The notes beneath the pieces were generated by a model. That model did not search any database. It worked only from the letters and a program-made list of their open reading frames with translations, and was not told where the DNA came from. From contig NZ_JAUALB010000001.1 of NCBI RefSeq assembly GCF_030345795.1, positions 124,001 through 188,000 on the forward strand: a stretch of DNA of 64,000 nucleotides, read 5' to 3'. Shown here piece by piece: positions 1-64,000 of the stretch (the stretch's first letter is position 1; the number at the start of each line of letters is the position of its first letter). This DNA is from Micromonospora sp. WMMA1363. Lineage in GTDB: Bacteria; Actinomycetota; Actinomycetes; Mycobacteriales; Micromonosporaceae. Position numbers and translations under genes: made by a program.

Positions 1-1001
1 ACGGGGACCGGGCGGTCGCCGCCCAGTGGCAGGAGACGAAGAATGCCGACACCGGTGGCCGCATCACCTTCGACCAGCTGGTCGACGCCTCCGGGCGGGG
101 CGGCGTCCTGGCCACCCGGCACCTGCACAGCCGCCGGTTCCACGACGTGTTCCGCAACGTCGCCGCCTGGTCGTACTGGAGGAACGCGCGGCCGCTGGGC
201 AAGGGACCGGACGGGGCGATCGCGGTCTGCTCGGTGCCGAACGGCTGGTTCTGGGCGATACCGCTGCACGACGGGACGCTCAGCGTCGGCCTCGTGACCG
301 GGCGGGACCTGTTCAACGACGGCCGGCAGCGGCTGGGCGGCATCCAGGCCGTCTACGACGAGGCCCTCGCCACCTGCCCGACCGTGCTGGAGATGCTCGA
401 CGGTGCCGAGCGGGTCGCCGACACGAAGGTCGAGCAGGACTACTCGTACGTGTCGGAGACCTTCGCCGGGCCCGGCTACCTGCTCACCGGCGACGCGGCC
501 TGCTTCCTGGACCCGTTGCTCTCCACCGGTGTGCACCTGGCCACCTACAGCGGGATGCTCGCCGCGGCCAGCATCTCCAGCGTGCTCCGTGGCGAGGTCG
601 GCGAGGACCAGGCGGGACACTTCTACCAGACTGTCTACCGGCACGCCTACGAGCGGCTGCTGGTGCTGGTGTCGGTGTTCTACGAAAGCTACCGCGGCAA
701 GGACTACCACTTCTACAACGCGCAGCGGCTCACCGGCGACGAGCGGGACCGCCTGCACCTGCAGGCGGCGTTCGACCGGATCATCACCGGCATCGCCGAC
801 CTCAACGACGCCGAGCACGCGTACCAGCTGGTCCAGTCGCACCTGCACGGCGACACCAGCGGTGACCCCAACCCGCTGAACAACCTCAACCGGGTCCACG
901 AGATGAAGCAGTCCCCGTTTCATCCCGACAACGCCGTGGCGGGCCTCTACCTGGCGTTGCACCCCCGACTCGGGCTGAAGCACCGGGAGCCGGCGGCCTG
1001 A
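1..1001 (+). CDS. Flavin-dependent halogenase, C-terminal part (5' end outside window)
   Basis: The reading frame is open from base 3 to the TGA at 999-1001 and has no start in the window, so about 332 C-terminal residues are seen. It reads VDASGRGG near the beginning, then GDAACFLDPLLSTGVHLA at about 494-547. The second block is the FAD-contacting motif typical of the tryptophan-halogenase-like family that chlorinates phenolic, pyrrolic or carrier-bound substrates. Such enzymes use FADH2, oxygen and halide to form hypohalous acid. The N-terminal dinucleotide motif, the catalytic lysine and the WxWxIP motif lie outside, so halogenase rather than monooxygenase activity is inferred from the family signature. 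It is the leftmost gene of a biosynthetic region and suggests a chlorinated product. Confidence 0.8.
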   Translation, partial: GDRAVAAQWQETKNADTGGRITFDQLVDASGRGGVLATRHLHSRRFHDVFRNVAAWSYWRNARPLGKGPDGAIAVCSVPNGWFWAIPLHDGTLSVGLVTGRDLFNDGRQRLGGIQAVYDEALATCPTVLEMLDGAERVADTKVEQDYSYVSETFAGPGYLLTGDAACFLDPLLSTGVHLATYSGMLAAASISSVLRGEVGEDQAGHFYQTVYRHAYERLLVLVSVFYESYRGKDYHFYNAQRLTGDERDRLHLQAAFDRIITGIADLNDAEHAYQLVQSHLHGDTSGDPNPLNNLNRVHEMKQSPFHPDNAVAGLYLALHPRLGLKHREPAA

Positions 1002-1083
1002 TCCCACCCTCGCCCCACCTCCCCCAGCGGAGGTGGGGCGTCGTCGGGCTCAGCCGGCGCGGACGGCGCCGCGGCCCGCCGGG

Positions 1084-2082
1084 TCAGGCCGTCGTCGCCC
1101 GGTGCAACCGGCGGAGCAGGCCCGCCGGGTCGGCCAGCGGCGGCAGCGCCGCCAGGATGCCGGACACCCCGACCTCCGCCAGCCGGCGCAGGTGGGCGCC
1201 GACCTCGCCTTCGGTTCCGGTGATCCCGGTCAGCTGCAGAGCCAGGTCGACCAGACCCAACTCCGCCAGCAGCCGCGCGTTCTTGCCGCCGACCGTGTGG
1301 TCCCACACGTCGTAGCGCCGCTCCATCTCCTCCACCGCGGGCAGCAGCTCGGGCGGGACGGTGGAGCGCATGTGCGGTGACTTCAACCGCAGCGCCACGT
1401 CCGAGGCGAGCGCGGCGCCGATCTCGGCGTTCGCCTCGGCCTGGCTGTCCTGGACCGAGACGAAGCTGAAGCCCCACACCCGCACCGCGTCCGGATCCCG
1501 ACCGGCGGCTTCGGCGGCGGCTCGGACCTGGGCCACCTTGCGGGCCACCCGCTCGGTGGACATGCCGATGGTGGTCACCACGCCGTCGGCCAGCTCGCCG
1601 GCGAGCCGCAGGCTCTTCGGGTAGTCGGCGGCCACCAGCACCGGCACGTCCCGGACCCGGTCCAGCGGCTCGGTGTCGAAGCCGTCCACCCGGGCCGACC
1701 CGCCGCGCAGCACGGCCCGTACCGCGGTCACGTAGTCGCGCAGCTCGCGCGGGGTGGCCACCGGGGACCGGCCGACGATCCGCCGGACGCTGCCGCCGTT
1801 GCCGACCGCGAGCATCGCCCGGCCGCCGGTCACCTGGTCCAGGGTCGAGATCGCGGTGGCGGTCGCCGCCGGGTGGCGGAAGAACGGCGTCGTCACCATC
1901 GGGGCCAGCGTCGCCCGTCGCGTCTCGTACGCCGCGACGGTGAGCGACACGTACATCTCGTAGGCGCGGGCCGGTGTGTCGCCGACCCCGATGACGTCGT
2001 AGCCGAGGTCGTCGGCCAGTCGGACGACGCTCCGGAACTCCGCGAGGTCGTCCGCCCATTCAATGATCGCTCCGAGTTTCAG
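1084..2082 (-). CDS. LLM-class (luciferase-like) flavin-dependent oxidoreductase
   Basis: This 332-residue protein has a bacterial luciferase-like TIM barrel, probably F420- or FMN-dependent. Its N-terminus LGAIIEWADDLAEF, with VIGVGDTPARAYEMYVSL soon after, is typical of LLM-class oxidoreductases. No ATG or GTG fits the expected N-terminus. A CTG at 2080-2082 follows GGAGGGA by about six bases and gives the expected (M)KLGAIIEW start, so I chose it; longer in-frame starts only add low-complexity residues. It is divergent from a second LLM gene at 2399, and the 316 bp between them carry an 11-bp tandem repeat. In polyketide clusters such enzymes reduce or oxidise ring carbons. The substrate is unknown. 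Confidence 0.8.
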   Translation of the reverse strand: MKLGAIIEWADDLAEFRSVVRLADDLGYDVIGVGDTPARAYEMYVSLTVAAYETRRATLAPMVTTPFFRHPAATATAISTLDQVTGGRAMLAVGNGGSVRRIVGRSPVATPRELRDYVTAVRAVLRGGSARVDGFDTEPLDRVRDVPVLVAADYPKSLRLAGELADGVVTTIGMSTERVARKVAQVRAAAEAAGRDPDAVRVWGFSFVSVQDSQAEANAEIGAALASDVALRLKSPHMRSTVPPELLPAVEEMERRYDVWDHTVGGKNARLLAELGLVDLALQLTGITGTEGEVGAHLRRLAEVGVSGILAALPPLADPAGLLRRLHRATTA

Positions 2083-2247
2083 GGGGCATCCCTCCGCCGG
2101 TACGGCTGGCACGGCCGGTGCGCAGCTCACGGACATTGCGCGCGGGCGCGCGACCTCCATCGGACATGACCGACCTCGAGAGGGTGTCGAGCGCGTCCGT
2201 ACCCCGGGCGCCGGCTGCTGGCCGGCGGTGCCGCCAGCCCCCGCCCC

Positions 2248-2291
2248 GACCGCCGGTCGACCGCCGGTCGACCGCCGCTCGACCGCCGCTC
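2248..2291. repeat. Four tandem 11-bp repeats in a divergent promoter region
   Basis: Four consecutive 11-mers are seen: two copies of GACCGCCGGTC then two of GACCGCCGCTC. They lie in the 316-bp gap between the two divergent LLM oxidoreductase genes. The repeat spacing is one helical turn, so a regulator-binding array is possible. Simple slippage in GC-rich DNA is the alternative. Confidence 0.7.
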
Positions 2292-2398
2292 CGGTGCGCC
2301 CGGCCACAGTGGCCGCACCACCGCTCGGAGCGGGCGGTGCCGCCGGGCGCCCGAACGCTCGGCAGGAAACCCGACCGGTGAATCCCAGGGAGTCCGCA

Positions 2399-3256
2399 AT
2401 GGATATCGGAGTCTGCCTGCCGACGACCATCCCCGGCGCGCAGGGACGGCAGTTGATCGAGTTCGCCCGCCGGGCCGAACAGCTCGGCTTCCACAGCCTG
2501 ACCGTCGCCGACCGGGTGGTGTACGACAACTACGACGGCATCGTCTCGCTGGCCGCCGCCGCGGCCGTGACCGAACGGATCAAGCTGGTCACCGGGATCC
2601 TGCTCGCCGCGTACCGGCCCAGCCCGGTGGACCTGGCCAAACAGCTCGCCAGTCTGGACCGGCTCTCCGCCGGCCGGCTGATCATCGGTGTCTCCGCGGG
2701 TATGCGGGCGGACGACTACACCGCCACCGGCACCGACTTCCACACCCGGGGCCAACGGCTCGACGCGATGCTCGACGAACTCCGCCAGGTGTGGCAGGGT
2801 GCCGGGCCGGTGCCCGGAGTCGGGCCGCGGCCGACCAACGGCGACATCCCGATCTGGGTCGGCGGCCACTCGCCGGCCGGCCTGCGCCGGGCAGCCCGCT
2901 ACGGCATCGGCTGGATATCCCCGGGTGGGCCGCCGCACAAGTACCCGGAGCTGGTAACCAAGGTCAAGGAGCTGTGGGCCGAAGAGAAGCGCGCGGGCGA
3001 ACCACGGATGGGGGCCAACCTCTACGTGTCGCTCGGTCCGGACGGGCACCGACTCGCCATGGAGCACATGCACAGCTACTACGCGCACATGGGCCAGCTG
3101 GTGGAGCACCTCGCGAAGGGTGCCATCACCGACGAGGGCAAGCTCCGCGACGTGGTCGACGGGTACGCCGCGAACGGCTGCGACGAGCTGCTGATCCTGT
3201 CCTGCACGGCCGATCCGGACCACCTCGACCGGATCGCCGACGTGGTCCTGGGCTGA
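2399..3256 (+). CDS. LLM-class flavin-dependent oxidoreductase
   Basis: This 285-residue luciferase-like monooxygenase-fold protein begins MDIGVCLPTTIPGAQGRQL. The ATG at 2399 is preceded by AGGGAG at a good distance. LDRLSAGRLIIGVSAG and the PIWVGGHSPAGLRRAARYG block match the conserved substrate-side and flavin-side segments of F420/FMN-dependent LLM enzymes. It starts a four-gene plus-strand run: the FAD hydroxylase gene begins 7 bp after its stop and an O-methyltransferase follows. The divergent neighbour at 1084-2082 is of the same superfamily but is not closely similar. A tailoring redox role in the polyketide pathway is inferred; cofactor choice cannot be read from sequence. Confidence 0.82.
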   Translation: MDIGVCLPTTIPGAQGRQLIEFARRAEQLGFHSLTVADRVVYDNYDGIVSLAAAAAVTERIKLVTGILLAAYRPSPVDLAKQLASLDRLSAGRLIIGVSAGMRADDYTATGTDFHTRGQRLDAMLDELRQVWQGAGPVPGVGPRPTNGDIPIWVGGHSPAGLRRAARYGIGWISPGGPPHKYPELVTKVKELWAEEKRAGEPRMGANLYVSLGPDGHRLAMEHMHSYYAHMGQLVEHLAKGAITDEGKLRDVVDGYAANGCDELLILSCTADPDHLDRIADVVLG

Positions 3257-3263
3257 CGGCGCG

Positions 3264-4493
3264 ATGGGAGGCCAGAACGTCGGGCGGCCGCGGGTGCTGG
3301 TCGTCGGCGGCGGCATCGGCGGGCTCTGCCTCGCCCAGGGGTTGCGGCAGGCGGGGATCGCCGACGTCACGGTCTACGAGCGGGACACCTCCGCCGAGGG
3401 CCGGATGCAGGGGTACCGGCTGCGGATCAGCCCCGAGGGCGAGGCGGCCCTGCGCGAGTGCCTGCCCCGGCGGGCGCAGGACCTGCTCACCGCCACCGCG
3501 AACGACCGGCACCAGCTCGGCCTGGTCGCCTTCGACGAGCGGTTGAACCCGCTGCCCGCACCGACCTTCGACGACCCGCGCGGCGACGCGCCGGACAGAA
3601 TCGACGCGGTCGACCGGGCAACGCTGCGCCGGGTGCTGCTCGCCGGCATCGGGGACGCGGTGCGGTTCGGCAAACGGTTCGTCCGCTACGAGCAGGCCGG
3701 CGGCGAAGTCGTGGCACACTTCGCCGACGGCGACCGGGCGGTCGGGGACGTGCTGGTGGCGGCCGACGGGGCGCATTCCGCGATCCGCGCGCAACTTTGC
3801 CCCGACGACAACATCCAGGATCTGGGGGTGCGGGCGATCCTGTCCCGTACGCCCCGGGCGGTGGCGATCGCCACCGGACTGCCGGAGTCGCTGCGGGACC
3901 GGTTCGTCAACGTGACCGCACCCGACGGGCTGCGGCTGGCGCTGATGCCGATGGTGTTCCGGACGGCGCCGGCCCGGGCTGCCGTGGAACTCTGGCCGGG
4001 GTTGGAGATGGGCGGGTCCGAGGACTACTACATGTCGGTATTCAGCGTCCACAAGGATCTGCTCGGCCTGACCGACGACGAGTTCTTCGGGCTGACCGGC
4101 GAGCGGCTGCGTCAGCTGGTGCTGGACCGTACCGTCGGGTGGCACCCGGACCTGCGTGGCGTCTTCGCCCATGCGCAGCCCGCGGAGACCTACCCGCTGG
4201 CCCTGCGGGCGACGGTGCCGGTGCGGGCGTGGGAACCCGGACCGGTGATCCCCCTCGGCGACGCGGTGCACCTGATGCCGCCGACCGGGGGAGTGGGCGC
4301 GAACACCGCCCTGCGCGACGCGAGCGCGTTGTGCCGGGCGTTGACGGCCGTCGCCCGGGGCGAGGCGGCCCTGGTCGAGGCGGCGACCGGTTACCAGGCC
4401 GAGATGGTGCGGTACGCCACCGAGGCGATCGAGATGTCCCTCAAGATCGCCCGATGGTCCATGAAGAAGATCGACGTCGGTGCTCGAGCGTAA
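3264..4493 (+). CDS. FAD-dependent monooxygenase (aromatic hydroxylase family)
   Basis: This 409-residue group A flavoprotein monooxygenase has the ADP-binding motif VVGGGIGGLCLAQGL near residue 15 and the FAD ribityl motif GDAVHLMPPTGGVGANTALRD near residue 330. It is of the PHBH/UbiH type that hydroxylates aromatic or polyketide substrates with NAD(P)H and oxygen. It lies 7 bp after the LLM gene and 14 bp before the methyltransferase gene, so the three are probably co-transcribed. Ring hydroxylation followed by O-methylation would be a natural pairing with its neighbour. The substrate is unknown. Confidence 0.85.
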   Translation: MGGQNVGRPRVLVVGGGIGGLCLAQGLRQAGIADVTVYERDTSAEGRMQGYRLRISPEGEAALRECLPRRAQDLLTATANDRHQLGLVAFDERLNPLPAPTFDDPRGDAPDRIDAVDRATLRRVLLAGIGDAVRFGKRFVRYEQAGGEVVAHFADGDRAVGDVLVAADGAHSAIRAQLCPDDNIQDLGVRAILSRTPRAVAIATGLPESLRDRFVNVTAPDGLRLALMPMVFRTAPARAAVELWPGLEMGGSEDYYMSVFSVHKDLLGLTDDEFFGLTGERLRQLVLDRTVGWHPDLRGVFAHAQPAETYPLALRATVPVRAWEPGPVIPLGDAVHLMPPTGGVGANTALRDASALCRALTAVARGEAALVEAATGYQAEMVRYATEAIEMSLKIARWSMKKIDVGARA

Positions 4494-4507
4494 AGGCAGG
4501 CGGTTCA

Positions 4508-5521
4508 GTGACCACGACAGCGACAGACGTCAGCCGGCCGGCCGGCATCCTGCGGCTGGCCAACTCCTTCTGCGACGCCAAGGCACTGCTGACGGCGGTG
4601 GAACTCGGCCTCTTCACCGCGCTTCGACCGGGCCCGGCCAGCCTGGATGAGATCCGTACCAGGCTCGGCCTGCACGGCCGGGGCCTGTCCGACTGGCTTG
4701 ACTTGTTGGTCGAGCTGAGCCTGCTGGAGCGAACGGACAGCCGCTACCGCAACGCCGAGGGTGCCGACCGGTTCCTGGTGCGCGGCGAGCAGTCGTACAT
4801 CGGCGGCTTCATCGAGCGGTCCAACCGCAACCTGTATCCGGCGTGGGGCCGGCTTTCCGACGCGCTGCGGACCGGCAAGCCGCAGTCGGGCAGCAGCTTC
4901 GAGGCGGTGGTGGCGAACCCGCAGATCCTGAAACAGTTCATCCACTCCATGGATGCCCTGACCCGGGTGCTCGGCCCGCAACTGATCGAGGCGTTCGGCG
5001 AGTGGGCCGACCACAGGTCGGTGCTCGACGTCGGCGGCTGCCGGGGCAGCCTGGCGGCGCAGATCGTGACCGCGCACCCGAACCTGGCCGGGCACGTCTT
5101 CGACCTGCCGCAGATGGAGCCGTTCTTCGCCGAGCAGGCCGCCGAGACGGGGCTCACCGACCGGCTGATCTTCCATGGTGGCAGCTTCTTCGAGCAGCCG
5201 CTGCCGACGGCCGACATCGTGGTGCTGGGGCACGTGCTGCACGACTGGGACCGCGACCAGCGCGGGTTCCTCGTCGAGAAGGCGTACCACGCGGTCAACC
5301 CGGGCGGTGTCCTGCTGGTGTACGACCGGATGCTCGACCGCCCGTCCAGCCGCGTGGAGAACCTGGTGATCAGTCTGGACATGTTGCTGGTCACCGATGG
5401 CGGCTCCGAGTACACCGTGGGTGAGCTGCGTGAGCACGCCGAGGCCGCCGGTTTCGCCAAGATCGAGGATCGTCTGCTGGGTGACGACGACACCCTGGTC
5501 GTGGCCCGCAAGCCCGCCTGA
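4508..5521 (+). CDS. SAM-dependent O-methyltransferase
   Basis: This 337-residue protein belongs to the acetylserotonin/polyketide O-methyltransferase family. An N-terminal winged-helix dimerisation region (LRLANSFCDAKALLTAVELGLF) is followed by a Rossmann SAM site, VLDVGGCRGS near residue 175, and the motif VVLGHVLHDWDRDQR near residue 240. The GTG start at 4508 follows GGCAGG and lies 14 bp after the FAD monooxygenase stop. A paralogue sits convergently at 5866-6873 beyond a 26-bp-arm hairpin. The two share the LLRLGNAFCEAQALLTAVEL-type N-terminus, so they arose by duplication and probably methylate different hydroxyls of one scaffold. Confidence 0.88.
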   Translation: MTTTATDVSRPAGILRLANSFCDAKALLTAVELGLFTALRPGPASLDEIRTRLGLHGRGLSDWLDLLVELSLLERTDSRYRNAEGADRFLVRGEQSYIGGFIERSNRNLYPAWGRLSDALRTGKPQSGSSFEAVVANPQILKQFIHSMDALTRVLGPQLIEAFGEWADHRSVLDVGGCRGSLAAQIVTAHPNLAGHVFDLPQMEPFFAEQAAETGLTDRLIFHGGSFFEQPLPTADIVVLGHVLHDWDRDQRGFLVEKAYHAVNPGGVLLVYDRMLDRPSSRVENLVISLDMLLVTDGGSEYTVGELREHAEAAGFAKIEDRLLGDDDTLVVARKPA

Positions 5522-5714
5522 CAGGACCGCGAGGCCGGGGTACGCCGACGGCGCGCCCCGGCCGCTGCTGGCTGACCGAGGGGCCGACCGTGCCTGATCG
5601 CCGGGTCAGCCGTGCCCGACCGTCGGCTGACCGAGGGGCCGGGCCGTGCCCGACTGCCGGGTGGCCGAGAGGGCTGGGCCACGCCCGACAGAGGCCCGGG
5701 ATGGGCGATGTCGC

Positions 5715-5768
5715 AACGAGCGGTATGCCTGTCAGGCATAAATATGCCTGACAGGCATACCGCTCGTT
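5715..5768. terminator. Perfect 26-bp inverted repeat between convergent genes, probable bidirectional terminator
   Basis: Two perfect 26-bp arms (5715-5740 and 5743-5768) are separated by only AA. Each arm contains its own 17-bp near-palindrome, TATGCCTG-N-CAGGCATA. It sits between two convergent methyltransferase genes, as a bidirectional terminator would. A closely related copy lies at 56699-56744, also between convergent genes. It lacks a U-tract, so a protein-binding or mobile palindromic repeat role is possible. Confidence 0.65.
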
Positions 5769-5865
5769 CGGCACACCTGCCTGGGCGCCCCCGGCTCCGG
5801 GCAGCCAGTTCTCGCGGGGAGACGAGCCGGTGCCCGATCTCAGGGAAGGCGGCCGGGGTGGCCGG

Positions 5866-6873
5866 TCAGGCGGCGCGGTGGCAGGTCACCAGGGTTTCGT
5901 TGTCGTCCAGGGGGCGCCGGCGCACGGATGTGAAGCCGGCCGCTCTCGCGTAGGCCGCCAGCTCGCCGACCGGGTACTCGGAGCCCTCCTCGGTGACCAG
6001 CGCCATGATCAGGCTGGCCACCAGGTTGTCGACCCGGGGTGTCGCCTCGTCGAGCATCCGGTCGTGCACCAGCAGGACGCCGCCCGGGCGGACCGCGCGG
6101 TACCCGGCGCGGACCAACTCCTCGCGTTGCCGGGGCCGCCAGTTGTGCAGGATGTGCCCGAACACCACCACGTCGGCCGGCGGCAGCGGGTCGGCGAAGA
6201 AGTCGCCGGCGTGGAAGGTAACCCGGTCGGCGGTGCCCAGCTCGGTCATGTGCTCGGCGAAGACCGGGGCGAGCTGCGGCAGGTCGAACACGTGCCCGGC
6301 CAGGTGCGGGTGAGCCAAGGCGAGCTGCCCCACCAGGCTGCCCCGGCAGCCACCCACGTCCAGCACCGACCCGTACGCCAACCAGTCGACGGCGGCCAGT
6401 AGCCGCGGCAGGAGCGGGCGGAGCGCACCATCCATCATGTGCGCGTACCGGCGGACCCCGGCCGGGTCGGCGAGCATCCCGGCGAAGTCGTCCGCCGGGG
6501 TACGCGGCCGTCCGGTGCGCAGTGTCTCGGTCAACCCGTTCCACACCGGGTACAGGTTGGCCTTCGCGCCGCGCAGGAAGCCGGTCACGTCCCGCGGCCC
6601 CCGGCCGGTGAGGAACCGGTCCACGTCGTCGGCGTTGCCGTACCGCCCGTCCTCGACGTGCAGCAGGTCCAGCGCGACCAGCAGGCTCAGGAAGTCGTGC
6701 AGCCCGCGCCCGGACAGCCCCAGCCGGTCGCGGATCTCCCCGGCGGTGGCGGGGGCGTCCCACAGCGCGCGGAACAGGTCCAGCTCGACCGCGGTCAGCA
6801 ACGCCTGTGCCTCGCAGAAGGCGTTGCCCAGGCGGAGCAGACGCGCGGGGGATGCGGTGACCGTGTCCGTCAT
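5866..6873 (-). CDS. SAM-dependent O-methyltransferase (paralogue of 4508-5521)
   Basis: This 335-residue O-methyltransferase has the same architecture as the convergent neighbour: the dimerisation region RLLRLGNAFCEAQALLTAVEL, the SAM site VLDVGGCRGSLVGQL near residue 175, and VVVFGHILHNWRPRQREEL near residue 235. The ATG at 6871-6873 is preceded by AAGGGAG. It is transcribed away from the ferredoxin gene at 7050, and their promoters share a 176-bp gap. It probably installs a second methyl ether on the polyketide. Confidence 0.88.
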   Translation of the reverse strand: MTDTVTASPARLLRLGNAFCEAQALLTAVELDLFRALWDAPATAGEIRDRLGLSGRGLHDFLSLLVALDLLHVEDGRYGNADDVDRFLTGRGPRDVTGFLRGAKANLYPVWNGLTETLRTGRPRTPADDFAGMLADPAGVRRYAHMMDGALRPLLPRLLAAVDWLAYGSVLDVGGCRGSLVGQLALAHPHLAGHVFDLPQLAPVFAEHMTELGTADRVTFHAGDFFADPLPPADVVVFGHILHNWRPRQREELVRAGYRAVRPGGVLLVHDRMLDEATPRVDNLVASLIMALVTEEGSEYPVGELAAYARAAGFTSVRRRPLDDNETLVTCHRAA

Positions 6874-7049
6874 CGGACGGCTCCCTTCGCGGATCCAGGA
6901 TGCCCCGATGGTGCCGGCCCGGCTTGGAACGCCGCTCGACGCGCGGCTGTACCGGCCCTCGAGTGCGCTGTCGGACGATCGGGCGCGCGCGGCGTGCTCC
7001 GGCGGACACCCGCCGCCACGACCGGACGACACGGCGATCGGTGGTCATC

Positions 7050-7238
7050 ATGCGTGTGATTGCGACCAAGGAGACCTGCGCGGTGAGCAGCCTCTGCGTC
7101 TACCAGGCGCCGGAGGTCTTCGACCAGGACGAGGAGGGTCAGGTCGAGGTGCTCGACCCCGAGCCACCGGCCGAACTTCACGAAGACGTCCGGATCGCGG
7201 CGCGCGGCTGTCCCACCCGGTCCATCCGCGTCGAGTAA
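7050..7238 (+). CDS. Ferredoxin (3Fe-4S/4Fe-4S, P450-partner type)
   Basis: This 62-residue ferredoxin has the cysteine pattern CAVSSLC (C-x5-C) near residue 11 and a distal CP in RGCPTRSIRVE near residue 55, as in small Streptomyces-type ferredoxins that feed cytochrome P450s. ATG at 7050 is the start consistent with family length. No P450 is adjacent; the only one in the window is at 30353-31555, beyond the RHS/IS island. It may serve that enzyme or one outside the window. The multicopper oxidase gene follows 74 bp downstream on the same strand. Confidence 0.85.
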   Translation: MRVIATKETCAVSSLCVYQAPEVFDQDEEGQVEVLDPEPPAELHEDVRIAARGCPTRSIRVE

Positions 7239-7312
7239 TCTGGGCCACACCGAGCGTACGGGCCGCGGTCCGCGCCCGTCCGGCCCACGAACCGGCCCTC
7301 GGCCGCCTCACG

Positions 7313-8905
7313 ATGGAGACACCGTTGCTGGCGAGTTCCCCGCAGGACACCCCCGCCCAGGCGAGCCCACCGGCCGTGACCACGGGCCGCCGACGGTCCA
7401 CCCGGCGCCGCATCCTGAAGGCCGGCCTGATCGGCGTGCCGGCGGTGCTGGCCGTCGGTGGTGCGGGCTTCGGCATCTGGTACGCGGTCAGCGACGTGGA
7501 CACGGTGGGCAGGGTCGACTTCACCAACCCGCTCGCCATCCCGCCGCTGCTCACCGGGCGCCAGGAGGGCGGGCGCCAGGTGTTCGACCTGACCGCCAGC
7601 GGTGGCGAGCGCCAGTTCCGCCCGGGCCGGGCGACCCGGACGTGGGGTTTCGACAACGGGCACCTCGGCCCGACCTTGCGGGCGAGGCGCGGCGAGACGG
7701 TGCTCGTCAACGTCCGCAACGGACTGCCCGAGACCACCACCGTCCACTGGCACGGCATGCACCTGCCGGCGGCGATGGACGGCGGCCCGCACCAGCCGAT
7801 CCGCCCCGGCGCCACCTGGTCGCCGAGCTGGACGATCGACCAGCCGGCCGCGACACTCTGGTACCACCCGCACCCGCACGGGCGCACCGCTCGCCACGTC
7901 TACCGGGGCATGGTGGGGATGTTCATCGTGGACGACCCGGCCGCGTCGGCCGCCCGGCTGCCCACCCGGTACGGCGTCGATGACATTCCGGTCATCGTGC
8001 AGGACAAGAACTTCGATCGCCACAACCAGCTCGACGACGGATACTCGCGGATCGCCGACGTCGGGATCCTCGGCGACACCGTGCTGGTCAACGGCACTGT
8101 CGGGCCGTACCACGAGGTGACCACCGAGCGGATCCGGCTGCGCCTGCTCAACGCCTCCCCGTCCCGGAGCTACCACTTCGGGCTCTCCGACGACAGGTCG
8201 TTCGCGCTGGTCGGCACCGACGGCGGTCTGCTGCCCGCGCCGTACGCCACCGGCCGGGTGCAGCTCTCCCCGGGCGAGCGCGCCGAGATCGTGGTCACGA
8301 TGCGGCCAGGGGAGCGGCTGGTGCTGCGCAGCTACCCGCCGGAGCTCGGCCTCGACCCACTGAACAGCCGGATCACCGGCGGCGACGACCGGCTCGACGT
8401 CCTGGAGCTGCGCGCGGCCGACCGGCTCTCCCCGGCGCCGGAGCCGGCCGCCACGCTGGCCGACCCGCCCCGGCTCGGGGTGGACGCCGCCACGCCGGTG
8501 ACCCGCCGCTTCGAGCTGGCCGGCACCAGCCAGATCAACGGTCTGACGATGGACATGGGCCGGATCGACTTCGGGGTCACCAGGGGCACCACCGAGGTGT
8601 GGGAGGTGATCAGCCCGTTCCCGAAGCCGCACAACTTCCACGTGCACGGCACCCAGTTCCAGGTGTTGTCGGTGAACGGCGCCCCGCCGCCGCCGGAGTT
8701 GGGCGGCTGGAAGGACACCATCTACGCCACGCCCGAGGTGCCGATGCGGTTGGCCCTGCGCTTCCCGGAGCACACCGACCGGAACCTGCCCTTCATGTAC
8801 CACTGCCACGTGCTGCTGCACGAGGACAAGGGCATGATGGGCCAGTTCGTCGTCACCGAGCCCGGTCAGACCCCCGGCAGCCCACCCCACACCGACCACA
8901 ACTGA
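7313..8905 (+). CDS. Multicopper oxidase with Tat-type leader
   Basis: This 530-residue multicopper oxidase is of the CotA/bilirubin-oxidase/laccase type. The leader RRSTRRRILKAGLIGVP near residue 25 has twin arginines before a hydrophobic stretch, suggesting export of a folded, copper-loaded enzyme. Copper ligands are visible as HWHGMHLP near residue 145, WYHPHPHG near 185, HNFHVHGTQF near 440 and YHCHVLLHEDKGM near 495, so type 1, 2 and 3 sites look complete. Such oxidases couple phenols or oxidise hydroquinones using oxygen. In this setting it could do late oxidative coupling of the aromatic product outside the membrane, or simply handle copper. Confidence 0.9.
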   Translation: METPLLASSPQDTPAQASPPAVTTGRRRSTRRRILKAGLIGVPAVLAVGGAGFGIWYAVSDVDTVGRVDFTNPLAIPPLLTGRQEGGRQVFDLTASGGERQFRPGRATRTWGFDNGHLGPTLRARRGETVLVNVRNGLPETTTVHWHGMHLPAAMDGGPHQPIRPGATWSPSWTIDQPAATLWYHPHPHGRTARHVYRGMVGMFIVDDPAASAARLPTRYGVDDIPVIVQDKNFDRHNQLDDGYSRIADVGILGDTVLVNGTVGPYHEVTTERIRLRLLNASPSRSYHFGLSDDRSFALVGTDGGLLPAPYATGRVQLSPGERAEIVVTMRPGERLVLRSYPPELGLDPLNSRITGGDDRLDVLELRAADRLSPAPEPAATLADPPRLGVDAATPVTRRFELAGTSQINGLTMDMGRIDFGVTRGTTEVWEVISPFPKPHNFHVHGTQFQVLSVNGAPPPPELGGWKDTIYATPEVPMRLALRFPEHTDRNLPFMYHCHVLLHEDKGMMGQFVVTEPGQTPGSPPHTDHN

Positions 8906-8978
8906 CGCCGGATCGTTCCGGCGGGGCGCTGGACCAGCGCTTCTGATCGACAAATCATAGGTGTAGCTCGATGCGGGC

Positions 8979-9007
8979 TTGACGGGTTCTCGATCTCCCC
9001 CGATACT
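8979..9007 (+). promoter_or_regulatory. Probable promoter of the RHS toxin gene
   Basis: TTGACG at 8979-8984 and GATACT at 9002-9007 are separated by exactly 17 bp, a fair match to a vegetative actinobacterial promoter. The RHS gene start at 9045 would leave a leader of about 30 nt with a CCCCGGAG ribosome site. A short hairpin (GCGCTGG-A-CCAGCGC, 8926-8940) just upstream may end the oxidase transcript. Confidence 0.5.
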
Positions 9008-9044
9008 CCCGGGGATTGTTGATCAACCAGCCCCCGGAGTTCGC

Positions 9045-12000
9045 GTGTCTGCTCACCGTCGTATGGCTTTGGCCCGTCGTCGAACGTGCCGTCTGGCGCC
9101 GCTGTTGGTGGGGTCCCTGCTGGCGTCGTTGGTGGGTTGGGTTCCGCCGGCGCGGCCGGCGCCGGCGGTCGAGCCGGGGGGCAGGGATCGGTCGGCGGCG
9201 GTGTCGGCGGTGTCGGGTGAGCAGGTCCGCCGGGCGCAGATGCGGCGGTGGCGGGCGGCTCCGGCGAGGTTTCCGGGGGCGGGGTCGGCGGTGGTGGACA
9301 TGCCGGCGCAGACTTCGGGCCGGCGGCGGGGGACGGCGAACGTGGGTGGACTGCCGGTGACGGTGTCGTCGGTGGGGTTGTCGACGGATGTGCTGTCGGG
9401 GCGGGTGCTGGCGGAACGGGCGGCGGGTCGCGGTGCGCCGGGCAGGGTGCGGGTCGACGTCGTGGACCGGGCCGTGGCGAAGCGGGCCGGGGCAGCCGTG
9501 GCGTTGAAGGTGTCGCGGGCGGACGGCTTGTCGGGCGATGCCCGGGTTCGGGTGGAGATCGGGTACGGCGAGTTCCGTGACGCGTTCGGGGCGGATTGGA
9601 ACCAGCGGTTGGACGTGCTGCTGCTGGCCGACTGTGCGGCAAGCGCGCCGGAGAAGGACGCGTGTAGGAGCCGTACGCGGTTGGCGTCGGTCAACGACGC
9701 GTCGGCGTTGACGGTGTCGGCGGATGTGGATCTGATGGCCGCGCCGACGGCGGTGGTGGACGAGCCGCTGGTGGAGGCGTCGCCGGTTGATGACAGCCCG
9801 GCTGCGGTGGGTTTGCCGTCGGTGCGGGTGACCGGTTCAGATTCGCAGATCGCGCAGCCGCCGGCGGACCCGGTCGACCCGGCCGGGTCGAAGTCGACTG
9901 AATCGCGGAGTGTCGGCGCGGCGCCGCTTGCGGCGGGTGCTGGTGACGGCGCGGTGATGTTGGCATTGGCCGCGGACGGGGCGTCGGAGACGGGGACGTT
10001 TGGGGCGACGCAGTTGTCGCAGGCGGCGTCGTGGCAGGCGGGTGGTTCGTCGGGCGGGTTCTCGTGGTCGTATCCGGTTGGGGTGCCGCCGGTGCCCGGT
10101 GGCCTGACGCCGGAGGTGTCGTTGGATTATTCCAGCGCGGCGGTGGACGGGCAGACGGCCAACAACAACACCCAGCCGGGTTGGATCGGTGAGGGGTTCA
10201 GCTATGAGCCGGGGTTCATCGAGCGGTCGTACCGGTCGTGTGACCAGGACACGAACGTGACGCCGTACTGGTCGACGACGGCGTCGATGAAGGATCTGTG
10301 TTGGCGGTTGCCGAACGCGCGGCTGGTGTGGAACGGCAAGGCGACCGAGTTGGTGCCGGATGACGCGAGCGGTTCGCCGAACACGGCGACGCCGAAGGTG
10401 TGGCGTCTGGCCGATGACGATGCGACGAAGGTGGAGTACATCTCCGACCAGGGGACGGGGATCACCGGGTACTGGCACAACGAGCGGTGGCGGCTGACGA
10501 CCTCGGACGGTACCCAGTATTGGTTCGGGTTGTCGGCGGTGCCGGGTTCGGGCGCGTCGACGTCGTCGGTGCTGGGTGTGGCGATCATGGGCAACCACGC
10601 GGGGGAGCCGTGCTTCTCCTCGGCGGCCGTGACGTCGTCGTGGTGTCGTATCGCCTACCGGTGGAACCTGGACTATGTGGTGGACGTGCATGGCAACGCG
10701 ATGTCGTACCACTACAACCGGGAGGAGAACGCGCAGCGGATCTTCAATTCGAACGCGTCGTATGTGGGGTACTACCGAGCGTCGACGTTGGCGCGGGTCG
10801 AGTACGGGCTGCGTGCCGGCGTGACGAGTGGGTCTGCGCCGGCGCGGGTGGTGTTCACCACGTCGGACCGGTGCTGGGAGAACTGTTCCACACATGGCGG
10901 TAACTGGCCGGATGTGCCGTGGGATCTGGAGTGTACGGCGTATCCGTGTGGGGGTCCGACGTTCTGGTCGACGAAGCGGCTGACCAGGATCGACACGCAG
11001 GTGTGGACGGGTTCGGCCTATCGGACGGTGGACTCCCACGCGTTGAACTCGACCGTGCCGGGCACGGGACACTCAGGCGTCGGTGGTGTGTTGGCGTTGC
11101 TGTCGATCCAGCGTACGGGTTCGGACTCGGGCACGGGCGTGGCCGGCGGGAACGTCACGACCCCGCCGGTGGTGTTCGGCTACGGGGCGTCGATGCAGAA
11201 CCGGGCGCTGTTCGCGGCGGGTTCGGGCGGGGCGGAGTCGTGGAAGTTCAGGTTGCGGCAGATCGATACCGAGTCCGGTGGCCAGATCAAGATTGGCTAC
11301 AGCGGGGTGGACGCGGCGTGTGTGGGTGGGCAGGCCTCGCCGAATCCGGACAGTAACCCGCGTCGGTGTTTTCCTCAGGAGTATCAGGGCGCGTGGACGT
11401 GGTGGCACAAGTACGTGGTCACCCAGGTCATCGAGCATGACACCCGTGGCGGTGCTCCCGATGTCGTCCGCTCCTACTCCTACGGCATCACCGCGTCCGG
11501 GCTGCGCGGCGCAGGCGGGTCGATCGGGTCGAACACGTCGGTGTTGTGGCACCACGACATGAACGCGTTCGCCACCGGGCTGGCGCACCGGAGTTGGTCG
11601 CAGTGGGCGGGGTACCCGCTGGTGACGGTGACGACCGGTTCCGGGTCGACGGTGTCGAAAACGATGAGTCTGTACTTCCGGGGCATGAACGGTGACCGCA
11701 CCGACGCCGGTGACGGCACCCGCAGCGTGACGATCACGGACACCGACCACGGGACGGCCACCGACGCCCCCTACCGGGCGGGGTTCCTCAAGGAGCGGAT
11801 CACCTTCGACGGGGCCAAGGTGCTGTCGAAGGAGTTCTTCGACCCGACGTCGACCCGCACCGGGGTGCGGACGTTGAGCGCGACGTGGGCGGCGTCGGCT
11901 CCGGTGGAGGCGTGGCGCACCGAGACCGGCTGGACCAAGATCATGGACTGGGTCGAGGCAACCGGCACGTGGCGCACGTCGCAGACGAGGTGGCCCAGCT

Positions 12001-15000
12001 ATGACGCCTACGGTAACCCGCTGCAGGAGGAACAGCTCGGCGATCTGAGCAGCGGCGCCGACGACGTGTGTGTGCGTACCACGATGAACCTCAACACCAC
12101 CGGGGACCTGCGCCGTTTCGACGGTGCGACCGGTGCCGCAGCGCAGGGGACGGGGCTGACCAGCTTCGGCTCGTTCGACCACGTGTTCACCGGTGGTGAC
12201 GTCACCGGTGACGGGAAGACCGACCTGCTGGCCCGTAAGATCTCCGACGGGGCGCTGTGGGTGTTCCGCGGCGACGGCAGCGGCGGTTTCGACGCCGGCA
12301 CCCAGGCGCTCACCGGCTGGAACGTCTACGACATGCTGCTGTCACCGGGTGACTTCACCCGCGACGGCAGAAGCGACATCATCGCCCGTAAGCCGGATGG
12401 CACCCTGTGGCTGCACACCGGTACCGGCGCGGGTGGGTTCACCGCCACCGGTGTGCGAGTTGGTGTCGGGTGGGGCGGCTTCGACACGATCTTCTCCGTT
12501 GGTGACTTCGCTTCCAACGGTGTCGGTGACGTCATCGCCCGCAAGCCCAACGGTGATCTGTACCTGTACTCGGGCAACGGCTCGGGCGGATGGACCAACG
12601 GCAACGGCGGCACCCAGATCGGCAACGGCTGGCAGAGCTTCGACGCGATCACCGGCTGGAAGGACTACTCCGGCGACGCGTACCCCGACATCATCGCCCG
12701 CGGCCGTGGTGGACTGCTGCTGTACAAGGGCAGAGGCAACGGCGGGTTCCTCTCCGGTGTGACGAAGCTGCCCTACGGCATGGCCGCCGTGGACGTCGGC
12801 GGTGAGCTGGTCGCGGTCGGTGACGTCACCGCGGACGGTACCGAGGACCTGATCACGCGGACGCCGACGTATCAGACCGGCACCGTGCAGCGGCAGGAGA
12901 CCACGGCCGGCCCCTGCGCGGCCATCCCCGCCTATCCCGCCGACGCGCTCGCCGACGAGCGCTACTACTACGACCAGCCGGGTGCGTCGTCGCCGAGCCT
13001 GGACCGCAAGCCGTCGCTCGGCGATGTCACCCGCGTCGACAACGTCACGGACTACACCGGCGCCACCGCGAACTGGGTCACCACCAGCCAGGCGGTGCAC
13101 GACGTCTACGGCCGTCCGGACAAGGTCACCGACGCCCTGGGCCGGGTGACCGCCACCGCCTACACCGACACCAACGGCCTGACCACCCAGATCCGGGTCA
13201 CCAACCCGCTGTCGCACACCGTCACCACCGCCCTCGCCCCCGGCCGCGGGCTGCCCGTGACCGTCGCCGATCCCAACAACAAGACGAGCACCGGCCAGTA
13301 CGACGCCTTGGGCCGGCTGACCAAGACATGGGCCAACCGGCCCACCACCGGCACGCCGGACGCGGAGTACACGTACAACCTCAGCAACACCGCCGCCTCG
13401 TACGTCACCGCCAAGACGCTCGGGCCCAACGGCAACCAGATCGTCTCCCACCAGATCCTCGACAGCCTGCTGCGACCCCGCCAGACCCAGACCACCACAC
13501 CGGACAGCAAGCGGGTCGTCACCGACACCGTCTACGACAACCGGGGCCTGGTCGCCAAGTCATCGGTGTTCTACAACAGTGCCTCCGGCCCGACCACCAC
13601 CCTCGTCACCGCCACCGACACGGACATCGACCAGCAGACCCGCTTCGTCCACGACGCACTCGGCCGGCAGACCGCCGCGGAAGCCTGGTCGCGCAACTCC
13701 TACAAGTGGCAGACCACCACCGTCTACGACGGTGACCGCACCGCCACCATCCCACCCGCCGGCGGCACCACCACCCAGGACCTGGTCGACGTACACGGCA
13801 ACGTCGTCGAGAAACGCCAGTTCCACACCAGCGGCAGCCTCACCGGCGGCTACGACGCCACCACCTACACCTACAATCGGCGCGGCGAACTCACCGACGT
13901 CACCGACCCCGCCGGCAACACCTGGACCTACAGCTACGACCTGCTCGGGCGGCAGATCCAGGCCGTCGACCCGGACGCCGGGACCACGCTCACCGAGTAC
14001 CACGGCAACAGCACACTGCTGAAGGCCACCACCGACGGGCTCGGCAAGCGGCTGTACTACAGCTACGACAGCCTCAACCGGCGCACCGAGGTACGCGAGG
14101 ACCATTCGGCAGGGCGGTTGATGGCCGCGTGGACCTACGACACGATCGCCAAGGGCCAGCTGACCAGTTCCACCCGGTATGACACCGGCGGGCTGGCATA
14201 CACCACCAGCGTCGGCTCCTACGACGACGCCTACCGCCCCCTGTCCTCGACAGTGACGATCCCGGCGTCCACCGCGAACGGCGCCCTCGCCGGCACGTAC
14301 ACCACCTCAACCACCTACAAGCCCAACGGGGCGGTGGCGACGGTCAGCCTGCCCGGCGTCGGTGGTCTACCCGCCGAGACCCTCACCTACGGCTATGCCA
14401 CCTCCGGTGTGTCGACCACGCTCACCTCCGGCCAGGGCACCTACATCCACAACACGAACTACGGCTACGACGGGCAGGTGTCCCAACTGTTCCTCGGCGC
14501 CAGCGGCAAGCAGATACGACTCACCAACACGATCGACGCCGCCACCCGCCGCGTGACAGCCGCCCAGGTCGACACCGAGAACCAAACCACTCCCGGCACC
14601 TGGGATGACACGTTCACCACCGAGTACGGCTACCAGCACAACGGCCTGATCGCCGTCATCGCCGGCAAAACCAACGGCTCCCGCGACCAGGTCGAATGCT
14701 TCACCTACGACCACCAGCAACGCCTCACCGAAGCCTGGACCGAACCATGGTGGAGCTGCGACACACCCCAACGCGGCGGCGCCGACCCCTACTGGCGGCA
14801 GTGGACCTTCGACGCCAGCGGCAACCGAAAGACCCAGGTCGACAAACAACCCGACGGCACCGACACCACCTGGACCTACACCACCCCCACCCCCGGACAG
14901 GCCCGACCCCACTCACTGACCAGCGTCACCGCGACCGGACCCCAGGCCGGCACCCCCACCCGCACCTTCACCTACGACAACGCCGGCAACACCCTCACCC

Positions 15001-16325
15001 GCACCACACCCACCGGTAGCACCCAAACCCTCACCTGGGACCCGCAAGGGCACCTCGCCACCCTCACCGAGAACGGTGGAACCACCAGCTACCTCTACGA
15101 CGCCGACGGCAACCGACTCATCACCCGCACTCCTGACAAGACCACCCTCTACCTCGGCCACACCGAACTCGCACTCGCCACCGGCAGCGACCAGGCCGAC
15201 GGCACCCGCTACTACAACGGCCACGCCGTCCGCGACGTCACCGGCCTCAAATGGACGGTCAACAACCACCAAGGCACCGGCCACATCCAGATCGACGCCG
15301 CAGCCCTGACCAGCCAACGCCGCCGCACCATGCCCTACGGCGAGAGCCGTAACACCCCACAATCCCCCTGGCTCGGCACCAAGGGCTTCGTCGGCGGCAC
15401 CACCGACCCCACCGGCCTCACCCACCTCGGCGCCCGCGAATACGACCCCACCCTCGGCCGCTTCACCAGCATCGACCCACTCCTCAACCCCAACGACCCC
15501 CAACAACTCAACGGCTACAGCTACGCCAACAACAACCCCACCACCCTCAGCGACCCCGACGGACTCATCCCCCTCGCCACCAGCGGCGGCGGCGCCGAAG
15601 AAGAAAAACACCACAACGACAGAAACCAAAAAGTCACCTACAACACCCACAAGAAAAAGTGGACCGTCGTCAAGCCAAAGCCAAAGCCAAAGCCAAAGCC
15701 AAAGCCAAGGAAGGTTCCGCAGGACAAAACCGGTGGGAATAGGCCCGCCATCATCCTCGGGCCATTTGCCGTTGCGGCACCGAACCGCGAGGTGCTCGAG
15801 GCTGAAGTCAATAAGTACTCCGTCGACGGCTCGATGCTCGCGGGTGATCTTCCGGCCAAAGAGTATTATGTAGGTAGGGAGGTATGTAAAGCGCACCCTG
15901 ACTGGTGCACGCTAGAGGCGCTCGAGTCTGCAAAGTTGATCGATCAGATCGACGGCTTGGGTTACCATGCGCTTGCTGGTGGCTTCTACGCCAGCAAGCG
16001 GCCACCGCACAAGGCGACTGTTACGGTTTATGATGCAGCAGGAAACATCGTTCTACGCACCAACCTTGTCAGCGGAAACATGACTCCTCAGGAAAAGGCG
16101 GCGGGGTTCCCCCGAAATAGCCTCCTGACGCACACGGAGTCGAGAGCAACTCGTCACCACCCGCTACAGCCAGGCCAGACCATGTTGATTGAGGGCGAGT
16201 ATGCTCCGTGTAGCGCGTGCAAGTACGCGATGCGCGTAGCAAGTAAGGGCGGCGGGACTTACGTCTACACGTGGGACGGGAACATGAGGGTGTCGGTCGG
16301 CGGTAGGGCGATCCGTCGTCGCTGA
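9045..16325 (+). CDS. Secreted RHS/YD-repeat polymorphic toxin with C-terminal deaminase-like domain
   Basis: This 2426-residue protein opens with a signal peptide (positive residues, then LAPLLVGSLLASLVGWV). The GTG at 9045 with CCCCGGAG upstream was chosen because it places the signal peptide at the N-terminus. Then come an SpvB-like segment (FSWSYPVGVPPVPGGLTPEV), FG-GAP/VCBS repeats at residues 1050-1270 (GDVTGDGKTDLLARK and variants) and many YD repeats. The RHS core ends with GRFTSIDPLL through NPTTLSDPDG at residues 2139-2174. A KP-repeat linker near 2210 leads to the variable tip. That tip has HTE at about 2363 and PCSAC at about 2388-2392, the zinc and catalytic signature of the cytidine-deaminase superfamily. 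A nucleic-acid-deaminating contact toxin is inferred. DNA of the tip is visibly less GC-rich than the core. Confidence 0.88.
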   Translation: MSAHRRMALARRRTCRLAPLLVGSLLASLVGWVPPARPAPAVEPGGRDRSAAVSAVSGEQVRRAQMRRWRAAPARFPGAGSAVVDMPAQTSGRRRGTANVGGLPVTVSSVGLSTDVLSGRVLAERAAGRGAPGRVRVDVVDRAVAKRAGAAVALKVSRADGLSGDARVRVEIGYGEFRDAFGADWNQRLDVLLLADCAASAPEKDACRSRTRLASVNDASALTVSADVDLMAAPTAVVDEPLVEASPVDDSPAAVGLPSVRVTGSDSQIAQPPADPVDPAGSKSTESRSVGAAPLAAGAGDGAVMLALAADGASETGTFGATQLSQAASWQAGGSSGGFSWSYPVGVPPVPGGLTPEVSLDYSSAAVDGQTANNNTQPGWIGEGFSYEPGFIERSYRSCDQDTNVTPYWSTTASMKDLCWRLPNARLVWNGKATELVPDDASGSPNTATPKVWRLADDDATKVEYISDQGTGITGYWHNERWRLTTSDGTQYWFGLSAVPGSGASTSSVLGVAIMGNHAGEPCFSSAAVTSSWCRIAYRWNLDYVVDVHGNAMSYHYNREENAQRIFNSNASYVGYYRASTLARVEYGLRAGVTSGSAPARVVFTTSDRCWENCSTHGGNWPDVPWDLECTAYPCGGPTFWSTKRLTRIDTQVWTGSAYRTVDSHALNSTVPGTGHSGVGGVLALLSIQRTGSDSGTGVAGGNVTTPPVVFGYGASMQNRALFAAGSGGAESWKFRLRQIDTESGGQIKIGYSGVDAACVGGQASPNPDSNPRRCFPQEYQGAWTWWHKYVVTQVIEHDTRGGAPDVVRSYSYGITASGLRGAGGSIGSNTSVLWHHDMNAFATGLAHRSWSQWAGYPLVTVTTGSGSTVSKTMSLYFRGMNGDRTDAGDGTRSVTITDTDHGTATDAPYRAGFLKERITFDGAKVLSKEFFDPTSTRTGVRTLSATWAASAPVEAWRTETGWTKIMDWVEATGTWRTSQTRWPSYDAYGNPLQEEQLGDLSSGADDVCVRTTMNLNTTGDLRRFDGATGAAAQGTGLTSFGSFDHVFTGGDVTGDGKTDLLARKISDGALWVFRGDGSGGFDAGTQALTGWNVYDMLLSPGDFTRDGRSDIIARKPDGTLWLHTGTGAGGFTATGVRVGVGWGGFDTIFSVGDFASNGVGDVIARKPNGDLYLYSGNGSGGWTNGNGGTQIGNGWQSFDAITGWKDYSGDAYPDIIARGRGGLLLYKGRGNGGFLSGVTKLPYGMAAVDVGGELVAVGDVTADGTEDLITRTPTYQTGTVQRQETTAGPCAAIPAYPADALADERYYYDQPGASSPSLDRKPSLGDVTRVDNVTDYTGATANWVTTSQAVHDVYGRPDKVTDALGRVTATAYTDTNGLTTQIRVTNPLSHTVTTALAPGRGLPVTVADPNNKTSTGQYDALGRLTKTWANRPTTGTPDAEYTYNLSNTAASYVTAKTLGPNGNQIVSHQILDSLLRPRQTQTTTPDSKRVVTDTVYDNRGLVAKSSVFYNSASGPTTTLVTATDTDIDQQTRFVHDALGRQTAAEAWSRNSYKWQTTTVYDGDRTATIPPAGGTTTQDLVDVHGNVVEKRQFHTSGSLTGGYDATTYTYNRRGELTDVTDPAGNTWTYSYDLLGRQIQAVDPDAGTTLTEYHGNSTLLKATTDGLGKRLYYSYDSLNRRTEVREDHSAGRLMAAWTYDTIAKGQLTSSTRYDTGGLAYTTSVGSYDDAYRPLSSTVTIPASTANGALAGTYTTSTTYKPNGAVATVSLPGVGGLPAETLTYGYATSGVSTTLTSGQGTYIHNTNYGYDGQVSQLFLGASGKQIRLTNTIDAATRRVTAAQVDTENQTTPGTWDDTFTTEYGYQHNGLIAVIAGKTNGSRDQVECFTYDHQQRLTEAWTEPWWSCDTPQRGGADPYWRQWTFDASGNRKTQVDKQPDGTDTTWTYTTPTPGQARPHSLTSVTATGPQAGTPTRTFTYDNAGNTLTRTTPTGSTQTLTWDPQGHLATLTENGGTTSYLYDADGNRLITRTPDKTTLYLGHTELALATGSDQADGTRYYNGHAVRDVTGLKWTVNNHQGTGHIQIDAAALTSQRRRTMPYGESRNTPQSPWLGTKGFVGGTTDPTGLTHLGAREYDPTLGRFTSIDPLLNPNDPQQLNGYSYANNNPTTLSDPDGLIPLATSGGGAEEEKHHNDRNQKVTYNTHKKKWTVVKPKPKPKPKPKPRKVPQDKTGGNRPAIILGPFAVAAPNREVLEAEVNKYSVDGSMLAGDLPAKEYYVGREVCKAHPDWCTLEALESAKLIDQIDGLGYHALAGGFYASKRPPHKATVTVYDAAGNIVLRTNLVSGNMTPQEKAAGFPRNSLLTHTESRATRHHPLQPGQTMLIEGEYAPCSACKYAMRVASKGGGTYVYTWDGNMRVSVGGRAIRRR
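14546..15650 (+). repeat. RHS core-end direct repeat, copy 1
   Basis: This 1105-bp segment encodes the last YD repeats and the conserved RHS core end. It recurs at 17569-18673 with a constant offset of 3023 bp. I found one difference by eye (an A in copy 1, G in copy 2, within the codon pair for AGK near 14668). Sequence diverges abruptly on both sides. Such repeats allow recombination that swaps toxin tips. Confidence 0.92.
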
Positions 16326-16354
16326 ATAGCCCGACCTTCCAGAGAGGGTTGAAA

Positions 16355-16810
16355 GTGAGCATGTCGAACGACCCGCAGACTTGGGAAGTGCAGAGCGTTG
16401 AGATCGATCAGTATCTCGAGAAAGGCTGGTACTCGGTCGCCATCAACGCAACGAAGGGCAACGACGAGCTGTACTTAGAAATTCAGCTCGACACTGACGA
16501 GGAAGAGCGCGATGACGGCTACTGCATTGTCGACTCGCCTATCTATCCCGATTCCATGCATCTGTCGGAAGATCGTCTACGGCGGATTGCCCTCCACCGT
16601 ACTCTTTATGGTGGAATTGAGGAGTGCGGTCTAGTTGGACCGCTGCTGTACTTTGTGTTGTCGGATACAGCGCAGGATGCATTCGGCTGGCCAAGGCGGC
16701 TCGAACTGTCACTTTATTCCACGATGGCCCAGCTCGACTCGCTGCGCGAGGGATTGCTTAGGGTCTTTGGTGCGGTAGGCGATGCTGCGCGTCCGTTGCT
16801 GCGGATGTAG
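16355..16810 (+). CDS. Probable immunity protein for the RHS deaminase-like toxin
   Basis: The 151-residue acidic protein starts 29 bp after the toxin stop, the standard place for a cognate immunity gene. GTG at 16355 lies six bases after AGAGAGGG; TTG 16349 and ATG 16361 are alternatives. It has no signal peptide or membrane segment, as expected for a cytosolic inhibitor. Segments such as TLYGGIEECGLVGPLLYFVLS and FGWPRRLELSL recall the Imm10 immunity family, many of whose members accompany deaminase toxins, but that is from memory and unverified. Codon use is less GC-rich than in flanking metabolic genes, which fits exchange together with the toxin tip. Confidence 0.6.
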   Translation: MSMSNDPQTWEVQSVEIDQYLEKGWYSVAINATKGNDELYLEIQLDTDEEERDDGYCIVDSPIYPDSMHLSEDRLRRIALHRTLYGGIEECGLVGPLLYFVLSDTAQDAFGWPRRLELSLYSTMAQLDSLREGLLRVFGAVGDAARPLLRM

Positions 16811-16853
16811 AATCTGCTTGGTAGTCTGTCGTTGGATCTAGGGTGGGTGGACT

Positions 16854-17267
16854 GTGGGGCCTGATGCGCCGATTGGTGAAGCAGATGCACGCGCAATTCA
16901 AGAACGATGGTCCAAGGCTGGACTTGTTTCCGCTGATGTGCATCTTATCGCGACCGAAACTGAGGAACCTTCTCGGCTTTCGAACAGTCTGGGCCAGTGC
17001 ATCTGGGCGGTGTCTGAGCAGGGCCTATTCCTGCAACCTTTGTCGGACGAGTTGGCGCTAACTGAGCTTGGCTTCGGTTGGGCATGGAGACTTGGGGTCG
17101 TCCCGACGGAGGAGGGCATCCTCCTGGAAGTGGTTGAAAGCCTGACAGGAAGGACTCAGCACTGCGGGAGGATCCAGAATCCCGATCCCTTCTTTGTCGA
17201 TCGCCTACTTGCATTGACGAGAGATCGGGGGCATCTCCTTGAAGGTCCTCCAGCAGCATCTGTGTAG
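16854..17267 (+). CDS. Hypothetical protein in the toxin/immunity cassette
   Basis: The 137-residue product has GTG at 16854 and follows the immunity gene by 43 bp. I do not recognise it. It has no obvious membrane segment and ends in a proline-rich tail. The middle reads LGFGWAWRLGVVPTEEGILLEV, compatible with a small alpha/beta cytosolic protein. Its place between a complete toxin-immunity pair and a displaced RHS core fragment suggests an orphan immunity gene left by an earlier toxin. Its lower GC content than the surroundings supports transfer. There is no sequence evidence for the inhibitory role itself. Confidence 0.5.
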   Translation: MGPDAPIGEADARAIQERWSKAGLVSADVHLIATETEEPSRLSNSLGQCIWAVSEQGLFLQPLSDELALTELGFGWAWRLGVVPTEEGILLEVVESLTGRTQHCGRIQNPDPFFVDRLLALTRDRGHLLEGPPAASV

Positions 17268-17568
17268 GATTCTGTGCGATCGGCCCAACGGGTATGCACC
17301 TCGTCACCGTGGGTGCCAGGGCCGTTGCTGTTCGGCGGCTGATGGTTTGAGCTGGGATCACGTGATTGACCTCTGTGGAAGTGCTCGGGGCGGGTGACCT
17401 CGTCTAGGTGATCATGGAGGTCTCTATGCTCCCAGCCGGCGTTCCCACAACCTCATCACCGCCGTGACCGGCAGCAGCCCGAGAGCGCAATTATTACGCT
17501 GTGCAGTGGCCCCGGAACGCCACCGCGAGCACCAGGTGAATGAACGCCAGCCAGTCGGTCCCGTACCT
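17268..17568. other. Junction DNA before the displaced RHS fragment, with a small gene remnant
   Basis: No intact gene is seen in these 301 bp. On the minus strand, from about 17566 down to 17492, the translation RYGTDWLAFIHLVLAVAF runs into a stop. It resembles the conserved DWLAF-H segment of a small actinobacterial membrane protein family, so it may be a fragment left by rearrangement. The RHS duplicate starts abruptly at 17569 inside the next frame. The identity of the remnant is a weak guess. Confidence 0.3.
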
Positions 17569-18760
17569 CCGCCGCGTGACAGCCGCCCAGGTCGACACCG
17601 AGAACCAAACCACTCCCGGCACCTGGGATGACACGTTCACCACCGAGTACGGCTACCAGCACAACGGCCTGATCGCCGTCATCGCCGGCAAGACCAACGG
17701 CTCCCGCGACCAGGTCGAATGCTTCACCTACGACCACCAGCAACGCCTCACCGAAGCCTGGACCGAACCATGGTGGAGCTGCGACACACCCCAACGCGGC
17801 GGCGCCGACCCCTACTGGCGGCAGTGGACCTTCGACGCCAGCGGCAACCGAAAGACCCAGGTCGACAAACAACCCGACGGCACCGACACCACCTGGACCT
17901 ACACCACCCCCACCCCCGGACAGGCCCGACCCCACTCACTGACCAGCGTCACCGCGACCGGACCCCAGGCCGGCACCCCCACCCGCACCTTCACCTACGA
18001 CAACGCCGGCAACACCCTCACCCGCACCACACCCACCGGTAGCACCCAAACCCTCACCTGGGACCCGCAAGGGCACCTCGCCACCCTCACCGAGAACGGT
18101 GGAACCACCAGCTACCTCTACGACGCCGACGGCAACCGACTCATCACCCGCACTCCTGACAAGACCACCCTCTACCTCGGCCACACCGAACTCGCACTCG
18201 CCACCGGCAGCGACCAGGCCGACGGCACCCGCTACTACAACGGCCACGCCGTCCGCGACGTCACCGGCCTCAAATGGACGGTCAACAACCACCAAGGCAC
18301 CGGCCACATCCAGATCGACGCCGCAGCCCTGACCAGCCAACGCCGCCGCACCATGCCCTACGGCGAGAGCCGTAACACCCCACAATCCCCCTGGCTCGGC
18401 ACCAAGGGCTTCGTCGGCGGCACCACCGACCCCACCGGCCTCACCCACCTCGGCGCCCGCGAATACGACCCCACCCTCGGCCGCTTCACCAGCATCGACC
18501 CACTCCTCAACCCCAACGACCCCCAACAACTCAACGGCTACAGCTACGCCAACAACAACCCCACCACCCTCAGCGACCCCGACGGACTCATCCCCCTCGC
18601 CACCAGCGGCGGCGGCGCCGAAGAAGAAAAACACCACAACGACAGAAACCAAAAAGTCACCTACAACACCCACGAAAAGAAGTGGAAAGTCGTCAAAAAG
18701 AAGCAGCCCAAGATTATATCCCCGCCGAAACCGCCAACTAAGGCTAAGGCTGAGGCCTGA
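17540..18760 (+). pseudogene. Displaced RHS core-end fragment without a toxin tip
   Basis: The open frame gives about 406 residues. Residues from RRVTAAQV onward copy the RHS core end of the large gene through GRFTSIDPLL and NPTTLSDPDG. It then diverges after YNTHEKKWKVV into a short KP-rich tail, PPKPPTKAKAEA, that stops two bases before the IS256 left end at 18763. It has no signal peptide, no plausible own promoter and no toxin domain. This is an orphan RHS tip module of the kind that reserves alternative toxins, here apparently cut by IS256. It could still be transcribed or act as recombination donor. Confidence 0.75.
17569..18673 (+). repeat. RHS core-end direct repeat, copy 2
   Basis: This is the second copy of the 1105-bp segment at 14546-15650, in the same orientation 3023 bp away. 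The near-perfect identity implies a recent duplication or ongoing gene conversion. It ends at YNTH, exactly where the toxin tips begin to differ. Confidence 0.92.
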
Positions 18761-18811
18761 GAGGGACTGTACAAATAACGGCTGATCGACCGATCAAGGG
18801 AGAGACGCCAG

Positions 18812-20092
18812 ATGACGACCGAGACCACCGTGGGACAGCCGGCCGTGGAGCCGGTGGGTGCGGTCACGGATGAGCAGTTGATCGCGATGCTGGTCGATCG
18901 GGCTCGTGGTGACGGGTTGAAGCTGACCGGCGAGGGTGGGCTGCTGCAGCAGCTGACGAAGCGGGTCCTCGAGTCGGCGTTGGATGGGGAGATCACCGAC
19001 CACGTCGGCTACGACAAGCACGACCCGGCGGGTCGGGGTAGCGGGAACACCCGTAACGGCAGCCGGACCAAGACGGTGCTCACCGACGTCGGGCCGGTCG
19101 AGGTGCGGGTCCCACGCGACGCCGCCGGGACGTTCGAGCCGCAGATCGTGCGTAAGCGGCAGCGGCGTCTGACCGGCGTCGACGACATGGTCCTGTCGCT
19201 GTCGGCCAAGGGCCTGACCCACGGCGAGATCGCCGCGCACCTGGCTGAGGTCTACGGCGCTGAGGTGTCGAAGCAGACCATCTCCACGATCACCGACAAG
19301 GTCATGGACGGCATGGCCGAGTGGCAGAACCGGCCCCTGGACCGGGTCTACCCGGTCGTGTTCATCGACGCCATCAACGTCAAGATCAGGGACGGTCAGG
19401 TCGCGAACCGGCCGATCTACCTCGCGATGGCGGTCACCGTCGACGGCCACCGCGACATCCTCGGTATCTGGGCCGGTGACGGCGGCGAGGGCGCCAAGTA
19501 CTGGCTGCACGTGCTCACCGAGTTGAAGAACCGCGGCGTGGCCGACGTGCTGATGCTGGTCTGTGACGGGCTCAAGGGACTGCCGGAGACGGTGGAGACG
19601 GTGTGGCCGCGCACGATCGTGCAGACGTGTGTGGTGCACCTGCTGCGCAACTCGTTCCGCTACGCCGCCCGGCAGGACTGGGACAAGATCGCCAAAGCGC
19701 TGCGGCCGGTCTACACCGCGGCGACCGAGGACGCCGCCACCGAGCGGTTCCTCGAGTTCGCCGAGGCGTGGGGCCGTAAGTATCCGGCGATCGTGAAGCT
19801 GTGGGAGAACGCGTGGGCGGAGTTCGTGCCGTTCCTCGCCTTCGACGTGGAGATCCGCAAGGTCATCTGCTCCACGAACGCGATCGAGTCCGTCAACGCC
19901 CGTATCCGCAGGGCCGTGCGAGCTCGTGGCCACTTCCCGAACGAGCAGGCCGCACTCAAGTGCGTCTACATGGCCTTGATGAGCCTCGACCCGACCGGAG
20001 CCGGCCGCCGACGCTGGACCATGCGCTGGAAAGCACCACTGAACGCCTTCCAGATCGCCTTCGAAGGCCGGCTCACCCCGGCCAACAACTGA
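18812..20092 (+). CDS. IS256-family transposase (intact)
   Basis: This 426-residue mutator-type DDE transposase has catalytic aspartate segments VVFIDAINVKIRDG and VCDGLKGLPE and the glutamate segment STNAIESVNARIRRAVR. The N-terminal region includes DHVGYDKHDPAGRGSGN. The length is full for the family. ATG at 18812 follows GGGAGAG. Its first 364 residues are also encoded, inverted, by the truncated copy at 21769-22863. It is probably active, since the frame is undamaged and the ends are recognisable. Confidence 0.95.
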   Translation: MTTETTVGQPAVEPVGAVTDEQLIAMLVDRARGDGLKLTGEGGLLQQLTKRVLESALDGEITDHVGYDKHDPAGRGSGNTRNGSRTKTVLTDVGPVEVRVPRDAAGTFEPQIVRKRQRRLTGVDDMVLSLSAKGLTHGEIAAHLAEVYGAEVSKQTISTITDKVMDGMAEWQNRPLDRVYPVVFIDAINVKIRDGQVANRPIYLAMAVTVDGHRDILGIWAGDGGEGAKYWLHVLTELKNRGVADVLMLVCDGLKGLPETVETVWPRTIVQTCVVHLLRNSFRYAARQDWDKIAKALRPVYTAATEDAATERFLEFAEAWGRKYPAIVKLWENAWAEFVPFLAFDVEIRKVICSTNAIESVNARIRRAVRARGHFPNEQAALKCVYMALMSLDPTGAGRRRWTMRWKAPLNAFQIAFEGRLTPANN

Positions 20093-20124
20093 CCACCTCA
20101 ACAACCAAGATCAGCCGTTAACTT

Positions 20125-21751
20125 GGCCCTGTCTCACTTTCGGTGGTGACGGAGGGTGGCGGGTGTCGTTGTTCCTATGTGGAGGATGTCAACAGACTTG
20201 TACGGACGGTGTTCTCGGGGCTGTCCCCGCTGGTCATCGAGGACGTGACCGACGAGGGTGAGCGGATCGTGGTGCGGGCCCGGACGCCGCGTGACACTGC
20301 GGTCTGCCCGAGGTGCGGGGCCTCGTCCGGACGGGTGCACGGCTATCACTGGCGGACGGTCGCCGACGTTCCGGTCGACGGGCGCCGGGTGGTGGTCCGT
20401 GTGCGGGTGCGGCGTCTGGTGTGCCCCACGCGCGGCTGCCGCCACACCTTCCGTGAACAGGTTCCCGGGGTGCTGGAGCGATACCAGCGCCGCACAGCCC
20501 GTTTGAACAGGCAGGTCAAAGCCGTCGTCAAGGAGTTAGCGGGCCGGGCAGGGTCGCGTCTGCTGGCGATACTCGCCATGGGCCTGTCCCGTCACACGGC
20601 TCTACGCGCCCTGCTGTGCATCCCGCTGCCCAATGAGCGGACGCCTCGGGTGATCGGCGTTGACGATTTCGCTCTACGCCGGCGGCACCGCTACGCCACC
20701 GTGGTGATCGACGCCGAGACCCATGAGCGGATCGACGTGCTACCCGACCGCACCGCCGACACCCTCGAAGCGTGGTTACGCGCACATCCCGGCGTCGAGG
20801 TCGTATGCCGCGACGGCTCGGCGACCTACGCCGAGGCCATTCGCCGCGCCCTGCCCGACGCGGTGCAGGTCGCAGACCGGTGGCACCTGTGGCACAACCT
20901 CTGTGAAGCCGCCCTCAGCGAGGTGAAGGCGCACAGTACCTGCTGGGCCCCCGTCCTGGACGCACCCATCTACGACGGCCCCCGCGCGCGGACGACCCAG
21001 CAACGCTGGCACCAGGTCCATGACCTGCTCGACCAAGGCGTGGGCCTGCTGGAGTGCGCCCGCCGTCTGCAGTTGGCCCTGAACACCGTCAAGCGCTACG
21101 CGCGAGCCGACCGGCCCGAGCGGATGCTCCGCGTCCCCAAATACCGTGCCAGCCTCGTCGACCCCTACCGCGAACACCTACGCAAACGTCGAGCCGAGGA
21201 CCCCAGCGTCGGCGTCAAGCACCTCTTCGACGAGATCAAGACCCTCGGCTTCACCGGCTGCCTCAACCTCCTGCACAAGTACATCAACCAAGGCCGCGCG
21301 GACGCCGACCGCAGCCACATCTCCCCACGCCGCCTCGCCCGGATGATCCTCACCAGACCCGACAACCTCAAACCCGAGCGCCGAGATCTACTGGCACGGC
21401 TCACCGCAGCCTGCCCAGAGATGACCCAACTCGCCGCCGCTGTCGGACGCTTCGCCGAGCTCCTGACGCCTCAACCCGCAAACACCGACCGGCTCTCGCA
21501 CTGGATCCTGCAGGTTCGCACGGTCGATCTACCTCATCTGCACGCCTTCACCCGAGGCCTGGAACGCGACCGCGACGCCGTGAACGCCGCGCTCACGCTC
21601 CCCTACAGCAACGGCCCCACCGAAGGCGTCAACACCAAGACCAAACGAATCGCACGTCAAATGCACGGACGAGCAGGCTTCACCCTGCTCCGCCACCGCA
21701 TCCTCCTCGGATAACAGCACCCACCGTCACCACCGAAAGTGAGACAGGGCC
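20125..21751 (+). mobile_element. ISL3-family insertion sequence with 28-bp inverted repeats and 8-bp target duplication
   Basis: Perfect 28-bp inverted repeats lie at 20125-20152 and 21724-21751, beginning GGCCCTGTCTCAC. The flanking 8 bp GTTAACTT occurs at 20117-20124 and again at 21752-21759, the duplication size expected for ISL3. The element is 1627 bp and inserted into the right end region of IS256 copy 1. Intact ends and exact duplication indicate a recent insertion. Confidence 0.93.
20143..21714 (+). CDS. ISL3-family transposase
   Basis: This 523-residue ISL3 transposase has an N-terminal zinc-binding segment with CPRCGASSGRVHGYH, then CPTRGCRHTFREQVPG. The DDE core is visible as IGVDDFALRRRHRYATVV, ALPDAVQVADRWHLWHNL and YSNGPTEGVNTKTKRIAR. 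The longest frame starts with GTG at 20143 inside the left inverted repeat. GTG at 20179 (VEDVNRLVRTVF) is an equally plausible start. The frame is intact. Confidence 0.93.
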   Translation: MVTEGGGCRCSYVEDVNRLVRTVFSGLSPLVIEDVTDEGERIVVRARTPRDTAVCPRCGASSGRVHGYHWRTVADVPVDGRRVVVRVRVRRLVCPTRGCRHTFREQVPGVLERYQRRTARLNRQVKAVVKELAGRAGSRLLAILAMGLSRHTALRALLCIPLPNERTPRVIGVDDFALRRRHRYATVVIDAETHERIDVLPDRTADTLEAWLRAHPGVEVVCRDGSATYAEAIRRALPDAVQVADRWHLWHNLCEAALSEVKAHSTCWAPVLDAPIYDGPRARTTQQRWHQVHDLLDQGVGLLECARRLQLALNTVKRYARADRPERMLRVPKYRASLVDPYREHLRKRRAEDPSVGVKHLFDEIKTLGFTGCLNLLHKYINQGRADADRSHISPRRLARMILTRPDNLKPERRDLLARLTAACPEMTQLAAAVGRFAELLTPQPANTDRLSHWILQVRTVDLPHLHAFTRGLERDRDAVNAALTLPYSNGPTEGVNTKTKRIARQMHGRAGFTLLRHRILLG

Positions 21752-21768
21752 GTTAACTTGACACTCCC

Positions 21769-22863
21769 GATACGGGCGTTGACGGACTCGATCGCGTTCG
21801 TGGAGCAGATGACCTTGCGGATCTCCACGTCGAAGGCGAGGAACGGCACGAACTCCGCCCACGCGTTCTCCCACAGCTTCACGATCGCCGGATACTTACG
21901 GCCCCACGCCTCGGCGAACTCGAGGAACCGCTCGGTGGCGGCGTCCTCGGTCGCCGCGGTGTAGACCGGCCGCAGCGCTTTGGCGATCTTGTCCCAGTCC
22001 TGCCGGGCGGCGTAGCGGAACGAGTTGCGCAGCAGGTGCACCACACACGTCTGCACGATCGTGCGCGGCCACACCGTCTCCACCGTCTCCGGCAGTCCCT
22101 TGAGCCCGTCACAGACCAGCATCAGCACGTCGGCCACGCCGCGGTTCTTCAACTCGGTGAGCACGTGCAGCCAGTACTTGGCGCCCTCGCCGCCGTCACC
22201 GGCCCAGATACCGAGGATGTCGCGGTGGCCGTCGACGGTGACCGCCATCGCGAGGTAGATCGGCCGGTTCGCGACCTGACCGTCCCTGATCTTGACGTTG
22301 ATGGCGTCGATGAACACGACCGGGTAGACCCGGTCCAGGGGCCGGTTCTGCCACTCGGCCATGCCGTCCATGACCTTGTCGGTGATCGTGGAGATGGTCT
22401 GCTTCGACACCTCAGCGCCGTAGACCTCAGCCAGGTGCGCGGCGATCTCGCCGTGGGTCAGGCCCTTGGCCGACAGCGACAGGACCATGTCGTCGACGCC
22501 GGTCAGACGCCGCTGCCGCTTACGCACGATCTGCGGCTCGAACGTCCCGGCGGCGTCGCGTGGGACCCGCACCTCGACCGGCCCGACGTCGGTGAGCACC
22601 GTCTTGGTCCGGCTGCCGTTACGGGTGTTCCCGCTACCCCGACCCGCCGGGTCGTGCTTGTCGTAGCCGACGTGGTCGGTGATCTCCCCATCCAACGCCG
22701 ACTCGAGGACCCGCTTCGTCAGCTGCTGCAGCAGCCCACCCTCGCCGGTCAGCTTCAACCCGTCACCACGAGCCCGATCGACCAGCATCGCGATCAACTG
22801 CTCATCCGTGACCGCACCCACCGGCTCCACGGCCGGCTGTCCCACGGTGGTCTCGGTCGTCAT
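21769..22863 (-). pseudogene. IS256-family transposase, C-terminally truncated
   Basis: The first 364 residues match the intact transposase at 18812-20092 through ESVNARI. The frame then runs into copy 1 end sequence, adding the foreign tail GSVKLTALSHFRW. All three catalytic residues are still present but the final helical part is gone, so it is probably inactive. Confidence 0.9.
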
Positions 22864-22912
22864 CTGGCGTCTCTCCCTTGATCGGTCGATCAGCCGTTAT
22901 TTGTACAGTCCC
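21769..22912 (-). mobile_element. IS256-family element, copy 2, 3'-truncated and inverted
   Basis: The outer end (22888-22912, complement) is identical to the left end of copy 1. The element then matches copy 1 until the codon run for VNARI, where it stops at 21769 against the terminus of copy 1. About 220 bp including its own right end are missing. Its outer end is inserted into the 3' end of an IS982 transposase gene. Confidence 0.9.
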
Positions 22913-23792
22913 GTTGGCCGGTGGTCCAGTTGTGCCAGATCGCGGCGGTCATGGCGAGGATGCGTTGTGCGACGCGTACGAGTACGCCGGTGCCGGTACG
23001 GCCGCCGTGTCGTTCGAGGTCGAGTTGACCTTTGAGGGTTTGGTTGACGGACTCGATGTTCTGTCGCACAGCGCGCAGCAGTGTCCGTCCGGGGCGTGGC
23101 TTCTCGGTGCGGTAGGCGGGGCGGATCATGGTGACGCCGCGTTCGGTGAGCTGTCGTTCGGTGGCGGCGTCGCGGTAGCCCTTGTCCACGACCAGGATCA
23201 GCCCGTCGGGGTGGGTCAACAGGCCGGTGTCCAGGTCGAACAGGTCCATGAGTGCTTCGCGTTCGTCGGTCTTGGCGGTGGTCAGGGCGAATGCCACGGG
23301 CAGTCCGTGCACGGTGGTGACCAGGTGCAGACGCAGGCCCCAGAAGCGACGCGAGTGCGAGGCGCAGTAGCCGTAGGTGGCCCACCCGGCCAGATCAGAG
23401 CGTGTGACGGTCTCGCGGGAGCGTCCGCATTCCACCGGGGTGGAGTCGGCGATGCGCACCGGGTGCTGCCACAGGTCGGTGTCCAGGGCCAGGACCCGGA
23501 TCAGGTGGGTGATCTGCGTGCCGAGTGTCCGTAGCCGCTTGTTGTACCCGGGCTGTTTCGGGATGTAGGGGAACAGGTGGGTCAGGTTCATGCGGGCGTG
23601 ACGGATCCAGCGGGCTTCTTTGTGGTAGCCGAGCAGGGCTTGCAGCACCGCGAGGGTGATCAGTTCGGCGTCGGTGATCTTCGGGGCGATCCCGACCGCG
23701 GGTCGCCACCGGGTGAGCTGGGGCGACGACTTCAACACGTCGTCGATCTTCACGTACAGTGCGGTGGCGAGGGTGTCCCGATCGACGTGCAC
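22913..23792 (-). pseudogene. IS982-family transposase, C-terminus lost to IS256 insertion
   Basis: About 293 native residues of an IS982 transposase are present. GTG at 23792 follows GGAGG, giving VHVDRDTLATALYVKIDD, a typical IS982 N-terminus. The catalytic region shows RIADSTPVECGRS, LVVDKGYRDAATERQL and NIESVNQTLKGQLDLE. The family ending after AAIWHNWTTG is replaced by RDCTNNG, which is read from IS256 sequence. Loss of the C-terminal end and terminal repeat makes it immobile on its own. Confidence 0.88.
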
Positions 23793-23830
23793 GTGGCCTC
23801 CATGGTCATCGTTGCTTCGCAACTTCGATC
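22913..23830 (-). mobile_element. IS982-family element remnant
   Basis: The remnant lies between IS256 copy 2 and the small-gene cluster. Its right end (transposase C-terminus and inverted repeat) was removed by the IS256 insertion. I could not fix the other end, so 23830 is approximate. No target duplication was identified. Confidence 0.7.
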
Positions 23831-23916
23831 ATGGACGCCCTCGCCTCCCTTCACTACCCCGTACCCCTCGGAATAGATCGTCTAGAGGCTCTGCTAGCCG
23901 CGCTCCGGGCGCTGTG

Positions 23917-24126
23917 ATGGCCGATGACCTTGATCCCGCCGATGTGCGCGCCTATCCCGATCCGTATGGCGCGCCCCGGGTGCCGGACGGTGACCGGGTC
24001 TGCCGGCCAGCGCGGCCGTCGGACAGGTCGCCGGGGTCCCTACCGGTCACGGTCCGGCAGAGGGTGCTGGCGACGGTCGTGGTGGTGATCGTTGTTGCCG
24101 CCATCGTGATCCGGGTTGTGCGGTGA
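23917..24126 (+). CDS. Small membrane-anchored hypothetical protein
   Basis: The 69-residue protein (ATG at 23917, GTG three bases earlier possible) has a proline-rich N-terminal part and one C-terminal transmembrane helix, VLATVVVVIVVAAIVIRVV. The stop overlaps the next start as GTGA, implying translational coupling. The function is unknown. It is the first gene after the IS cluster and may belong to an actinobacterial small-gene group with DUF397. Confidence 0.5.
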   Translation: MADDLDPADVRAYPDPYGAPRVPDGDRVCRPARPSDRSPGSLPVTVRQRVLATVVVVIVVAAIVIRVVR

Positions 24127-24410
24127 CGGACGGGCGGCCGGGGCCGGTGACGGTCGACCGGTGGCGGCGGACCCGCGCCGAGCACCGCCAGCGCGCGGGC
24201 CGCTGCCCGGTCTGCGGCACCCGGAAGCGGTGTCGGCCGTGGACGGACGCGTTCGGCGAACTGGTCGCCCACGACCTGCTTTACCTCGGACCGCTCCCAC
24301 CACCCCCGATAGGCGACCGGCCGCACCCGACGGCCGGCGAACGAAGGGAAGAGAAACCATGGAACCGGTGGCATGGAGGAAGCCGATGCGCTGTAACGCC
24401 ACAAGCCTGA
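24123..24410 (+). CDS. Hypothetical protein with a CxxC knuckle
   Basis: The 95-residue frame begins with GTG at 24123, overlapping the upstream stop by four bases. RCPVCGTRKRCRPW near residue 28 resembles a single zinc knuckle. The arginine-rich N-terminus could bind nucleic acid. The last 17 codons overlap the DUF397 gene in another frame, so the real end may be correct but the tail is unlikely to be conserved. The function is unknown. Confidence 0.45.
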   Translation: MTDGRPGPVTVDRWRRTRAEHRQRAGRCPVCGTRKRCRPWTDAFGELVAHDLLYLGPLPPPPIGDRPHPTAGERREEKPWNRWHGGSRCAVTPQA

Positions 24411-24547
24411 ACTGTGTTGAGGTCATGGTCGACGGCGACGGGAACCGGGTCGTCCGGAATTCACAGCGTCCGGACCAGACGGTGACCTTCAGCCGTGGCG
24501 AGTGGTCGGCGTTCGAGGACTCGGTCCGCGACGGGCAGACGTTCTGA
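24359..24547 (+). CDS. DUF397 domain protein
   Basis: The 62-residue protein is recognisable as DUF397 by CNATSLNCVEVMVDGDGNRVVRNS and the ending FSRGEWSAFEDSVRDGQ. ATG at 24359 follows AAGGGAAGAG. DUF397 proteins usually sit beside XRE-type regulators in actinomycetes and modulate them. No XRE gene is visible here, so it is probably an orphan or its partner was lost in the rearrangements to the left. A hairpin terminator follows. Confidence 0.85.
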   Translation: MEPVAWRKPMRCNATSLNCVEVMVDGDGNRVVRNSQRPDQTVTFSRGEWSAFEDSVRDGQTF

Positions 24548-24554
24548 TCGCGCA

Positions 24555-24586
24555 CCTGGGGCCAGCCTTGCAGGTCTGGCCCCAGG
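24555..24586 (+). terminator. Hairpin terminator after the DUF397 gene
   Basis: The perfect 11-bp stem CCTGGGGCCAG / CTGGCCCCAGG (24555-24565, 24576-24586) has a 10-nt loop. It starts 8 bp after the DUF397 stop. It separates the island from the asnB-led biosynthetic operon. Confidence 0.75.
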
Positions 24587-24759
24587 CCTCCTACGGTCCC
24601 CGACCCGAGTTTGTCCGTCAACAAGGGTGAGGGATCGGAGACGGTGTGACTGGCTCACCTTCGGGCACCGAACACTCCCGTCGAGTCGCCGTCGAGGTCG
24701 GCTGGAACGGCGCCCGGCAGGCTCACGCGTAGTCGGACGCGAGGCGAGGGGTGATGCGC

Positions 24760-26619
24760 ATGTGCGGCATCGTCGGCTGGGTGGACTTCGGGCGTGACCT
24801 GACGGGGGAGCGCGCGACGCTGCGGGCGATGACGGACACCCTGACCAACCGTGGGGTGGACGACTCCGGCGGGTGGATCCGGGGGCACGCCGCGCTCGGG
24901 CACACCCGGACCGCGGTCATCGACGTGGCCGGCGGCGCGCAGCCGCTCACCGTCGCGCGGGACGGCCGGGCGGTCGCCACGATCGTCTACAACGGTGAGG
25001 TCTACAACTTCAAGCAGCTGCGGACCGAGCTGCGCGCCCGGGGGCACGAGTTCCGTACCCGCAGCGACACCGAGGTGGTCCTGCGGGCGTACCTGGAGTG
25101 GGGGGTGGAGTGCGCGGCCCGGCTGGAGGGCATCTTCGCCTTCGCCGTCTGGGACCTGCGCCGCCAGGAACTGGTGCTGGTGCGCGACCGGCTCGGCGTC
25201 AAACCGCTCTTCTACGCCCGCCGCCCGGAGGGCGTCCTGTTCGGCTCCGAGCCGAAGGCGCTGCTGGCCAACCCGCTGGTCCGGCCGGTGGTGGGAATGG
25301 CGGAGCTCCAGGAACTGTTCGCCACCGCCAAGCAGCCCGGCATGTCGGTCTTCCGCGACCTGCGCGCGGTGCTGCCCGGCACGACCCTGACCGTCAGCCG
25401 GGCCGGGATGGCCCAGCGGCGGTACTGGGCGCTGGAGGCCCGGCCGCACACCGACGACCTGGACGGCACCGTCGGGCACATCCGGGAGCTGCTGCACGAC
25501 ATCGTGCTGCGCGAGCTGGAGTCGGAGGTGCCGCTGTGCACGGCGCTCTCCGGCGGGATCGACTCCAGCGCCGTCTCGGCGATCGCCGCGTACTGGCGGT
25601 GGAAGCTCGACGGTGCGCGGATCCGCACCTTCGTCACCACGTTCGACGACTACGCCGCCCGGTTCCAGCCGGACGACGTCCGCTTCGCCCCGGACGAGGT
25701 GTTCGCCGACGAGGTCGCCCGGCACCTCAAATCCGAGCACGTCCGCATCCAGCTCGGCACCCGGGACCTGATGGACCGGGCCGCCCGCGACGCCGTGCTG
25801 TGGGCGCAGGACATGCCCACCACGCTCGGCGACATGGACACCTCGAACTACCTGACCGCCCGCCGGATCAAGGAGCACTCGACGGTCGCGCTCAGCGGCG
25901 AGGTCGCCGACGAGATCTTCGGCGGCTACAGCTGGATGTACGACCAGCAGCTGCTCGCCGCCGACATGTTCCCGTGGGTGGCCAAGGAGTACCTCCAGCC
26001 CGGGTCGCCGCGCGGCCAGGGCCGGGGCCTGTTCGACCCGGGCTTCATGGCCAAGCTGGACCTCGGCGCGTACTACCGGGACCAGTACCGGACGGCCCTC
26101 GCGGCGGCGCCGTGCACCGGCGACGAGGACGACACCGAGCGGCGGATGCGCGGCATCACCCACGTCACCCTCAGCTGGTGGCTGCCGATGCTGCTGGACC
26201 GGGACGACCGGCTCGCCATGGCCAACGCCCTGGAACTGCGGGTGCCCTACGGCGACCACCGCCTGGTCGAGTACCTCTACCACACCCCGTGGCGGATGAA
26301 GACCTTCGACGGCCGGGAGAAGAGCCTGCTCCGCGCGGCCGCGCGCGGCCTGGTGCCGCACTCGGTGCTCGACCGCGCCAAGAGCCCGTGGCCGGTGACC
26401 CAGGATCCGGCGTACGCGGCGATGCTCCGCGACGAGCTGTCGGCGCTGGTGAACGACCGGTCCTCGCCGTCGCTGCCGCTGCTCGACCTCCCGGCGGTCC
26501 GGGCCACCCTGGACCGGCCGTCGGAGATCGCCCACCAGTGGGTGAGCCGGATGAACATCGAGATGGTGCTGCAGTTCGACGCCTGGCTGCGGCGGTACGA
26601 CGTGCAGCTCGCGATCTGA
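24760..26619 (+). CDS. asnB: Asparagine synthase-type glutamine-dependent amidotransferase
   Basis: The 619-residue protein has an N-terminal class II glutaminase domain beginning M-C-G-I-V-G; the start at 24760 was chosen because Cys2 must become the catalytic N-terminus. The ATP-PPi synthetase domain carries SGGIDSS near residue 263. GAGGCGAGGG precedes the start. The reaction is ATP-driven amidation of a carboxylate with nitrogen from glutamine. Within aromatic polyketide clusters, AsnB-like proteins amidate the polyketide or its starter (fredericamycin and xantholipin-type pathways are the precedents I recall). Here it heads an operon with nitroreductase and FAD oxidoreductase genes. A housekeeping role is possible but less likely in this setting. 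Confidence 0.88.
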   Translation: MCGIVGWVDFGRDLTGERATLRAMTDTLTNRGVDDSGGWIRGHAALGHTRTAVIDVAGGAQPLTVARDGRAVATIVYNGEVYNFKQLRTELRARGHEFRTRSDTEVVLRAYLEWGVECAARLEGIFAFAVWDLRRQELVLVRDRLGVKPLFYARRPEGVLFGSEPKALLANPLVRPVVGMAELQELFATAKQPGMSVFRDLRAVLPGTTLTVSRAGMAQRRYWALEARPHTDDLDGTVGHIRELLHDIVLRELESEVPLCTALSGGIDSSAVSAIAAYWRWKLDGARIRTFVTTFDDYAARFQPDDVRFAPDEVFADEVARHLKSEHVRIQLGTRDLMDRAARDAVLWAQDMPTTLGDMDTSNYLTARRIKEHSTVALSGEVADEIFGGYSWMYDQQLLAADMFPWVAKEYLQPGSPRGQGRGLFDPGFMAKLDLGAYYRDQYRTALAAAPCTGDEDDTERRMRGITHVTLSWWLPMLLDRDDRLAMANALELRVPYGDHRLVEYLYHTPWRMKTFDGREKSLLRAAARGLVPHSVLDRAKSPWPVTQDPAYAAMLRDELSALVNDRSSPSLPLLDLPAVRATLDRPSEIAHQWVSRMNIEMVLQFDAWLRRYDVQLAI

Positions 26620-26647
26620 CCCGAGCGATCTGACCCGAGGTGGTTTC

Positions 26648-27244
26648 ATGGACTTCCCCGACGTGCTGCGCCGCCGCCAGATGGTGCGCAGCTACACCGA
26701 CCAGCCTGTCTCCGACGAGGCGCTCGACCGGATCGTGGGTGCGGTGCGGCGGGCCCCGAGCGCCGGCTTCAGCCAGGGGTACCGACTGGTCGTGGTCACC
26801 GACCCCGGGCTGCGGCGCAAGGCCGCCGACATCGCCGAGGCCCGCTACGTCGAGTTGGGTTTCCCCCGCTGGATCGCGTCGGCCCCGGCGCACATCTACG
26901 TCGCCACCCGGGAGGCCTCCTACCACGAGCGGTACGGCGGCGAGGAGGTCCGGCCCGGCTGGTCGGAGATTCCCTGGCCGGTGCCGTTCTGGTGGTTCGA
27001 CTGCGGGGCTCTGTTCATGCTGCTGCAGCTCGCCGCCATCAACGAGGGCCTCGGCACCGGGTTCGTCAGCTCCGTCTACACCGACGAGCTGGCCGCGCTG
27101 GCCGACGTGGTCGACCTGCCCGCCGACGTGGCGCTGACCGGCATCATCACCGTCGGGCACGAGGACCGCGGCACGCGGATGCCGGTGCCGCCGAACGCGG
27201 CGCGGCGCAAGCCGCTCGCCGATGTGGTGCGGTGGTGCCGGTGA
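26648..27244 (+). CDS. Nitroreductase-family FMN oxidoreductase
   Basis: This 198-residue FMN-dependent nitroreductase-fold protein begins MDFPDVLRRRQMVRSYTDQPV. The RRRQMVRSY segment and RAPSAGFSQGYRLVVV are the FMN-contacting blocks, and ALFMLLQLAAINEGLGTGFVS is the conserved helix near residue 120. ATG at 26648 follows CGAGGTGG and lies 28 bp after asnB. The family includes BluB-like and dehydrogenase members that oxidise rings or flavins rather than nitro groups. An aromatising or reducing role in the pathway is inferred. Confidence 0.85.
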   Translation: MDFPDVLRRRQMVRSYTDQPVSDEALDRIVGAVRRAPSAGFSQGYRLVVVTDPGLRRKAADIAEARYVELGFPRWIASAPAHIYVATREASYHERYGGEEVRPGWSEIPWPVPFWWFDCGALFMLLQLAAINEGLGTGFVSSVYTDELAALADVVDLPADVALTGIITVGHEDRGTRMPVPPNAARRKPLADVVRWCR

Positions 27245-27272
27245 CCGCGCGGGCGGGACGGCGGGAGGGCCG

Positions 27273-28649
27273 ATGAGTCAGCGTGTGCTCGTCCTCGGCG
27301 GCGGCATCGCCGGCACGGCCGCCGCGATCGCACTCGGCCGGCGCGGCCACCCGGTGACGGTGGTGGAACGCGACCTGCCGCCGACCGACCCCACCCAGGA
27401 CCCGTTCCTGCACTGGTCGCGGCGGGGCGTGCCGCAGTTCCGGCTGCCACACGGCTTCTCCGCCCGGGCCCGCAACCTGCTGCTGCGGCACGCCCCGGAC
27501 GTGCTCGCCCGGCTGCGGGCCACCGGCGTCGAGGAGATGAACCTGTTCAAGCGGCTCGTCCCGGAGGACCAGTGGGTGCCCGCCGACGACACGTTCACCA
27601 ACGTGTGGGCGCGGCGGGCCGTCTTCGAGCTGGCGCTGCGGCTCGCCGCGGAGGAGGAGCCGGGCGTCGAGTTCCGCTGCCCGGCGGTGGTCAACGGCCT
27701 GCGCTTCGACCGGTCGTCCGCCGTTCCCCGGGTCGTCTCGGTCCGGCTCGCGGACGGCGACCGGCTCACCGCCGACGTGGTGCTGGACTGCCTGGGTCAG
27801 CGCTCCCCGGTGCCCCGCTGGCTGGCCGGCGAGGGAATCCGGGTGCCCACCGAGGCGCAGGACTGCGAGACCGTCTACTACAGCCGCTACTTCCGCTTCA
27901 CCGACACCTGCCAGCTGCCCCGGACGTCGGTGGCCACGCTGCGCGGCGAGTTCGCCGACGGCTGGTTCATCGGCTTCCCCGGCGACCACGACACGTACGC
28001 CTTCTCCTTCGAGTGCCACCCGGACAACCGCGACGCCCGCGCGCTGCGGCACACCTCGACCTGGGCGGCGGTGGCACGCGGCATCCCGATGCTGGCGCCG
28101 TGGGTCGACCCGGCCAACGGCACCGCGCTGGAAGGCGTCCAGGTGATGGCGGGCAACCGCAGCCTGCGCCGGCGGTACGTGGTCGACGGTCAGCCCGTCG
28201 TCCTCGGTCTGCTCCCGGTGGGTGACTCGCTCTGCGCGTCCAACCCCGCGTACGGCTGGGGCTCGGCGATGGCCCTGACGTACGCGTTCGCCGCCGCCGA
28301 GGCGGTGGCCGTCGGCGGCGGCGACCCGGCGGCGACGGCCCTGGCCTACGACGCGGCGGTCGCCCGGGAGGCCGACGCGGTCTACCGGGAGTCGTCGGCG
28401 ATGGACCGGGCCCGCATCTACCGGATCACCGGCAAGCCGGTGCCGGCGGAGGACCGGGCGGAGATGGATCGCCAGGACCTGATCGCACAGGCTCTTTCCG
28501 GCGGGGTGCTGCACGACCTCGAACTGGGCCGGGCGTTCAACCGGCGGGTCAACCTGGTCGGCCCGGCGGAGACGGTCCTGGACGGCGCCGACCTGGTCCG
28601 CCACGCCGAACGCCTCCGGGCAAACCTCACCGCCACCACCGGCCGCTGA
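27273..28649 (+). CDS. FAD-dependent oxidoreductase/monooxygenase
   Basis: This 458-residue flavoprotein has the dinucleotide motif VLVLGGGIAGTAAAIALGRRG at the N-terminus and ends its FAD domain with LLPVGDSLCASNPAYGWGSAMAL near residue 320. It lacks the halogenase WxWxIP motif. The family includes hydroxylases and epoxidases acting on large hydrophobic substrates. ATG at 27273 is preceded by GGGAGG and follows the nitroreductase gene by 28 bp, so asnB, the nitroreductase gene and this gene form an operon. A hairpin (28689-28725) ends it. Confidence 0.85.
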   Translation: MSQRVLVLGGGIAGTAAAIALGRRGHPVTVVERDLPPTDPTQDPFLHWSRRGVPQFRLPHGFSARARNLLLRHAPDVLARLRATGVEEMNLFKRLVPEDQWVPADDTFTNVWARRAVFELALRLAAEEEPGVEFRCPAVVNGLRFDRSSAVPRVVSVRLADGDRLTADVVLDCLGQRSPVPRWLAGEGIRVPTEAQDCETVYYSRYFRFTDTCQLPRTSVATLRGEFADGWFIGFPGDHDTYAFSFECHPDNRDARALRHTSTWAAVARGIPMLAPWVDPANGTALEGVQVMAGNRSLRRRYVVDGQPVVLGLLPVGDSLCASNPAYGWGSAMALTYAFAAAEAVAVGGGDPAATALAYDAAVAREADAVYRESSAMDRARIYRITGKPVPAEDRAEMDRQDLIAQALSGGVLHDLELGRAFNRRVNLVGPAETVLDGADLVRHAERLRANLTATTGR

Positions 28650-28688
28650 GGAACCACTACCACCGGTCGCGGAGTGCGCAGCGTCCAA

Positions 28689-28725
28689 GCGGCCCTCGGC
28701 ACCGAGGGATGGTGCCGGGGGCCGC
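28689..28725. terminator. Bidirectional hairpin terminator
   Basis: A 15-bp stem (28689-28703 with 28711-28725, one mismatch) and 7-nt loop lie between the convergent FAD oxidoreductase and SDR genes. It would serve both transcripts. Confidence 0.7.
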
Positions 28726-28772
28726 TGCGGGCTCAGGCGCCGTGGGGTCGGGTAGGGGTGCCGTGGGTCGGT

Positions 28773-29555
28773 TCAGTTGGGTCGCTGGTAGCGCGAGGGG
28801 GGCGCCATGCCGGCGTCGATCGGCAGGTCCACCCCGGTGACGCTGCGGATCCGGCCGGAGGCGAACAGCACCACCAGCGCGGCGATCTCCTCCGGCTCGA
28901 TCATTTCGCCGGTGGCCAGGCCGGCCATCTTCGGCACCATCGCCAGGAACTCCTCCGGCGTCATCCCGGCCTTCTCCGCGATGTGCCGGTTGGTCCACAG
29001 CCGGGTCCTCACCGGACCGGGGGAGATGGTGTTCACCCGTACGCCCCGCGGGGCGAACTCCGCCGACAGCGCCCTGCCGATGTTGGCCACGGCGGCCTTG
29101 GCGGCCGAGTAGTGCGCGAGGCGAGGGTCGGCCAACGTGCCGTTCATCGAGCCGATGTTGACGATCGTGCCCCCGCGCTCGACCAGGCTGGGCAGTGCGG
29201 CCCGGGTCGCCCGGACCATCGTGAAGACGTTCAGGTCGAGGGTCTGCCGCCAGACGTCGTCGGTGATGTCCAGGAAGCCGGGGGCGAGGGTGACGCCGCC
29301 GCCGACGTTGTTGACCAGGACGTCGATGCCACCGAACTCGGTGCGCGCCCGCTGCACCAGCAGCGCCGGTCCCTCCTCGGTGACCAGGTCGACGGTGAGG
29401 GTGTGCGGGGTGGCCTCCTTCAGCTCGGGGCTGACGGTCCGTGCGCCGCCGTACACGTCGGCACCCGCGGCGGTGAGCGCCCGCACCACGGCGAGCCCGA
29501 TGCCGGCGCCGGCCCCGGTGACCACCGCTTTCTTGCCGGACAGGTCGATTTGCAT
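28773..29555 (-). CDS. Short-chain dehydrogenase/reductase (SDR)
   Basis: This 260-residue classical SDR has VTGAGAGIGLAVVRAL at the N-terminus, NNVGGG (usual NNAG position), the Tyr-Lys pair in YSAAKAAVANI and VRVNTISPGPVRT. ATG at 29553-29555 follows AGGAG. It is the last gene of a minus-strand run with another SDR, the P450 and the TenA-like gene, 120 bp downstream of its neighbour. It is likely an NAD(P)H-dependent ketoreductase or dehydrogenase acting on the polyketide. Confidence 0.87.
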   Translation of the reverse strand: MQIDLSGKKAVVTGAGAGIGLAVVRALTAAGADVYGGARTVSPELKEATPHTLTVDLVTEEGPALLVQRARTEFGGIDVLVNNVGGGVTLAPGFLDITDDVWRQTLDLNVFTMVRATRAALPSLVERGGTIVNIGSMNGTLADPRLAHYSAAKAAVANIGRALSAEFAPRGVRVNTISPGPVRTRLWTNRHIAEKAGMTPEEFLAMVPKMAGLATGEMIEPEEIAALVVLFASGRIRSVTGVDLPIDAGMAPPSRYQRPN

Positions 29556-29675
29556 GCTCGGTCTCCTGTTGGTCGAAGGGCCCGCCTCATCGAGGAGTCC
29601 CAAGTGATGATCGAAGGCCCGGTGCGGCCGAGGGTCGCGTGATTCGGGGGCTTGTGGTCGACGGCCGCTCGCGGG

Positions 29676-30356
29676 CTACCGCGGGAGGTGTCGTTCGGTG
29701 AGGAACTGCCCGGTCGGCCCGCCGGCCGGCAGGGAGGCCACGTCGGCGATGAACCGCGCCGGTACCTCCGGCGGGGTCGTCGTCCGCGGCATCATCCGGG
29801 TCCGGACCCGCCCGGGGTTGACCGCGTTGACCAGCACCCCGGTCCCGGCGGTCTGCCCGGCCACCAGGGTGGTGAGCCCGTTCAGGGCGCTCTTGGACAA
29901 CGAGTAGCCGGGCGCGCCGGCGAACAGGGCGCCGCCGAACTCGGCCGTGGTCCCGCTGGAGACCACGACCACCCGACCCCAGCCCCGCCGGATCATTCCC
30001 GGCACGAACGCCTGGAGCACCCGCCACGTCCCCAGCAGGTTGACCCGCAGCGTCTCCTCGACCAGGTCGAGGGGGGTGGTGAGCGGGCCGGTGCCGCCGT
30101 CGAGCAGCACCCCGGCGTTGCAGACCAGGACGTCGACCGGCCCCACGTCGGCGGCGGCCGTGCCGACGCTGCCCGGGTCGGTCACGTCGAGCTGCCGGGC
30201 GCGTACGTCGGGCCCCAGGTCCGCCGCCGTGTCGCTGGCCGCCGCCGGGTCGCGGGCGGTCACCGTGAGCGCCATCCCGCGGGCCCGCAACTCGGCGGCG
30301 ACCGCCCGGCCGATTCCCCGGTTGGCGCCGGTGACCAACGCGTGGCGGCGGTTCAC
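29676..30356 (-). CDS. SDR family oxidoreductase, coupled to the P450
   Basis: This 226-residue SDR has VTGANRGIGRAVAAELRARG near the start, CNAGVL near residue 83, and YSLSKSALNGLT with the catalytic Tyr-x3-Lys near residue 152. Its GTG start at 30354-30356 overlaps the P450 stop in a GTGA arrangement, so the two are translationally coupled. That suggests sequential work, such as P450 hydroxylation followed by alcohol oxidation, or reduction of a P450 product. Confidence 0.87.
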   Translation of the reverse strand: MNRRHALVTGANRGIGRAVAAELRARGMALTVTARDPAAASDTAADLGPDVRARQLDVTDPGSVGTAAADVGPVDVLVCNAGVLLDGGTGPLTTPLDLVEETLRVNLLGTWRVLQAFVPGMIRRGWGRVVVVSSGTTAEFGGALFAGAPGYSLSKSALNGLTTLVAGQTAGTGVLVNAVNPGRVRTRMMPRTTTPPEVPARFIADVASLPAGGPTGQFLTERHLPR

Positions 30357-31555
30357 CAGGTCACCGGAACCTCGCTGAAGCCCTCCATGAAGCCGCCGAG
30401 GGCGCGGGGGAGCCTGGCGGCCGGTACGGCCAACCGGATGTCCGGGAACCGGCGCAGCAGCGTCTCCGTGGCGACCTGAAGCTCCATCCGGGCCAGCGCG
30501 GCGCCGACACAGTAGTGGATGCCCGCGCCGAAGGTCATGTGGTGGTTCTCCGGGCGGCGGATGTCCAACGTGAACGGATCGGTGAAGACCTGCTCGTCCA
30601 TGTTGGCCGACTCCTCGGAGAGCAGCACGCTGGAGCCCTTCTTCAAGACCGTGCCGTCGGCGAGCTCGATGTCCTCCAGCGCGTACCGCAGGGTGCCGAT
30701 CGAGGAGCCCATGATCTGGGTACGCAGCAGTTCCTCCACCGCCGACGGCACCGCCGACCAGTCGGCCTGGATCTCCTTGACCAGGTCCTGCCGGTGCAGC
30801 AGCACGGCGGTGCCGGTGCCGATCTGGCTGGCCGTGGTGACGTAGCCGGCGATCAGCAGACTGCGCGTCCAGTGGTGCAGCTCGTACTCGGACAGCCGGT
30901 TGTCGTCCTCGTCGCGGACCTTGATCAGGCTGGTGATCAGATCGTCCTCGCCGGGGTTGGCCCGCTTGTACTCGATCAGCTCGACCAGGTACCGCCACAG
31001 CTCGCCGCGGCACCGCTCCACCTCGTCGGGCGGCAGTTTGGTGACCGACAGGAAACCGTCGACCAGCGACCGGAACCGGTCGCGGTCCTCCGGCGGGATG
31101 CCGAGCAGCTTGCAGATCACCAGGATCGGCAGCGGGAAGGCGAGCGCCTCGTTCAGGTCGACCGGCTTCTCTCCGGTGGCCATCGCGTCCAGCAGTTCGT
31201 CGGTGACCTGCTGGGCGTACGGGCGGAGCAGCTCGATCCGGCGGGCGGTGAACGCCCGGGTGACCAGCCCCCGCATCCGGGTGTGGTGCGGCGGGTCGCC
31301 GTCTATCTTCGGGTCGACGAACAACTCGTTGTCGGCGGCGATGCGCGCCACGTCCGGGCGGGCGACGTTCTTGCTCAGCCGCGGGTCGGCGAAGAGGCTG
31401 CGGACGTCGGCGTAGCGGGTCACCATCACGGCGGTGTCGCCGCTGGGCAGGCGGACCTCGACGAGGGCCTGTTCCCGCAGGCCGCGCAGTGCCTCCGGCA
31501 TCTCCATCGGGGGGGTCCACGGGAAGGGGTAGGGGATCGGGGCCTGGGCAGTCAT
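30353..31555 (-). CDS. Cytochrome P450
   Basis: This 400-residue bacterial class I P450 carries the heme motif FGAGIHYCVGAALAR near residue 350, the ExxR motif, and an I-helix segment LLIAGYVTTASQIG with the oxygen-activating Thr pair. PHHTRMRGLVTRAFT is the conserved C-helix segment. The ATG at 31553-31555 overlaps the TenA-like stop as ATGA. Electron supply may come from the lone ferredoxin at 7050. In aromatic polyketide clusters P450s hydroxylate, form ether or methylenedioxy bridges, or couple rings; the role here is not fixed by sequence. Confidence 0.93.
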   Translation of the reverse strand: MTAQAPIPYPFPWTPPMEMPEALRGLREQALVEVRLPSGDTAVMVTRYADVRSLFADPRLSKNVARPDVARIAADNELFVDPKIDGDPPHHTRMRGLVTRAFTARRIELLRPYAQQVTDELLDAMATGEKPVDLNEALAFPLPILVICKLLGIPPEDRDRFRSLVDGFLSVTKLPPDEVERCRGELWRYLVELIEYKRANPGEDDLITSLIKVRDEDDNRLSEYELHHWTRSLLIAGYVTTASQIGTGTAVLLHRQDLVKEIQADWSAVPSAVEELLRTQIMGSSIGTLRYALEDIELADGTVLKKGSSVLLSEESANMDEQVFTDPFTLDIRRPENHHMTFGAGIHYCVGAALARMELQVATETLLRRFPDIRLAVPAARLPRALGGFMEGFSEVPVTW

Positions 31556-32271
31556 CTCGCGGTGCCCTCTCTCGTCGACTCTCCGAACGGCAGCCGCCGG
31601 TCCCCGTCGCCGGAGAGGGACGCGGTGCAGGACTCGGCGAATGCCCATTCGTAACGGATGCTGATGGAGAACTGCTCGATGAGCGTGGCCCGCCGCCGGG
31701 CCGTGCCGTCCTTGCCGACGTCGTCGGCCATGTCCAGGAACGCGGCCACCGCGTACCGGTAGGACTCCCCCGGGTGGTAGGCCTCGACCCAGGGCCGGTA
31801 GCGGGAGTCGGGCGCGGTGTCGCGGAGCAGCCGGTCGGAGACCTCGGCGTTGAACCACACCATCGGCAGCAGGGCGCCCACCCCGGCGGGGAAGGACGCC
31901 GCGGTGGCGGCGGTGAGGAACGCGGTGTGCGCCTCGGTGACCGGGTCGATCGGCGGGTCGCCGAGGGGTTCCGGCAGGCCGGTCGCCGCGGCCAGGCCGG
32001 CGCTGTTGGCGCGCAGCCGGTCACGCGCCTCCAGCGTGCCGGCCACCGACCGGCCGAGCAGCAGGGTGTGTGTGTCGTCGTGGGCCGCCGCCGCGCAGCG
32101 GGCCAGCGCCCGCGCGTACGTCGGAAGCAGGTACCCGGTGTCCTGGGCGAGGAAGTGGGCCAGCGCCGCTGGTGGCAGCGAACCGTCCCGGATCCCCGAC
32201 CAGAAGGGGTGGTCCTGCACCGCGCGCAGCACCGGACCCCGGATTTCCCGCAGTTCTTCGTGCAGCGGCAT
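31552..32271 (-). CDS. TenA/PqqC-like protein
   Basis: This 239-residue all-helical protein is of the TenA/THI-4/PqqC superfamily: HPFWSGIRDGSLPPAALAHFLAQDTGYLLP at the N-terminus and YHPGESYRYAVAAFLDMADDV near residue 165 match the conserved helices. TenA hydrolyses thiamine fragments, while relatives act as cofactorless or heme-like oxidases in secondary metabolism. Thiamine genes are absent here and it is translationally coupled to a P450, so a pathway-specific oxidative role is more likely. It is the first gene of the minus operon, with GAGGACG before ATG 32271. Confidence 0.75.
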   Translation of the reverse strand: MPLHEELREIRGPVLRAVQDHPFWSGIRDGSLPPAALAHFLAQDTGYLLPTYARALARCAAAAHDDTHTLLLGRSVAGTLEARDRLRANSAGLAAATGLPEPLGDPPIDPVTEAHTAFLTAATAASFPAGVGALLPMVWFNAEVSDRLLRDTAPDSRYRPWVEAYHPGESYRYAVAAFLDMADDVGKDGTARRRATLIEQFSISIRYEWAFAESCTASLSGDGDRRLPFGESTREGTAR

Positions 32272-32498
32272 CGGCCGTCCTCAGGTCCAGGCGGGCTGGT
32301 CGCGTCGCACGCTATCGGTGTGTGCTTGAACCCGGCTGGAGGGTGGTTGCGTGATCCCGGCCGGAGCTGCCGTCGGCCGCGGCCCGCGCCGGAGCTCATG
32401 GGTCCGGCCGTGGCCGTCCTCCCCAGCCGGCGTCGAGCCCGGCGGCGGAGATTGGCCCCTCCGGCACCGTGCCGGCGAGGACGTCGTGAGGGGTACCC

Positions 32499-33251
32499 AT
32501 GGATCTCGGCCTGACGGGGAAGCGGGTGCTGGTGACCGGGGCGACCCGGGGGATCGGCCGGGCCACCGCGCGGGCCTTCGCCGACGAGGGGGCCCGGGTC
32601 GCCGTCACCTACCACACCTCGGCGGCGGCCGCCGAGCAGGTGGTCGAGGACTTGGGCGGGGAGGACCGCGCGCTCGCGGTGCCGTACGACCTGGCCGACC
32701 CGGCCTCGGCGCGGGCGGCGGTGCGCCGGGTGGAGGAGCGCTGGGGCGGGGTCGACGTGTTGGTGGCCAACGCCCAGACCTGGGTGTGGATCAACCCGGA
32801 GGACCTACCGTCGTACCAGGACCTGCCGCTCCAGGAGTGGCTGGACCGGTTCCGGGAGAACGTGGAGGGCCACCTGTGGACGGTCCGGGAGGTGCTCGGT
32901 GGGATGCGCCGGCGTGGGTGGGGCCGGGTGGTCCTGCTCTCCTCGGTCACCGCCCTGCACGGCAACCCGGGGTCGGAGGTCTACGGGGCCGCGAAGGCGG
33001 CGCTGCACGGCTTCGTCCGCGGGCTGATGTGGACCCGGGACGGGGTGCTGGCCAACGTGGTCGCTCCCGGCGGGACGCTGACCGAGAGCCTGGACGATGT
33101 CGACCCGGAGTTGGTCGCACGGGCCGCCCGGGACACCCCGAGCGGCCGGCTCAGCACCGCGGCGGACGTGGCCCGGCTGGTGGTCTTCCTCGCCTCGGCG
33201 GCGAACGGCAATGTCAACGGGGAGATCGTCCGGACCGCCGGCGGCCGGTGA
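32499..33251 (+). CDS. SDR family ketoreductase-like protein
   Basis: This 250-residue SDR begins MDLGLTGKRVLVTGATRGIG. It has VANAQTWVW in place of the usual NNAG, the Tyr-x3-Lys pair in VYGAAKAALHGFVRG near residue 164, and NVNGEIVRTAGG at the C-terminus. GAGGGG precedes ATG 32499. It is divergent from the TenA-like operon and convergent with the SARP gene, whose stop lies 52 bp away. A reductase step on a polyketide intermediate is inferred. Confidence 0.86.
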   Translation: MDLGLTGKRVLVTGATRGIGRATARAFADEGARVAVTYHTSAAAAEQVVEDLGGEDRALAVPYDLADPASARAAVRRVEERWGGVDVLVANAQTWVWINPEDLPSYQDLPLQEWLDRFRENVEGHLWTVREVLGGMRRRGWGRVVLLSSVTALHGNPGSEVYGAAKAALHGFVRGLMWTRDGVLANVVAPGGTLTESLDDVDPELVARAARDTPSGRLSTAADVARLVVFLASAANGNVNGEIVRTAGGR

Positions 33252-33302
33252 CCGGTAGGTGGTGGAGGTTCGGCCCCGGCGCCGTCCGTGTCCGCGGGGG
33301 GT

Positions 33303-35138
33303 TCAGGCGTTGGAGCCCAGGCGAGGCTCGATGAACTCGTGGTTGAGGCGTTCCCGCGCGTAAAGCCGGGTCAGCCGGTGCAGCTGGTAGCGGACCACGC
33401 CCTGGTCCGCCCGCGCCTCCAACAGGTTGCAGGCGACCAGGCGGCTGAGCTGTGTCTCCACCGCGTCGGCGGCGCCGCCGAGCAGGTTGGCCGCGGTGGC
33501 GGCGGTGAAGTGCGGCGGCGGAAGCAGGCTGAGCAGGCGTAGGGCGCTGCGGTCGTGCGGCTCCAGCCGGTAGTAGGTCTCGTCGTAGTTGGTGCGGACG
33601 TCGAACTCGGCGAATCGCAGCTGGTCCAGCGCGGCCGGCCCGTGCTCGATCAGCGCGGTGATCTTCCGCAGTGGCCACGTGGGCGCGGCGGCGAGCCGGG
33701 CGCCGACGCAGCGCAGCGCCAGCGGCAGGTATCCGCACCGGTCGGCGATCCGTTCGGCCTCCCCGGGCTCGGCGTCCACCCGCGACGCGCCCACCATGGC
33801 GCCCAGTAGCGCCACCGCCTCACCGATGGTCATCACGTCGAGCTTGGTTACCTGGATGCCCGGTAGCACCTGCAACCCCCACCGGCTGGTCACCACGACG
33901 GCGCTCTCCGGCGTCGCCGGCACGAGCGGGGCGATCTGGGAGGCGGTGGCCGCGTCGTCGAGGACCACCAGCAGTCGTCGGCCGTTGGTCCAGGTGCGGT
34001 AGAGGCTGCTGCGTTCCTCCACGGTCGGCGGAATCTGCTGCTCCGGTACGCACAGCGCCCGCAGGAACCCGGCGAGGACGTCCAGCTGGGGGGTCGGGGT
34101 GCGGGACGAGCCACGCAGGTCGGCGAAGAGCTGTCCGTGCGGGTACCGGGCCCGTTCCAGGTGGCCGACGTGCAGCGCCAGGGTCGTCTTGCCCACGCCG
34201 GTCATGCCGCAGATGGATACCGCGGCGGGCGCGGTGCGCTGGTCCTGCCCGGCGGCGAGGACCGCGCGGACCCGCCGCACCACCTCCTCCCGGCCGGTGA
34301 AGTCGGGTACGTCGGGTGGCAGTTGGGCGGGCACCGCCGTCCGGATCGGGGCCCGCTCGGCGGGCGCGGTGGGGCGGGGGGCCGGCCGGCTCTCCCCCGG
34401 CTCGGTGTTGAGCAGGGACCGGTGCAGCCGCTGCACGGCGGGGGACGGTTCCAGCCCCAGCTCGTCGATGAGTAGTTCCCGCAGCCGCCGGTAGACCTCG
34501 AACGCCTCGTACCGTCGGCCCGACCGGTCCAACGCGGTCATCAGGTTGGCGTGGAACCGCTCGTGCAACGGGTAGCTGCGGACCAGTTCCTTGAGTTCGC
34601 TGATCAGTTCCTCGTACCGGCCGAGCTGCATGTCGGCCTCGATGCGCATGCCGAGCACGCGGAGCTTGTTCTCCTCGAGGCGGGTCATGTGGGCGGAGAG
34701 GATCTCGCCGGCGTTGACCCCGAGCAGGGCGGGGGCGCGCCAGAGCGCGAGTGCTTCGGTGAGCAGTTCGCTGGCACGTTGCGCGTCGCCGTGTTCGCGT
34801 TCACGGCGGCCCTGCTGAGCCAACCTCTCGAAGTGGTATACATCAATTTCATTGTCGTTGACGTCGAGCAGGTAGCCGCAGGACTGGGTGTGCAGCCGGG
34901 CCAGGCCGGACGGGTCGAGCACGTCTTTGCGTAGCTTGTAGACGTATGTCTGCAGGGTGGTCATCGCGCTGTCCGGCGGGTTGTCCCCCCACAACTCGTC
35001 GACGAATTCGCTGACCTGCACGACCTGGTTGCGGCGCACCAGAAGAAAAGCCAATACCTGGCGAACCTTCGGTGCGGTCGGGGTGATATCCCGATCCTCG
35101 TGAGTAACGGACAGTGGGCCAAGAATGCGGAACACCAT
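33303..35138 (-). CDS. SARP-family transcriptional activator with NB-ARC domain
   Basis: This 611-residue AfsR/SARP-type pathway activator has an OmpR-like winged-helix DNA-binding domain at residues 1-95 (APKVRQVLAFLLVRRNQVV, TLQTYVYKLRKDV) and a bacterial transcriptional activation domain to about residue 240 (YEELISELKELVRSYPLHE, RRLRELLIDELGLEPSPAV). An NB-ARC NTPase follows, with P-loop GMTGVGKTTL near residue 312 and LLVVLDDAATASQ. The TPR region of full AfsR is missing. ATG 35138 follows GGGGGAG. SARPs activate polyketide clusters by binding heptameric direct repeats near -35 boxes. It probably switches on this cluster, including the divergent ABM gene. Confidence 0.92.
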   Translation of the reverse strand: MVFRILGPLSVTHEDRDITPTAPKVRQVLAFLLVRRNQVVQVSEFVDELWGDNPPDSAMTTLQTYVYKLRKDVLDPSGLARLHTQSCGYLLDVNDNEIDVYHFERLAQQGRREREHGDAQRASELLTEALALWRAPALLGVNAGEILSAHMTRLEENKLRVLGMRIEADMQLGRYEELISELKELVRSYPLHERFHANLMTALDRSGRRYEAFEVYRRLRELLIDELGLEPSPAVQRLHRSLLNTEPGESRPAPRPTAPAERAPIRTAVPAQLPPDVPDFTGREEVVRRVRAVLAAGQDQRTAPAAVSICGMTGVGKTTLALHVGHLERARYPHGQLFADLRGSSRTPTPQLDVLAGFLRALCVPEQQIPPTVEERSSLYRTWTNGRRLLVVLDDAATASQIAPLVPATPESAVVVTSRWGLQVLPGIQVTKLDVMTIGEAVALLGAMVGASRVDAEPGEAERIADRCGYLPLALRCVGARLAAAPTWPLRKITALIEHGPAALDQLRFAEFDVRTNYDETYYRLEPHDRSALRLLSLLPPPHFTAATAANLLGGAADAVETQLSRLVACNLLEARADQGVVRYQLHRLTRLYARERLNHEFIEPRLGSNA

Positions 35139-35694
35139 TCAGCTCCCCCAGAAATGGTGCGCGTTGATCGTTGGTCCGAAAGGCGGGACGCCGAAGCCGT
35201 AATTGTGTTGGTGAGCCGACCCCGGACACCTTGTCCGACCGCTTGGTCGCATGATCGACATGCTCAGTGGCGCAACTGCTACAGACTGTAAGTTGCGGCC
35301 ACTGTACGGTCAAGGTTTCGCGGGTCAACTGTCCGACGTTTCCCGTGAGTAGGTTACGTGCTAATCACGCGTGGTGCGCCGCCGTCGACAAAGTGTCCGC
35401 TCGGCGCCGCTGCGAGACCGGGTAAGTGGCGCATAATCCCTTGTTCCATCGGCACACTGGACAAAAACTATCATCGATGCTGTCCTTTTTGCGTCGCTCG
35501 GCGGAATTGATGTGGACGCCGCCCATTTCCGCCCCGCCCCGAATCCGGTCCGGGTCGAGTACGCCTCGAGGACCGGTGCGCAGCCGTGCCGGCACCAGCC
35601 CGGCTTCAGCCATACCCCAGCGGATCGGGGTGTGCTGTGCCGACGGTCCGGACGGGACCGCTGCCACACGTGGCGCGAGGAAAGGGTGACCCAC
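35139..35694. promoter_or_regulatory. Long regulatory gap between the SARP and ABM genes
   Basis: These 556 bp hold no convincing gene and are less GC-rich than their surroundings, as expected for a promoter region. An interrupted inverted repeat, AGTGGCGCAACT at 35266-35277 and AGTTGCGGCCACT at 35291-35303, is a candidate operator. A GGTCAA motif recurs 15 bp apart near 35308 and 35323. I found no clear pair of SARP heptamers at 11- or 22-bp spacing. Confidence 0.45.
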
Positions 35695-36054
35695 ATGTCC
35701 GACCTGGAGGCACGGCCCGCGTTCGATGGTGCCGCACCGCAGCGATCGGCGCCCCGGGTCCGGGTCCTGGTCTACGCCGCCGCCCCCTCCGACGAGCCCG
35801 ACGCCGTGGCGACCGCGTACCACCGGATCAGCCGCGATCTGGCCGGCACCCCGGGCCTGCTGCGCAACGAACTGCTCCGGGCCGCCGACGACGACCGCGC
35901 GTTCGTCGTGATGAGCGAGTGGACGAGCCTGGCCGCCTTCCGCGCCTGGGAGGTCGGGGCGACCCACCGCGACGCCACCGCCCCGCTGCGCGACTACCAG
36001 CGCGTGCCCGGCCCCCACCCGTTCGGCATCTACGAGGTCACCGCCACGTACTGA
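35695..36054 (+). CDS. ABM-family antibiotic biosynthesis monooxygenase
   Basis: This 119-residue ferredoxin-like-fold protein is of the antibiotic biosynthesis monooxygenase family: RVRVLVYAAAPSDEPDAVATAYHRIS, then LLRNELLRAADDDRAFVVMSEWTSLAAFRAWE. Family members oxidise anthrone-type carbons without cofactor or act as cyclases. ATG 35695 follows GAGGAAAGGG. It is divergent from the SARP gene and ends in a hairpin shared with the convergent FAD monooxygenase gene. Confidence 0.85.
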   Translation: MSDLEARPAFDGAAPQRSAPRVRVLVYAAAPSDEPDAVATAYHRISRDLAGTPGLLRNELLRAADDDRAFVVMSEWTSLAAFRAWEVGATHRDATAPLRDYQRVPGPHPFGIYEVTATY

Positions 36055-36086
36055 TGCGGTGGGTACACGGGATCACCCACCGCATC
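36053..36086. terminator. Bidirectional hairpin terminator
   Basis: The perfect 12-bp stem GATGCGGTGGGT / ACCCACCGCATC (36053-36064, 36075-36086) has a 10-nt loop. It starts on the ABM stop codon and lies before the convergent monooxygenase stop. Confidence 0.75.
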
Positions 36087-36110
36087 GGTCCCACCGGACC
36101 GCGCACGTGG

Positions 36111-37736
36111 TCAGTCGGCCCGACCCAGCACGGTACGTAGTGCCTCCCGCAGCGCGGCGGCCGGATCGACCACCGCATCCGGAGAACACCAGGCCACGTA
36201 GCCGTCCGGCCGCAGCAGCGTCGCCCCGGCGGCGCCGTACCGGGCCGCGAATACCCGCTCGACGTCGACCAGGTCCGCGCCGGCCGCCGCCGACCCGATC
36301 CGGTACGCCCGCAGCGGCACCGACAGCTCCCGCGCCACCAGCGACCCGACCCCGTCCCAGCGGACCGCCGCGCTGCCGGTCAGCAGCACGAACGCGTCGT
36401 GGCAGAGGTCGTGCACCGAGATGCGCCGCCCGCCGCGATCCAGCCACAGGTGCGGCGCCCGCAGGCCCGGCATGGCACGCCGGGGCAGCTGGCGCCCGTA
36501 TACCGTGTCGTGGGTCGCGCCGACCGTCGCCGTCGACCGGTAGCGTTGCCCGAGCGTGCAGAGCACGTCGTCGACGTCCTCGGTCGCCGGCTCCTCGCCG
36601 AAGCGGGCCCGCTGTCGCGCGACGGTGATGTCGGCCAGGGCCAGCGCGGCCGGCCGGCGCTCCGCCTCGTACGCGTCGAGCAGGCCCTCGCCGGCCCAGC
36701 CGCCGAGCACGCCGGCGAGCTTCCAGGCCAGGTTGTGGGCGTCCTGCACGGCGGCGTTCGCGCCCATGGCACCGGCCGGCGGCCAGACGTGCGCCGTGTC
36801 CCCGACGAGGAACACCCGCCCGGCCCGGAACCGGTCGGCCACGCCGACCGCCTCCTCCCAGGCGGCCACGTCGAGTACCTCGACCGGCCGGTCGACGCCG
36901 AGGAACGACCTGGCCAGCTCCCGGCAGCGCTCGGCGGTGTACGACGACGTCGGGGTACGCGCCGGGTCGAAGCTCACGCTCATCGCCCACTCGTCCGGTA
37001 CCGAGGTGGTCAGGAACGAGGCGAGGCCGAGCTCGTCGTTCACCACGATCCAGAACATAGCCCGCTGCCGGACGATCCCGGCCAGGTCGGCCCGGACCAG
37101 GAACGTCACCCAGTGCTGGGTGACCCCCGGCCCGGCCCGGTCGATCCCGACCGTCTCCCGGATCCGCCCCCGGAATCCGTCCGCCGCCACCAGGAAACGG
37201 GACCGGACAACACGCCGGGCCCCGCCCGCCGCGTCCTCGACCACCGTGGTGACGCCGTCGTCGTCCGGCCTTGTCGACACGCACCGGGTGCCGAACCGGA
37301 CGTCCGCCCCGCGGGCGCGGGCGGAGTCGACCAGGATCGGCTCCACGCTGCGCTGGTCGGCCATCACGAACTCGGCCGGGGTCAGCTCGGGCAGTGGCTT
37401 GCGGGTGTCGTCGGCCAGCAGCCACGTCCACTCCGCGCTGAGGGCCTCGCAGCGGACCACCCCTGCCTCGTCGTCGAACGGCCGGCCGGCCCGGCGGATC
37501 GACTCCGCGATCCCCAACGGCCGGTACAACTCCATGGTCCGCTGGTTGATCCCCCGCGCGCGGCCCTGCACCGAGCTGCCGGGATGCCGGTCCACCAGCA
37601 CCGTCGCCACCCCCTGGTGGGCGAGGAACAGCGCCGCCGCCAGGCCGGCGTAGCCACCCCCAACCACCAGGACGTCCGTCGTCTCGTCGTACGTTTCGGC
37701 GGCGGGCTCCCGCCGCCCCGTCCGGCCACTCGGCAT
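36111..37736 (-). CDS. FAD-dependent aromatic hydroxylase (polyketide type)
   Basis: This 541-residue group A flavoprotein monooxygenase is of the RdmE/PgaE/MtmOIV type. It has [21 protein letters not shown] near residue 22, the DG motif in [16 protein letters not shown] near residue 185, and [25 protein letters not shown] near residue 310. A C-terminal thioredoxin-like region ([11 protein letters not shown]) is typical of polyketide hydroxylases and Baeyer-Villiger enzymes, accounting for the length above 500. It could introduce a hydroxyl or cleave a ring in the aromatic scaffold. It is monocistronic on the minus strand, divergent from accDA. Confidence 0.9.
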
Positions 37737-37926
37737 CCGCGTTCTCCCTCTCTGGCGACCGCGTGCCGCCCGTACCGCCGGACCAGCCCTGCGCCGACCG
37801 GCCGCGTCCGGACAGCAGGATCAGGGTCGGCCCTCGAGCGTCGGTGGACCGTGCGCCGGCCGGTGCCGGATGGCGGTTTCAGTCCGCTTCCAACCGGCGT
37901 TGAGGCGGCGGGGGGACGCTGCCGGG

Positions 37927-39597
37927 GTGAGCGTCCCGACCCTGTCCCCACCCGCGCCGGAGTGGGTCAGCTGCGGTACCTGCCGCGGCCTGACCTACGG
38001 TCCGCGCTTCGACCGGGACCTGCGGGTGTGCCCCGGCTGTGGTCACCACAGCCGGCTCACCGCCGGTCAACGCATCGAGCAGCTGCTGGACCCGGGATCC
38101 GTCCGGCCGCTGGAGCCGCCGACCGTGAGTGAGGACCCGCTCGGCTTCGTGGACTCCCACCCGTACCCGGACCGGCTCCGCGCCGCCCGCGGCAGCACCG
38201 GCCTGGTCGAGGCGGTCACCTGCGTGACCGGCACCCTGATGGGCCACCCGCTGGTGGCTGCCGTGATGGATTTCCGCTTCCTTGGTGGCAGCCTTGGCGT
38301 CGGGGTCGGCGCGGCCATCACCGCCGCCGCCGACACCGCGCGCGACATCCGCAGCCCACTGCTCCTGGTCACCGCCTCCGGCGGGGCGCGGATGCAGGAG
38401 GGCACGCTCGCCCTGATGCAGATGGCGAAGACCAGCCAGGCGATGGCCGAGTTGGACGAGGCCGGCATCCTGACGATCTGCCTGGTGACCGACCCGACGT
38501 ACGGCGGGGTGGCAGCCTCCTTCGCGACGCTCGGCGACGTCGTCGTCGCGGAGCCCGGCGCCCGTATCGGCTTCGCCGGCCGGCGGGTGATCGAGCAGAC
38601 CATCGGGCACGCGCTGCCCGAGGGCTTCCAGACCGCCGAGTTCCTGCTGACCCGCGGCCTGCTCGACGCGGTGGTTCCGCGTTCGGCGCTCCGCCCGACG
38701 CTCGCCCGGCTGCTGGCCGCCGGTACCCCGGTCGGCGGCACCCCGGCGGCGACCCGGATTCGACTCGTCCGCGATCCCGCCGAGCTGCCCGTCCGCGAGG
38801 CCGCGGACGTGGTGGCGGCGGCCCGGCACCCACAGCGCCCCACCACCCTCGACTACCTCGTCCAGGTCTTCGACGACTTCTTGGAACTGCGGGGCGACCG
38901 GGCCTCGGGCGACTGTCCCGCCATCGTCGGCGGGATCGGGCGGCTCGACGGCCGGCCGGTGGTCGTCATCGGCAGCCAGAAGGGCCGGGACACGGCCGAG
39001 CGTGTCCAGCGCAACTTCGGGATGGCACTGCCGGAGGGCTACCGCAAGGCAGCCCGGCTCATGCGGCTCGCCGCCAAGCTGGGCCTGCCGGTCGTCACCC
39101 TCGTCGACACCCCCGGTGCACACCCTGGCGTGGACGCCGAGGAGCGTGGGCAGGCGTGGGTCATCGCCGAGACCATCCGCCTGATGTCCAGGTTGCCGGT
39201 GCCGGTGGTCGCGGTGGTCACCGGCGAGGGCGGCAGCGGCGGAGCGCTGGCCCTCGCCGTCGCCGACCGCGTTCTGGCCTGCGCCGGCGCAATGTACTCG
39301 GTGATCAGTCCGGAAGGGTGCGCCGCGATCCTGTGGAAGGATCCGGCCGCCGCACCCCGGGCCGCCGCGGCGTTGCAGATCGGCTCCCGGGACCTGCTGC
39401 GCCACGGCATCGTCGACGCGGTGGTGCCCGAGCCGCCGGACGGCGCGCACGAGGACCCGGTCACCGCGGCGGATCTGCTTCGAGCCGCGCTGATCGAGTC
39501 CCTTCAGGAGATCGCCGCGGTCGCGGCGACGGATCTGGTGGCCGGCCGCCGGCGACGGTTCCGGCGGTTCGGCACCGAGGAGTCGAGGTGGGCATGA
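37927..39597 (+). CDS. Acetyl-CoA carboxylase carboxyltransferase, fused beta (AccD) and alpha (AccA) subunits
   Basis: The 556-residue fusion has an N-terminal AccD half with the zinc finger [10 protein letters not shown] through CPGCGHH near residues 15-40 and [15 protein letters not shown]. The AccA half follows from about residue 300, with [38 protein letters not shown] and [12 protein letters not shown]. It transfers carboxylate from biotin to acetyl-CoA, making malonyl-CoA. GTG 37927 fits the AccD N-terminus; ATG 37870 would add 19 residues. Its stop overlaps accB (ATGA). A pathway-dedicated copy boosts extender supply for a polyketide. Confidence 0.92.
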
Positions 39598-40082
39598 CCA
39601 ACGAGGCGACCGACCCGGCCTCCCGCGGCATCGACGAGCTGTGCCGGCAGGCGACCCAGCTCGCGCGGACCGCCCCGGCGCCGCTGCGTAGCGTTCGGGT
39701 GCAGGCCGGCGAGCTGCTCGTGGCGCTGGAGTGGCCGGACACACCGGCTGTCCCGACGGTCGGGGTGGCAGTGCCTGCCGTGCCGGCGGTCACCCCCGTC
39801 GCGGGGGAGACACCCCCGGCGGTCGGCACGTTCACTGTCGCGGCGCCGCTGGTGGGCACCTTCTACCGGTCCCCGGCGCCCGGTGCGCCGCCCTTCGTCG
39901 AGGTGGGCCAGGACGTCGCGTCCGGCCAGCAGGTGGCGATCGTCGAGGCGATGAAGCTGATGAACCCGGTGGAGGTCGACCGGCCGGGCCGGGTGGTCGA
40001 GGTGTGTGTGGCCGACGGCGCCGAGGTCGAGTACGGCGAGGTGCTCTTCGTGCTCGCGTCCCCCGAGGGGGACGCGGCGTGA
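39594..40082 (+). CDS. accB: Biotin carboxyl carrier protein of acetyl-CoA carboxylase
   Basis: This 162-residue carrier has a helical N-terminal part, a Pro/Val-rich linker near residues 45-75, and the biotinyl domain with [15 protein letters not shown] and the biotinylation site [12 protein letters not shown] near residue 123. The lysine in EAMKLM carries biotin. ATG 39594 overlaps the accDA stop by four bases, and accC begins 22 bp after its end, forming a compact accDA-accB-accC operon. Confidence 0.95.
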
Positions 40083-40104
40083 CCCCGACCAGGAGGTAGG
40101 ACAC

Positions 40105-41481
40105 GTGTTCTCCACCGTGCTGATCGCGAACCGGGGCGAGATCGCCCTCCGGGTCGCCCGGACCTGCCGGGAACTCGGCATCCGGACCATCGCGGTCTGC
40201 TCCGACAGCGACCGTGACTCGGCGGTGGCCCGGTACGCCGACAAGTGCGTCCGGATCGGACCGTCCGCGGCCCGGCTCAGCTACCTGAATCCCGCCGCGA
40301 TCGTCACCGCGGCCCTGCAGAACGGCGCCGAGGCGGTGCACCCCGGCTACGGTTTCCTCTCCGAGGACCCGGACTTCGCCGAGATCTGCGCGGCCAACGG
40401 GCTGACCTTCGTCGGCCCGCCGGCCGCGCTGCTGCGCCGTCTCGGGGACAAGGCGCAGGCCCGCGAGATCGCCCGCGCGGCCGGCCTGCCGGTGCTGCCC
40501 GGTAGTTCCCGCTCACCCGCCTCGCTGGAGGAGGCGCGTGAGACTGCTGCCCTGATCGGTTACCCGGTGATCATCAAGGCGACGGCGGGTGGCGGCGGCC
40601 GGGGGATGACGGTCGTGCGGGATCCGCGCGAGTTCGGCCGCTCGTGGGTTCGGCTGCGGGTGGTGGCCCAGGCCACCTTCAACGACCCTCGCCTCTATCT
40701 GGAAAAGTTCCTGGGGAACGCCCGGCACGTCGAGGTGCAGCTGCTCGGCGACGGGGCCGGCGGCGTCATCCATTTGGGGGAGCGCGACTGTTCGGTGCAG
40801 CGGCGCCGCCAGAAGCTGGTGGAGGAGACCCCCGCGCCCGGCCTGCCCGGGGAACTGGCCGACCGGATCCGGTCGGCGGCGGTGCACGCGGCCCGGGAGG
40901 TGCGCTACGCCGGCGCCGGCACCTACGAGTTCCTGGTCGGCGACGACGGCGAGTTCGTCTTCATGGAGGTCAACTGCCGGATCCAGGTGGAGCATCCGGT
41001 CACCGAGCAGGTGACCGGCATCGACCTGGTACGCGAGCAACTGCGGGTCGCGGCCGGGTACGGACTGTCGGTGACCCAGGAGGACGTGCGGCCCCGGGGC
41101 GTCTCCATCGAGGTCCGGGTCAACGCGGAGGACCCGGAGCGGGGCTTCCTGCCCACGCCGGGGTTGCTCGACGAGTTCCTGCCACCGAGCGGACCGTTCG
41201 TCCGGGTGGACACACACGGCTTTCCCGGCTTCCGGGTCACCGCCGACTACGATCCGCTGTTGGCCAAGGTCACCGTCTGGGCCCCGGACCGGCGCCAGGC
41301 CATCGAGCGGGTCGACCGGGCGCTGGCCGAGTTCCGGGTGGCCGGCTGCGGCGTGCACACCACCCGCGACTTCCTCCGCCAGGTGGTGGCGCACCCGGTG
41401 TTTCGGGCCGCCAAGCACACCACCGGCTTCGTCGACGAGATGGCCGTCGAGGACGCCGTGCGGCTCCGCCTCGCGAGCTGA
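40105..41481 (+). CDS. accC: Biotin carboxylase subunit of acetyl-CoA carboxylase
   Basis: This 458-residue ATP-grasp enzyme begins with GTG at 40105, eight bases after AGGAGG: FSTVLIANRGEIALRVARTCRELG. ATP-binding loop IKATAGGGGRGMTVV is near residue 160 and the catalytic block NCRIQVEHPVTEQVTG near residue 290. The usual EMNTRIQ reads EVNCRIQ here, a minor change. It carboxylates biotin on AccB with bicarbonate and ATP. With the upstream genes it makes a complete malonyl-CoA-forming enzyme. Confidence 0.95.
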   Translation: MFSTVLIANRGEIALRVARTCRELGIRTIAVCSDSDRDSAVARYADKCVRIGPSAARLSYLNPAAIVTAALQNGAEAVHPGYGFLSEDPDFAEICAANGLTFVGPPAALLRRLGDKAQAREIARAAGLPVLPGSSRSPASLEEARETAALIGYPVIIKATAGGGGRGMTVVRDPREFGRSWVRLRVVAQATFNDPRLYLEKFLGNARHVEVQLLGDGAGGVIHLGERDCSVQRRRQKLVEETPAPGLPGELADRIRSAAVHAAREVRYAGAGTYEFLVGDDGEFVFMEVNCRIQVEHPVTEQVTGIDLVREQLRVAAGYGLSVTQEDVRPRGVSIEVRVNAEDPERGFLPTPGLLDEFLPPSGPFVRVDTHGFPGFRVTADYDPLLAKVTVWAPDRRQAIERVDRALAEFRVAGCGVHTTRDFLRQVVAHPVFRAAKHTTGFVDEMAVEDAVRLRLAS

Positions 41482-41521
41482 GCAGATCGGTCGGGGCCGG
41501 CCGATCCGGACGCGAACCCGA

Positions 41522-41555
41522 ACGCGGCGGACCGGAGGATCCCGGTCCGCCGCGT
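41522..41555. terminator. Bidirectional hairpin terminator
   Basis: The perfect 13-bp stem ACGCGGCGGACCG / CGGTCCGCCGCGT (41522-41534, 41543-41555) has an 8-nt loop. It lies between convergent accC and the SchA/CurD-like gene. Confidence 0.78.
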
Positions 41556-41565
41556 CGGCGCGCGG

Positions 41566-41952
41566 TCAGCGCGGCTGTGGGGCCACGTAGTCGTCCCGCG
41601 ACAGCTGCGAGATGCAGCGCATCGTGGCGTTGCGGAAGTACGTCTGGAAGCCCTCGGTCGTCTTCGTGTCCCGCTGCTCGGCCAGGTACGGGGCGAGCTT
41701 GCCCTCCAACAGGTGCACCCCCTGCTGCTTGGCCATGTGCCGGCCGATCGCGGCGAAGTCCCCCCGGTAGTGGATGACCCGTACCATGAGCTCGCCCTGA
41801 ATGAACACGGCGGTGCCGAGCAGTTCGCCGACCTCGCTGCCGTCGTCGTCCCGCAGCACCGGCGAGTCCACCCGCCGGAAGTTCGCGAAGATCTCGGCGA
41901 TCTCCTCCTCGTGCCCCTGCTTGACCTGGTAGGTGATGGCGGCGTATGGCAT
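41566..41952 (-). CDS. SchA/CurD-like protein
   Basis: This 128-residue protein ends with GFQTYFRNATMRCISQLS, typical of the SchA/CurD-like domain family found in spore-pigment (whiE) and curamycin-type aromatic polyketide clusters. The N-terminus YAAITYQVKQGHEEEIAEIFANF is an ABM-like dimeric alpha/beta barrel half. The exact chemistry of the family is unsettled; oxygenation or cyclisation roles are proposed. Its ATG overlaps the upstream SDR stop (TGATG). It is the last gene of the minus-strand operon that begins with the exporter and the ACP. Confidence 0.82.
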   Translation of the reverse strand: MPYAAITYQVKQGHEEEIAEIFANFRRVDSPVLRDDDGSEVGELLGTAVFIQGELMVRVIHYRGDFAAIGRHMAKQQGVHLLEGKLAPYLAEQRDTKTTEGFQTYFRNATMRCISQLSRDDYVAPQPR

Positions 41953-42685
41953 CAGATTCCTCCGTCCACGTGCAGGATGCTCCCGCTGACGTAGCGGGAC
42001 TCGTCACCGACGAGGAAGAGCACCGGCCCCGCCACCTCGTCGGCTTCACCGAGCCGGCGCAGCGCGGTCATGCCCTTGATCAGCTCGGCGACCGGTGGCG
42101 GCGGTCCGCCGCCGGGTTCGGTGACGATGACCCCCGGGCCACCGTGTTGACCCGGACTCCCCGGTCGCCGACCTCGCGCGCCAGTGAACGGGTCAGCCCG
42201 ACCAGCGCCGACTTCGACGCCGCGTAGTGCGCGCTGTGCGGCCGACCGCGTAGCGCCGCCGACGCACCGACGAGAACGATCGAGCCGCCCTCGACGACCA
42301 ACGGCAGCATGGCCTTCGTCACCAGGAACGCGGCGGTCAGGTTGATGTCGACGACCCGCGCCCACTCCTCGGCCGTCAACTCCTGCAGCGAGGCACGGCC
42401 GTCGACACCAGCGTTGTTCACCACGGCGTCCAGCCCGCCGAGCGTCTCCCGACAGACCTCCGCCAGCCGGGACACGTCCCGCTCGTCGGTGACGTCGGCC
42501 TGCACGACCCGGTGGCCGGCGCCCTCCTTCTCCAGTTCCCGGGCGAACTCCTCGGCGTGCTCGCGGTCGTGGCCGTAGCAGGTCACCAGGCGGGCTCCGG
42601 CCCGCGCGGCGGCAAGCGCGGTGGTCCGGCCGATGCCGCGCGTGCCGCCCGTGATCAGGATCCGTTTCGCGGCGAGCGAACCCAC
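41952..42685 (-). CDS. SDR ketoreductase with an apparent one-base frameshift
   Basis: The N-terminal part (GTG 42685, GGGGAGG upstream) reads [27 protein letters not shown] and [17 protein letters not shown]. After RVNTVA the frame is lost. The expected [13 protein letters not shown] through ILHVDGGI continues in the next frame down to 41954. One missing base in the C/G run at 42131-42138 explains it. The repaired protein would be about 244 residues, a FabG-like ketoreductase acting on polyketide chains. The intact downstream frame suggests an assembly error rather than an old pseudogene. It is coupled to the SchA/CurD-like gene. Confidence 0.8.
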
Positions 42686-42737
42686 GTCGGTGCCTCCCCT
42701 TCGTCCGTGGTGCTGGGTCGGGCGGCCGGTACCCGGG

Positions 42738-43073
42738 TCACCGGGCCGCCGCCGCGCCGGTCATCCCGTACACGACGCGCATGGTCGTCATCGACCCGCC
42801 GGAGCGGTACGGGTGCAGCTTGGTGCGGTGCTCCACGTGCGCGTCGCTGTGCTCGAACTCGCGGAAGCGCGGCTCGTCGACCCAGTCACTGACCACGTAG
42901 TAGACCGACTCCTCCTCGGTGCTGCGGGACAACCAGTGGCCGAGGTTCGCCGGGTGCTGGACGATCGCGCTGCCGACCCGGTGCCAGGTCTGCTCGAACT
43001 CCCGCTCCATGCCGGGGTGGATGGTCATGCGCAGCATGACCCGGAAGACCTCCGAGCCGTCCCCGGCGGCCAT
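42738..43073 (-). CDS. ABM-family monooxygenase/cyclase-like protein
   Basis: This 111-residue protein of the ABM dimeric ferredoxin-like fold reads VFRVMLRMTIHPGMEREFEQTWHRVG, then NLGHWLSRSTEEESVYYVVSDWVDEPRFREFE. It resembles small polyketide oxygenases and cyclases. Its ATG at 43071-43073 overlaps the upstream SDR stop as TGATG, so it is translationally coupled. It is probably a second cofactor-independent oxygenase or cyclisation helper beside the ABM gene at 35695. Confidence 0.83.
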   Translation of the reverse strand: MAAGDGSEVFRVMLRMTIHPGMEREFEQTWHRVGSAIVQHPANLGHWLSRSTEEESVYYVVSDWVDEPRFREFEHSDAHVEHRTKLHPYRSGGSMTTMRVVYGMTGAAAAR

Positions 43074-43798
43074 CAGATCCCCCCGTCGACGTTGATGGTC
43101 TCGCCGCTGACGAAGCTCGCGCTGTCACTGGCCAGGAACCGAACCACCGCGGCGATCTCGTCGGCCTCGCCGAGCCGGCCCAGCGGGATCAGGTTCTTGT
43201 ACCGTTCCAGCACCGCCGGCGGGGTGTCCGTCTCGGTCTGCACCGGGCCGGGAGCCACCACGTTCACCCGGATGCCCTGCGGTCCCAGCTCCTTGGCCAG
43301 CGATCGGGTGAGTCCGATCAGCCCGAACTTGGCGGCGGTGTAGTGGGCGCGCAGCGGAATGCCGACGGTCGCCACCCGGGAGCCAACGTTGACCACCGAG
43401 GAGCCCGCGCCGAGCAGCGGCAGCGCCGCCTGGGTCACCCGGGCCGCGGCGGTGAGGTTGTTGTCGATGACGGACCGCCACTCGTCCGGCGGCAGCTCGG
43501 CGAACGGCACGTGACTGATCACGCCCGCGTTGTTGACCACCGCGTCGAGGCGCCCGAACCGCAGCCGGGCCTCCTCGACGAGCGCGGCGACGTCCGCGGC
43601 GTTGGTGATGTCGGCCCGGACCACCTGGTGGGTGCCGGGGGTGGCCTTGAGTTCCTCGACGAGGCTGCCGACCACCTCGCTCTCCGTCCGGTAGCAGGTC
43701 ACGACGTCGGCTCCGGCGCGGGCGAAGGACAGCACGATCGCCCGTCCGATGCCCCGGCTGCCGCCGGTCACCAGCACTTTCTTCCCGGCAACGTCCAT
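43073..43798 (-). CDS. SDR ketoreductase (FabG-like)
   Basis: This 241-residue intact SDR begins MDVAGKKVLVTGGSRGIGRA, with VNNAGVISHVPF near residue 87, HYTAAKFGLIGLTRSLAKE with the Tyr-x3-Lys pair near residue 152, and the C-terminal SGETINVDGGI. AAGGAG precedes ATG 43798. It is a close relative of the frameshifted SDR at 41952-42685; both match type II polyketide ketoreductases. Two such reductases in one operon suggest two carbonyl reductions, or duplication with one copy redundant. Confidence 0.88.
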   Translation of the reverse strand: MDVAGKKVLVTGGSRGIGRAIVLSFARAGADVVTCYRTESEVVGSLVEELKATPGTHQVVRADITNAADVAALVEEARLRFGRLDAVVNNAGVISHVPFAELPPDEWRSVIDNNLTAAARVTQAALPLLGAGSSVVNVGSRVATVGIPLRAHYTAAKFGLIGLTRSLAKELGPQGIRVNVVAPGPVQTETDTPPAVLERYKNLIPLGRLGEADEIAAVVRFLASDSASFVSGETINVDGGI

Positions 43799-43818
43799 GG
43801 TGTCTCCTTCCTGGGGTT

Positions 43819-44295
43819 TCAGGGGCTCGCGGCGGCGCCGAGCAGCACCGCCACGGCACTCACGTTCACGGCGAACGCCAGCACGGCCAGCGTCGTGCGC
43901 AGCAGGTTCCAGTTCCGCCAGCGGACCCGCGGGTCGGTCCGCGCCCAGTCGGCGGGCGGGCGTCGCGGGTCGAGCGACATCACGTACCGGTTGATCGGCA
44001 CGTTCTTCACCACCGAGATCACCATCACCAGCACCAGCAGGGCGCCGGCGGTGCCGAACAGCGCCCGAGCGGCGCTGTCGTCGACGGTGGCGACGAGTAC
44101 CAGGACCAGGGCACAGGCGGTCGCGTTGAGCGCCGGCATGAGCGGGTCGTAGCGTCTCCAGAGGAACTGCACGGTCCCGACGTAGGTCTGGTACGGCACG
44201 GCCAGGCTCATCGGTGCCAGCCCGATGACTGTGGAGACCATCACACCGACCGCCACGCCGTTGGCCACCAGCGCGACCGCCACCAGAAGTGGCAT
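43819..44295 (-). CDS. DUF1772-type membrane protein (anthrone-oxygenase-like)
   Basis: The 158-residue protein has four hydrophobic helices: LLVAVALVANGVAVGVMVS, then ACALVLVLVATV, LLVLVMVISVVKNVPINRYV and LAVLAFAVNVSAVAVLL. VPINRYV followed by a WRNWNLLRT-type segment is characteristic of DUF1772, a family including proposed anthrone oxygenases. ATG 44295 was taken; GTG 44298 is three bases earlier. It lies between the ACP and SDR genes in the same minus operon. A membrane-associated quinone-forming oxygenase is inferred. Confidence 0.75.
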   Translation of the reverse strand: MPLLVAVALVANGVAVGVMVSTVIGLAPMSLAVPYQTYVGTVQFLWRRYDPLMPALNATACALVLVLVATVDDSAARALFGTAGALLVLVMVISVVKNVPINRYVMSLDPRRPPADWARTDPRVRWRNWNLLRTTLAVLAFAVNVSAVAVLLGAAASP

Positions 44296-44341
44296 CACGT
44301 CGAGACACCCGGTACGGGGCCGATCGGCCGTCCGGGCCCCG

Positions 44342-44596
44342 TCACGACACCACCGCGTGCCGGTTCACGTAGTCGACGAGGCGGGCCGGGGTGGTCAGGT
44401 CCGGCACGTCGTCCTCGCGGACCTTCACCCCGGACTCGTGCTCGATGCGGGCGGTCAGCTCCAGCACCGCGAGCGAGTCGTAGCCCAACTCCTGGAACTC
44501 TCGGTCGCCGACGTCGCCGTCGAGGTCGACCGACTCGTCCACGCCGGCGCTCTCGCGCAGCAGCCGCCGTACGTCGTCGAGATCGATTGTCGTCAC
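44342..44596 (-). CDS. Acyl carrier protein of a type II polyketide synthase
   Basis: This 84-residue acidic ACP has the phosphopantetheine motif ELGYDSLAVLELTARIE, in which Ser is modified. DLDDVRRLLRESAGVDESVDLDG is the first helix and loop. GTG 44596 is eight bases after GGAAGG; GTG 44599 is adjacent. It holds the growing or starter acyl chain. No ketosynthase or chain-length factor is nearby, so this ACP either belongs to a minimal PKS outside the window or is a separate starter/discrete ACP. Confidence 0.92.
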   Translation of the reverse strand: MTTIDLDDVRRLLRESAGVDESVDLDGDVGDREFQELGYDSLAVLELTARIEHESGVKVREDDVPDLTTPARLVDYVNRHAVVS

Positions 44597-44695
44597 CACT
44601 GACCCCTTCCGTGCCCGGCCGGCCCGGTCCGGGCCGGCTCAAGGTTGTCGGCCGGCCGTCGAGACGTCGTGGAGTCCCGGTGGACGGCCGCTGCG

Positions 44696-46251
44696 TCATT
44701 GCTGACCCGCCGGGCGGGCGACCCGTGGCGCGGGCGGCGTCGGCGGCGCGGGCTGGGGTGCGTCGTCGACGAACGGCGCATTCAGCCGGCGGCGGAAGGC
44801 CAGGAACAGGGCGCCGATCGCCAGCGCGACCACGGCGAGCGAGACGTAGTAGACCGGCCCCGAGAGCACGTCGATCAGCGCCGCCACCTGGGCGCTCAGG
44901 CCGCCACCCAGCGCGGCGAACAACCAGTAGACGCCGATCGCCTGGCCGAGGAAGGCCCGCGGGACGAGGTCGGCGATGGCGCTGATGCTGACCGCGGCCA
45001 CCACGATCTCGCCCAGGGCGTGCAGCAGGTAGACCGAGAGCAGCCAGAGCGGGGACACCCGGTCGCCCCCGGCCGCGAGCGCCGCCGCCACGGTCATCAG
45101 CAGGAAGCTGACTCCGGCCAGCAGGAGACCGAAGGCGAACTTGTCGGGTACGGCGACCCGTGCGCCGAGCCGGGTGAGCTGCCAGGCGATCAATGGCGCG
45201 ACCAGCAGCATGAACAGCGGGGTGGCGCCCTGCAACCAACTAGCCGGGAAGGTGAAGCCGAAGACGGTGCGGTCGGTCGGCTCCTTGGCGAACAGCGTCA
45301 GCACGGAACCGTCCTGACCAGCCAGCAGCCAGAAGACGGTCGCGGCCAACATCAGCCGGAGCATCACCGACAGCCGCCACCGGTCGTCGCCGGTCAGCTC
45401 CGGGTTGCGGCGCAGCCGCCGGTACGCGCCCCACGGCGCGGCGATGAGCAGCAGGCCGACGATGCCGAGCGCGGCCTGCGGCGGGACCACACCGGCGCTC
45501 AGGCCGACGATCAGCAGCAGGACGAGCATGCCGGCGATCGGGACCAGTCGGTGCAGCAGCCTCCGGCGTTCGGCCGGCGACAGCGGGCGGGCCCGCCGCG
45601 CGCCCGTGCTGCCGAGGGCACGCCGTCCGACGGCCGTGGTCAGCACGCCGACCGCGACGACCGCGCCGATGGTGGCGAAGGCGAGCCGCCAGCTCACCCG
45701 CTCACCGAGCGCGCCGATCACCAACGGTGCGAGCAGGCCGATCGCCTGGATACCGACGAAGAACGCGGCCAGCGTCGCCTCGCGCCGCCCCGGGTGCCGG
45801 CGAGCATGTTGACCAGCGCCTGGTGGTTGGGCTTGAACAGCCCGAAACCGGCGGAGACGAAGAGCAGGCCGAGCAGGGACAGCGGGGACGGCGGCAGGGC
45901 AAGGCTGAAGCAGCCGAGGGAGATCAGGGCGAGTCCGGTCACCAGCGCGCGCTGTTGGCCCAGCACCCGGTCGGCGAACCAGCCGCCGGGCAGCGCGAAC
46001 ATGAACGTGATGCCGATGAACGCCCCGAACAGTGCGGCGCCGCTGCCCGGGCTCAGGCCGAGTCCACCCTGGTCGGTCGGGGCGACCGCGTACAGCACCA
46101 GGATGGCCTGCATGCCGTAGAAGCCGAAGCGTTCCCAGAGCTCGGCGACGAACAGGCTGCGGAACCAGCCACTGGTGAACAGGCGGTCGGTCGGTGCGGT
46201 GCGGTGCGGCGCGACGGCGGCCGCGGCGGAGGACCTGGTCGTGTCCACCAT
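44696..46251 (-). CDS. POT/MFS-family exporter with an apparent one-base frameshift
   Basis: The N-terminal half (ATG 46251 behind the strong site GGAGGTGA) reads ELWERFGFYGMQAILVLY and SAGFGLFKPNHQALVNMLAG, typical of proton-coupled POT transporters. After LAGTR the frame breaks. Helices such as FFVGIQAIGLLAPLVIGALG continue in the next frame to the TGA at 44696. One base missing in the C/G run at 45788-45793 accounts for it. The repaired protein would be about 518 residues with 12-14 helices. It heads the ACP operon and probably exports the product. PadR at 46499 is divergent and may control it. Confidence 0.82.
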
Positions 46252-46498
46252 GGGAGGTCACCTCCGGCTGTGGGCGGTCGGGCCCCAGCCTCGGGTAGCG
46301 GTGTCGCGCCCGGATCGAGCGCCGCTGGACCCGGGCTCGCGGGTTGCCGGCGGTTCGGCGGGCCCGGCATCCGCGTCGAGTCACCGTCGGCTCGCGTCCG
46401 TGAGGCTGCGGATCACTGTCCGCATCCTGGCAACTACGAATGGTTGACATCGAATGGTTGATCCTGGATAGTCGATATCGACCTTTTAGGAGTGCCCG
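46252..46498. promoter_or_regulatory. Divergent exporter/PadR promoter region with candidate operators
   Basis: The 247-bp gap has the perfect palindrome GTCGATATCGAC at 46471-46482, only 16 bp before the PadR start, and a direct repeat CGAATGGTTGA at 46437-46447 and 46451-46461, spaced 14 bp. These are good candidates for PadR autoregulation and control of the exporter. The binding protein is inferred. Confidence 0.5.
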
Positions 46499-47101
46499 AT
46501 GGAGCGACGTCGAGTGCCCAACCCGTTGGCGCTGGCCGTGCTCGCCTGGCTGCTCCTGGAGCCGATGCACCCCTACGAGTTGGGGCGCCGACTCCGGCAG
46601 AGCGGCAAGGACCGCCACGTCAAGTACACGCGGAGTTCGCTCTACATGGTGGTCGAGCAGCTCACGAGGGTGGGCTTCATCGTCGAGCGGGAGACGGTGC
46701 GCGATGGCCAGCGGCCGGAACGCACGGTGTACGAGATCACCGACGAGGGTAGCCAGGAGTTCCATGACTGGCTGCGTGCGCTGCTGGCGCAGCCGCGGGA
46801 GGAGTATCCGCACTTCGCCGTCGCGCTGTCGCTGCTGAGTCTGCTTCCGCCCGACGATGCCGTCGAGGTGCTCCGGAAGAGGCTGGCGGCGCTGGCCATC
46901 AAGATCGACGAGAGTCGCGTCGCCACCGACGACGCCCTTGCCCAGGGTGTCGACTGGTACTTCCTCGTCGAGGAGCGGTACGCGCTCGCGGTGATGGAGG
47001 CGGAGAGTGCCTTCGTCGCCGACCTGATCCAGTCGCTCGCCGCGCCGGGCTACGTGAAGTCGTGGCAGGAGGCCATGGCGAGTCGGATGGGACGACCGTG
47101 A
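46499..47101 (+). CDS. PadR-family transcriptional regulator
   Basis: This 200-residue PadR protein begins with ATG 46499 behind TAGGAG. The winged-helix domain reads LAVLAWLLLEPMHPYELGRRLRQ, then YTRSSLYMVVEQLTRVGFIVERE and RTVYEITDEGSQEFHDWLRALL. A helical C-terminal dimerisation part follows residue 100. PadR proteins usually repress an adjacent transporter or detoxification gene and release it on drug binding. It is divergent from the POT exporter, which fits product-induced export. Confidence 0.9.
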   Translation: MERRRVPNPLALAVLAWLLLEPMHPYELGRRLRQSGKDRHVKYTRSSLYMVVEQLTRVGFIVERETVRDGQRPERTVYEITDEGSQEFHDWLRALLAQPREEYPHFAVALSLLSLLPPDDAVEVLRKRLAALAIKIDESRVATDDALAQGVDWYFLVEERYALAVMEAESAFVADLIQSLAAPGYVKSWQEAMASRMGRP

Positions 47102-47149
47102 CGAGGGCGGCACGTCGGGAGGCGGCTCCGTCCTGACGTGCGAGATTTC

Positions 47150-47203
47150 GACGTCATGATGACGTCTAGCCTGCTTGACTGACGTCAGTGATGACGTCAA
47201 TAT
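47150..47203 (+). promoter_or_regulatory. Promoter with paired GACGTC operators (FAD monooxygenase gene)
   Basis: TTGACT at 47175-47180 and CAATAT at 47198-47203 are 17 bp apart. GACGTC half-sites occur at 47150 and 47161 (GACGTCATGATGACGTC) and at 47181 and 47193, the latter pair lying between and over the promoter boxes. The same promoter-plus-operator design recurs at 48580-48639, so the two genes are probably co-regulated. Confidence 0.7.
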
Positions 47204-47280
47204 GGAGTCACGCACCTGATCCAGTTGCCCACCACGCCGGGTTGTGTGAAGTCCTGGCCGGAGACCATTGGGAGTCGTAC

Positions 47281-48504
47281 ATGACAGCCGCAAAGAGGGC
47301 GCTGGTCGTCGGGGGTGGCGTTGCCGGCCCGGTGGCCGCGATGGCGCTGCGCAAGGCCGGCATCGAGGCGACGCTGTACGAGGCATATCCATCGATGGCC
47401 GACGGCATCGGTGTCACCCTGACGCTCGCGCCCAACGGGGTTGCGGCCATGCGCCTGGTGGGTGCCGACGATGCCGTCCGGGGCATCGGCCTGCCGATGA
47501 ACCGCACCGTGGTCAGTGACGGCTACGGCGTGCGCATCGGCGAGTTCCCGCACGTCTCGGTCCAGCCGACCACGCTCGGGCTGTGGCGTGACGAGCTGTC
47601 CCGGGTGCTGCACGAGCAGGCCGAGGCGCAGGGCCTGCGCATCGAGTACGGCAAGCGTCTGGTGGACGCCGAGGAGACCGCGGACGGCGTCGTCGCCCGT
47701 TTCGAGGACGGCACCACCGCCACCGGGGACGTGCTGGTCGGGTGTGACGGCGTGCGCTCACGGGTGCGGACGCTGGTCGACCCGGACGCGCCGCGGCCCG
47801 CGGTGATGCCGTTGCTCAACTTCGGTGCGGCCGCGGAATACGCGGTACCGGAGGCGGATGCGGACTCGATGTACTTCGTCTTCGGCAAGAAGGCCTTCTT
47901 CGGCTACTGGGTGCAGCCTGACGGCCGGACGGCCTGGTTTGCCAACGTGCCGGACAACCGCCCGATGACGTACGCCAAGGCCAACGAGATCTCGGCGGCC
48001 CAGTGGCTGCGCGAGTTGCGCACCACCTTCGCCGACGACGTGCCGGCCCGGCAGGTGGTGGAGCACACCAACCCGGACGCCCTGGTCGCGATCGGATCGA
48101 TCGAGAGCATGCCGCCTGTCCCGCGCTGGTACCGGGGTCGGATGGTGTTGGTCGGCGACGCGGTCCACGCCCCGTCGCCCTCCTCCGGGCAGGGTGCCTC
48201 GATGGCCGCCGAGAGTGCCATCCAGGTGGCCCGCTGCCTGCGGGACTTCGACGACCTGCCGGGCGCGTTCGCCGCATACGAGAAGCTGCGCCGGGAGCGG
48301 GTGGAGAAGATCATTCTGCGCGGGAAACGGACCACGAACAGCAAGACGGTCGGCCCGTTCGCCAAGACGATGATGCGGATCATGATGCCGCTCGCGCTGA
48401 GGACCTTCCTCAACCCGGAGAAGACCCTCGGCCCCGAGCAGCGGTACCGCATCGACTGGGACGCTCCGGTCACGTCGGAGCTGCAGACTCCCGTCCGAGC
48501 CTGA
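47281..48504 (+). CDS. FAD-dependent monooxygenase (TetX/hydroxylase-like)
   Basis: This 407-residue flavoprotein has ALVVGGGVAGPVAAMALRKAG near residue 6, GVTLTLAPNG near residue 50, the DG motif in VLVGCDGVRSRVRTL near residue 155, and MVLVGDAVHAPSPSSGQGAS near residue 290. ATG 47281 follows GGGAG. It resembles monooxygenases that inactivate aromatic antibiotics as well as general hydroxylases. Its promoter carries operators shared with the ribbon-helix-helix operon at 48640, which suggests stress- or drug-inducible expression. Self-resistance is possible but unproven. A 20-bp-stem hairpin follows. Confidence 0.85.
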   Translation: MTAAKRALVVGGGVAGPVAAMALRKAGIEATLYEAYPSMADGIGVTLTLAPNGVAAMRLVGADDAVRGIGLPMNRTVVSDGYGVRIGEFPHVSVQPTTLGLWRDELSRVLHEQAEAQGLRIEYGKRLVDAEETADGVVARFEDGTTATGDVLVGCDGVRSRVRTLVDPDAPRPAVMPLLNFGAAAEYAVPEADADSMYFVFGKKAFFGYWVQPDGRTAWFANVPDNRPMTYAKANEISAAQWLRELRTTFADDVPARQVVEHTNPDALVAIGSIESMPPVPRWYRGRMVLVGDAVHAPSPSSGQGASMAAESAIQVARCLRDFDDLPGAFAAYEKLRRERVEKIILRGKRTTNSKTVGPFAKTMMRIMMPLALRTFLNPEKTLGPEQRYRIDWDAPVTSELQTPVRA

Positions 48505-48515
48505 GCGCGCCAGGA

Positions 48516-48561
48516 CGTGGGGAGGCGGTCGGACCGGCGACGGTCCGACCGCCTCCCCACG
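48516..48561 (+). terminator. Strong hairpin terminator
   Basis: A perfect 20-bp stem (48516-48535 with 48542-48561) and 6-nt loop begin 11 bp after the monooxygenase stop. Confidence 0.85.
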
Positions 48562-48579
48562 TCGAGTGGAGTCACCAGT

Positions 48580-48639
48580 GACGTCATTATGACGTCAGAA
48601 ATCCTTGACTGAAAGATGGCATGACGTCATCATGGTGTC
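48580..48639 (+). promoter_or_regulatory. Promoter with paired GACGTC operators (ribbon-helix-helix operon)
   Basis: Half-site pairs GACGTC at 48580 and 48591 and GACGTC/GGTGTC at 48623 and 48634 are each spaced 11 bp. TTGACT at 48605-48610 and CATCAT at 48628-48633 are 17 bp apart, and the second operator covers the -10 box. Transcription would begin at about 48640, on the ATG itself. Confidence 0.7.
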
Positions 48640-48945
48640 ATGAACCTCGCTCCATACCTCGCCGACCTCGACACCGCCCTGAACCGCGCGGCGGGGGTCG
48701 GGGACGACGAGACCCGCCGCATCGCCGCACTGCTGGCCGCCGCGCTCGAGCCCGCCGCCCGGCTGGCGCTGCTCACTGCCCTGTCCGACCTTGCCGCCGA
48801 GGTCACCGATCGGCTGGCGGGGCCGGTCGTGGAGGTTCGGCTCGACGGCCGCGACGTCTCGGCCGTCGTCACCGAACTGGCCGCGGTCGAGGAACCCGCC
48901 CCCGAGCCCCCGGCGCCGGACGCGCCGGGGAGAGCAGCCGGGTGA
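48640..48945 (+). CDS. Small acidic hypothetical protein, first gene of the RHH/DUF4097 operon
   Basis: This 101-residue alanine-rich, mostly helical protein (YLADLDTALNRAAGVGDDETRRIAALLAAALEP, then LALLTALSDLAAEVTDRLAG) has a Pro/Glu-rich tail. I do not recognise a named family. The predicted start point of transcription coincides with its ATG and no ribosome site is visible, so translation may be leaderless. The stop overlaps the ribbon-helix-helix gene as GTGA. It may be a partner or effector-sensing subunit for that DNA-binding protein; this is inference from coupling only. Confidence 0.7.
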   Translation: MNLAPYLADLDTALNRAAGVGDDETRRIAALLAAALEPAARLALLTALSDLAAEVTDRLAGPVVEVRLDGRDVSAVVTELAAVEEPAPEPPAPDAPGRAAG

Positions 48946-49112
48946 CCCTCCGGCTGCCGGAGGCGCTGAAAAGTCGGGCGGAGGCGGCCGCCTCCGCCCA
49001 GGGGGTCTCGCTCAACACCTGGCTCGTCCGGTCCGTGCAGGAGTCGCTGGCGCCGCCGGGCCGGCGGTCCGGTCTGATCCGCAGCCGGGTCAGCGGCTGG
49101 ATCGTCGGCTGA
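48942..49112 (+). CDS. Ribbon-helix-helix (Arc/HicB-like) DNA-binding protein
   Basis: The 56-residue protein begins VTLRLPEALKSRAEAAASAQGVSLNTWLVRSVQESL. It has a beta strand with alternating residues followed by two helices, the ribbon-helix-helix fold of Arc and HicB antitoxin domains. The C-terminus has IRSRVSGWIVG. GTG 48942 overlaps the upstream stop. Dimers bind short palindromes, and the GACGTC pairs ahead of this operon and of the monooxygenase gene are the obvious targets. No HicA-like toxin gene is present, so a classical toxin-antitoxin role is unlikely. Confidence 0.82.
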   Translation: MTLRLPEALKSRAEAAASAQGVSLNTWLVRSVQESLAPPGRRSGLIRSRVSGWIVG

Positions 49113-49178
49113 CCGCAGAACACCGTCCCACCGACACGCGGTGCCCGTGCGCCGCCCCGATCGAAGGAAGGGTCCGCC

Positions 49179-49988
49179 ATGGCCGACATCGACTCCACCG
49201 TCCGCACCGAATCGTTCAACTGTCCCGACCCGGCCGACATTCAGGTCCATCTCGGTGCCGGTGAGGCGCTGGTAGAGCTGGTGGACACCGTCGCGGTGTC
49301 CGTCGCGGTGTCACCGCTGTCCGCAGACGCCCCAGCCGACGCCGTCGCCGATCTGCTGCGTGGCACGACCGTCCACTTCACCCGCGGGCGACTGGTCGTG
49401 CAGCCGCCTCGCCGGCGGCCGGTGCCGGTGCGGGTCGTCGTCCAGGCCCGACCCGGCTCGACGGTCCAGCTGACCGGCGGTGACGCCCATTTCACCGTCA
49501 GCGGGCGGGCTGGCTCGCTCGAGGTTCAGTCGAGCGGCGGCGGCCTGACCGCCGACCAGGTCGACGGCAAGGTCAAGATTCGGTGCGGGGACGGGCCGCT
49601 GCGGCTTGCCGAGAGCGCCGGTCGGCTCGACGCCCGGATCGGGCAGGGCAACGTCGAGATCGGCCGCGTCGCCGGCGGCGGCGCCCGGCTCACGACCGGC
49701 AGTGGCACGGTGAACATCGGCACCGTCGAGGCGGACCTCACCCTGACCACCGGGGCCAACCGGATCGCCATCGCCGAGGCGGCCGCCGGTCGGATCCAGG
49801 TCCGGACCGGGCCGGGTTCCATCCGCGTCGGTGTTCGCGCGGGGGTCACCGCCCGCGTCGAGTTGTCCAGCCGTAGCGGTGCGGCCCGCAGTGACCTGCC
49901 GGTCAGTCAGACCGCGGGCGGCAACTCCGCCCTGCGGATCGAGGCGGCGAGCACCAGCGGCGACATCTTCGTCACCACGGCCTCCTGA
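49179..49988 (+). CDS. DUF4097 beta-strand repeat protein
   Basis: This 269-residue protein is made of short glycine- and alternating-residue strands (VQLTGGDAHFTVSGRAGSLEVQ, ARLTTGSGTVNIGTVEADLT, IQVRTGPGSIRVGVRAG), typical of DUF4097 right-handed beta repeats, the fold that also includes LiaG-like proteins. There is no signal peptide or membrane helix. AAGGAAGGG precedes ATG 49179. It ends with GDIFVTTAS and a 40-bp palindromic terminator follows. The function is unknown. Its stable linkage here with a ribbon-helix-helix regulator suggests an envelope- or stress-related unit. Confidence 0.85.
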   Translation: MADIDSTVRTESFNCPDPADIQVHLGAGEALVELVDTVAVSVAVSPLSADAPADAVADLLRGTTVHFTRGRLVVQPPRRRPVPVRVVVQARPGSTVQLTGGDAHFTVSGRAGSLEVQSSGGGLTADQVDGKVKIRCGDGPLRLAESAGRLDARIGQGNVEIGRVAGGGARLTTGSGTVNIGTVEADLTLTTGANRIAIAEAAAGRIQVRTGPGSIRVGVRAGVTARVELSSRSGAARSDLPVSQTAGGNSALRIEAASTSGDIFVTTAS

Positions 49989-50040
49989 CGGGTAGCGCCC
50001 GCGCGTCGTCGCGACGGCTCGGCGGGCGGCCGCCCGGCGC

Positions 50041-50080
50041 GGATGTGCCGGCCACCCGCCGGCGGGTGGCCGGCACATCC
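50041..50080 (+). terminator. Perfect 40-bp palindrome, terminator
   Basis: A perfect palindrome of two 20-bp halves (50041-50060, 50061-50080) lies 53 bp after the DUF4097 stop. It would form a very stable hairpin ending the operon. Confidence 0.8.
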
Positions 50081-50269
50081 GGCATGGCGTGGGAAACCGG
50101 TCAGAGCGCCGGGATACCCACGACAGCCTCCTTCGTCGGATGTGGTGTGCTGTCGACCGTGCTCTGTACCCCACCGGCTCGCTGCGCAACCCACCGTGAG
50201 TGGGGTGCCCGGCCGGGCGATCTTGTCGTCGGGTAGGGTGATGTCGTTGCCGGAGCGGTCCGGTGGCAC

Positions 50270-50342
50270 GCGGACGTAGCGCAGCTGGTAGCGCATCACC
50301 TTGCCAAGGTGAGGGTCGCGGGTTCGAATCCCGTCGTCCGCT
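50270..50342 (+). tRNA. tRNA-Gly (anticodon GCC)
   Basis: The 73-nt cloverleaf has acceptor arms GCGGACG and CGTCCGC, anticodon loop TTGCCAA (anticodon GCC at 50303-50305) and the T-arm GGTTCGAATCC. The CCA end is not encoded. Confidence 0.97.
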
Positions 50343-50383
50343 CGCGACCATCCCACCTCATCCCCGGGCAGGGTGGCTATCCC

Positions 50384-50458
50384 GGGCGATTGGCGCAGTG
50401 GGAGCGCGCTTCCTTGACACGGAAGAGGTCACTGGTTCAAACCCAGTATCGCCCACCA
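50384..50458 (+). tRNA. tRNA-Val (anticodon GAC)
   Basis: The cloverleaf has acceptor arms GGGCGAT and ATCGCCC, anticodon stem CTTCC/GGAAG around TTGACAC (anticodon GAC at 50416-50418) and the T-loop GGTTCAAACCC. CCA is encoded at 50456-50458. It lies 41 bp after tRNA-Gly and is probably co-transcribed with it. Confidence 0.96.
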
Positions 50459-50499
50459 CAACGGCTACACGTGCCAGTGCTGGGCCGCCGTCCCCCGTC

Positions 50500-50831
50500 G
50501 CAGCCACGCTCCGGCCGCAGATCCTCGCCTGGTACGACGACCTCGTCGTGCTGATCGGAAACCCGGTGCGCCAAGACCCGCCGTGGTGCTCGGTCGCGCG
50601 GTCGCGGTCGGCCACGTCTTCGGTGCCGCCGCCGGACTACGCGAGACGGACCGGCTGCGCGAGGTGGTCGGCGGGCGGCACCGGTGGTACGCCGTGCGCG
50701 GGTACCTGCATGGGTTCGACGGCGACCTGCCCGCCGCCGCCACGGCGTACGCCGAGGCCGCCGACCGTGCCACGAACCTGGTCGAGCGCGACCACCTGAT
50801 CCGTCAGGCCGCTCGCGTGCGGGCCGCCTAG
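50500..50831 (+). pseudogene. C-terminal remnant of an ECF sigma factor
   Basis: LRPQILAWYDDLVVLIGNPV near 50510-50570, then in another frame VVLGRAVAVGHVFGAAAGL through YAEAADRATNLVERDHLIRQA, match the C-terminal helical extension of ECF42-type sigma factors (family usually reads LALYDxLLxxxPSPVVALNRAVAV). The sigma-2 and sigma-4 domains are absent, and a frame change occurs near 50575. It ends with TAG at 50829-50831, inside the CTAG that IS701 duplicated. It is a decayed gene, not functional. Confidence 0.65.
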
Positions 50832-52211
50832 TACTGCAACGGCGGGTCGTGGCTTCGGGTGCTGATCATTCGTTGGTTGGTTGTGGTGGATGCGCGGGTG
50901 GTCGGGTCGTGGGATGCCGGGTTGGAGGAGTTGTTCTTCCGGTTCGCGCATCGGTTTGAGCGGGTGGAGCCGCGGCGGCGGGCATGGGCGTATGTGCGGG
51001 GGCTACTGGCACCGTTGGAGCGGCGTAACGGCTGGACCCTCGCGGAGCAGGCTGGGCATGTGTCGCCGGACGGGTTGCAGGGCATGTTGTGCAGCGCGGC
51101 GTGGGATCGGGACGCGGTCCGCGATGACGTGCGCGATTACGTGGTGGACCAGATCGGCGATGCGGCCGGGGTGCTCATCGCTGACGAGACGGGGTTCGTC
51201 AAGAAGGGCCGTGCGTCGGCGGGGGTCCAACGGCAGTATTCGGGTACGGCGGGCAAGACCGAGAACTGCCAGATCGGCACGTTCCTGTGCTACGCCACGC
51301 CGCGGGGTCGGGCGTTGATCGATCGGGAGTTGTACCTGCCCAAGTCGTGGACCGGTGATCGGGACCGGTGCCGGCGCTCGGCGATCCCGGACGCCGTCGG
51401 GTTCGCGACCAAGCCGCAGCAGGCGCAGGCCATGCTGGAGCGGGCGGTCACCGCGGGGGTGCCGTTTTCGTGGTTCACGGCCGATGAGGCCTACGGGCAG
51501 AACCCTGGCCTGCGGGGCTGGTTGGAGGATCGGGACATCGCGTACGTGATGGCCACCCGACGCGACGATCGGGTGCCCTCCGGGCTGCACACCACCACCG
51601 GTGTCGACGAGCTGATCGGCAGGGTGCGTGCGGGCGCGTGGCAACGACTGTCGTGTGGTGACGGCGCGCACGGGCCGCGCCGCTACGACTGGGCTCGGCT
51701 GCCGATCCGCCGCACCTTTGCCCACGGCCGCCGCGGCTGGGTCCTGGCCCGACGCTCGATCACGGATCCCGGCGACATCGCCTACTACGTCTGCTTCGGC
51801 CCCCGCGGCACCCGACTACGCGACCTGGTGCGGGTCGCCGGTAGCCGTTGGTCGGTGGAGGAATCGTTCCAGACCGCGAAGAACGAGGTCGGCCTGGACC
51901 AGTACCAGGTCCGCCGCTACGACGCCTGGTACGCCCACATCACCCTCGCGATGGCCGCCGCCGCGTTCCTCGTCGTCACCCGCGCCCTCGAAGCCGCAAA
52001 GGGGGCACCACCGCAAACGAGCGCAGCCAGATCCCGCTGAGCAGCAACGAAATCCGCCGCCTGTTCGCCCACCTCGTCCTGACCACCCGCCGTCGAGCCG
52101 ACCACATCCTGCGCTGGTCCGACTTCCGCCGTCGCCGCCAGGAACAAGCCCGAGCCGCCCACTACCGCAAACGACTCAAACCGCCATAAGTCACGACCCG
52201 CCGTTGCAGTA
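50832..52211 (+). mobile_element. IS701-family insertion sequence with CTAG target duplication
   Basis: The 1380-bp element has 20-bp perfect terminal repeats TACTGCAACGGCGGGTCGTG. It is flanked by CTAG at 50828-50831 and 52212-52215, the 4-bp duplication expected for IS701. The target CTAG formed the stop codons of two convergent genes. Confidence 0.93.
50859..52189 (+). CDS. IS701-family transposase with an apparent C-terminal frameshift
   Basis: The main frame (GTG 50859, 393 residues to 52040) carries the DDE core: VLIADETGFVKKG, WFTADEAYGQNPGLRGWL and WSVEESFQTAKNEVGLDQYQVR. After RALEAAKG the normal C-terminus (LSSNEIRRLFAHLVL, YRKRLKPP) continues in another frame to 52189. One base missing in the AAAGGGGG run near 52003-52010 explains it. 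The element may be active if this is an assembly error; a programmed slip at the A/G run is a less likely alternative. Confidence 0.85.
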
Positions 52212-52748
52212 CTAGGCCTTTTCGTCAGCGGATCGGCTTGCGGAGCGGTCCAACCTGGTGAGTGCCCCGAAGCCGGCGACGAAGCGCGGCAACAGGTGGG
52301 CCAGCGCCGCGCGGTCGTCGTCGCTCCAGTCGTTGGTCACCTCGGCGACAACCCGTCTGCGAAAGTCGTGGATGCGGGCGATCACGTCCTCGCCGCCGGC
52401 GGTGAGGACGAGCAACGAACGGCGTCCGTCACGTTGGTCGGCGGCGCGGCGGATCAGCGCGGCCCGCAGCGCCAGGCCGGCGAGTCGGCTGGCGCGTGGC
52501 TGGTCCACGTCGAGTTGGGTGGCGACGTCGGTGACGGTGAGGTTGTCACCGCGTTCGGTGGCCGCCGCCAGCACGTCGAGGAACTCGAACACGGCGTCAG
52601 GCAGGTTCGTGAGGTCGTCGGCCCGCCCGCCGCGGCGGCGCGACAGGCCCGCCAGGGCGCGGCGCCGCTGTGCCCTCCTGAGCGCCACGAGCGCGGCCTC
52701 GATGGCGGCTATCTGGGTGGCCTTGTCCGTCACGATCACCTCATGCAT
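52212..52748 (-). CDS. MarR-family transcriptional regulator
   Basis: This 178-residue winged-helix protein has VFEFLDVLAAATERGDNLTVTDVATQLDVDQPRASRLAGLALRAALIRR with the beta wing RDGRRSLLVLTAGGEDV. ATG 52748 was chosen; MNLSKIMHEV (52766) is an upstream alternative. The stop TAG lies in the CTAG duplicated by IS701. It is divergent from a second MarR gene with an 11-bp inverted repeat between them, so the pair may share an operator. Target genes are unknown. Confidence 0.88.
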   Translation of the reverse strand: MHEVIVTDKATQIAAIEAALVALRRAQRRRALAGLSRRRGGRADDLTNLPDAVFEFLDVLAAATERGDNLTVTDVATQLDVDQPRASRLAGLALRAALIRRAADQRDGRRSLLVLTAGGEDVIARIHDFRRRVVAEVTNDWSDDDRAALAHLLPRFVAGFGALTRLDRSASRSADEKA

Positions 52749-52757
52749 AATCTTCGA

Positions 52758-52785
52758 CAAGTTCATGTCATAGTACATGTAGTTG
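52758..52785. promoter_or_regulatory. Inverted repeat between divergent MarR genes, candidate operator
   Basis: CAAGTTCATGT (52758-52768) and ACATGTAGTTG (52775-52785) are inverted repeats matching at 9 of 11 positions with a 6-bp spacer. They fill the 45-bp gap between the two start codons, where both promoters must lie. Confidence 0.6.
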
Positions 52786-52793
52786 GGGGTCTG

Positions 52794-53246
52794 ATGGGCA
52801 CGCCCAAGCCGCTCGGATACTGGCTCCAGCATCTTCACAACCTGCTCGAGACCCACGTCGCCCTGGTCCTGTCCGACCTGGCCACCGAACGTAGGGGCTG
52901 GCAAGTGCTCAACACGCTGGCGCGGGGCTCGTGCACCCGCTCCGAGCTGGAGCGGGCCCTGACCCCGTTCTGGGCCGACGGCCAGCCGGGCCCGGGGCGC
53001 GTCCTGACGAGCCTCGCCGCGCGGGGCTGGGTCGAGGATTCCGGCGGCGCGGTGGCGCTGTCTCCGGCCGGCGCGGCGATCCACGTCGAACTCTCGCGAC
53101 GGGTGGAGCGCGCTCGAGCCGTCGTCCTCAACGGTCTGACCCCGGAGCGGTACCAGGAAACCATCCGGGTCTTGACCCAGATGGCGGGCAATGTCGAAGC
53201 CGCCATCGCCCACCTGCGACAGGATGGCACGCCGCCACCCGAGTGA
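52794..53246 (+). CDS. MarR-family transcriptional regulator (second)
   Basis: This 150-residue winged-helix protein begins MGTPKPLGYWLQHLHNLLE. The DNA-binding part includes RRGWQVLNTLARGSCTRSELERALTPF and VLTSLAARGWVEDSGGAVALSPAG. It resembles MarR-type or related single-domain regulators that act on MarR-like operators. ATG 52794 is close behind GGGGGT. Divergence from another MarR gene across a shared inverted repeat suggests mutual regulation. Confidence 0.82.
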   Translation: MGTPKPLGYWLQHLHNLLETHVALVLSDLATERRGWQVLNTLARGSCTRSELERALTPFWADGQPGPGRVLTSLAARGWVEDSGGAVALSPAGAAIHVELSRRVERARAVVLNGLTPERYQETIRVLTQMAGNVEAAIAHLRQDGTPPPE

Positions 53247-53348
53247 CGCGGGCCGTCGACGTGAGCCCGGCCGGCGGCACCGAAAGGTTGATCGAGTTCG
53301 GCACCGGAGACGCCGGCACCATCCAGCTGCACCCCGCTCCGCCGGGTG

Positions 53349-53759
53349 CTACCGGAGCTGCCGCCCGGCTCCGCCCGGCTCGGACCGGTCGGTGCCGTCA
53401 ACGAGGTCGTCAACGAGTGAATCCGGGGCGCGCATGCGCCACGCGTCAGTGACGAGTTCCGTCAGGCGATCGACGTCGACCTGCGCCAACCGCAGCATGA
53501 CCAGGGGAAGTCCGTCGTACGCGGGTGTGGTGAAGAAGACCTCGGGCTCGCCGAGGAGCAGCGCCTGCTTCTCCGCCTCGTCGCCGACGTACAGCACGGC
53601 GACGTCGGTCCGGATACGGCGAGGCGAGCCCGGTCCGCGCTCCGGGTAGGACCAGACGAACCCCTTGTCGGCGCCCCGGAAGTCGAAGCCGTCACTGTCG
53701 ACTTCGACCACGTGCGGCAGCGCCAGCACCAGGCGGCGGACGTCGTCTGCGTCAGCCAT
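53349..53759 (-). CDS. YjbR/MmcQ-like protein
   Basis: The 136-residue protein reads DDVRRLVLALPHVVEVDSDGFDFRGADKGFVWSYPER, then FFTTPAYDGLPLVMLRLAQVDVDRLTELVTDAWRMRAP, matching the YjbR (CyaY-like fold) family. It may bind DNA, but the role is unknown. ATG 53759 is the only good start. Immediately downstream on the plus strand lies a degraded epimerase gene, so the area has been rearranged. Confidence 0.85.
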   Translation of the reverse strand: MADADDVRRLVLALPHVVEVDSDGFDFRGADKGFVWSYPERGPGSPRRIRTDVAVLYVGDEAEKQALLLGEPEVFFTTPAYDGLPLVMLRLAQVDVDRLTELVTDAWRMRAPDSLVDDLVDGTDRSEPGGAGRQLR

Positions 53760-53799
53760 CGTGGTCGCTCCAGGACACCGCCGCCGTCATGTACACAGG

Positions 53800-54570
53800 C
53801 TAGCCGCCGCGGCGAACGAACTCACCCTCGTCTCGAGCGGCTCCGTCTACGCCGAGCCGGTGGAGCCCGGATCGGCCGAGGACGCGCCCGTCGTCGACGC
53901 CGCGCCGGACGCGGACGACGCCGACTACCCGGCCAACAAGGCCGGCGCCGAGCGGGCGGTACGGGAGGTGTACGGGGAGCGCACCCTGATCGCCCGTGCC
54001 GGTTTGATCCTCGGCCCCGGCGAGGACATCGGCCGGCGGCCCTGGTGGCTGCACCGGGTCGCACGTGCTGGCGCCGGGCCCGACCGACCTGCCCGTGCAG
54101 TACGTCGACGCGCGCGACCTCGCCGGCTTCCTGCTCGATCCGGCAGTACCCGGCGGGACGTACAACGTGGTCAGCCGCACCGGACACACCGCCATGGGCG
54201 GTCTGCTGGCCGCCTGCGTCGCCGTCACCAGGGCCGACGCCCGGCTGTGTTGGACCGACCCCGAGGCGATTCTCGCCGCCGGTGTGGAACCCTGGATAGC
54301 CTGCCGATCTGGATTCCGGTCGGGCACCCGTACCGCTGGCTACAGGAGCGCGACGTCGGCCGCGCGTACGCCACCGGCCTGACCTGCTGCCCGGTGGCTG
54401 ACACCGTCACCGACACGTGGACCTGGCTGCGGGCGGTCGGCGCGGTGCCGCCCCCGGGCCGGTCGCCCGCGACGTGCCCCGGTCGGCATCGACCCGGCCC
54501 GCGAGGCGGCGCTGCTGGCCGCGTGCTGACCGCGCCGGCCAAGGCCGGCACCGGGCCCCGGTCGTTGGCC
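53800..54570 (+). pseudogene. NAD-dependent epimerase/reductase pseudogene
   Basis: Reading across frames gives LTLVSSGSVYAEP, YPANKAGAERAVREVYG with the Tyr-x3-Lys catalytic pair, and RAGLILGPGED. A shift near 54055 leads to LPVQYVDARDLAGFLLDPAVPGGTYNVVS, and another near 54295 to LPIWIPVGHPYRWLQERDVGRAYATGL. The N-terminal Rossmann motif is missing upstream. This is an extended-SDR epimerase that has lost its start and has at least two frameshifts. Unlike the single-run shifts elsewhere in the window, the damage here is multiple, so real decay is likely. Confidence 0.72.
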
Positions 54571-54649
54571 TGAGGCCCGGCCGCCCCGGGGGCTCCCGAT
54601 CGTCGGCCCGGCCCGGTCCCCGACCGTCGGCCCGCCCCGGGATGCGTCG

Positions 54650-55627
54650 TCACGCCAGTGAGACGGGTAGATCGAGCACGTCGTCGACCGGACGGCGCGG
54701 GGTGGGCCAGCCGGGCTGGCCGAAACCGATCCGCATCACCATCTGCGGGGTGCCGAACCGGCCCAGCGACAGCCGCAACTGCTCGCGGGCGGTCGGTACC
54801 TCGATCGGCTGGGACAGCATCGACACCGCGAGGCCCGCGTCGGTGGCGGTGAGCAGCACCCGCTGCAGTGCCTGCCCGGCAACCACCTGGTCGACAGCGG
54901 TGTTACCGGTCGAGCCGAGCACCGCGACAAGTGGCTCCGGCTCGAAGTCCCGCCCGGGAGCCCGGTCCCGACCGCCGAAACCGCGCGACGGCAGCAGGTC
55001 CTGCGGCTCGTTCTGCGGTCCGCCGGCCGCCGCCGGTATCCCGTCCGGCGCGTGCTCGGTCGTCCGGACCCACTCCTCGCGCTCGGCGCGGTAGGCCGGG
55101 TCGCGCTCCAGCACCCGGTGTGCACTGTGAGCGATCTCGGCGAACGCGTTCACCGCGCTCACCCCGATCAGCAGCTCCAGCCAGCACGCCTCGGCCCGGG
55201 CCGCCTCAGCCAGCCGCCACCGGGCGTCCGCCGGGACCGGGTCGGGCCAGAACGGGGCGCGGTTGCTGAACCGGCGGGGGATGGCCCCGTACAGGGCCTG
55301 CTCGGCGGGGGTGGGGCGGCGCGGTACGTCCGGGACCAGCCGGGCGACCACGTCGGGCTCGGCCGGGTACGGGCGTAGCCGTACCGTCGCCGGCGTACCG
55401 GCCGTGGCCAGGGCGAGCCGCAGGTTGAACAGGGCCGCCCCACAGGCGACGCGGAGACCCCACCCGCTCGGGTCGGTGGCGGGCAGCCGCCGGGTCGGGT
55501 CGACCTGCACCTCGATCCCACCGCCGCGCAAACGGAATCGCCACGGCTGGGTGTTGTGCAGCGAGGGCGCCCGTACGGCGTCGGTCGCGGCGGTCCGCAG
55601 GTGCTCGACGGTGTAGCCGGCGTCCAT
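54650..55627 (-). CDS. Acg-family FMN-binding nitroreductase-like protein
   Basis: This 325-residue double nitroreductase-fold protein of the mycobacterial Acg (Rv2032) type has the opening block RAPSLHNTQPWRFRL near residue 19, RRFSNRAPFWPDPVP and a C-terminal PQMVMRIGFGQPGWPTPRRPVDDVL. Acg proteins bind FMN but lack nitroreductase activity and are induced in hypoxia through DosR. ATG 55627 is divergent from the devR-like gene. A DosR-box-like site lies between them at 55766-55779. A second family member is at 58597-59598. Confidence 0.87.
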   Translation of the reverse strand: MDAGYTVEHLRTAATDAVRAPSLHNTQPWRFRLRGGGIEVQVDPTRRLPATDPSGWGLRVACGAALFNLRLALATAGTPATVRLRPYPAEPDVVARLVPDVPRRPTPAEQALYGAIPRRFSNRAPFWPDPVPADARWRLAEAARAEACWLELLIGVSAVNAFAEIAHSAHRVLERDPAYRAEREEWVRTTEHAPDGIPAAAGGPQNEPQDLLPSRGFGGRDRAPGRDFEPEPLVAVLGSTGNTAVDQVVAGQALQRVLLTATDAGLAVSMLSQPIEVPTAREQLRLSLGRFGTPQMVMRIGFGQPGWPTPRRPVDDVLDLPVSLA

Positions 55628-55765
55628 GGCGTCGCTCCTTCCGCGGCGGTTCGTGCCGCCCTCGGTGGGGTCTATCCACCACGGTGCGGCACCTCAGCTG
55701 TCCGCGAGCAGGGCCGGACGTCCCGTCCCGCCGGGCAGACCGCCCCTGCCGCAGCTCAGCGGTCC

Positions 55766-55779
55766 GGGACCTTCGGCCC
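55766..55779. promoter_or_regulatory. DosR/DevR-box-like site
   Basis: GGGACCTTCGGCCC fits the mycobacterial DosR core GGGAC-N4-GCCC/GTCCC and lies 36 bp before the response regulator start and 138 bp before the divergent acg-like start. A near copy, GGGTCCTTCGTCCC, lies at 59721. Autoregulation by the adjacent DevR-like protein is inferred. Confidence 0.6.
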
Positions 55780-55815
55780 GTGTTGGCGGGGGCCGGGGGA
55801 GGGTAGAAAGAAGGG

Positions 55816-56454
55816 ATGATTCGCGTGTTCCTGCTCGACGACCACGAGGTCGTTCGTCGTGGCCTCGCCGACCTGCTCACCGCCAGCGGTGACATCGAGG
55901 TGGTCGGCGAGTCCGGCCTGGCCCAGGAGGCGGCGCGGCGCATCCCGGCGCTGCGCCCTGACGTGGCGATCCTCGACGCGCGACTGCCCGACGGCAACGG
56001 CATCGACGTGTGCCGTGACGTCCGGGCCGTGGACTCGTCGATCAAGGGGCTGATCCTCACCTCGTACGAGGACGACGAGGCACTCTTCGCGGCGATCATG
56101 GCCGGCGCGGCCGGGTACGTGCTCAAGCAGATCCGCGGCACCGACCTGGTCGACGCGGTCCGGCGGGTGGCCGCGGGGCAGTCGCTGCTCGACCCGGCGA
56201 TCACCACGCGGGTGCTGGAGCGGATCCGCAGCGGCGTCGAGCAGCCGCGCGAGCTGCAGTCGCTGACTGATCAGGAGCGGCGGATCCTGGAGTACGTGGC
56301 CGAGGGCCTCACCAACCGTGAGATCGCCAGCAAGATGTTCCTCGCCGAAAAGACCGTGAAGAACTATGTCTCCAGCGTGCTGGCCAAGCTCGGCCTGGAG
56401 CGCCGCACCCAGGCTGCTGTACTCGCCACCCGCCTGCTCGGCAAGACCCACTGA
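55816..56454 (+). CDS. NarL/LuxR-type response regulator (DevR/DosR-like)
   Basis: This 212-residue response regulator has a receiver domain with VFLLDDHEVVRRGL (acidic pocket), VAILDARLPDGNG with the phospho-accepting Asp near residue 54, and KQI in GAAGYVLKQIRGTDL. The LuxR-type helix-turn-helix follows: LTDQERRILEYVAEGLTNREIASKMFLAEKTVKNYVSSVLAKLG near residue 147. Length and the KTVKNYVSSVLAKLG helix match DevR. The convergent histidine kinase at 56778 is its likely partner. It probably controls the acg-like, ATPase and stress genes around it. Confidence 0.9.
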   Translation: MIRVFLLDDHEVVRRGLADLLTASGDIEVVGESGLAQEAARRIPALRPDVAILDARLPDGNGIDVCRDVRAVDSSIKGLILTSYEDDEALFAAIMAGAAGYVLKQIRGTDLVDAVRRVAAGQSLLDPAITTRVLERIRSGVEQPRELQSLTDQERRILEYVAEGLTNREIASKMFLAEKTVKNYVSSVLAKLGLERRTQAAVLATRLLGKTH

Positions 56455-56698
56455 CCGGCCCGGGGTCCCCGGGGCCCACTGCTTCCAGTGACCCGGCAAC
56501 CACTGCGTGTCAGCGCCTCGGCGCTCGGGGCTGAGTCCACCTCCGCGGGCTGAGTCCACCTCCGCGCTGACCCGGCACAGCCGCGCCGCCACCGGGTGTG
56601 CGTCCCACGCCTCCGACTTCTCGTAGCGGGGCGACCGGTGCGTGGTTCTGGTTTGGGGTGCAATGGTTTTGGGCGGGGTGCAGGGTTCTCGGGCTGGC

Positions 56699-56744
56699 CG
56701 GTATGTCGGTGAGGCATATTTATGCCTGCCAGGAATACCGTTCG
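56699..56744. terminator. Palindromic element related to the one at 5715-5768
   Basis: The core AGGCATA-TT-TATGCCT (56712-56727) is flanked by CGGTATG on the left and CAGGAATACCGTTCG on the right, matching the complement of the 5715-5768 element at most positions. It sits between convergent devR-like and devS-like genes. The outer stem has decayed compared with the perfect copy. A bidirectional terminator is likely. Confidence 0.6.
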
Positions 56745-56777
56745 CGGGCGGACCGTGCCTCGGCGCGGGGCGCGGCG

Positions 56778-58517
<1,740 letters not shown>

Positions 58518-58596
58518 TTATCCGGCGGGTCTGGGACGGCCCCGGCGGCCGCGGCTGCCGTCCGGCCTGGCACCCCACGGAGCGGGTCCACCCCCG

Positions 58597-59598
58597 TCAG
58601 GCGCCGTGGACGGCCGAGGTGTCGACCACCTGCGCGACGTCCAGGCGGGGGGTGTGCGGTGGGCCGGCGTGTGCCGGGTCCGCGATCCCCAGACGCAGGA
58701 CGAGGTACGGGTGCCCCATGCCAGCCAGCAGCCCGCGCAGCGTCTGGCGGGTACCGGGGACCTCCACCACACCGCTCAACGGCACCACCGACACCCCGAG
58801 CCGGGTCGCGGTGAGCCAGCCCGCCGACAGCGCCTCGCCGGCGCGCACCCAGTCGATCGGCTCGTCCTCGTCGCCGTAGAGCATCGCGTACCCGGCGGCG
58901 CGGTCGTGACCGGGGCCGACCGGTAGGGTCCCGGGGCGGCCGAAGTCGCGGGCCGGCACGGTCGTCTGCGGCGCCGACTCCGGCAGCACCGCCGGCGGTA
59001 GGCCGGCGGCGCCGGACCGGCTCGTCCAGTACGCCAGCTCCTCGCTCAGCTGCGGATCCTCCGCTGCCACGGCGGCGGCGTGCGAGGCCGCAGCCGCCAG
59101 CTCCAGCACCTGGTCATGATCGAGTAGCTGGAGCTGGGCACCCTCTTCGACGACCGCCTTGGTGATCTCGTCGATCGCGGCGGTCGGGACGGGTTCCTCG
59201 CTGACCGGCCGCCGGTCGGTGTGGCGGACCCGCATGCACTGCACCAGGTGCATCGCGCCCGGATCCGCCCCGATGTGGGTCGGCTCGGTGAGACGCGCCA
59301 CTAGGTCCGGCTCGGCGGGCTCGGGCATCCGCTCGACAACCGTCCGCCAGCCCTCGGCGGCCAGCGCCACCCGGGCGTGGTGCAGCGCCGCTCCGCAGCT
59401 CAGGGCGAGCAGCCGACCCTCCGGGTCGGTGGCCGCGAGTTGCCGGTCCCGGACGACGCGTAGCTCCAGCGTGTCCGGCAGCACCCGCCAGCGCCACGGC
59501 TGCGTGTTGTGCACCGAGGGGGCATCACCGGCGGTCGCGGCGGCCTCCGCGAGCGCGGTGGTCAGCGGTCGGTTCGTCGCCGGCGTCTCCTGGCCCAT
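58597..59598 (-). CDS. Acg-family FMN-binding nitroreductase-like protein (second)
   Basis: This 333-residue protein is of the same Acg family as 54650-55627, with GDAPSVHNTQPWRWRVLPD near residue 28, RHTDRRPVSEEPVP near residue 128 and a C-terminal GMGHPYLVLRLGIADPAHAGPPHTPR. ATG 59598 lies eight bases after GGAAAGG. It is upstream of and co-directional with the histidine kinase gene (88-bp gap). A DosR-box-like site at 59721 serves it or the divergent ATPase gene. Confidence 0.87.
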   Translation of the reverse strand: MGQETPATNRPLTTALAEAAATAGDAPSVHNTQPWRWRVLPDTLELRVVRDRQLAATDPEGRLLALSCGAALHHARVALAAEGWRTVVERMPEPAEPDLVARLTEPTHIGADPGAMHLVQCMRVRHTDRRPVSEEPVPTAAIDEITKAVVEEGAQLQLLDHDQVLELAAAASHAAAVAAEDPQLSEELAYWTSRSGAAGLPPAVLPESAPQTTVPARDFGRPGTLPVGPGHDRAAGYAMLYGDEDEPIDWVRAGEALSAGWLTATRLGVSVVPLSGVVEVPGTRQTLRGLLAGMGHPYLVLRLGIADPAHAGPPHTPRLDVAQVVDTSAVHGA

Positions 59599-59720
59599 CC
59601 TCACGACCTTTCCGTCTCGTGCCCATCGTGCCCCATGCCGACGGTGACCCGGGCTGGGTTGCCGCTCCATCCTGCGACATCACCGGTACCGTCGCACGGA
59701 GCGCAGGTCCCGACCGGGGC

Positions 59721-59734
59721 GGGTCCTTCGTCCC
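59721..59734. promoter_or_regulatory. DosR/DevR-box-like site
   Basis: GGGTCCTTCGTCCC matches the site at 55766-55779 in 12 of 14 positions. It lies between the divergent acg-like (start 59598) and P-type ATPase (start 59789) genes, 54 bp before the ATPase start. Confidence 0.55.
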
Positions 59735-59788
59735 GCCCGATTCCCGGATGCGGACCACCCGGCCCGGGCGCGCTGAGACGATCCGCAG

Positions 59789-61696
59789 GTGGGGGCGGAG
59801 CCGCGGGAGTGCGCACCGGAGCAGCCGGCGCGTCCCGGGCGTGGGCGCCGCTTGCTGCTGTGGGCGCCGCTGACCGGCCTCACCGCGCTGGTGCTCGTCG
59901 GGGCCGCGCTGCGGCTCGCCGGCCGGCCCGGCGCCGGCGACCTGCTCTGGGTGGCCGCCACGGTGGCCGCTCTGGTGCCGGCGGTCGTGGCGATGCTGCG
60001 TGACCTGCGCCACCGGCGGTACGGCGTGGACGTCATCGCGGTCCTCGCGCTGGCCGGCTCCCTCGCCGTCGGCGAGTACCTCGCCGGGGCGGTGATCGCG
60101 GTGATGGTGGCGACCGGACGGGCGCTGGAGACGTACGCCCAGGGCAGGGCGACCCGCGACCTACGTGCGCTGCTCGCCCGCGCTCCGCGTACCGCGCGCC
60201 GGCGGGCTCGGGACGGGACCATCGAAATGGTTCCGATGGACCGGGTGGCGGTGGGGGACGAGCTGCTGGTCGGCCCCGGTGACGTGGTGCCGGTCGACGG
60301 TCGGCTCGACGACCCGGCCACGCTCGACGAGTCGGTGGTGACCGGCGAGTCGCGCCTGGTCCAGCGTGCGGCGGGCGAACCGGTCGCGAGCGGCGTGGTC
60401 AACGCCGGTGCCGCCGTGGGGATACACGCGACGCGGGACGCGGCGGCCAGCACGTACGCCGGGATCGTCCGGCTGGCGCGGGAGGCCACCGCCCGCAAGG
60501 CGCCGACGGTGCGGTTGGCGGACCGGTACGCCGTCGCGTTCGTCCCGTTCACCCTCGGGCTCGCCGGCCTGGGTTGGCTGCTCTCTGGCGACGTCGTCCG
60601 GGCGGTGGCCGTGCTGGTGGTCGCCACGCCCTGCCCGCTGCTGCTGGCCACCCCGATCGCGATCGTCTCCGGACTGTCCCGGACCGCCCGGCGCGGCGTG
60701 TTGGTCCGCGACGGCGGTTCCCTCGAAATGCTGGGCCGCGCCGCCACGCTGCTGCTGGACAAGACCGGCACGCTCACCGTGGGTCGGCCCCGCGCCGCCG
60801 AGACGCTCACCGCGCCCGGAGTCGACGGGAAGGAGGTGCTCCGGCTCGCCGCATCGGTGGAGCAGCTCTCGCCGCACGTGCTCGCCCGGGCCCTGGTGGA
60901 GCAGGCCCGGGAGCGTGGGCTGGCGCTCGCCGAACCGGTGGACGTCACCGAGGAGCCAGGTCGGGGGGTGCGGGGTCGGGTCGACGGACGGGAGGTCCGG
61001 GTCGGTCAGCTCGACGGCCCGTTGCCCGGTTGGGCGGAGACCGCGCGGTCCCGCGCCGAGCGGACCGGCAGGTCGGTGGTCTGGGTCGGCGGTGAGGCCG
61101 GACCGCTCGCCGCGATCCTGCTGGAGGATCCGGTACGCCCGGACGCTCCGACGACCGTGCGTCGGCTGCGGGCGGCGGGACTGCGCCGGATCGTCATGGT
61201 CACCGGCGACCGTCCCGAGACCGCCCGCCACGTCGCGCGGGCCGTCGGCGTGGACGACGTGCTGGCCCGCTGCTCACCCGCCGAGAAGGTGGCGCGGGTC
61301 CGCGCGGAGGCGGACCGGGCGGTGACCGTGATGGTCGGCGACGGGGTGAACGACGCGCCCGCCCTGGCCACCGCGCACGTCGGGGTTGCGATGGGTGCCA
61401 CCGGGGCGACCGCGTCGGCCGACGTCGCGGACGCGGTGCTCACCGTCGATCGGCTCGACCGACTCGCCGACGCCGTGGAGATCGCCCGGTACGCGCGCCG
61501 CATCGCGGTGCAGAGTGCCCTGGTCGGGATGGGCCTCGCCGTGCTCGCGATGGCTGTGGCCGCGCTCGGTCGGCTCCCTCCGATCGCCGGCGCCTTCCTG
61601 CAGGAGGGCATCGACGTGCTGGTGATCCTCAACGCCCTTCGTGCCCTCGTCGGACCGGGGCCCGGTGACGCGCGCGACAACGGAGATCGTGGATGA
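59789..61696 (+). CDS. P1B-type cation-transporting ATPase
   Basis: This 635-residue P-type ATPase has the phosphorylation motif DKTGTLTVGRPRA near residue 325, the TGES motif in SVVTGESRLVQRA, the ion-site motif VATPCPLLLATP near residue 280, and GDGVNDAPALA near residue 515. The TPC ion motif with few membrane helices and no N-terminal HMA CxxC domain points to a shortened P1B heavy-metal pump; the metal cannot be named. GTG 59789 is the start. Cation ATPases are members of the mycobacterial DosR regulon, and a DosR-like box precedes this gene. Confidence 0.9.
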   Translation: MGAEPRECAPEQPARPGRGRRLLLWAPLTGLTALVLVGAALRLAGRPGAGDLLWVAATVAALVPAVVAMLRDLRHRRYGVDVIAVLALAGSLAVGEYLAGAVIAVMVATGRALETYAQGRATRDLRALLARAPRTARRRARDGTIEMVPMDRVAVGDELLVGPGDVVPVDGRLDDPATLDESVVTGESRLVQRAAGEPVASGVVNAGAAVGIHATRDAAASTYAGIVRLAREATARKAPTVRLADRYAVAFVPFTLGLAGLGWLLSGDVVRAVAVLVVATPCPLLLATPIAIVSGLSRTARRGVLVRDGGSLEMLGRAATLLLDKTGTLTVGRPRAAETLTAPGVDGKEVLRLAASVEQLSPHVLARALVEQARERGLALAEPVDVTEEPGRGVRGRVDGREVRVGQLDGPLPGWAETARSRAERTGRSVVWVGGEAGPLAAILLEDPVRPDAPTTVRRLRAAGLRRIVMVTGDRPETARHVARAVGVDDVLARCSPAEKVARVRAEADRAVTVMVGDGVNDAPALATAHVGVAMGATGATASADVADAVLTVDRLDRLADAVEIARYARRIAVQSALVGMGLAVLAMAVAALGRLPPIAGAFLQEGIDVLVILNALRALVGPGPGDARDNGDRG

Positions 61697-61766
61697 TCCA
61701 GGCCCCTTCCGGGCTCGTGTTCCGCCAGGATCTCCCGTATGACCGTCGACCCCGCGGGCCGGGCGG

Positions 61767-62627
61767 TCAGCGCTCGCGGACGACCGCGACCGGGCAATAC
61801 GCGTGGTGCAGCAGCTGCTGGCTGACCGACCCGAGCAGCATCCCCGCCAGTCCGCCCCGGCCACGCGTGCCAACCACGACGAGCTGGGCGTTGCGGCTCG
61901 CCGCCACCATCAGGGCGCCCGAACTCCCTTCGGCCACCTCCACCGTCACGTCGACGTTCGGGAACGCCCGCTCCCAGCGGGCCAGCGGATCGGCCAGCTC
62001 GGCCCGATCGGCCCGGGCAGCCGCCCGGGCGTCCGGGCCGGCCGGCGGGCGTTGCCCCGGCGGCAGGTGCCAGGCGCGGACCACGTGCAGCGGTACCTTC
62101 CGGGCTGCGGCCTGCTCGAACGCGAAGCCCAGCGCCAACAGCGACTGTTCCGAAGCGTCCACGCCGACCGCGATGTGCCGGCCCCGCGCGGCGGTGTTGC
62201 CGCGCACCACCACCACCGGGCAGTGCGCGTGCGCGGTGACCGACACCGTGGTGGAGCCGGCGAGCAGCCCGCCGAACCCGCCGTGTCCCCGTGTTCCGAG
62301 CACCACCAGGCCGGCCCGGGCAGACTGTTCCTGGAGCACCAGGGCCGGCGGGCCGTCGTACACGACGCCGGTGACGGTGAGACCCGGGCGGGCGGCGTCC
62401 GCAGCCGCCCGCCGGACCAGTTCCTCCACCCGCTGCCGGGCCCCGTCGTCCGGCCAGACGCCGGGCGCCACCCCAGGCCCGATCCAGTGGGCCACGGTCA
62501 GCCATTCGAAGACGTACGCCAGCCGCACCGTCCGCCCGCTGCGGCCAGCCTCGTCCAGCGCCCAGTCCAACGCCCGCCCGGCGTCGGGGGAGCCGTCGTA
62601 GCCAACCAGGATCTCCGTGCCGCTCAC
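61767..62627 (-). CDS. Universal stress protein (two Usp domains)
   Basis: The 286-residue tandem Usp protein has domain 1 with ILVGYDGSPDAGRALDWALDEA and LVVLGTRGHGGFGGLLAGSTTVSV, and domain 2 with IAVGVDASEQSLLALGFAFEQA and LVVVGTRGRGGLAGMLLGSVSQQ. The G-x2-G-x9-G(S/T) ATP-binding motif is present in both. GTG 62627 follows AAAGG; longer frames run into a 56-bp tandem repeat and are unlikely. Usp genes are common hypoxia/dormancy genes, matching the DevR-like context. It is convergent with the ATPase gene. Confidence 0.9.
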   Translation of the reverse strand: MSGTEILVGYDGSPDAGRALDWALDEAGRSGRTVRLAYVFEWLTVAHWIGPGVAPGVWPDDGARQRVEELVRRAAADAARPGLTVTGVVYDGPPALVLQEQSARAGLVVLGTRGHGGFGGLLAGSTTVSVTAHAHCPVVVVRGNTAARGRHIAVGVDASEQSLLALGFAFEQAAARKVPLHVVRAWHLPPGQRPPAGPDARAAARADRAELADPLARWERAFPNVDVTVEVAEGSSGALMVAASRNAQLVVVGTRGRGGLAGMLLGSVSQQLLHHAYCPVAVVRER

Positions 62628-62799
62628 TGGGCTGGCCTTTGGTTCGCGGCTGCGGGGCTCGCAAGCTCGCTCCTCGCGCTCACTGGGCTGGCCTTTGGTT
62701 CGCGGCTGCGGGGCTCGCAAGCTCGCTCCTCGCGCTCACTGGGCTGGCCTTTGGTTCGCGGCTGCGGGGCTCGCAAGCTCGCTCCTCGCGCTCACTGGG
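62621..62799. repeat. 56-bp tandem repeat, three copies plus a partial
   Basis: The unit starts CACTGGGCTGGCCTTTGGTT at 62625, 62681 and 62737, with a partial copy at 62793. Each unit contains a complementary-strand GTGAGCGCGAGGAGCGAGC segment that I recall as dispersed between genes in Micromonospora. It lies between the phosphoketolase stop and the Usp start; both genes' ends overlap the array. Confidence 0.92.
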
Positions 62800-64000
62800 A
62801 GCTGCTTGGGACTGCGGGATTGGTCTCGCGGATCCAGCGCCACTCCGACACCCGGGGTCGTCCGCACCGTGCTCGCGGGTGTAGTCGCGGCAGGACTGGC
62901 GGAGGTCGACCATCTGTTGACGCAGCGCCGCGGCCCGGGCGGCGAGCCCCGGAACCCGGTCGATCACGTCGATGACCAAGTGGAACCGGTCCAGGTCGTT
63001 GAGCATCACCATGTCGAACGGCGTCGTGGTGGTGCCCTCCTCCTTGTACCCGCGAACGTGCAGGTTGTCGTGGTTGGTGCGTCGGTAGGTCAGCCGGTGG
63101 ATCAGCCACGGGTAGCCGTGGTACGCGAAGATGACCGGCTTGTCCTCGGTGAAGATGGTGTCGAACTCGGATTCGGAGAGTCCGTGCGGGTGCTCCGACG
63201 CCGGCTGAAGGCGCATCAGGTCGACCACGTTGACCACCCGCACCTTCAGTTCGGGCAGGTGCCGGCCCAGCAGGTCGGCCGCGGCGAGGGTCTCCAGCGT
63301 CGGCACGTCACCGGCGCAGGCGAGCACCACGTCCGGCTCGGAGCCGGTGTCGGTGCTGGCCCACTCCCAGACGCCGATGCCGCGCCGGCAGTGCTGGATC
63401 GCCTCCTGCATCGACAGCCAGTTCGGGGCCGGCTGCTTGCCGGCGACCACCACGTTGATGTACTGCCGGCTGCGCAGGCAGTGGTCCATCGTGGAGAGCA
63501 GGGTGTTCGCGTCCGGCGGCAGGTAGACCCGGACCACCTCCGCCTTCTTGTTCATCACGTGGTCGATGAAGCCCGGGTCCTGGTGCGAGAAGCCGTTGTG
63601 GTCCTGTCGCCAAACGTGGCTGGAGAGCAGGTAGTTGAGCGAGGCGACCGGCTGCCGCCACGGGATGTCCCGGGTCACCTTCAGCCACTTGGCGTGCTGG
63701 TTGACCATCGAGTCAACGATGTGGATGAACGCCTCGTAGCTGGTGAAGATGCCGTGTCGGCCGGTCAGCAGGTACCCCTCCAGCCAGCCCTGGCACAGGT
63801 GCTCGGAGAGCACCTCCATCACCCGCCCGTCGGGGGAGAGATGGTCGTCGCCGGGAACGGTGCCGGCCACCCAGGCGCGGTCGGTGACCTCGAACGCGGC
63901 GCCGAGCCGATTGGAGGCGACCTCGTCCGGGCCGAAGAGCCGGAACGTCTGCGGGTTGGCGGCGATCACGTCCCGGACCCACTTGCCCAGTTCGCCGGTG
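62792..64000 (-). CDS. Phosphoketolase, C-terminal part (5' end outside window; apparent frameshift near the end)
   Basis: About 400 C-terminal residues of xylulose-5-phosphate/fructose-6-phosphate phosphoketolase are present, starting beyond 64000. Seen are [57 protein letters not shown] and [23 protein letters not shown], all strongly conserved in the family. At the CCCGGGG run 62851-62857 one base appears missing: the expected ending [12 protein letters not shown] continues in the next frame to TGA at 62792. The enzyme splits sugar phosphates to acetyl phosphate, useful in low-energy states. Confidence 0.92.

Follow-up and report, generated by a model that had tools for sequence, protein, structure and literature searches.

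A DddB-like deaminase tip, probably grafted behind a pre-toxin domain that also precedes other tips, on a predicted secreted RHS toxin of Micromonospora

The window analysed here, by which we mean the whole 64,000-nucleotide stretch of Micromonospora DNA, encodes an RHS/YD-repeat protein whose C-terminal tip is, by its sequence, a deaminase of the described Pput_2613 / BaDTF3 / DddB family. We put at roughly 0.86 the probability that this tip is a BaDTF3/DddB-like cytosine deaminase on a secreted RHS toxin, predicted to act on the double-stranded DNA of a rival. The enzyme family is already known; the interest of the locus lies in its mosaic and in the pre-toxin domain that precedes the enzyme. 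The features of the carrier gene are:

9045..16325, + strand: RHS/YD-repeat toxin protein (ORF list, Pfam, NCBIfam)
15333..15566, + strand: RHS repeat-associated core end, closing with DPDGL (TIGR03696 match; motif by eye)
15552-15566, + strand: DPDGL, likely self-cleavage boundary (by eye; cleavage by extension from passages of PMC8636562)
15567..15737, + strand: linker with KP run, site of tip change (repeat breakpoint, sequence)
15672-15707, + strand: KP run (sequence)
15738..15992, + strand: pre-toxin domain of about 85 aa, IILG..AP..L...C..HPxWC, common to other RHS proteins
15990..16283, + strand: Pput_2613-like deaminase domain (PF14427), residues 2338-2435 (Pfam)
16131..16139, + strand: HTE at residues 2385-2387 of the long frame; His predicted as zinc ligand, Glu as catalytic residue (alignment)
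16206..16220, + strand: PCSAC, predicted pair of zinc-ligand Cys, residues 2410-2414 of the long frame (alignment)

The open frame 8979-16325 (+) comprises 2448 codons with a TTG start; taking GTG 9045 as the start gives a protein of 2426 aa with a hydrophobic, signal-like N-terminus (Kyte-Doolittle mean of 1.69 over 19 residues, near residue 15). Pfam and NCBIfam place FG-GAP and RHS/YD repeats in the carrier, and the RHS core profile TIGR03696 scored 60.2 bits vs. a cut-off of 32.5, its match ending at residue 2196. The initial annotation had described a variable C-terminus after the core end and a KP-repeat linker, and this is the order found, with the KP run (on which a Pfam TonB_N match falls) following the core. 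Passages of PMC8636562 describe two aspartyl-protease motifs in RHS cores, with a spacing of about 17 residues; here the second motif, DPDGL, is present and the first is a non-canonical DPLLN, with 21 residues between the two. With a TIGR03696 match above cut-off, a variable tip and related cores that bear differing tips, the frame encodes an RHS polymorphic toxin, presumably secreted. Just 5′ of it lies a multicopper oxidase gene (PF07732/PF07731, 6437-8905), whose ORF start is probably annotated too far upstream.

Profile searches bore out the earlier suggestion of a deaminase-fold toxin tip. PF14427 matched the tip alone with 121.1 bits (E=2.8e-35, curated cut-off of 25 bits) and the full protein with 117.6 bits (E 3.4e-34), the domain being followed by a tail that runs to the stop at 16325. 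Counted from GTG 9045, HTE occupies residues 2363-2365 and PCSAC exactly residues 2388-2392, where the initial annotation had put them. On the basis of established deaminase chemistry, we take HTE to provide the zinc-ligand His and the catalytic Glu, and PCSAC the two zinc-ligand Cys. The residues H47, T48, E49, C73 and C76 were invariant across 8 aligned sequences (the window tip, the database proteins P0002 and P0003, and pieces from five other genomes). The bare DNA pattern of the HTE region was uninformative (1 match vs. 1.28 expected), so the deaminase claim rests on the PF14427 profile.

The closest solved structure is 9k3e, titled DddB(BadTF3) dsDNA deaminase, with about 54% identity across the whole domain and with HTE and PCxxC in register. 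Four PDB sequence matches were clear (9k3e, 9pw0, 9pw1 and 9pw2, which carry the name 'YD repeat protein' or 'BaDTF3'); a fifth (E 0.4) was an unrelated adhesin. The order of strands and helices was read from a tip model of middling confidence (mean pLDDT 62.9). A protein database search with the tip gave P0002 as its sole match among the best 7981 candidates scored, and a second search gave only P0003, a separate sequence 86% identical to the tip and with the same motifs; the weakness of the tip models reflects this shortage of protein relatives for a deep alignment.

Pput_2613-like toxins are renamed BaDTF3 in passages of PMC7901873; there, toxicity to E. coli and a rise in C:G-to-T:A changes are described for the member from Taylorella equigenitalis, which favours a C preceded by T, less so one preceded by A or C, and avoids one preceded by G. 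T. equigenitalis is the source of DddB, according to a passage of PMC13304343. Excerpts of PMC12698189 give DddB a preference for TC over GC with a weaker bias than that of DddA, and a passage of PMC13299692, citing Yin et al. 2026, has it acting on dsDNA with a non-TC activity above DddA's. The passages covered of the literature on BaDTF3, Pput_2613, PF14427 and DddB contained no Micromonospora member.

In the mechanism that we propose, a C-terminal piece made up of linker, pre-toxin domain and deaminase would be taken out of the cell by the RHS shell, presumably through Sec-type export and with the piece encapsulated. Cleavage after the core's DPDGL, as passages of PMC8636562 would suggest, may then free the piece, which would enter a target cell. 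With zinc held by His2385, Cys2411 and Cys2414 and with Glu2387 as proton shuttle, the enzyme would convert cytosine to uracil in the target's double-stranded DNA, T probably being the most favoured preceding base and G the least, and so kill or mutate the recipient, while the gene just 3′ of the toxin would protect the producer.

We consider it rather unlikely that this Pput_2613-family deaminase has single-stranded DNA, RNA or a free nucleotide as its true substrate. Substrates are mixed in the deaminase superfamily even between close clades, SsdA preferring ssDNA (passages of PMC7901873), and the passages at hand document a substrate for a single member of the family; against this, the identity to dsDNA-acting DddB extends over the whole domain, the stretch around both motifs included. 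A decayed and inactive tip, left by recombination and transposition, is highly improbable: two transposases and an orphan fragment adjoin the tip gene and copies in other genomes of the taxonomic family appear broken (one in a 94-aa frame in G235, another with an internal stop in G060), but the tip frame is fully open with every motif residue kept, an intact candidate immunity gene adjoins it, and P0003 has preserved the same motifs at 86% identity.

The initial annotation had further set the tip apart from DddA and raised the prospect of a distinct deaminase branch with a new substrate preference. The difference from DddA stands: when Pfam was scanned with E values up to 1 allowed, three families were listed for the tip, none of them of SCP1.201/DddA type. 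The distinct branch, however, was rejected on the PF14427 match and the DddB structure 9k3e, the tip lying inside a named family and close to a solved member of it. With PF14427 as the single strong match, DddA-type families absent from the Pfam list and BaDTF3/DddB the nearest structure by a wide margin, there is scarcely any chance that the tip is of DddA type (SCP1.201, BaDTF1) or wholly new among deaminases.

The family to which we assign the tip, PF14427, was found at 1 place in the window's own genome, in 12/300 genomes of the taxonomic family (own included) and in 2/396 genomes of the phylum, one being the own genome and the other falling below cut-off; none was seen in 14 control genomes. 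A search of genome contigs with the window's deaminase domain found nothing; the same search with alignment A4 returned an Acidovorax MAG and Micromonospora acroterricola, at 44% each. An origin of the tip from a phage or plasmid was considered and rejected, no phage record having matched. Plasmid records gave one weak match to the tip, in Streptomyces zaomyceticus (31.5% over 45%).

The domain just before the deaminase has no named Pfam family (a FlgD_ig match is below cut-off and covers the beginning of the deaminase) and no match among PDB sequences with A7, a profile made from four deaminase carriers; PHROG and PADLOC likewise gave no family with a useful E-value. Its model had a mean pLDDT of 53.8, too poor for a fold search. 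Searching with A7 at E up to 0.01 located the domain in at least 7/300 family genomes, four of which bear non-deaminase tips (E 5e-14, 5e-14, 7e-8 and 7.5e-4). With the profile A8 it was seen in at least 8/354 family genomes and at least 3/394 class genomes, the own genome in both, though A8 includes several of the matched sequences, which thus match by construction, and the class match in G1058 is weak and broken. All these counts are lower bounds, as scoring took in the best 13-17 first-look candidates of each genome.

A deaminase follows the pre-toxin domain in G000, G279, G332, G009 and P0002. Elsewhere the domain precedes PT-HINT and Ntox50 (G120), PT-HINT and a weak colicin-DNase match (G078; E 0.011, below cut-off), Ntox17 (G114), or a tip that looks GIY-YIG-like by eye and is without a Pfam match (G107), which that of G1086 resembles. 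Besides deaminases, at least four kinds of tip thus occur on RHS proteins that have the domain. Its place in G120 and G078 is ahead of Hint, so in these two it would stay behind when the toxin is released. A cytoplasm-entry domain is described for CdiA-CT in the abstract of PMC9424206, and by analogy we infer that the pre-toxin domain may belong to the carrier side and act in docking or entry. More tentatively, and against the odds as we see them, it could be an 'adaptor' general to some of the actinobacterial RHS toxins, which travels with the core and not with the tip, precedes the toxin or its Hint and helps the cargo to enter or dock, as a Gram-positive counterpart of the entry part of CdiA-CT. 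If so, the deaminase would be a recent graft, and the locus a natural case in which a DNA deaminase and other toxins are exchanged as a single part. An entry or docking role would also bear on how RHS cargo without a type VI system reaches the target cytosol.

Identities along the carrier point to where the tip was joined. Over its last 170 aa, the RHS core is 81% identical to that of G120 (tip of Hint and Ntox50) and 79% to that of G078 (Hint and a DNase-like tip); the values for P0002, G279, G332 and G009, which have deaminase tips, are 52, 51, 51 and 53%. The pre-toxin domain shows 50-51% identity to G120/G078 vs. 31-39% to the four deaminase carriers. The windows compared for this domain are imperfectly equivalent, and a second comparison agrees (49% for G120 vs. 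30, 33 and 31%, respectively, for P0002, G279 and G009). As the pre-toxin domain tracks the identity of the core, the deaminase was probably grafted behind the pre-toxin domain of its carrier. Further features of the locus concern the core and its repeats:

14546..15650, + strand: first copy of the direct repeat, within the RHS gene (1105 bases, 1 mismatch)
17540..18760, + strand: orphan fragment, 3′ end of an RHS core (ORF list, Pfam, repeat)
17569..18673, + strand: second copy of the direct repeat, within the orphan fragment (1105 bases, 1 mismatch)
18812..20092, + strand: Mutator-family transposase, directly 3′ of the orphan fragment (PF00872)

The two repeat copies diverge within the linker, and the orphan fragment lacks a toxin domain, ending instead in a different, short proline/lysine tail. 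Another RHS protein of the same genome, L056, has 58% core identity and nearly the same linker as the window protein, with a different tip. It is one of three further RHS proteins of this genome with different tips (L055, L056 and L057); L055 ends, by eye, in a Hint-like stretch and an HNH-like tip. Beyond the orphan fragment, 18763-19911 and 21764-22912 form a perfect 1149-base inverted repeat of the Mutator-family transposase gene, the second copy being cut short, and an ISL3-family transposase (20143-21714) lies between them.

Two open frames separate the toxin gene from the orphan fragment:

16355..16810, + strand: candidate immunity gene, 151 aa, Imm10-like (Pfam below cut-off, profile comparison)
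16854..17267, + strand: small ORF, 137 aa, without a family (Pfam)

The first begins at GTG 16355 (or ATG 16361) in a frame open from TTG 16349, with 29 bases between the toxin stop at 16325 and the GTG. Its sole Pfam match was Imm10 (PF15588), with 19.1 bits vs. a cut-off of 28.6 (E=0.0016); Imm10 is listed as an immunity family for Pput_2613 deaminases in passages of PMC3482391. Among the six first downstream genes scanned, which come from a subset of the PF14427 loci that were fetched, 3/6 scored above the Imm10 cut-off, 2/6 below, and one, at the Micromonospora acroterricola locus (L018/L019), gave no match. Comparing the family of the window gene (4 sequences) by hhalign with four Imm10-like genes 3′ of PF14427 toxins, three above the cut-off and one below, gave a probability of 96.9 (E 1.7e-10), vs. 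0.2, 0.1 and 0.1 for unrelated control alignments. A phmmer search with the window gene against 80 downstream ORFs gave one weak match (E 4.5e-4), and solved structures gave no convincing match for the Imm10-like family with alignments A6 or A5.

On this sequence evidence the gene is a divergent relative of Imm10, Imm10-like and not a member: it scores below the cut-off, and an extra stretch, APHSATC..HRTLYGG, interrupts the alignment. It is likely the immunity gene for the deaminase tip. Relatives occur in 4/160 genomes of the genus, own included; those in G138 and G082 are orphans, as no PF14427 match was found in these two genomes. An Imm10-looking ORF in the genus relative G328 (L033, 1270-1716) resembles both the window gene and Imm10 genes. 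The small ORF at 16854-17267, with no relative in 90 other genus genomes, may be a remnant or a further immunity gene.

With this locus, a small family of DNA-editing interest gains an actinobacterial DddB-like deaminase together with a candidate immunity partner, the deaminase tip being apparently grafted onto an RHS carrier that bears other toxins elsewhere. The nearest known counterpart of the tip is BaDTF3/DddB (9k3e, 9pw0-9pw2), which is alignable over the whole domain at about 54% identity, has the same HTE and PCxxC and likewise has an RHS/YD-repeat carrier, the PDB molecule being named 'YD repeat protein'. The window tip differs in its actinobacterial carrier with an extra pre-toxin domain in front, in its C-terminal tail and in some residues around the second motif, and its activity is predicted. 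DddA (BaDTF1, SCP1.201-like) has in common with it, by passages of PMC7901873, the deaminase fold, HxE, CxxC and use as a toxin. Loci of other Micromonosporaceae (L004, L005, L008, L010 and L011) have the same deaminase family on RHS-type carriers but differ from the window protein in that inspection by eye shows a Hint-like stretch ahead of the tip; in L007 no Hint was seen by eye. Compared with the window tip, L004, L007 and L010 are 38-39% identical and have an 18-column insert after HTE. The orphan RHS fragment can be compared with the orphan rhs-CT fragments of Salmonella described in passages of PMC3967940, from which it differs in lacking a toxin of its own and in being followed by a transposase.
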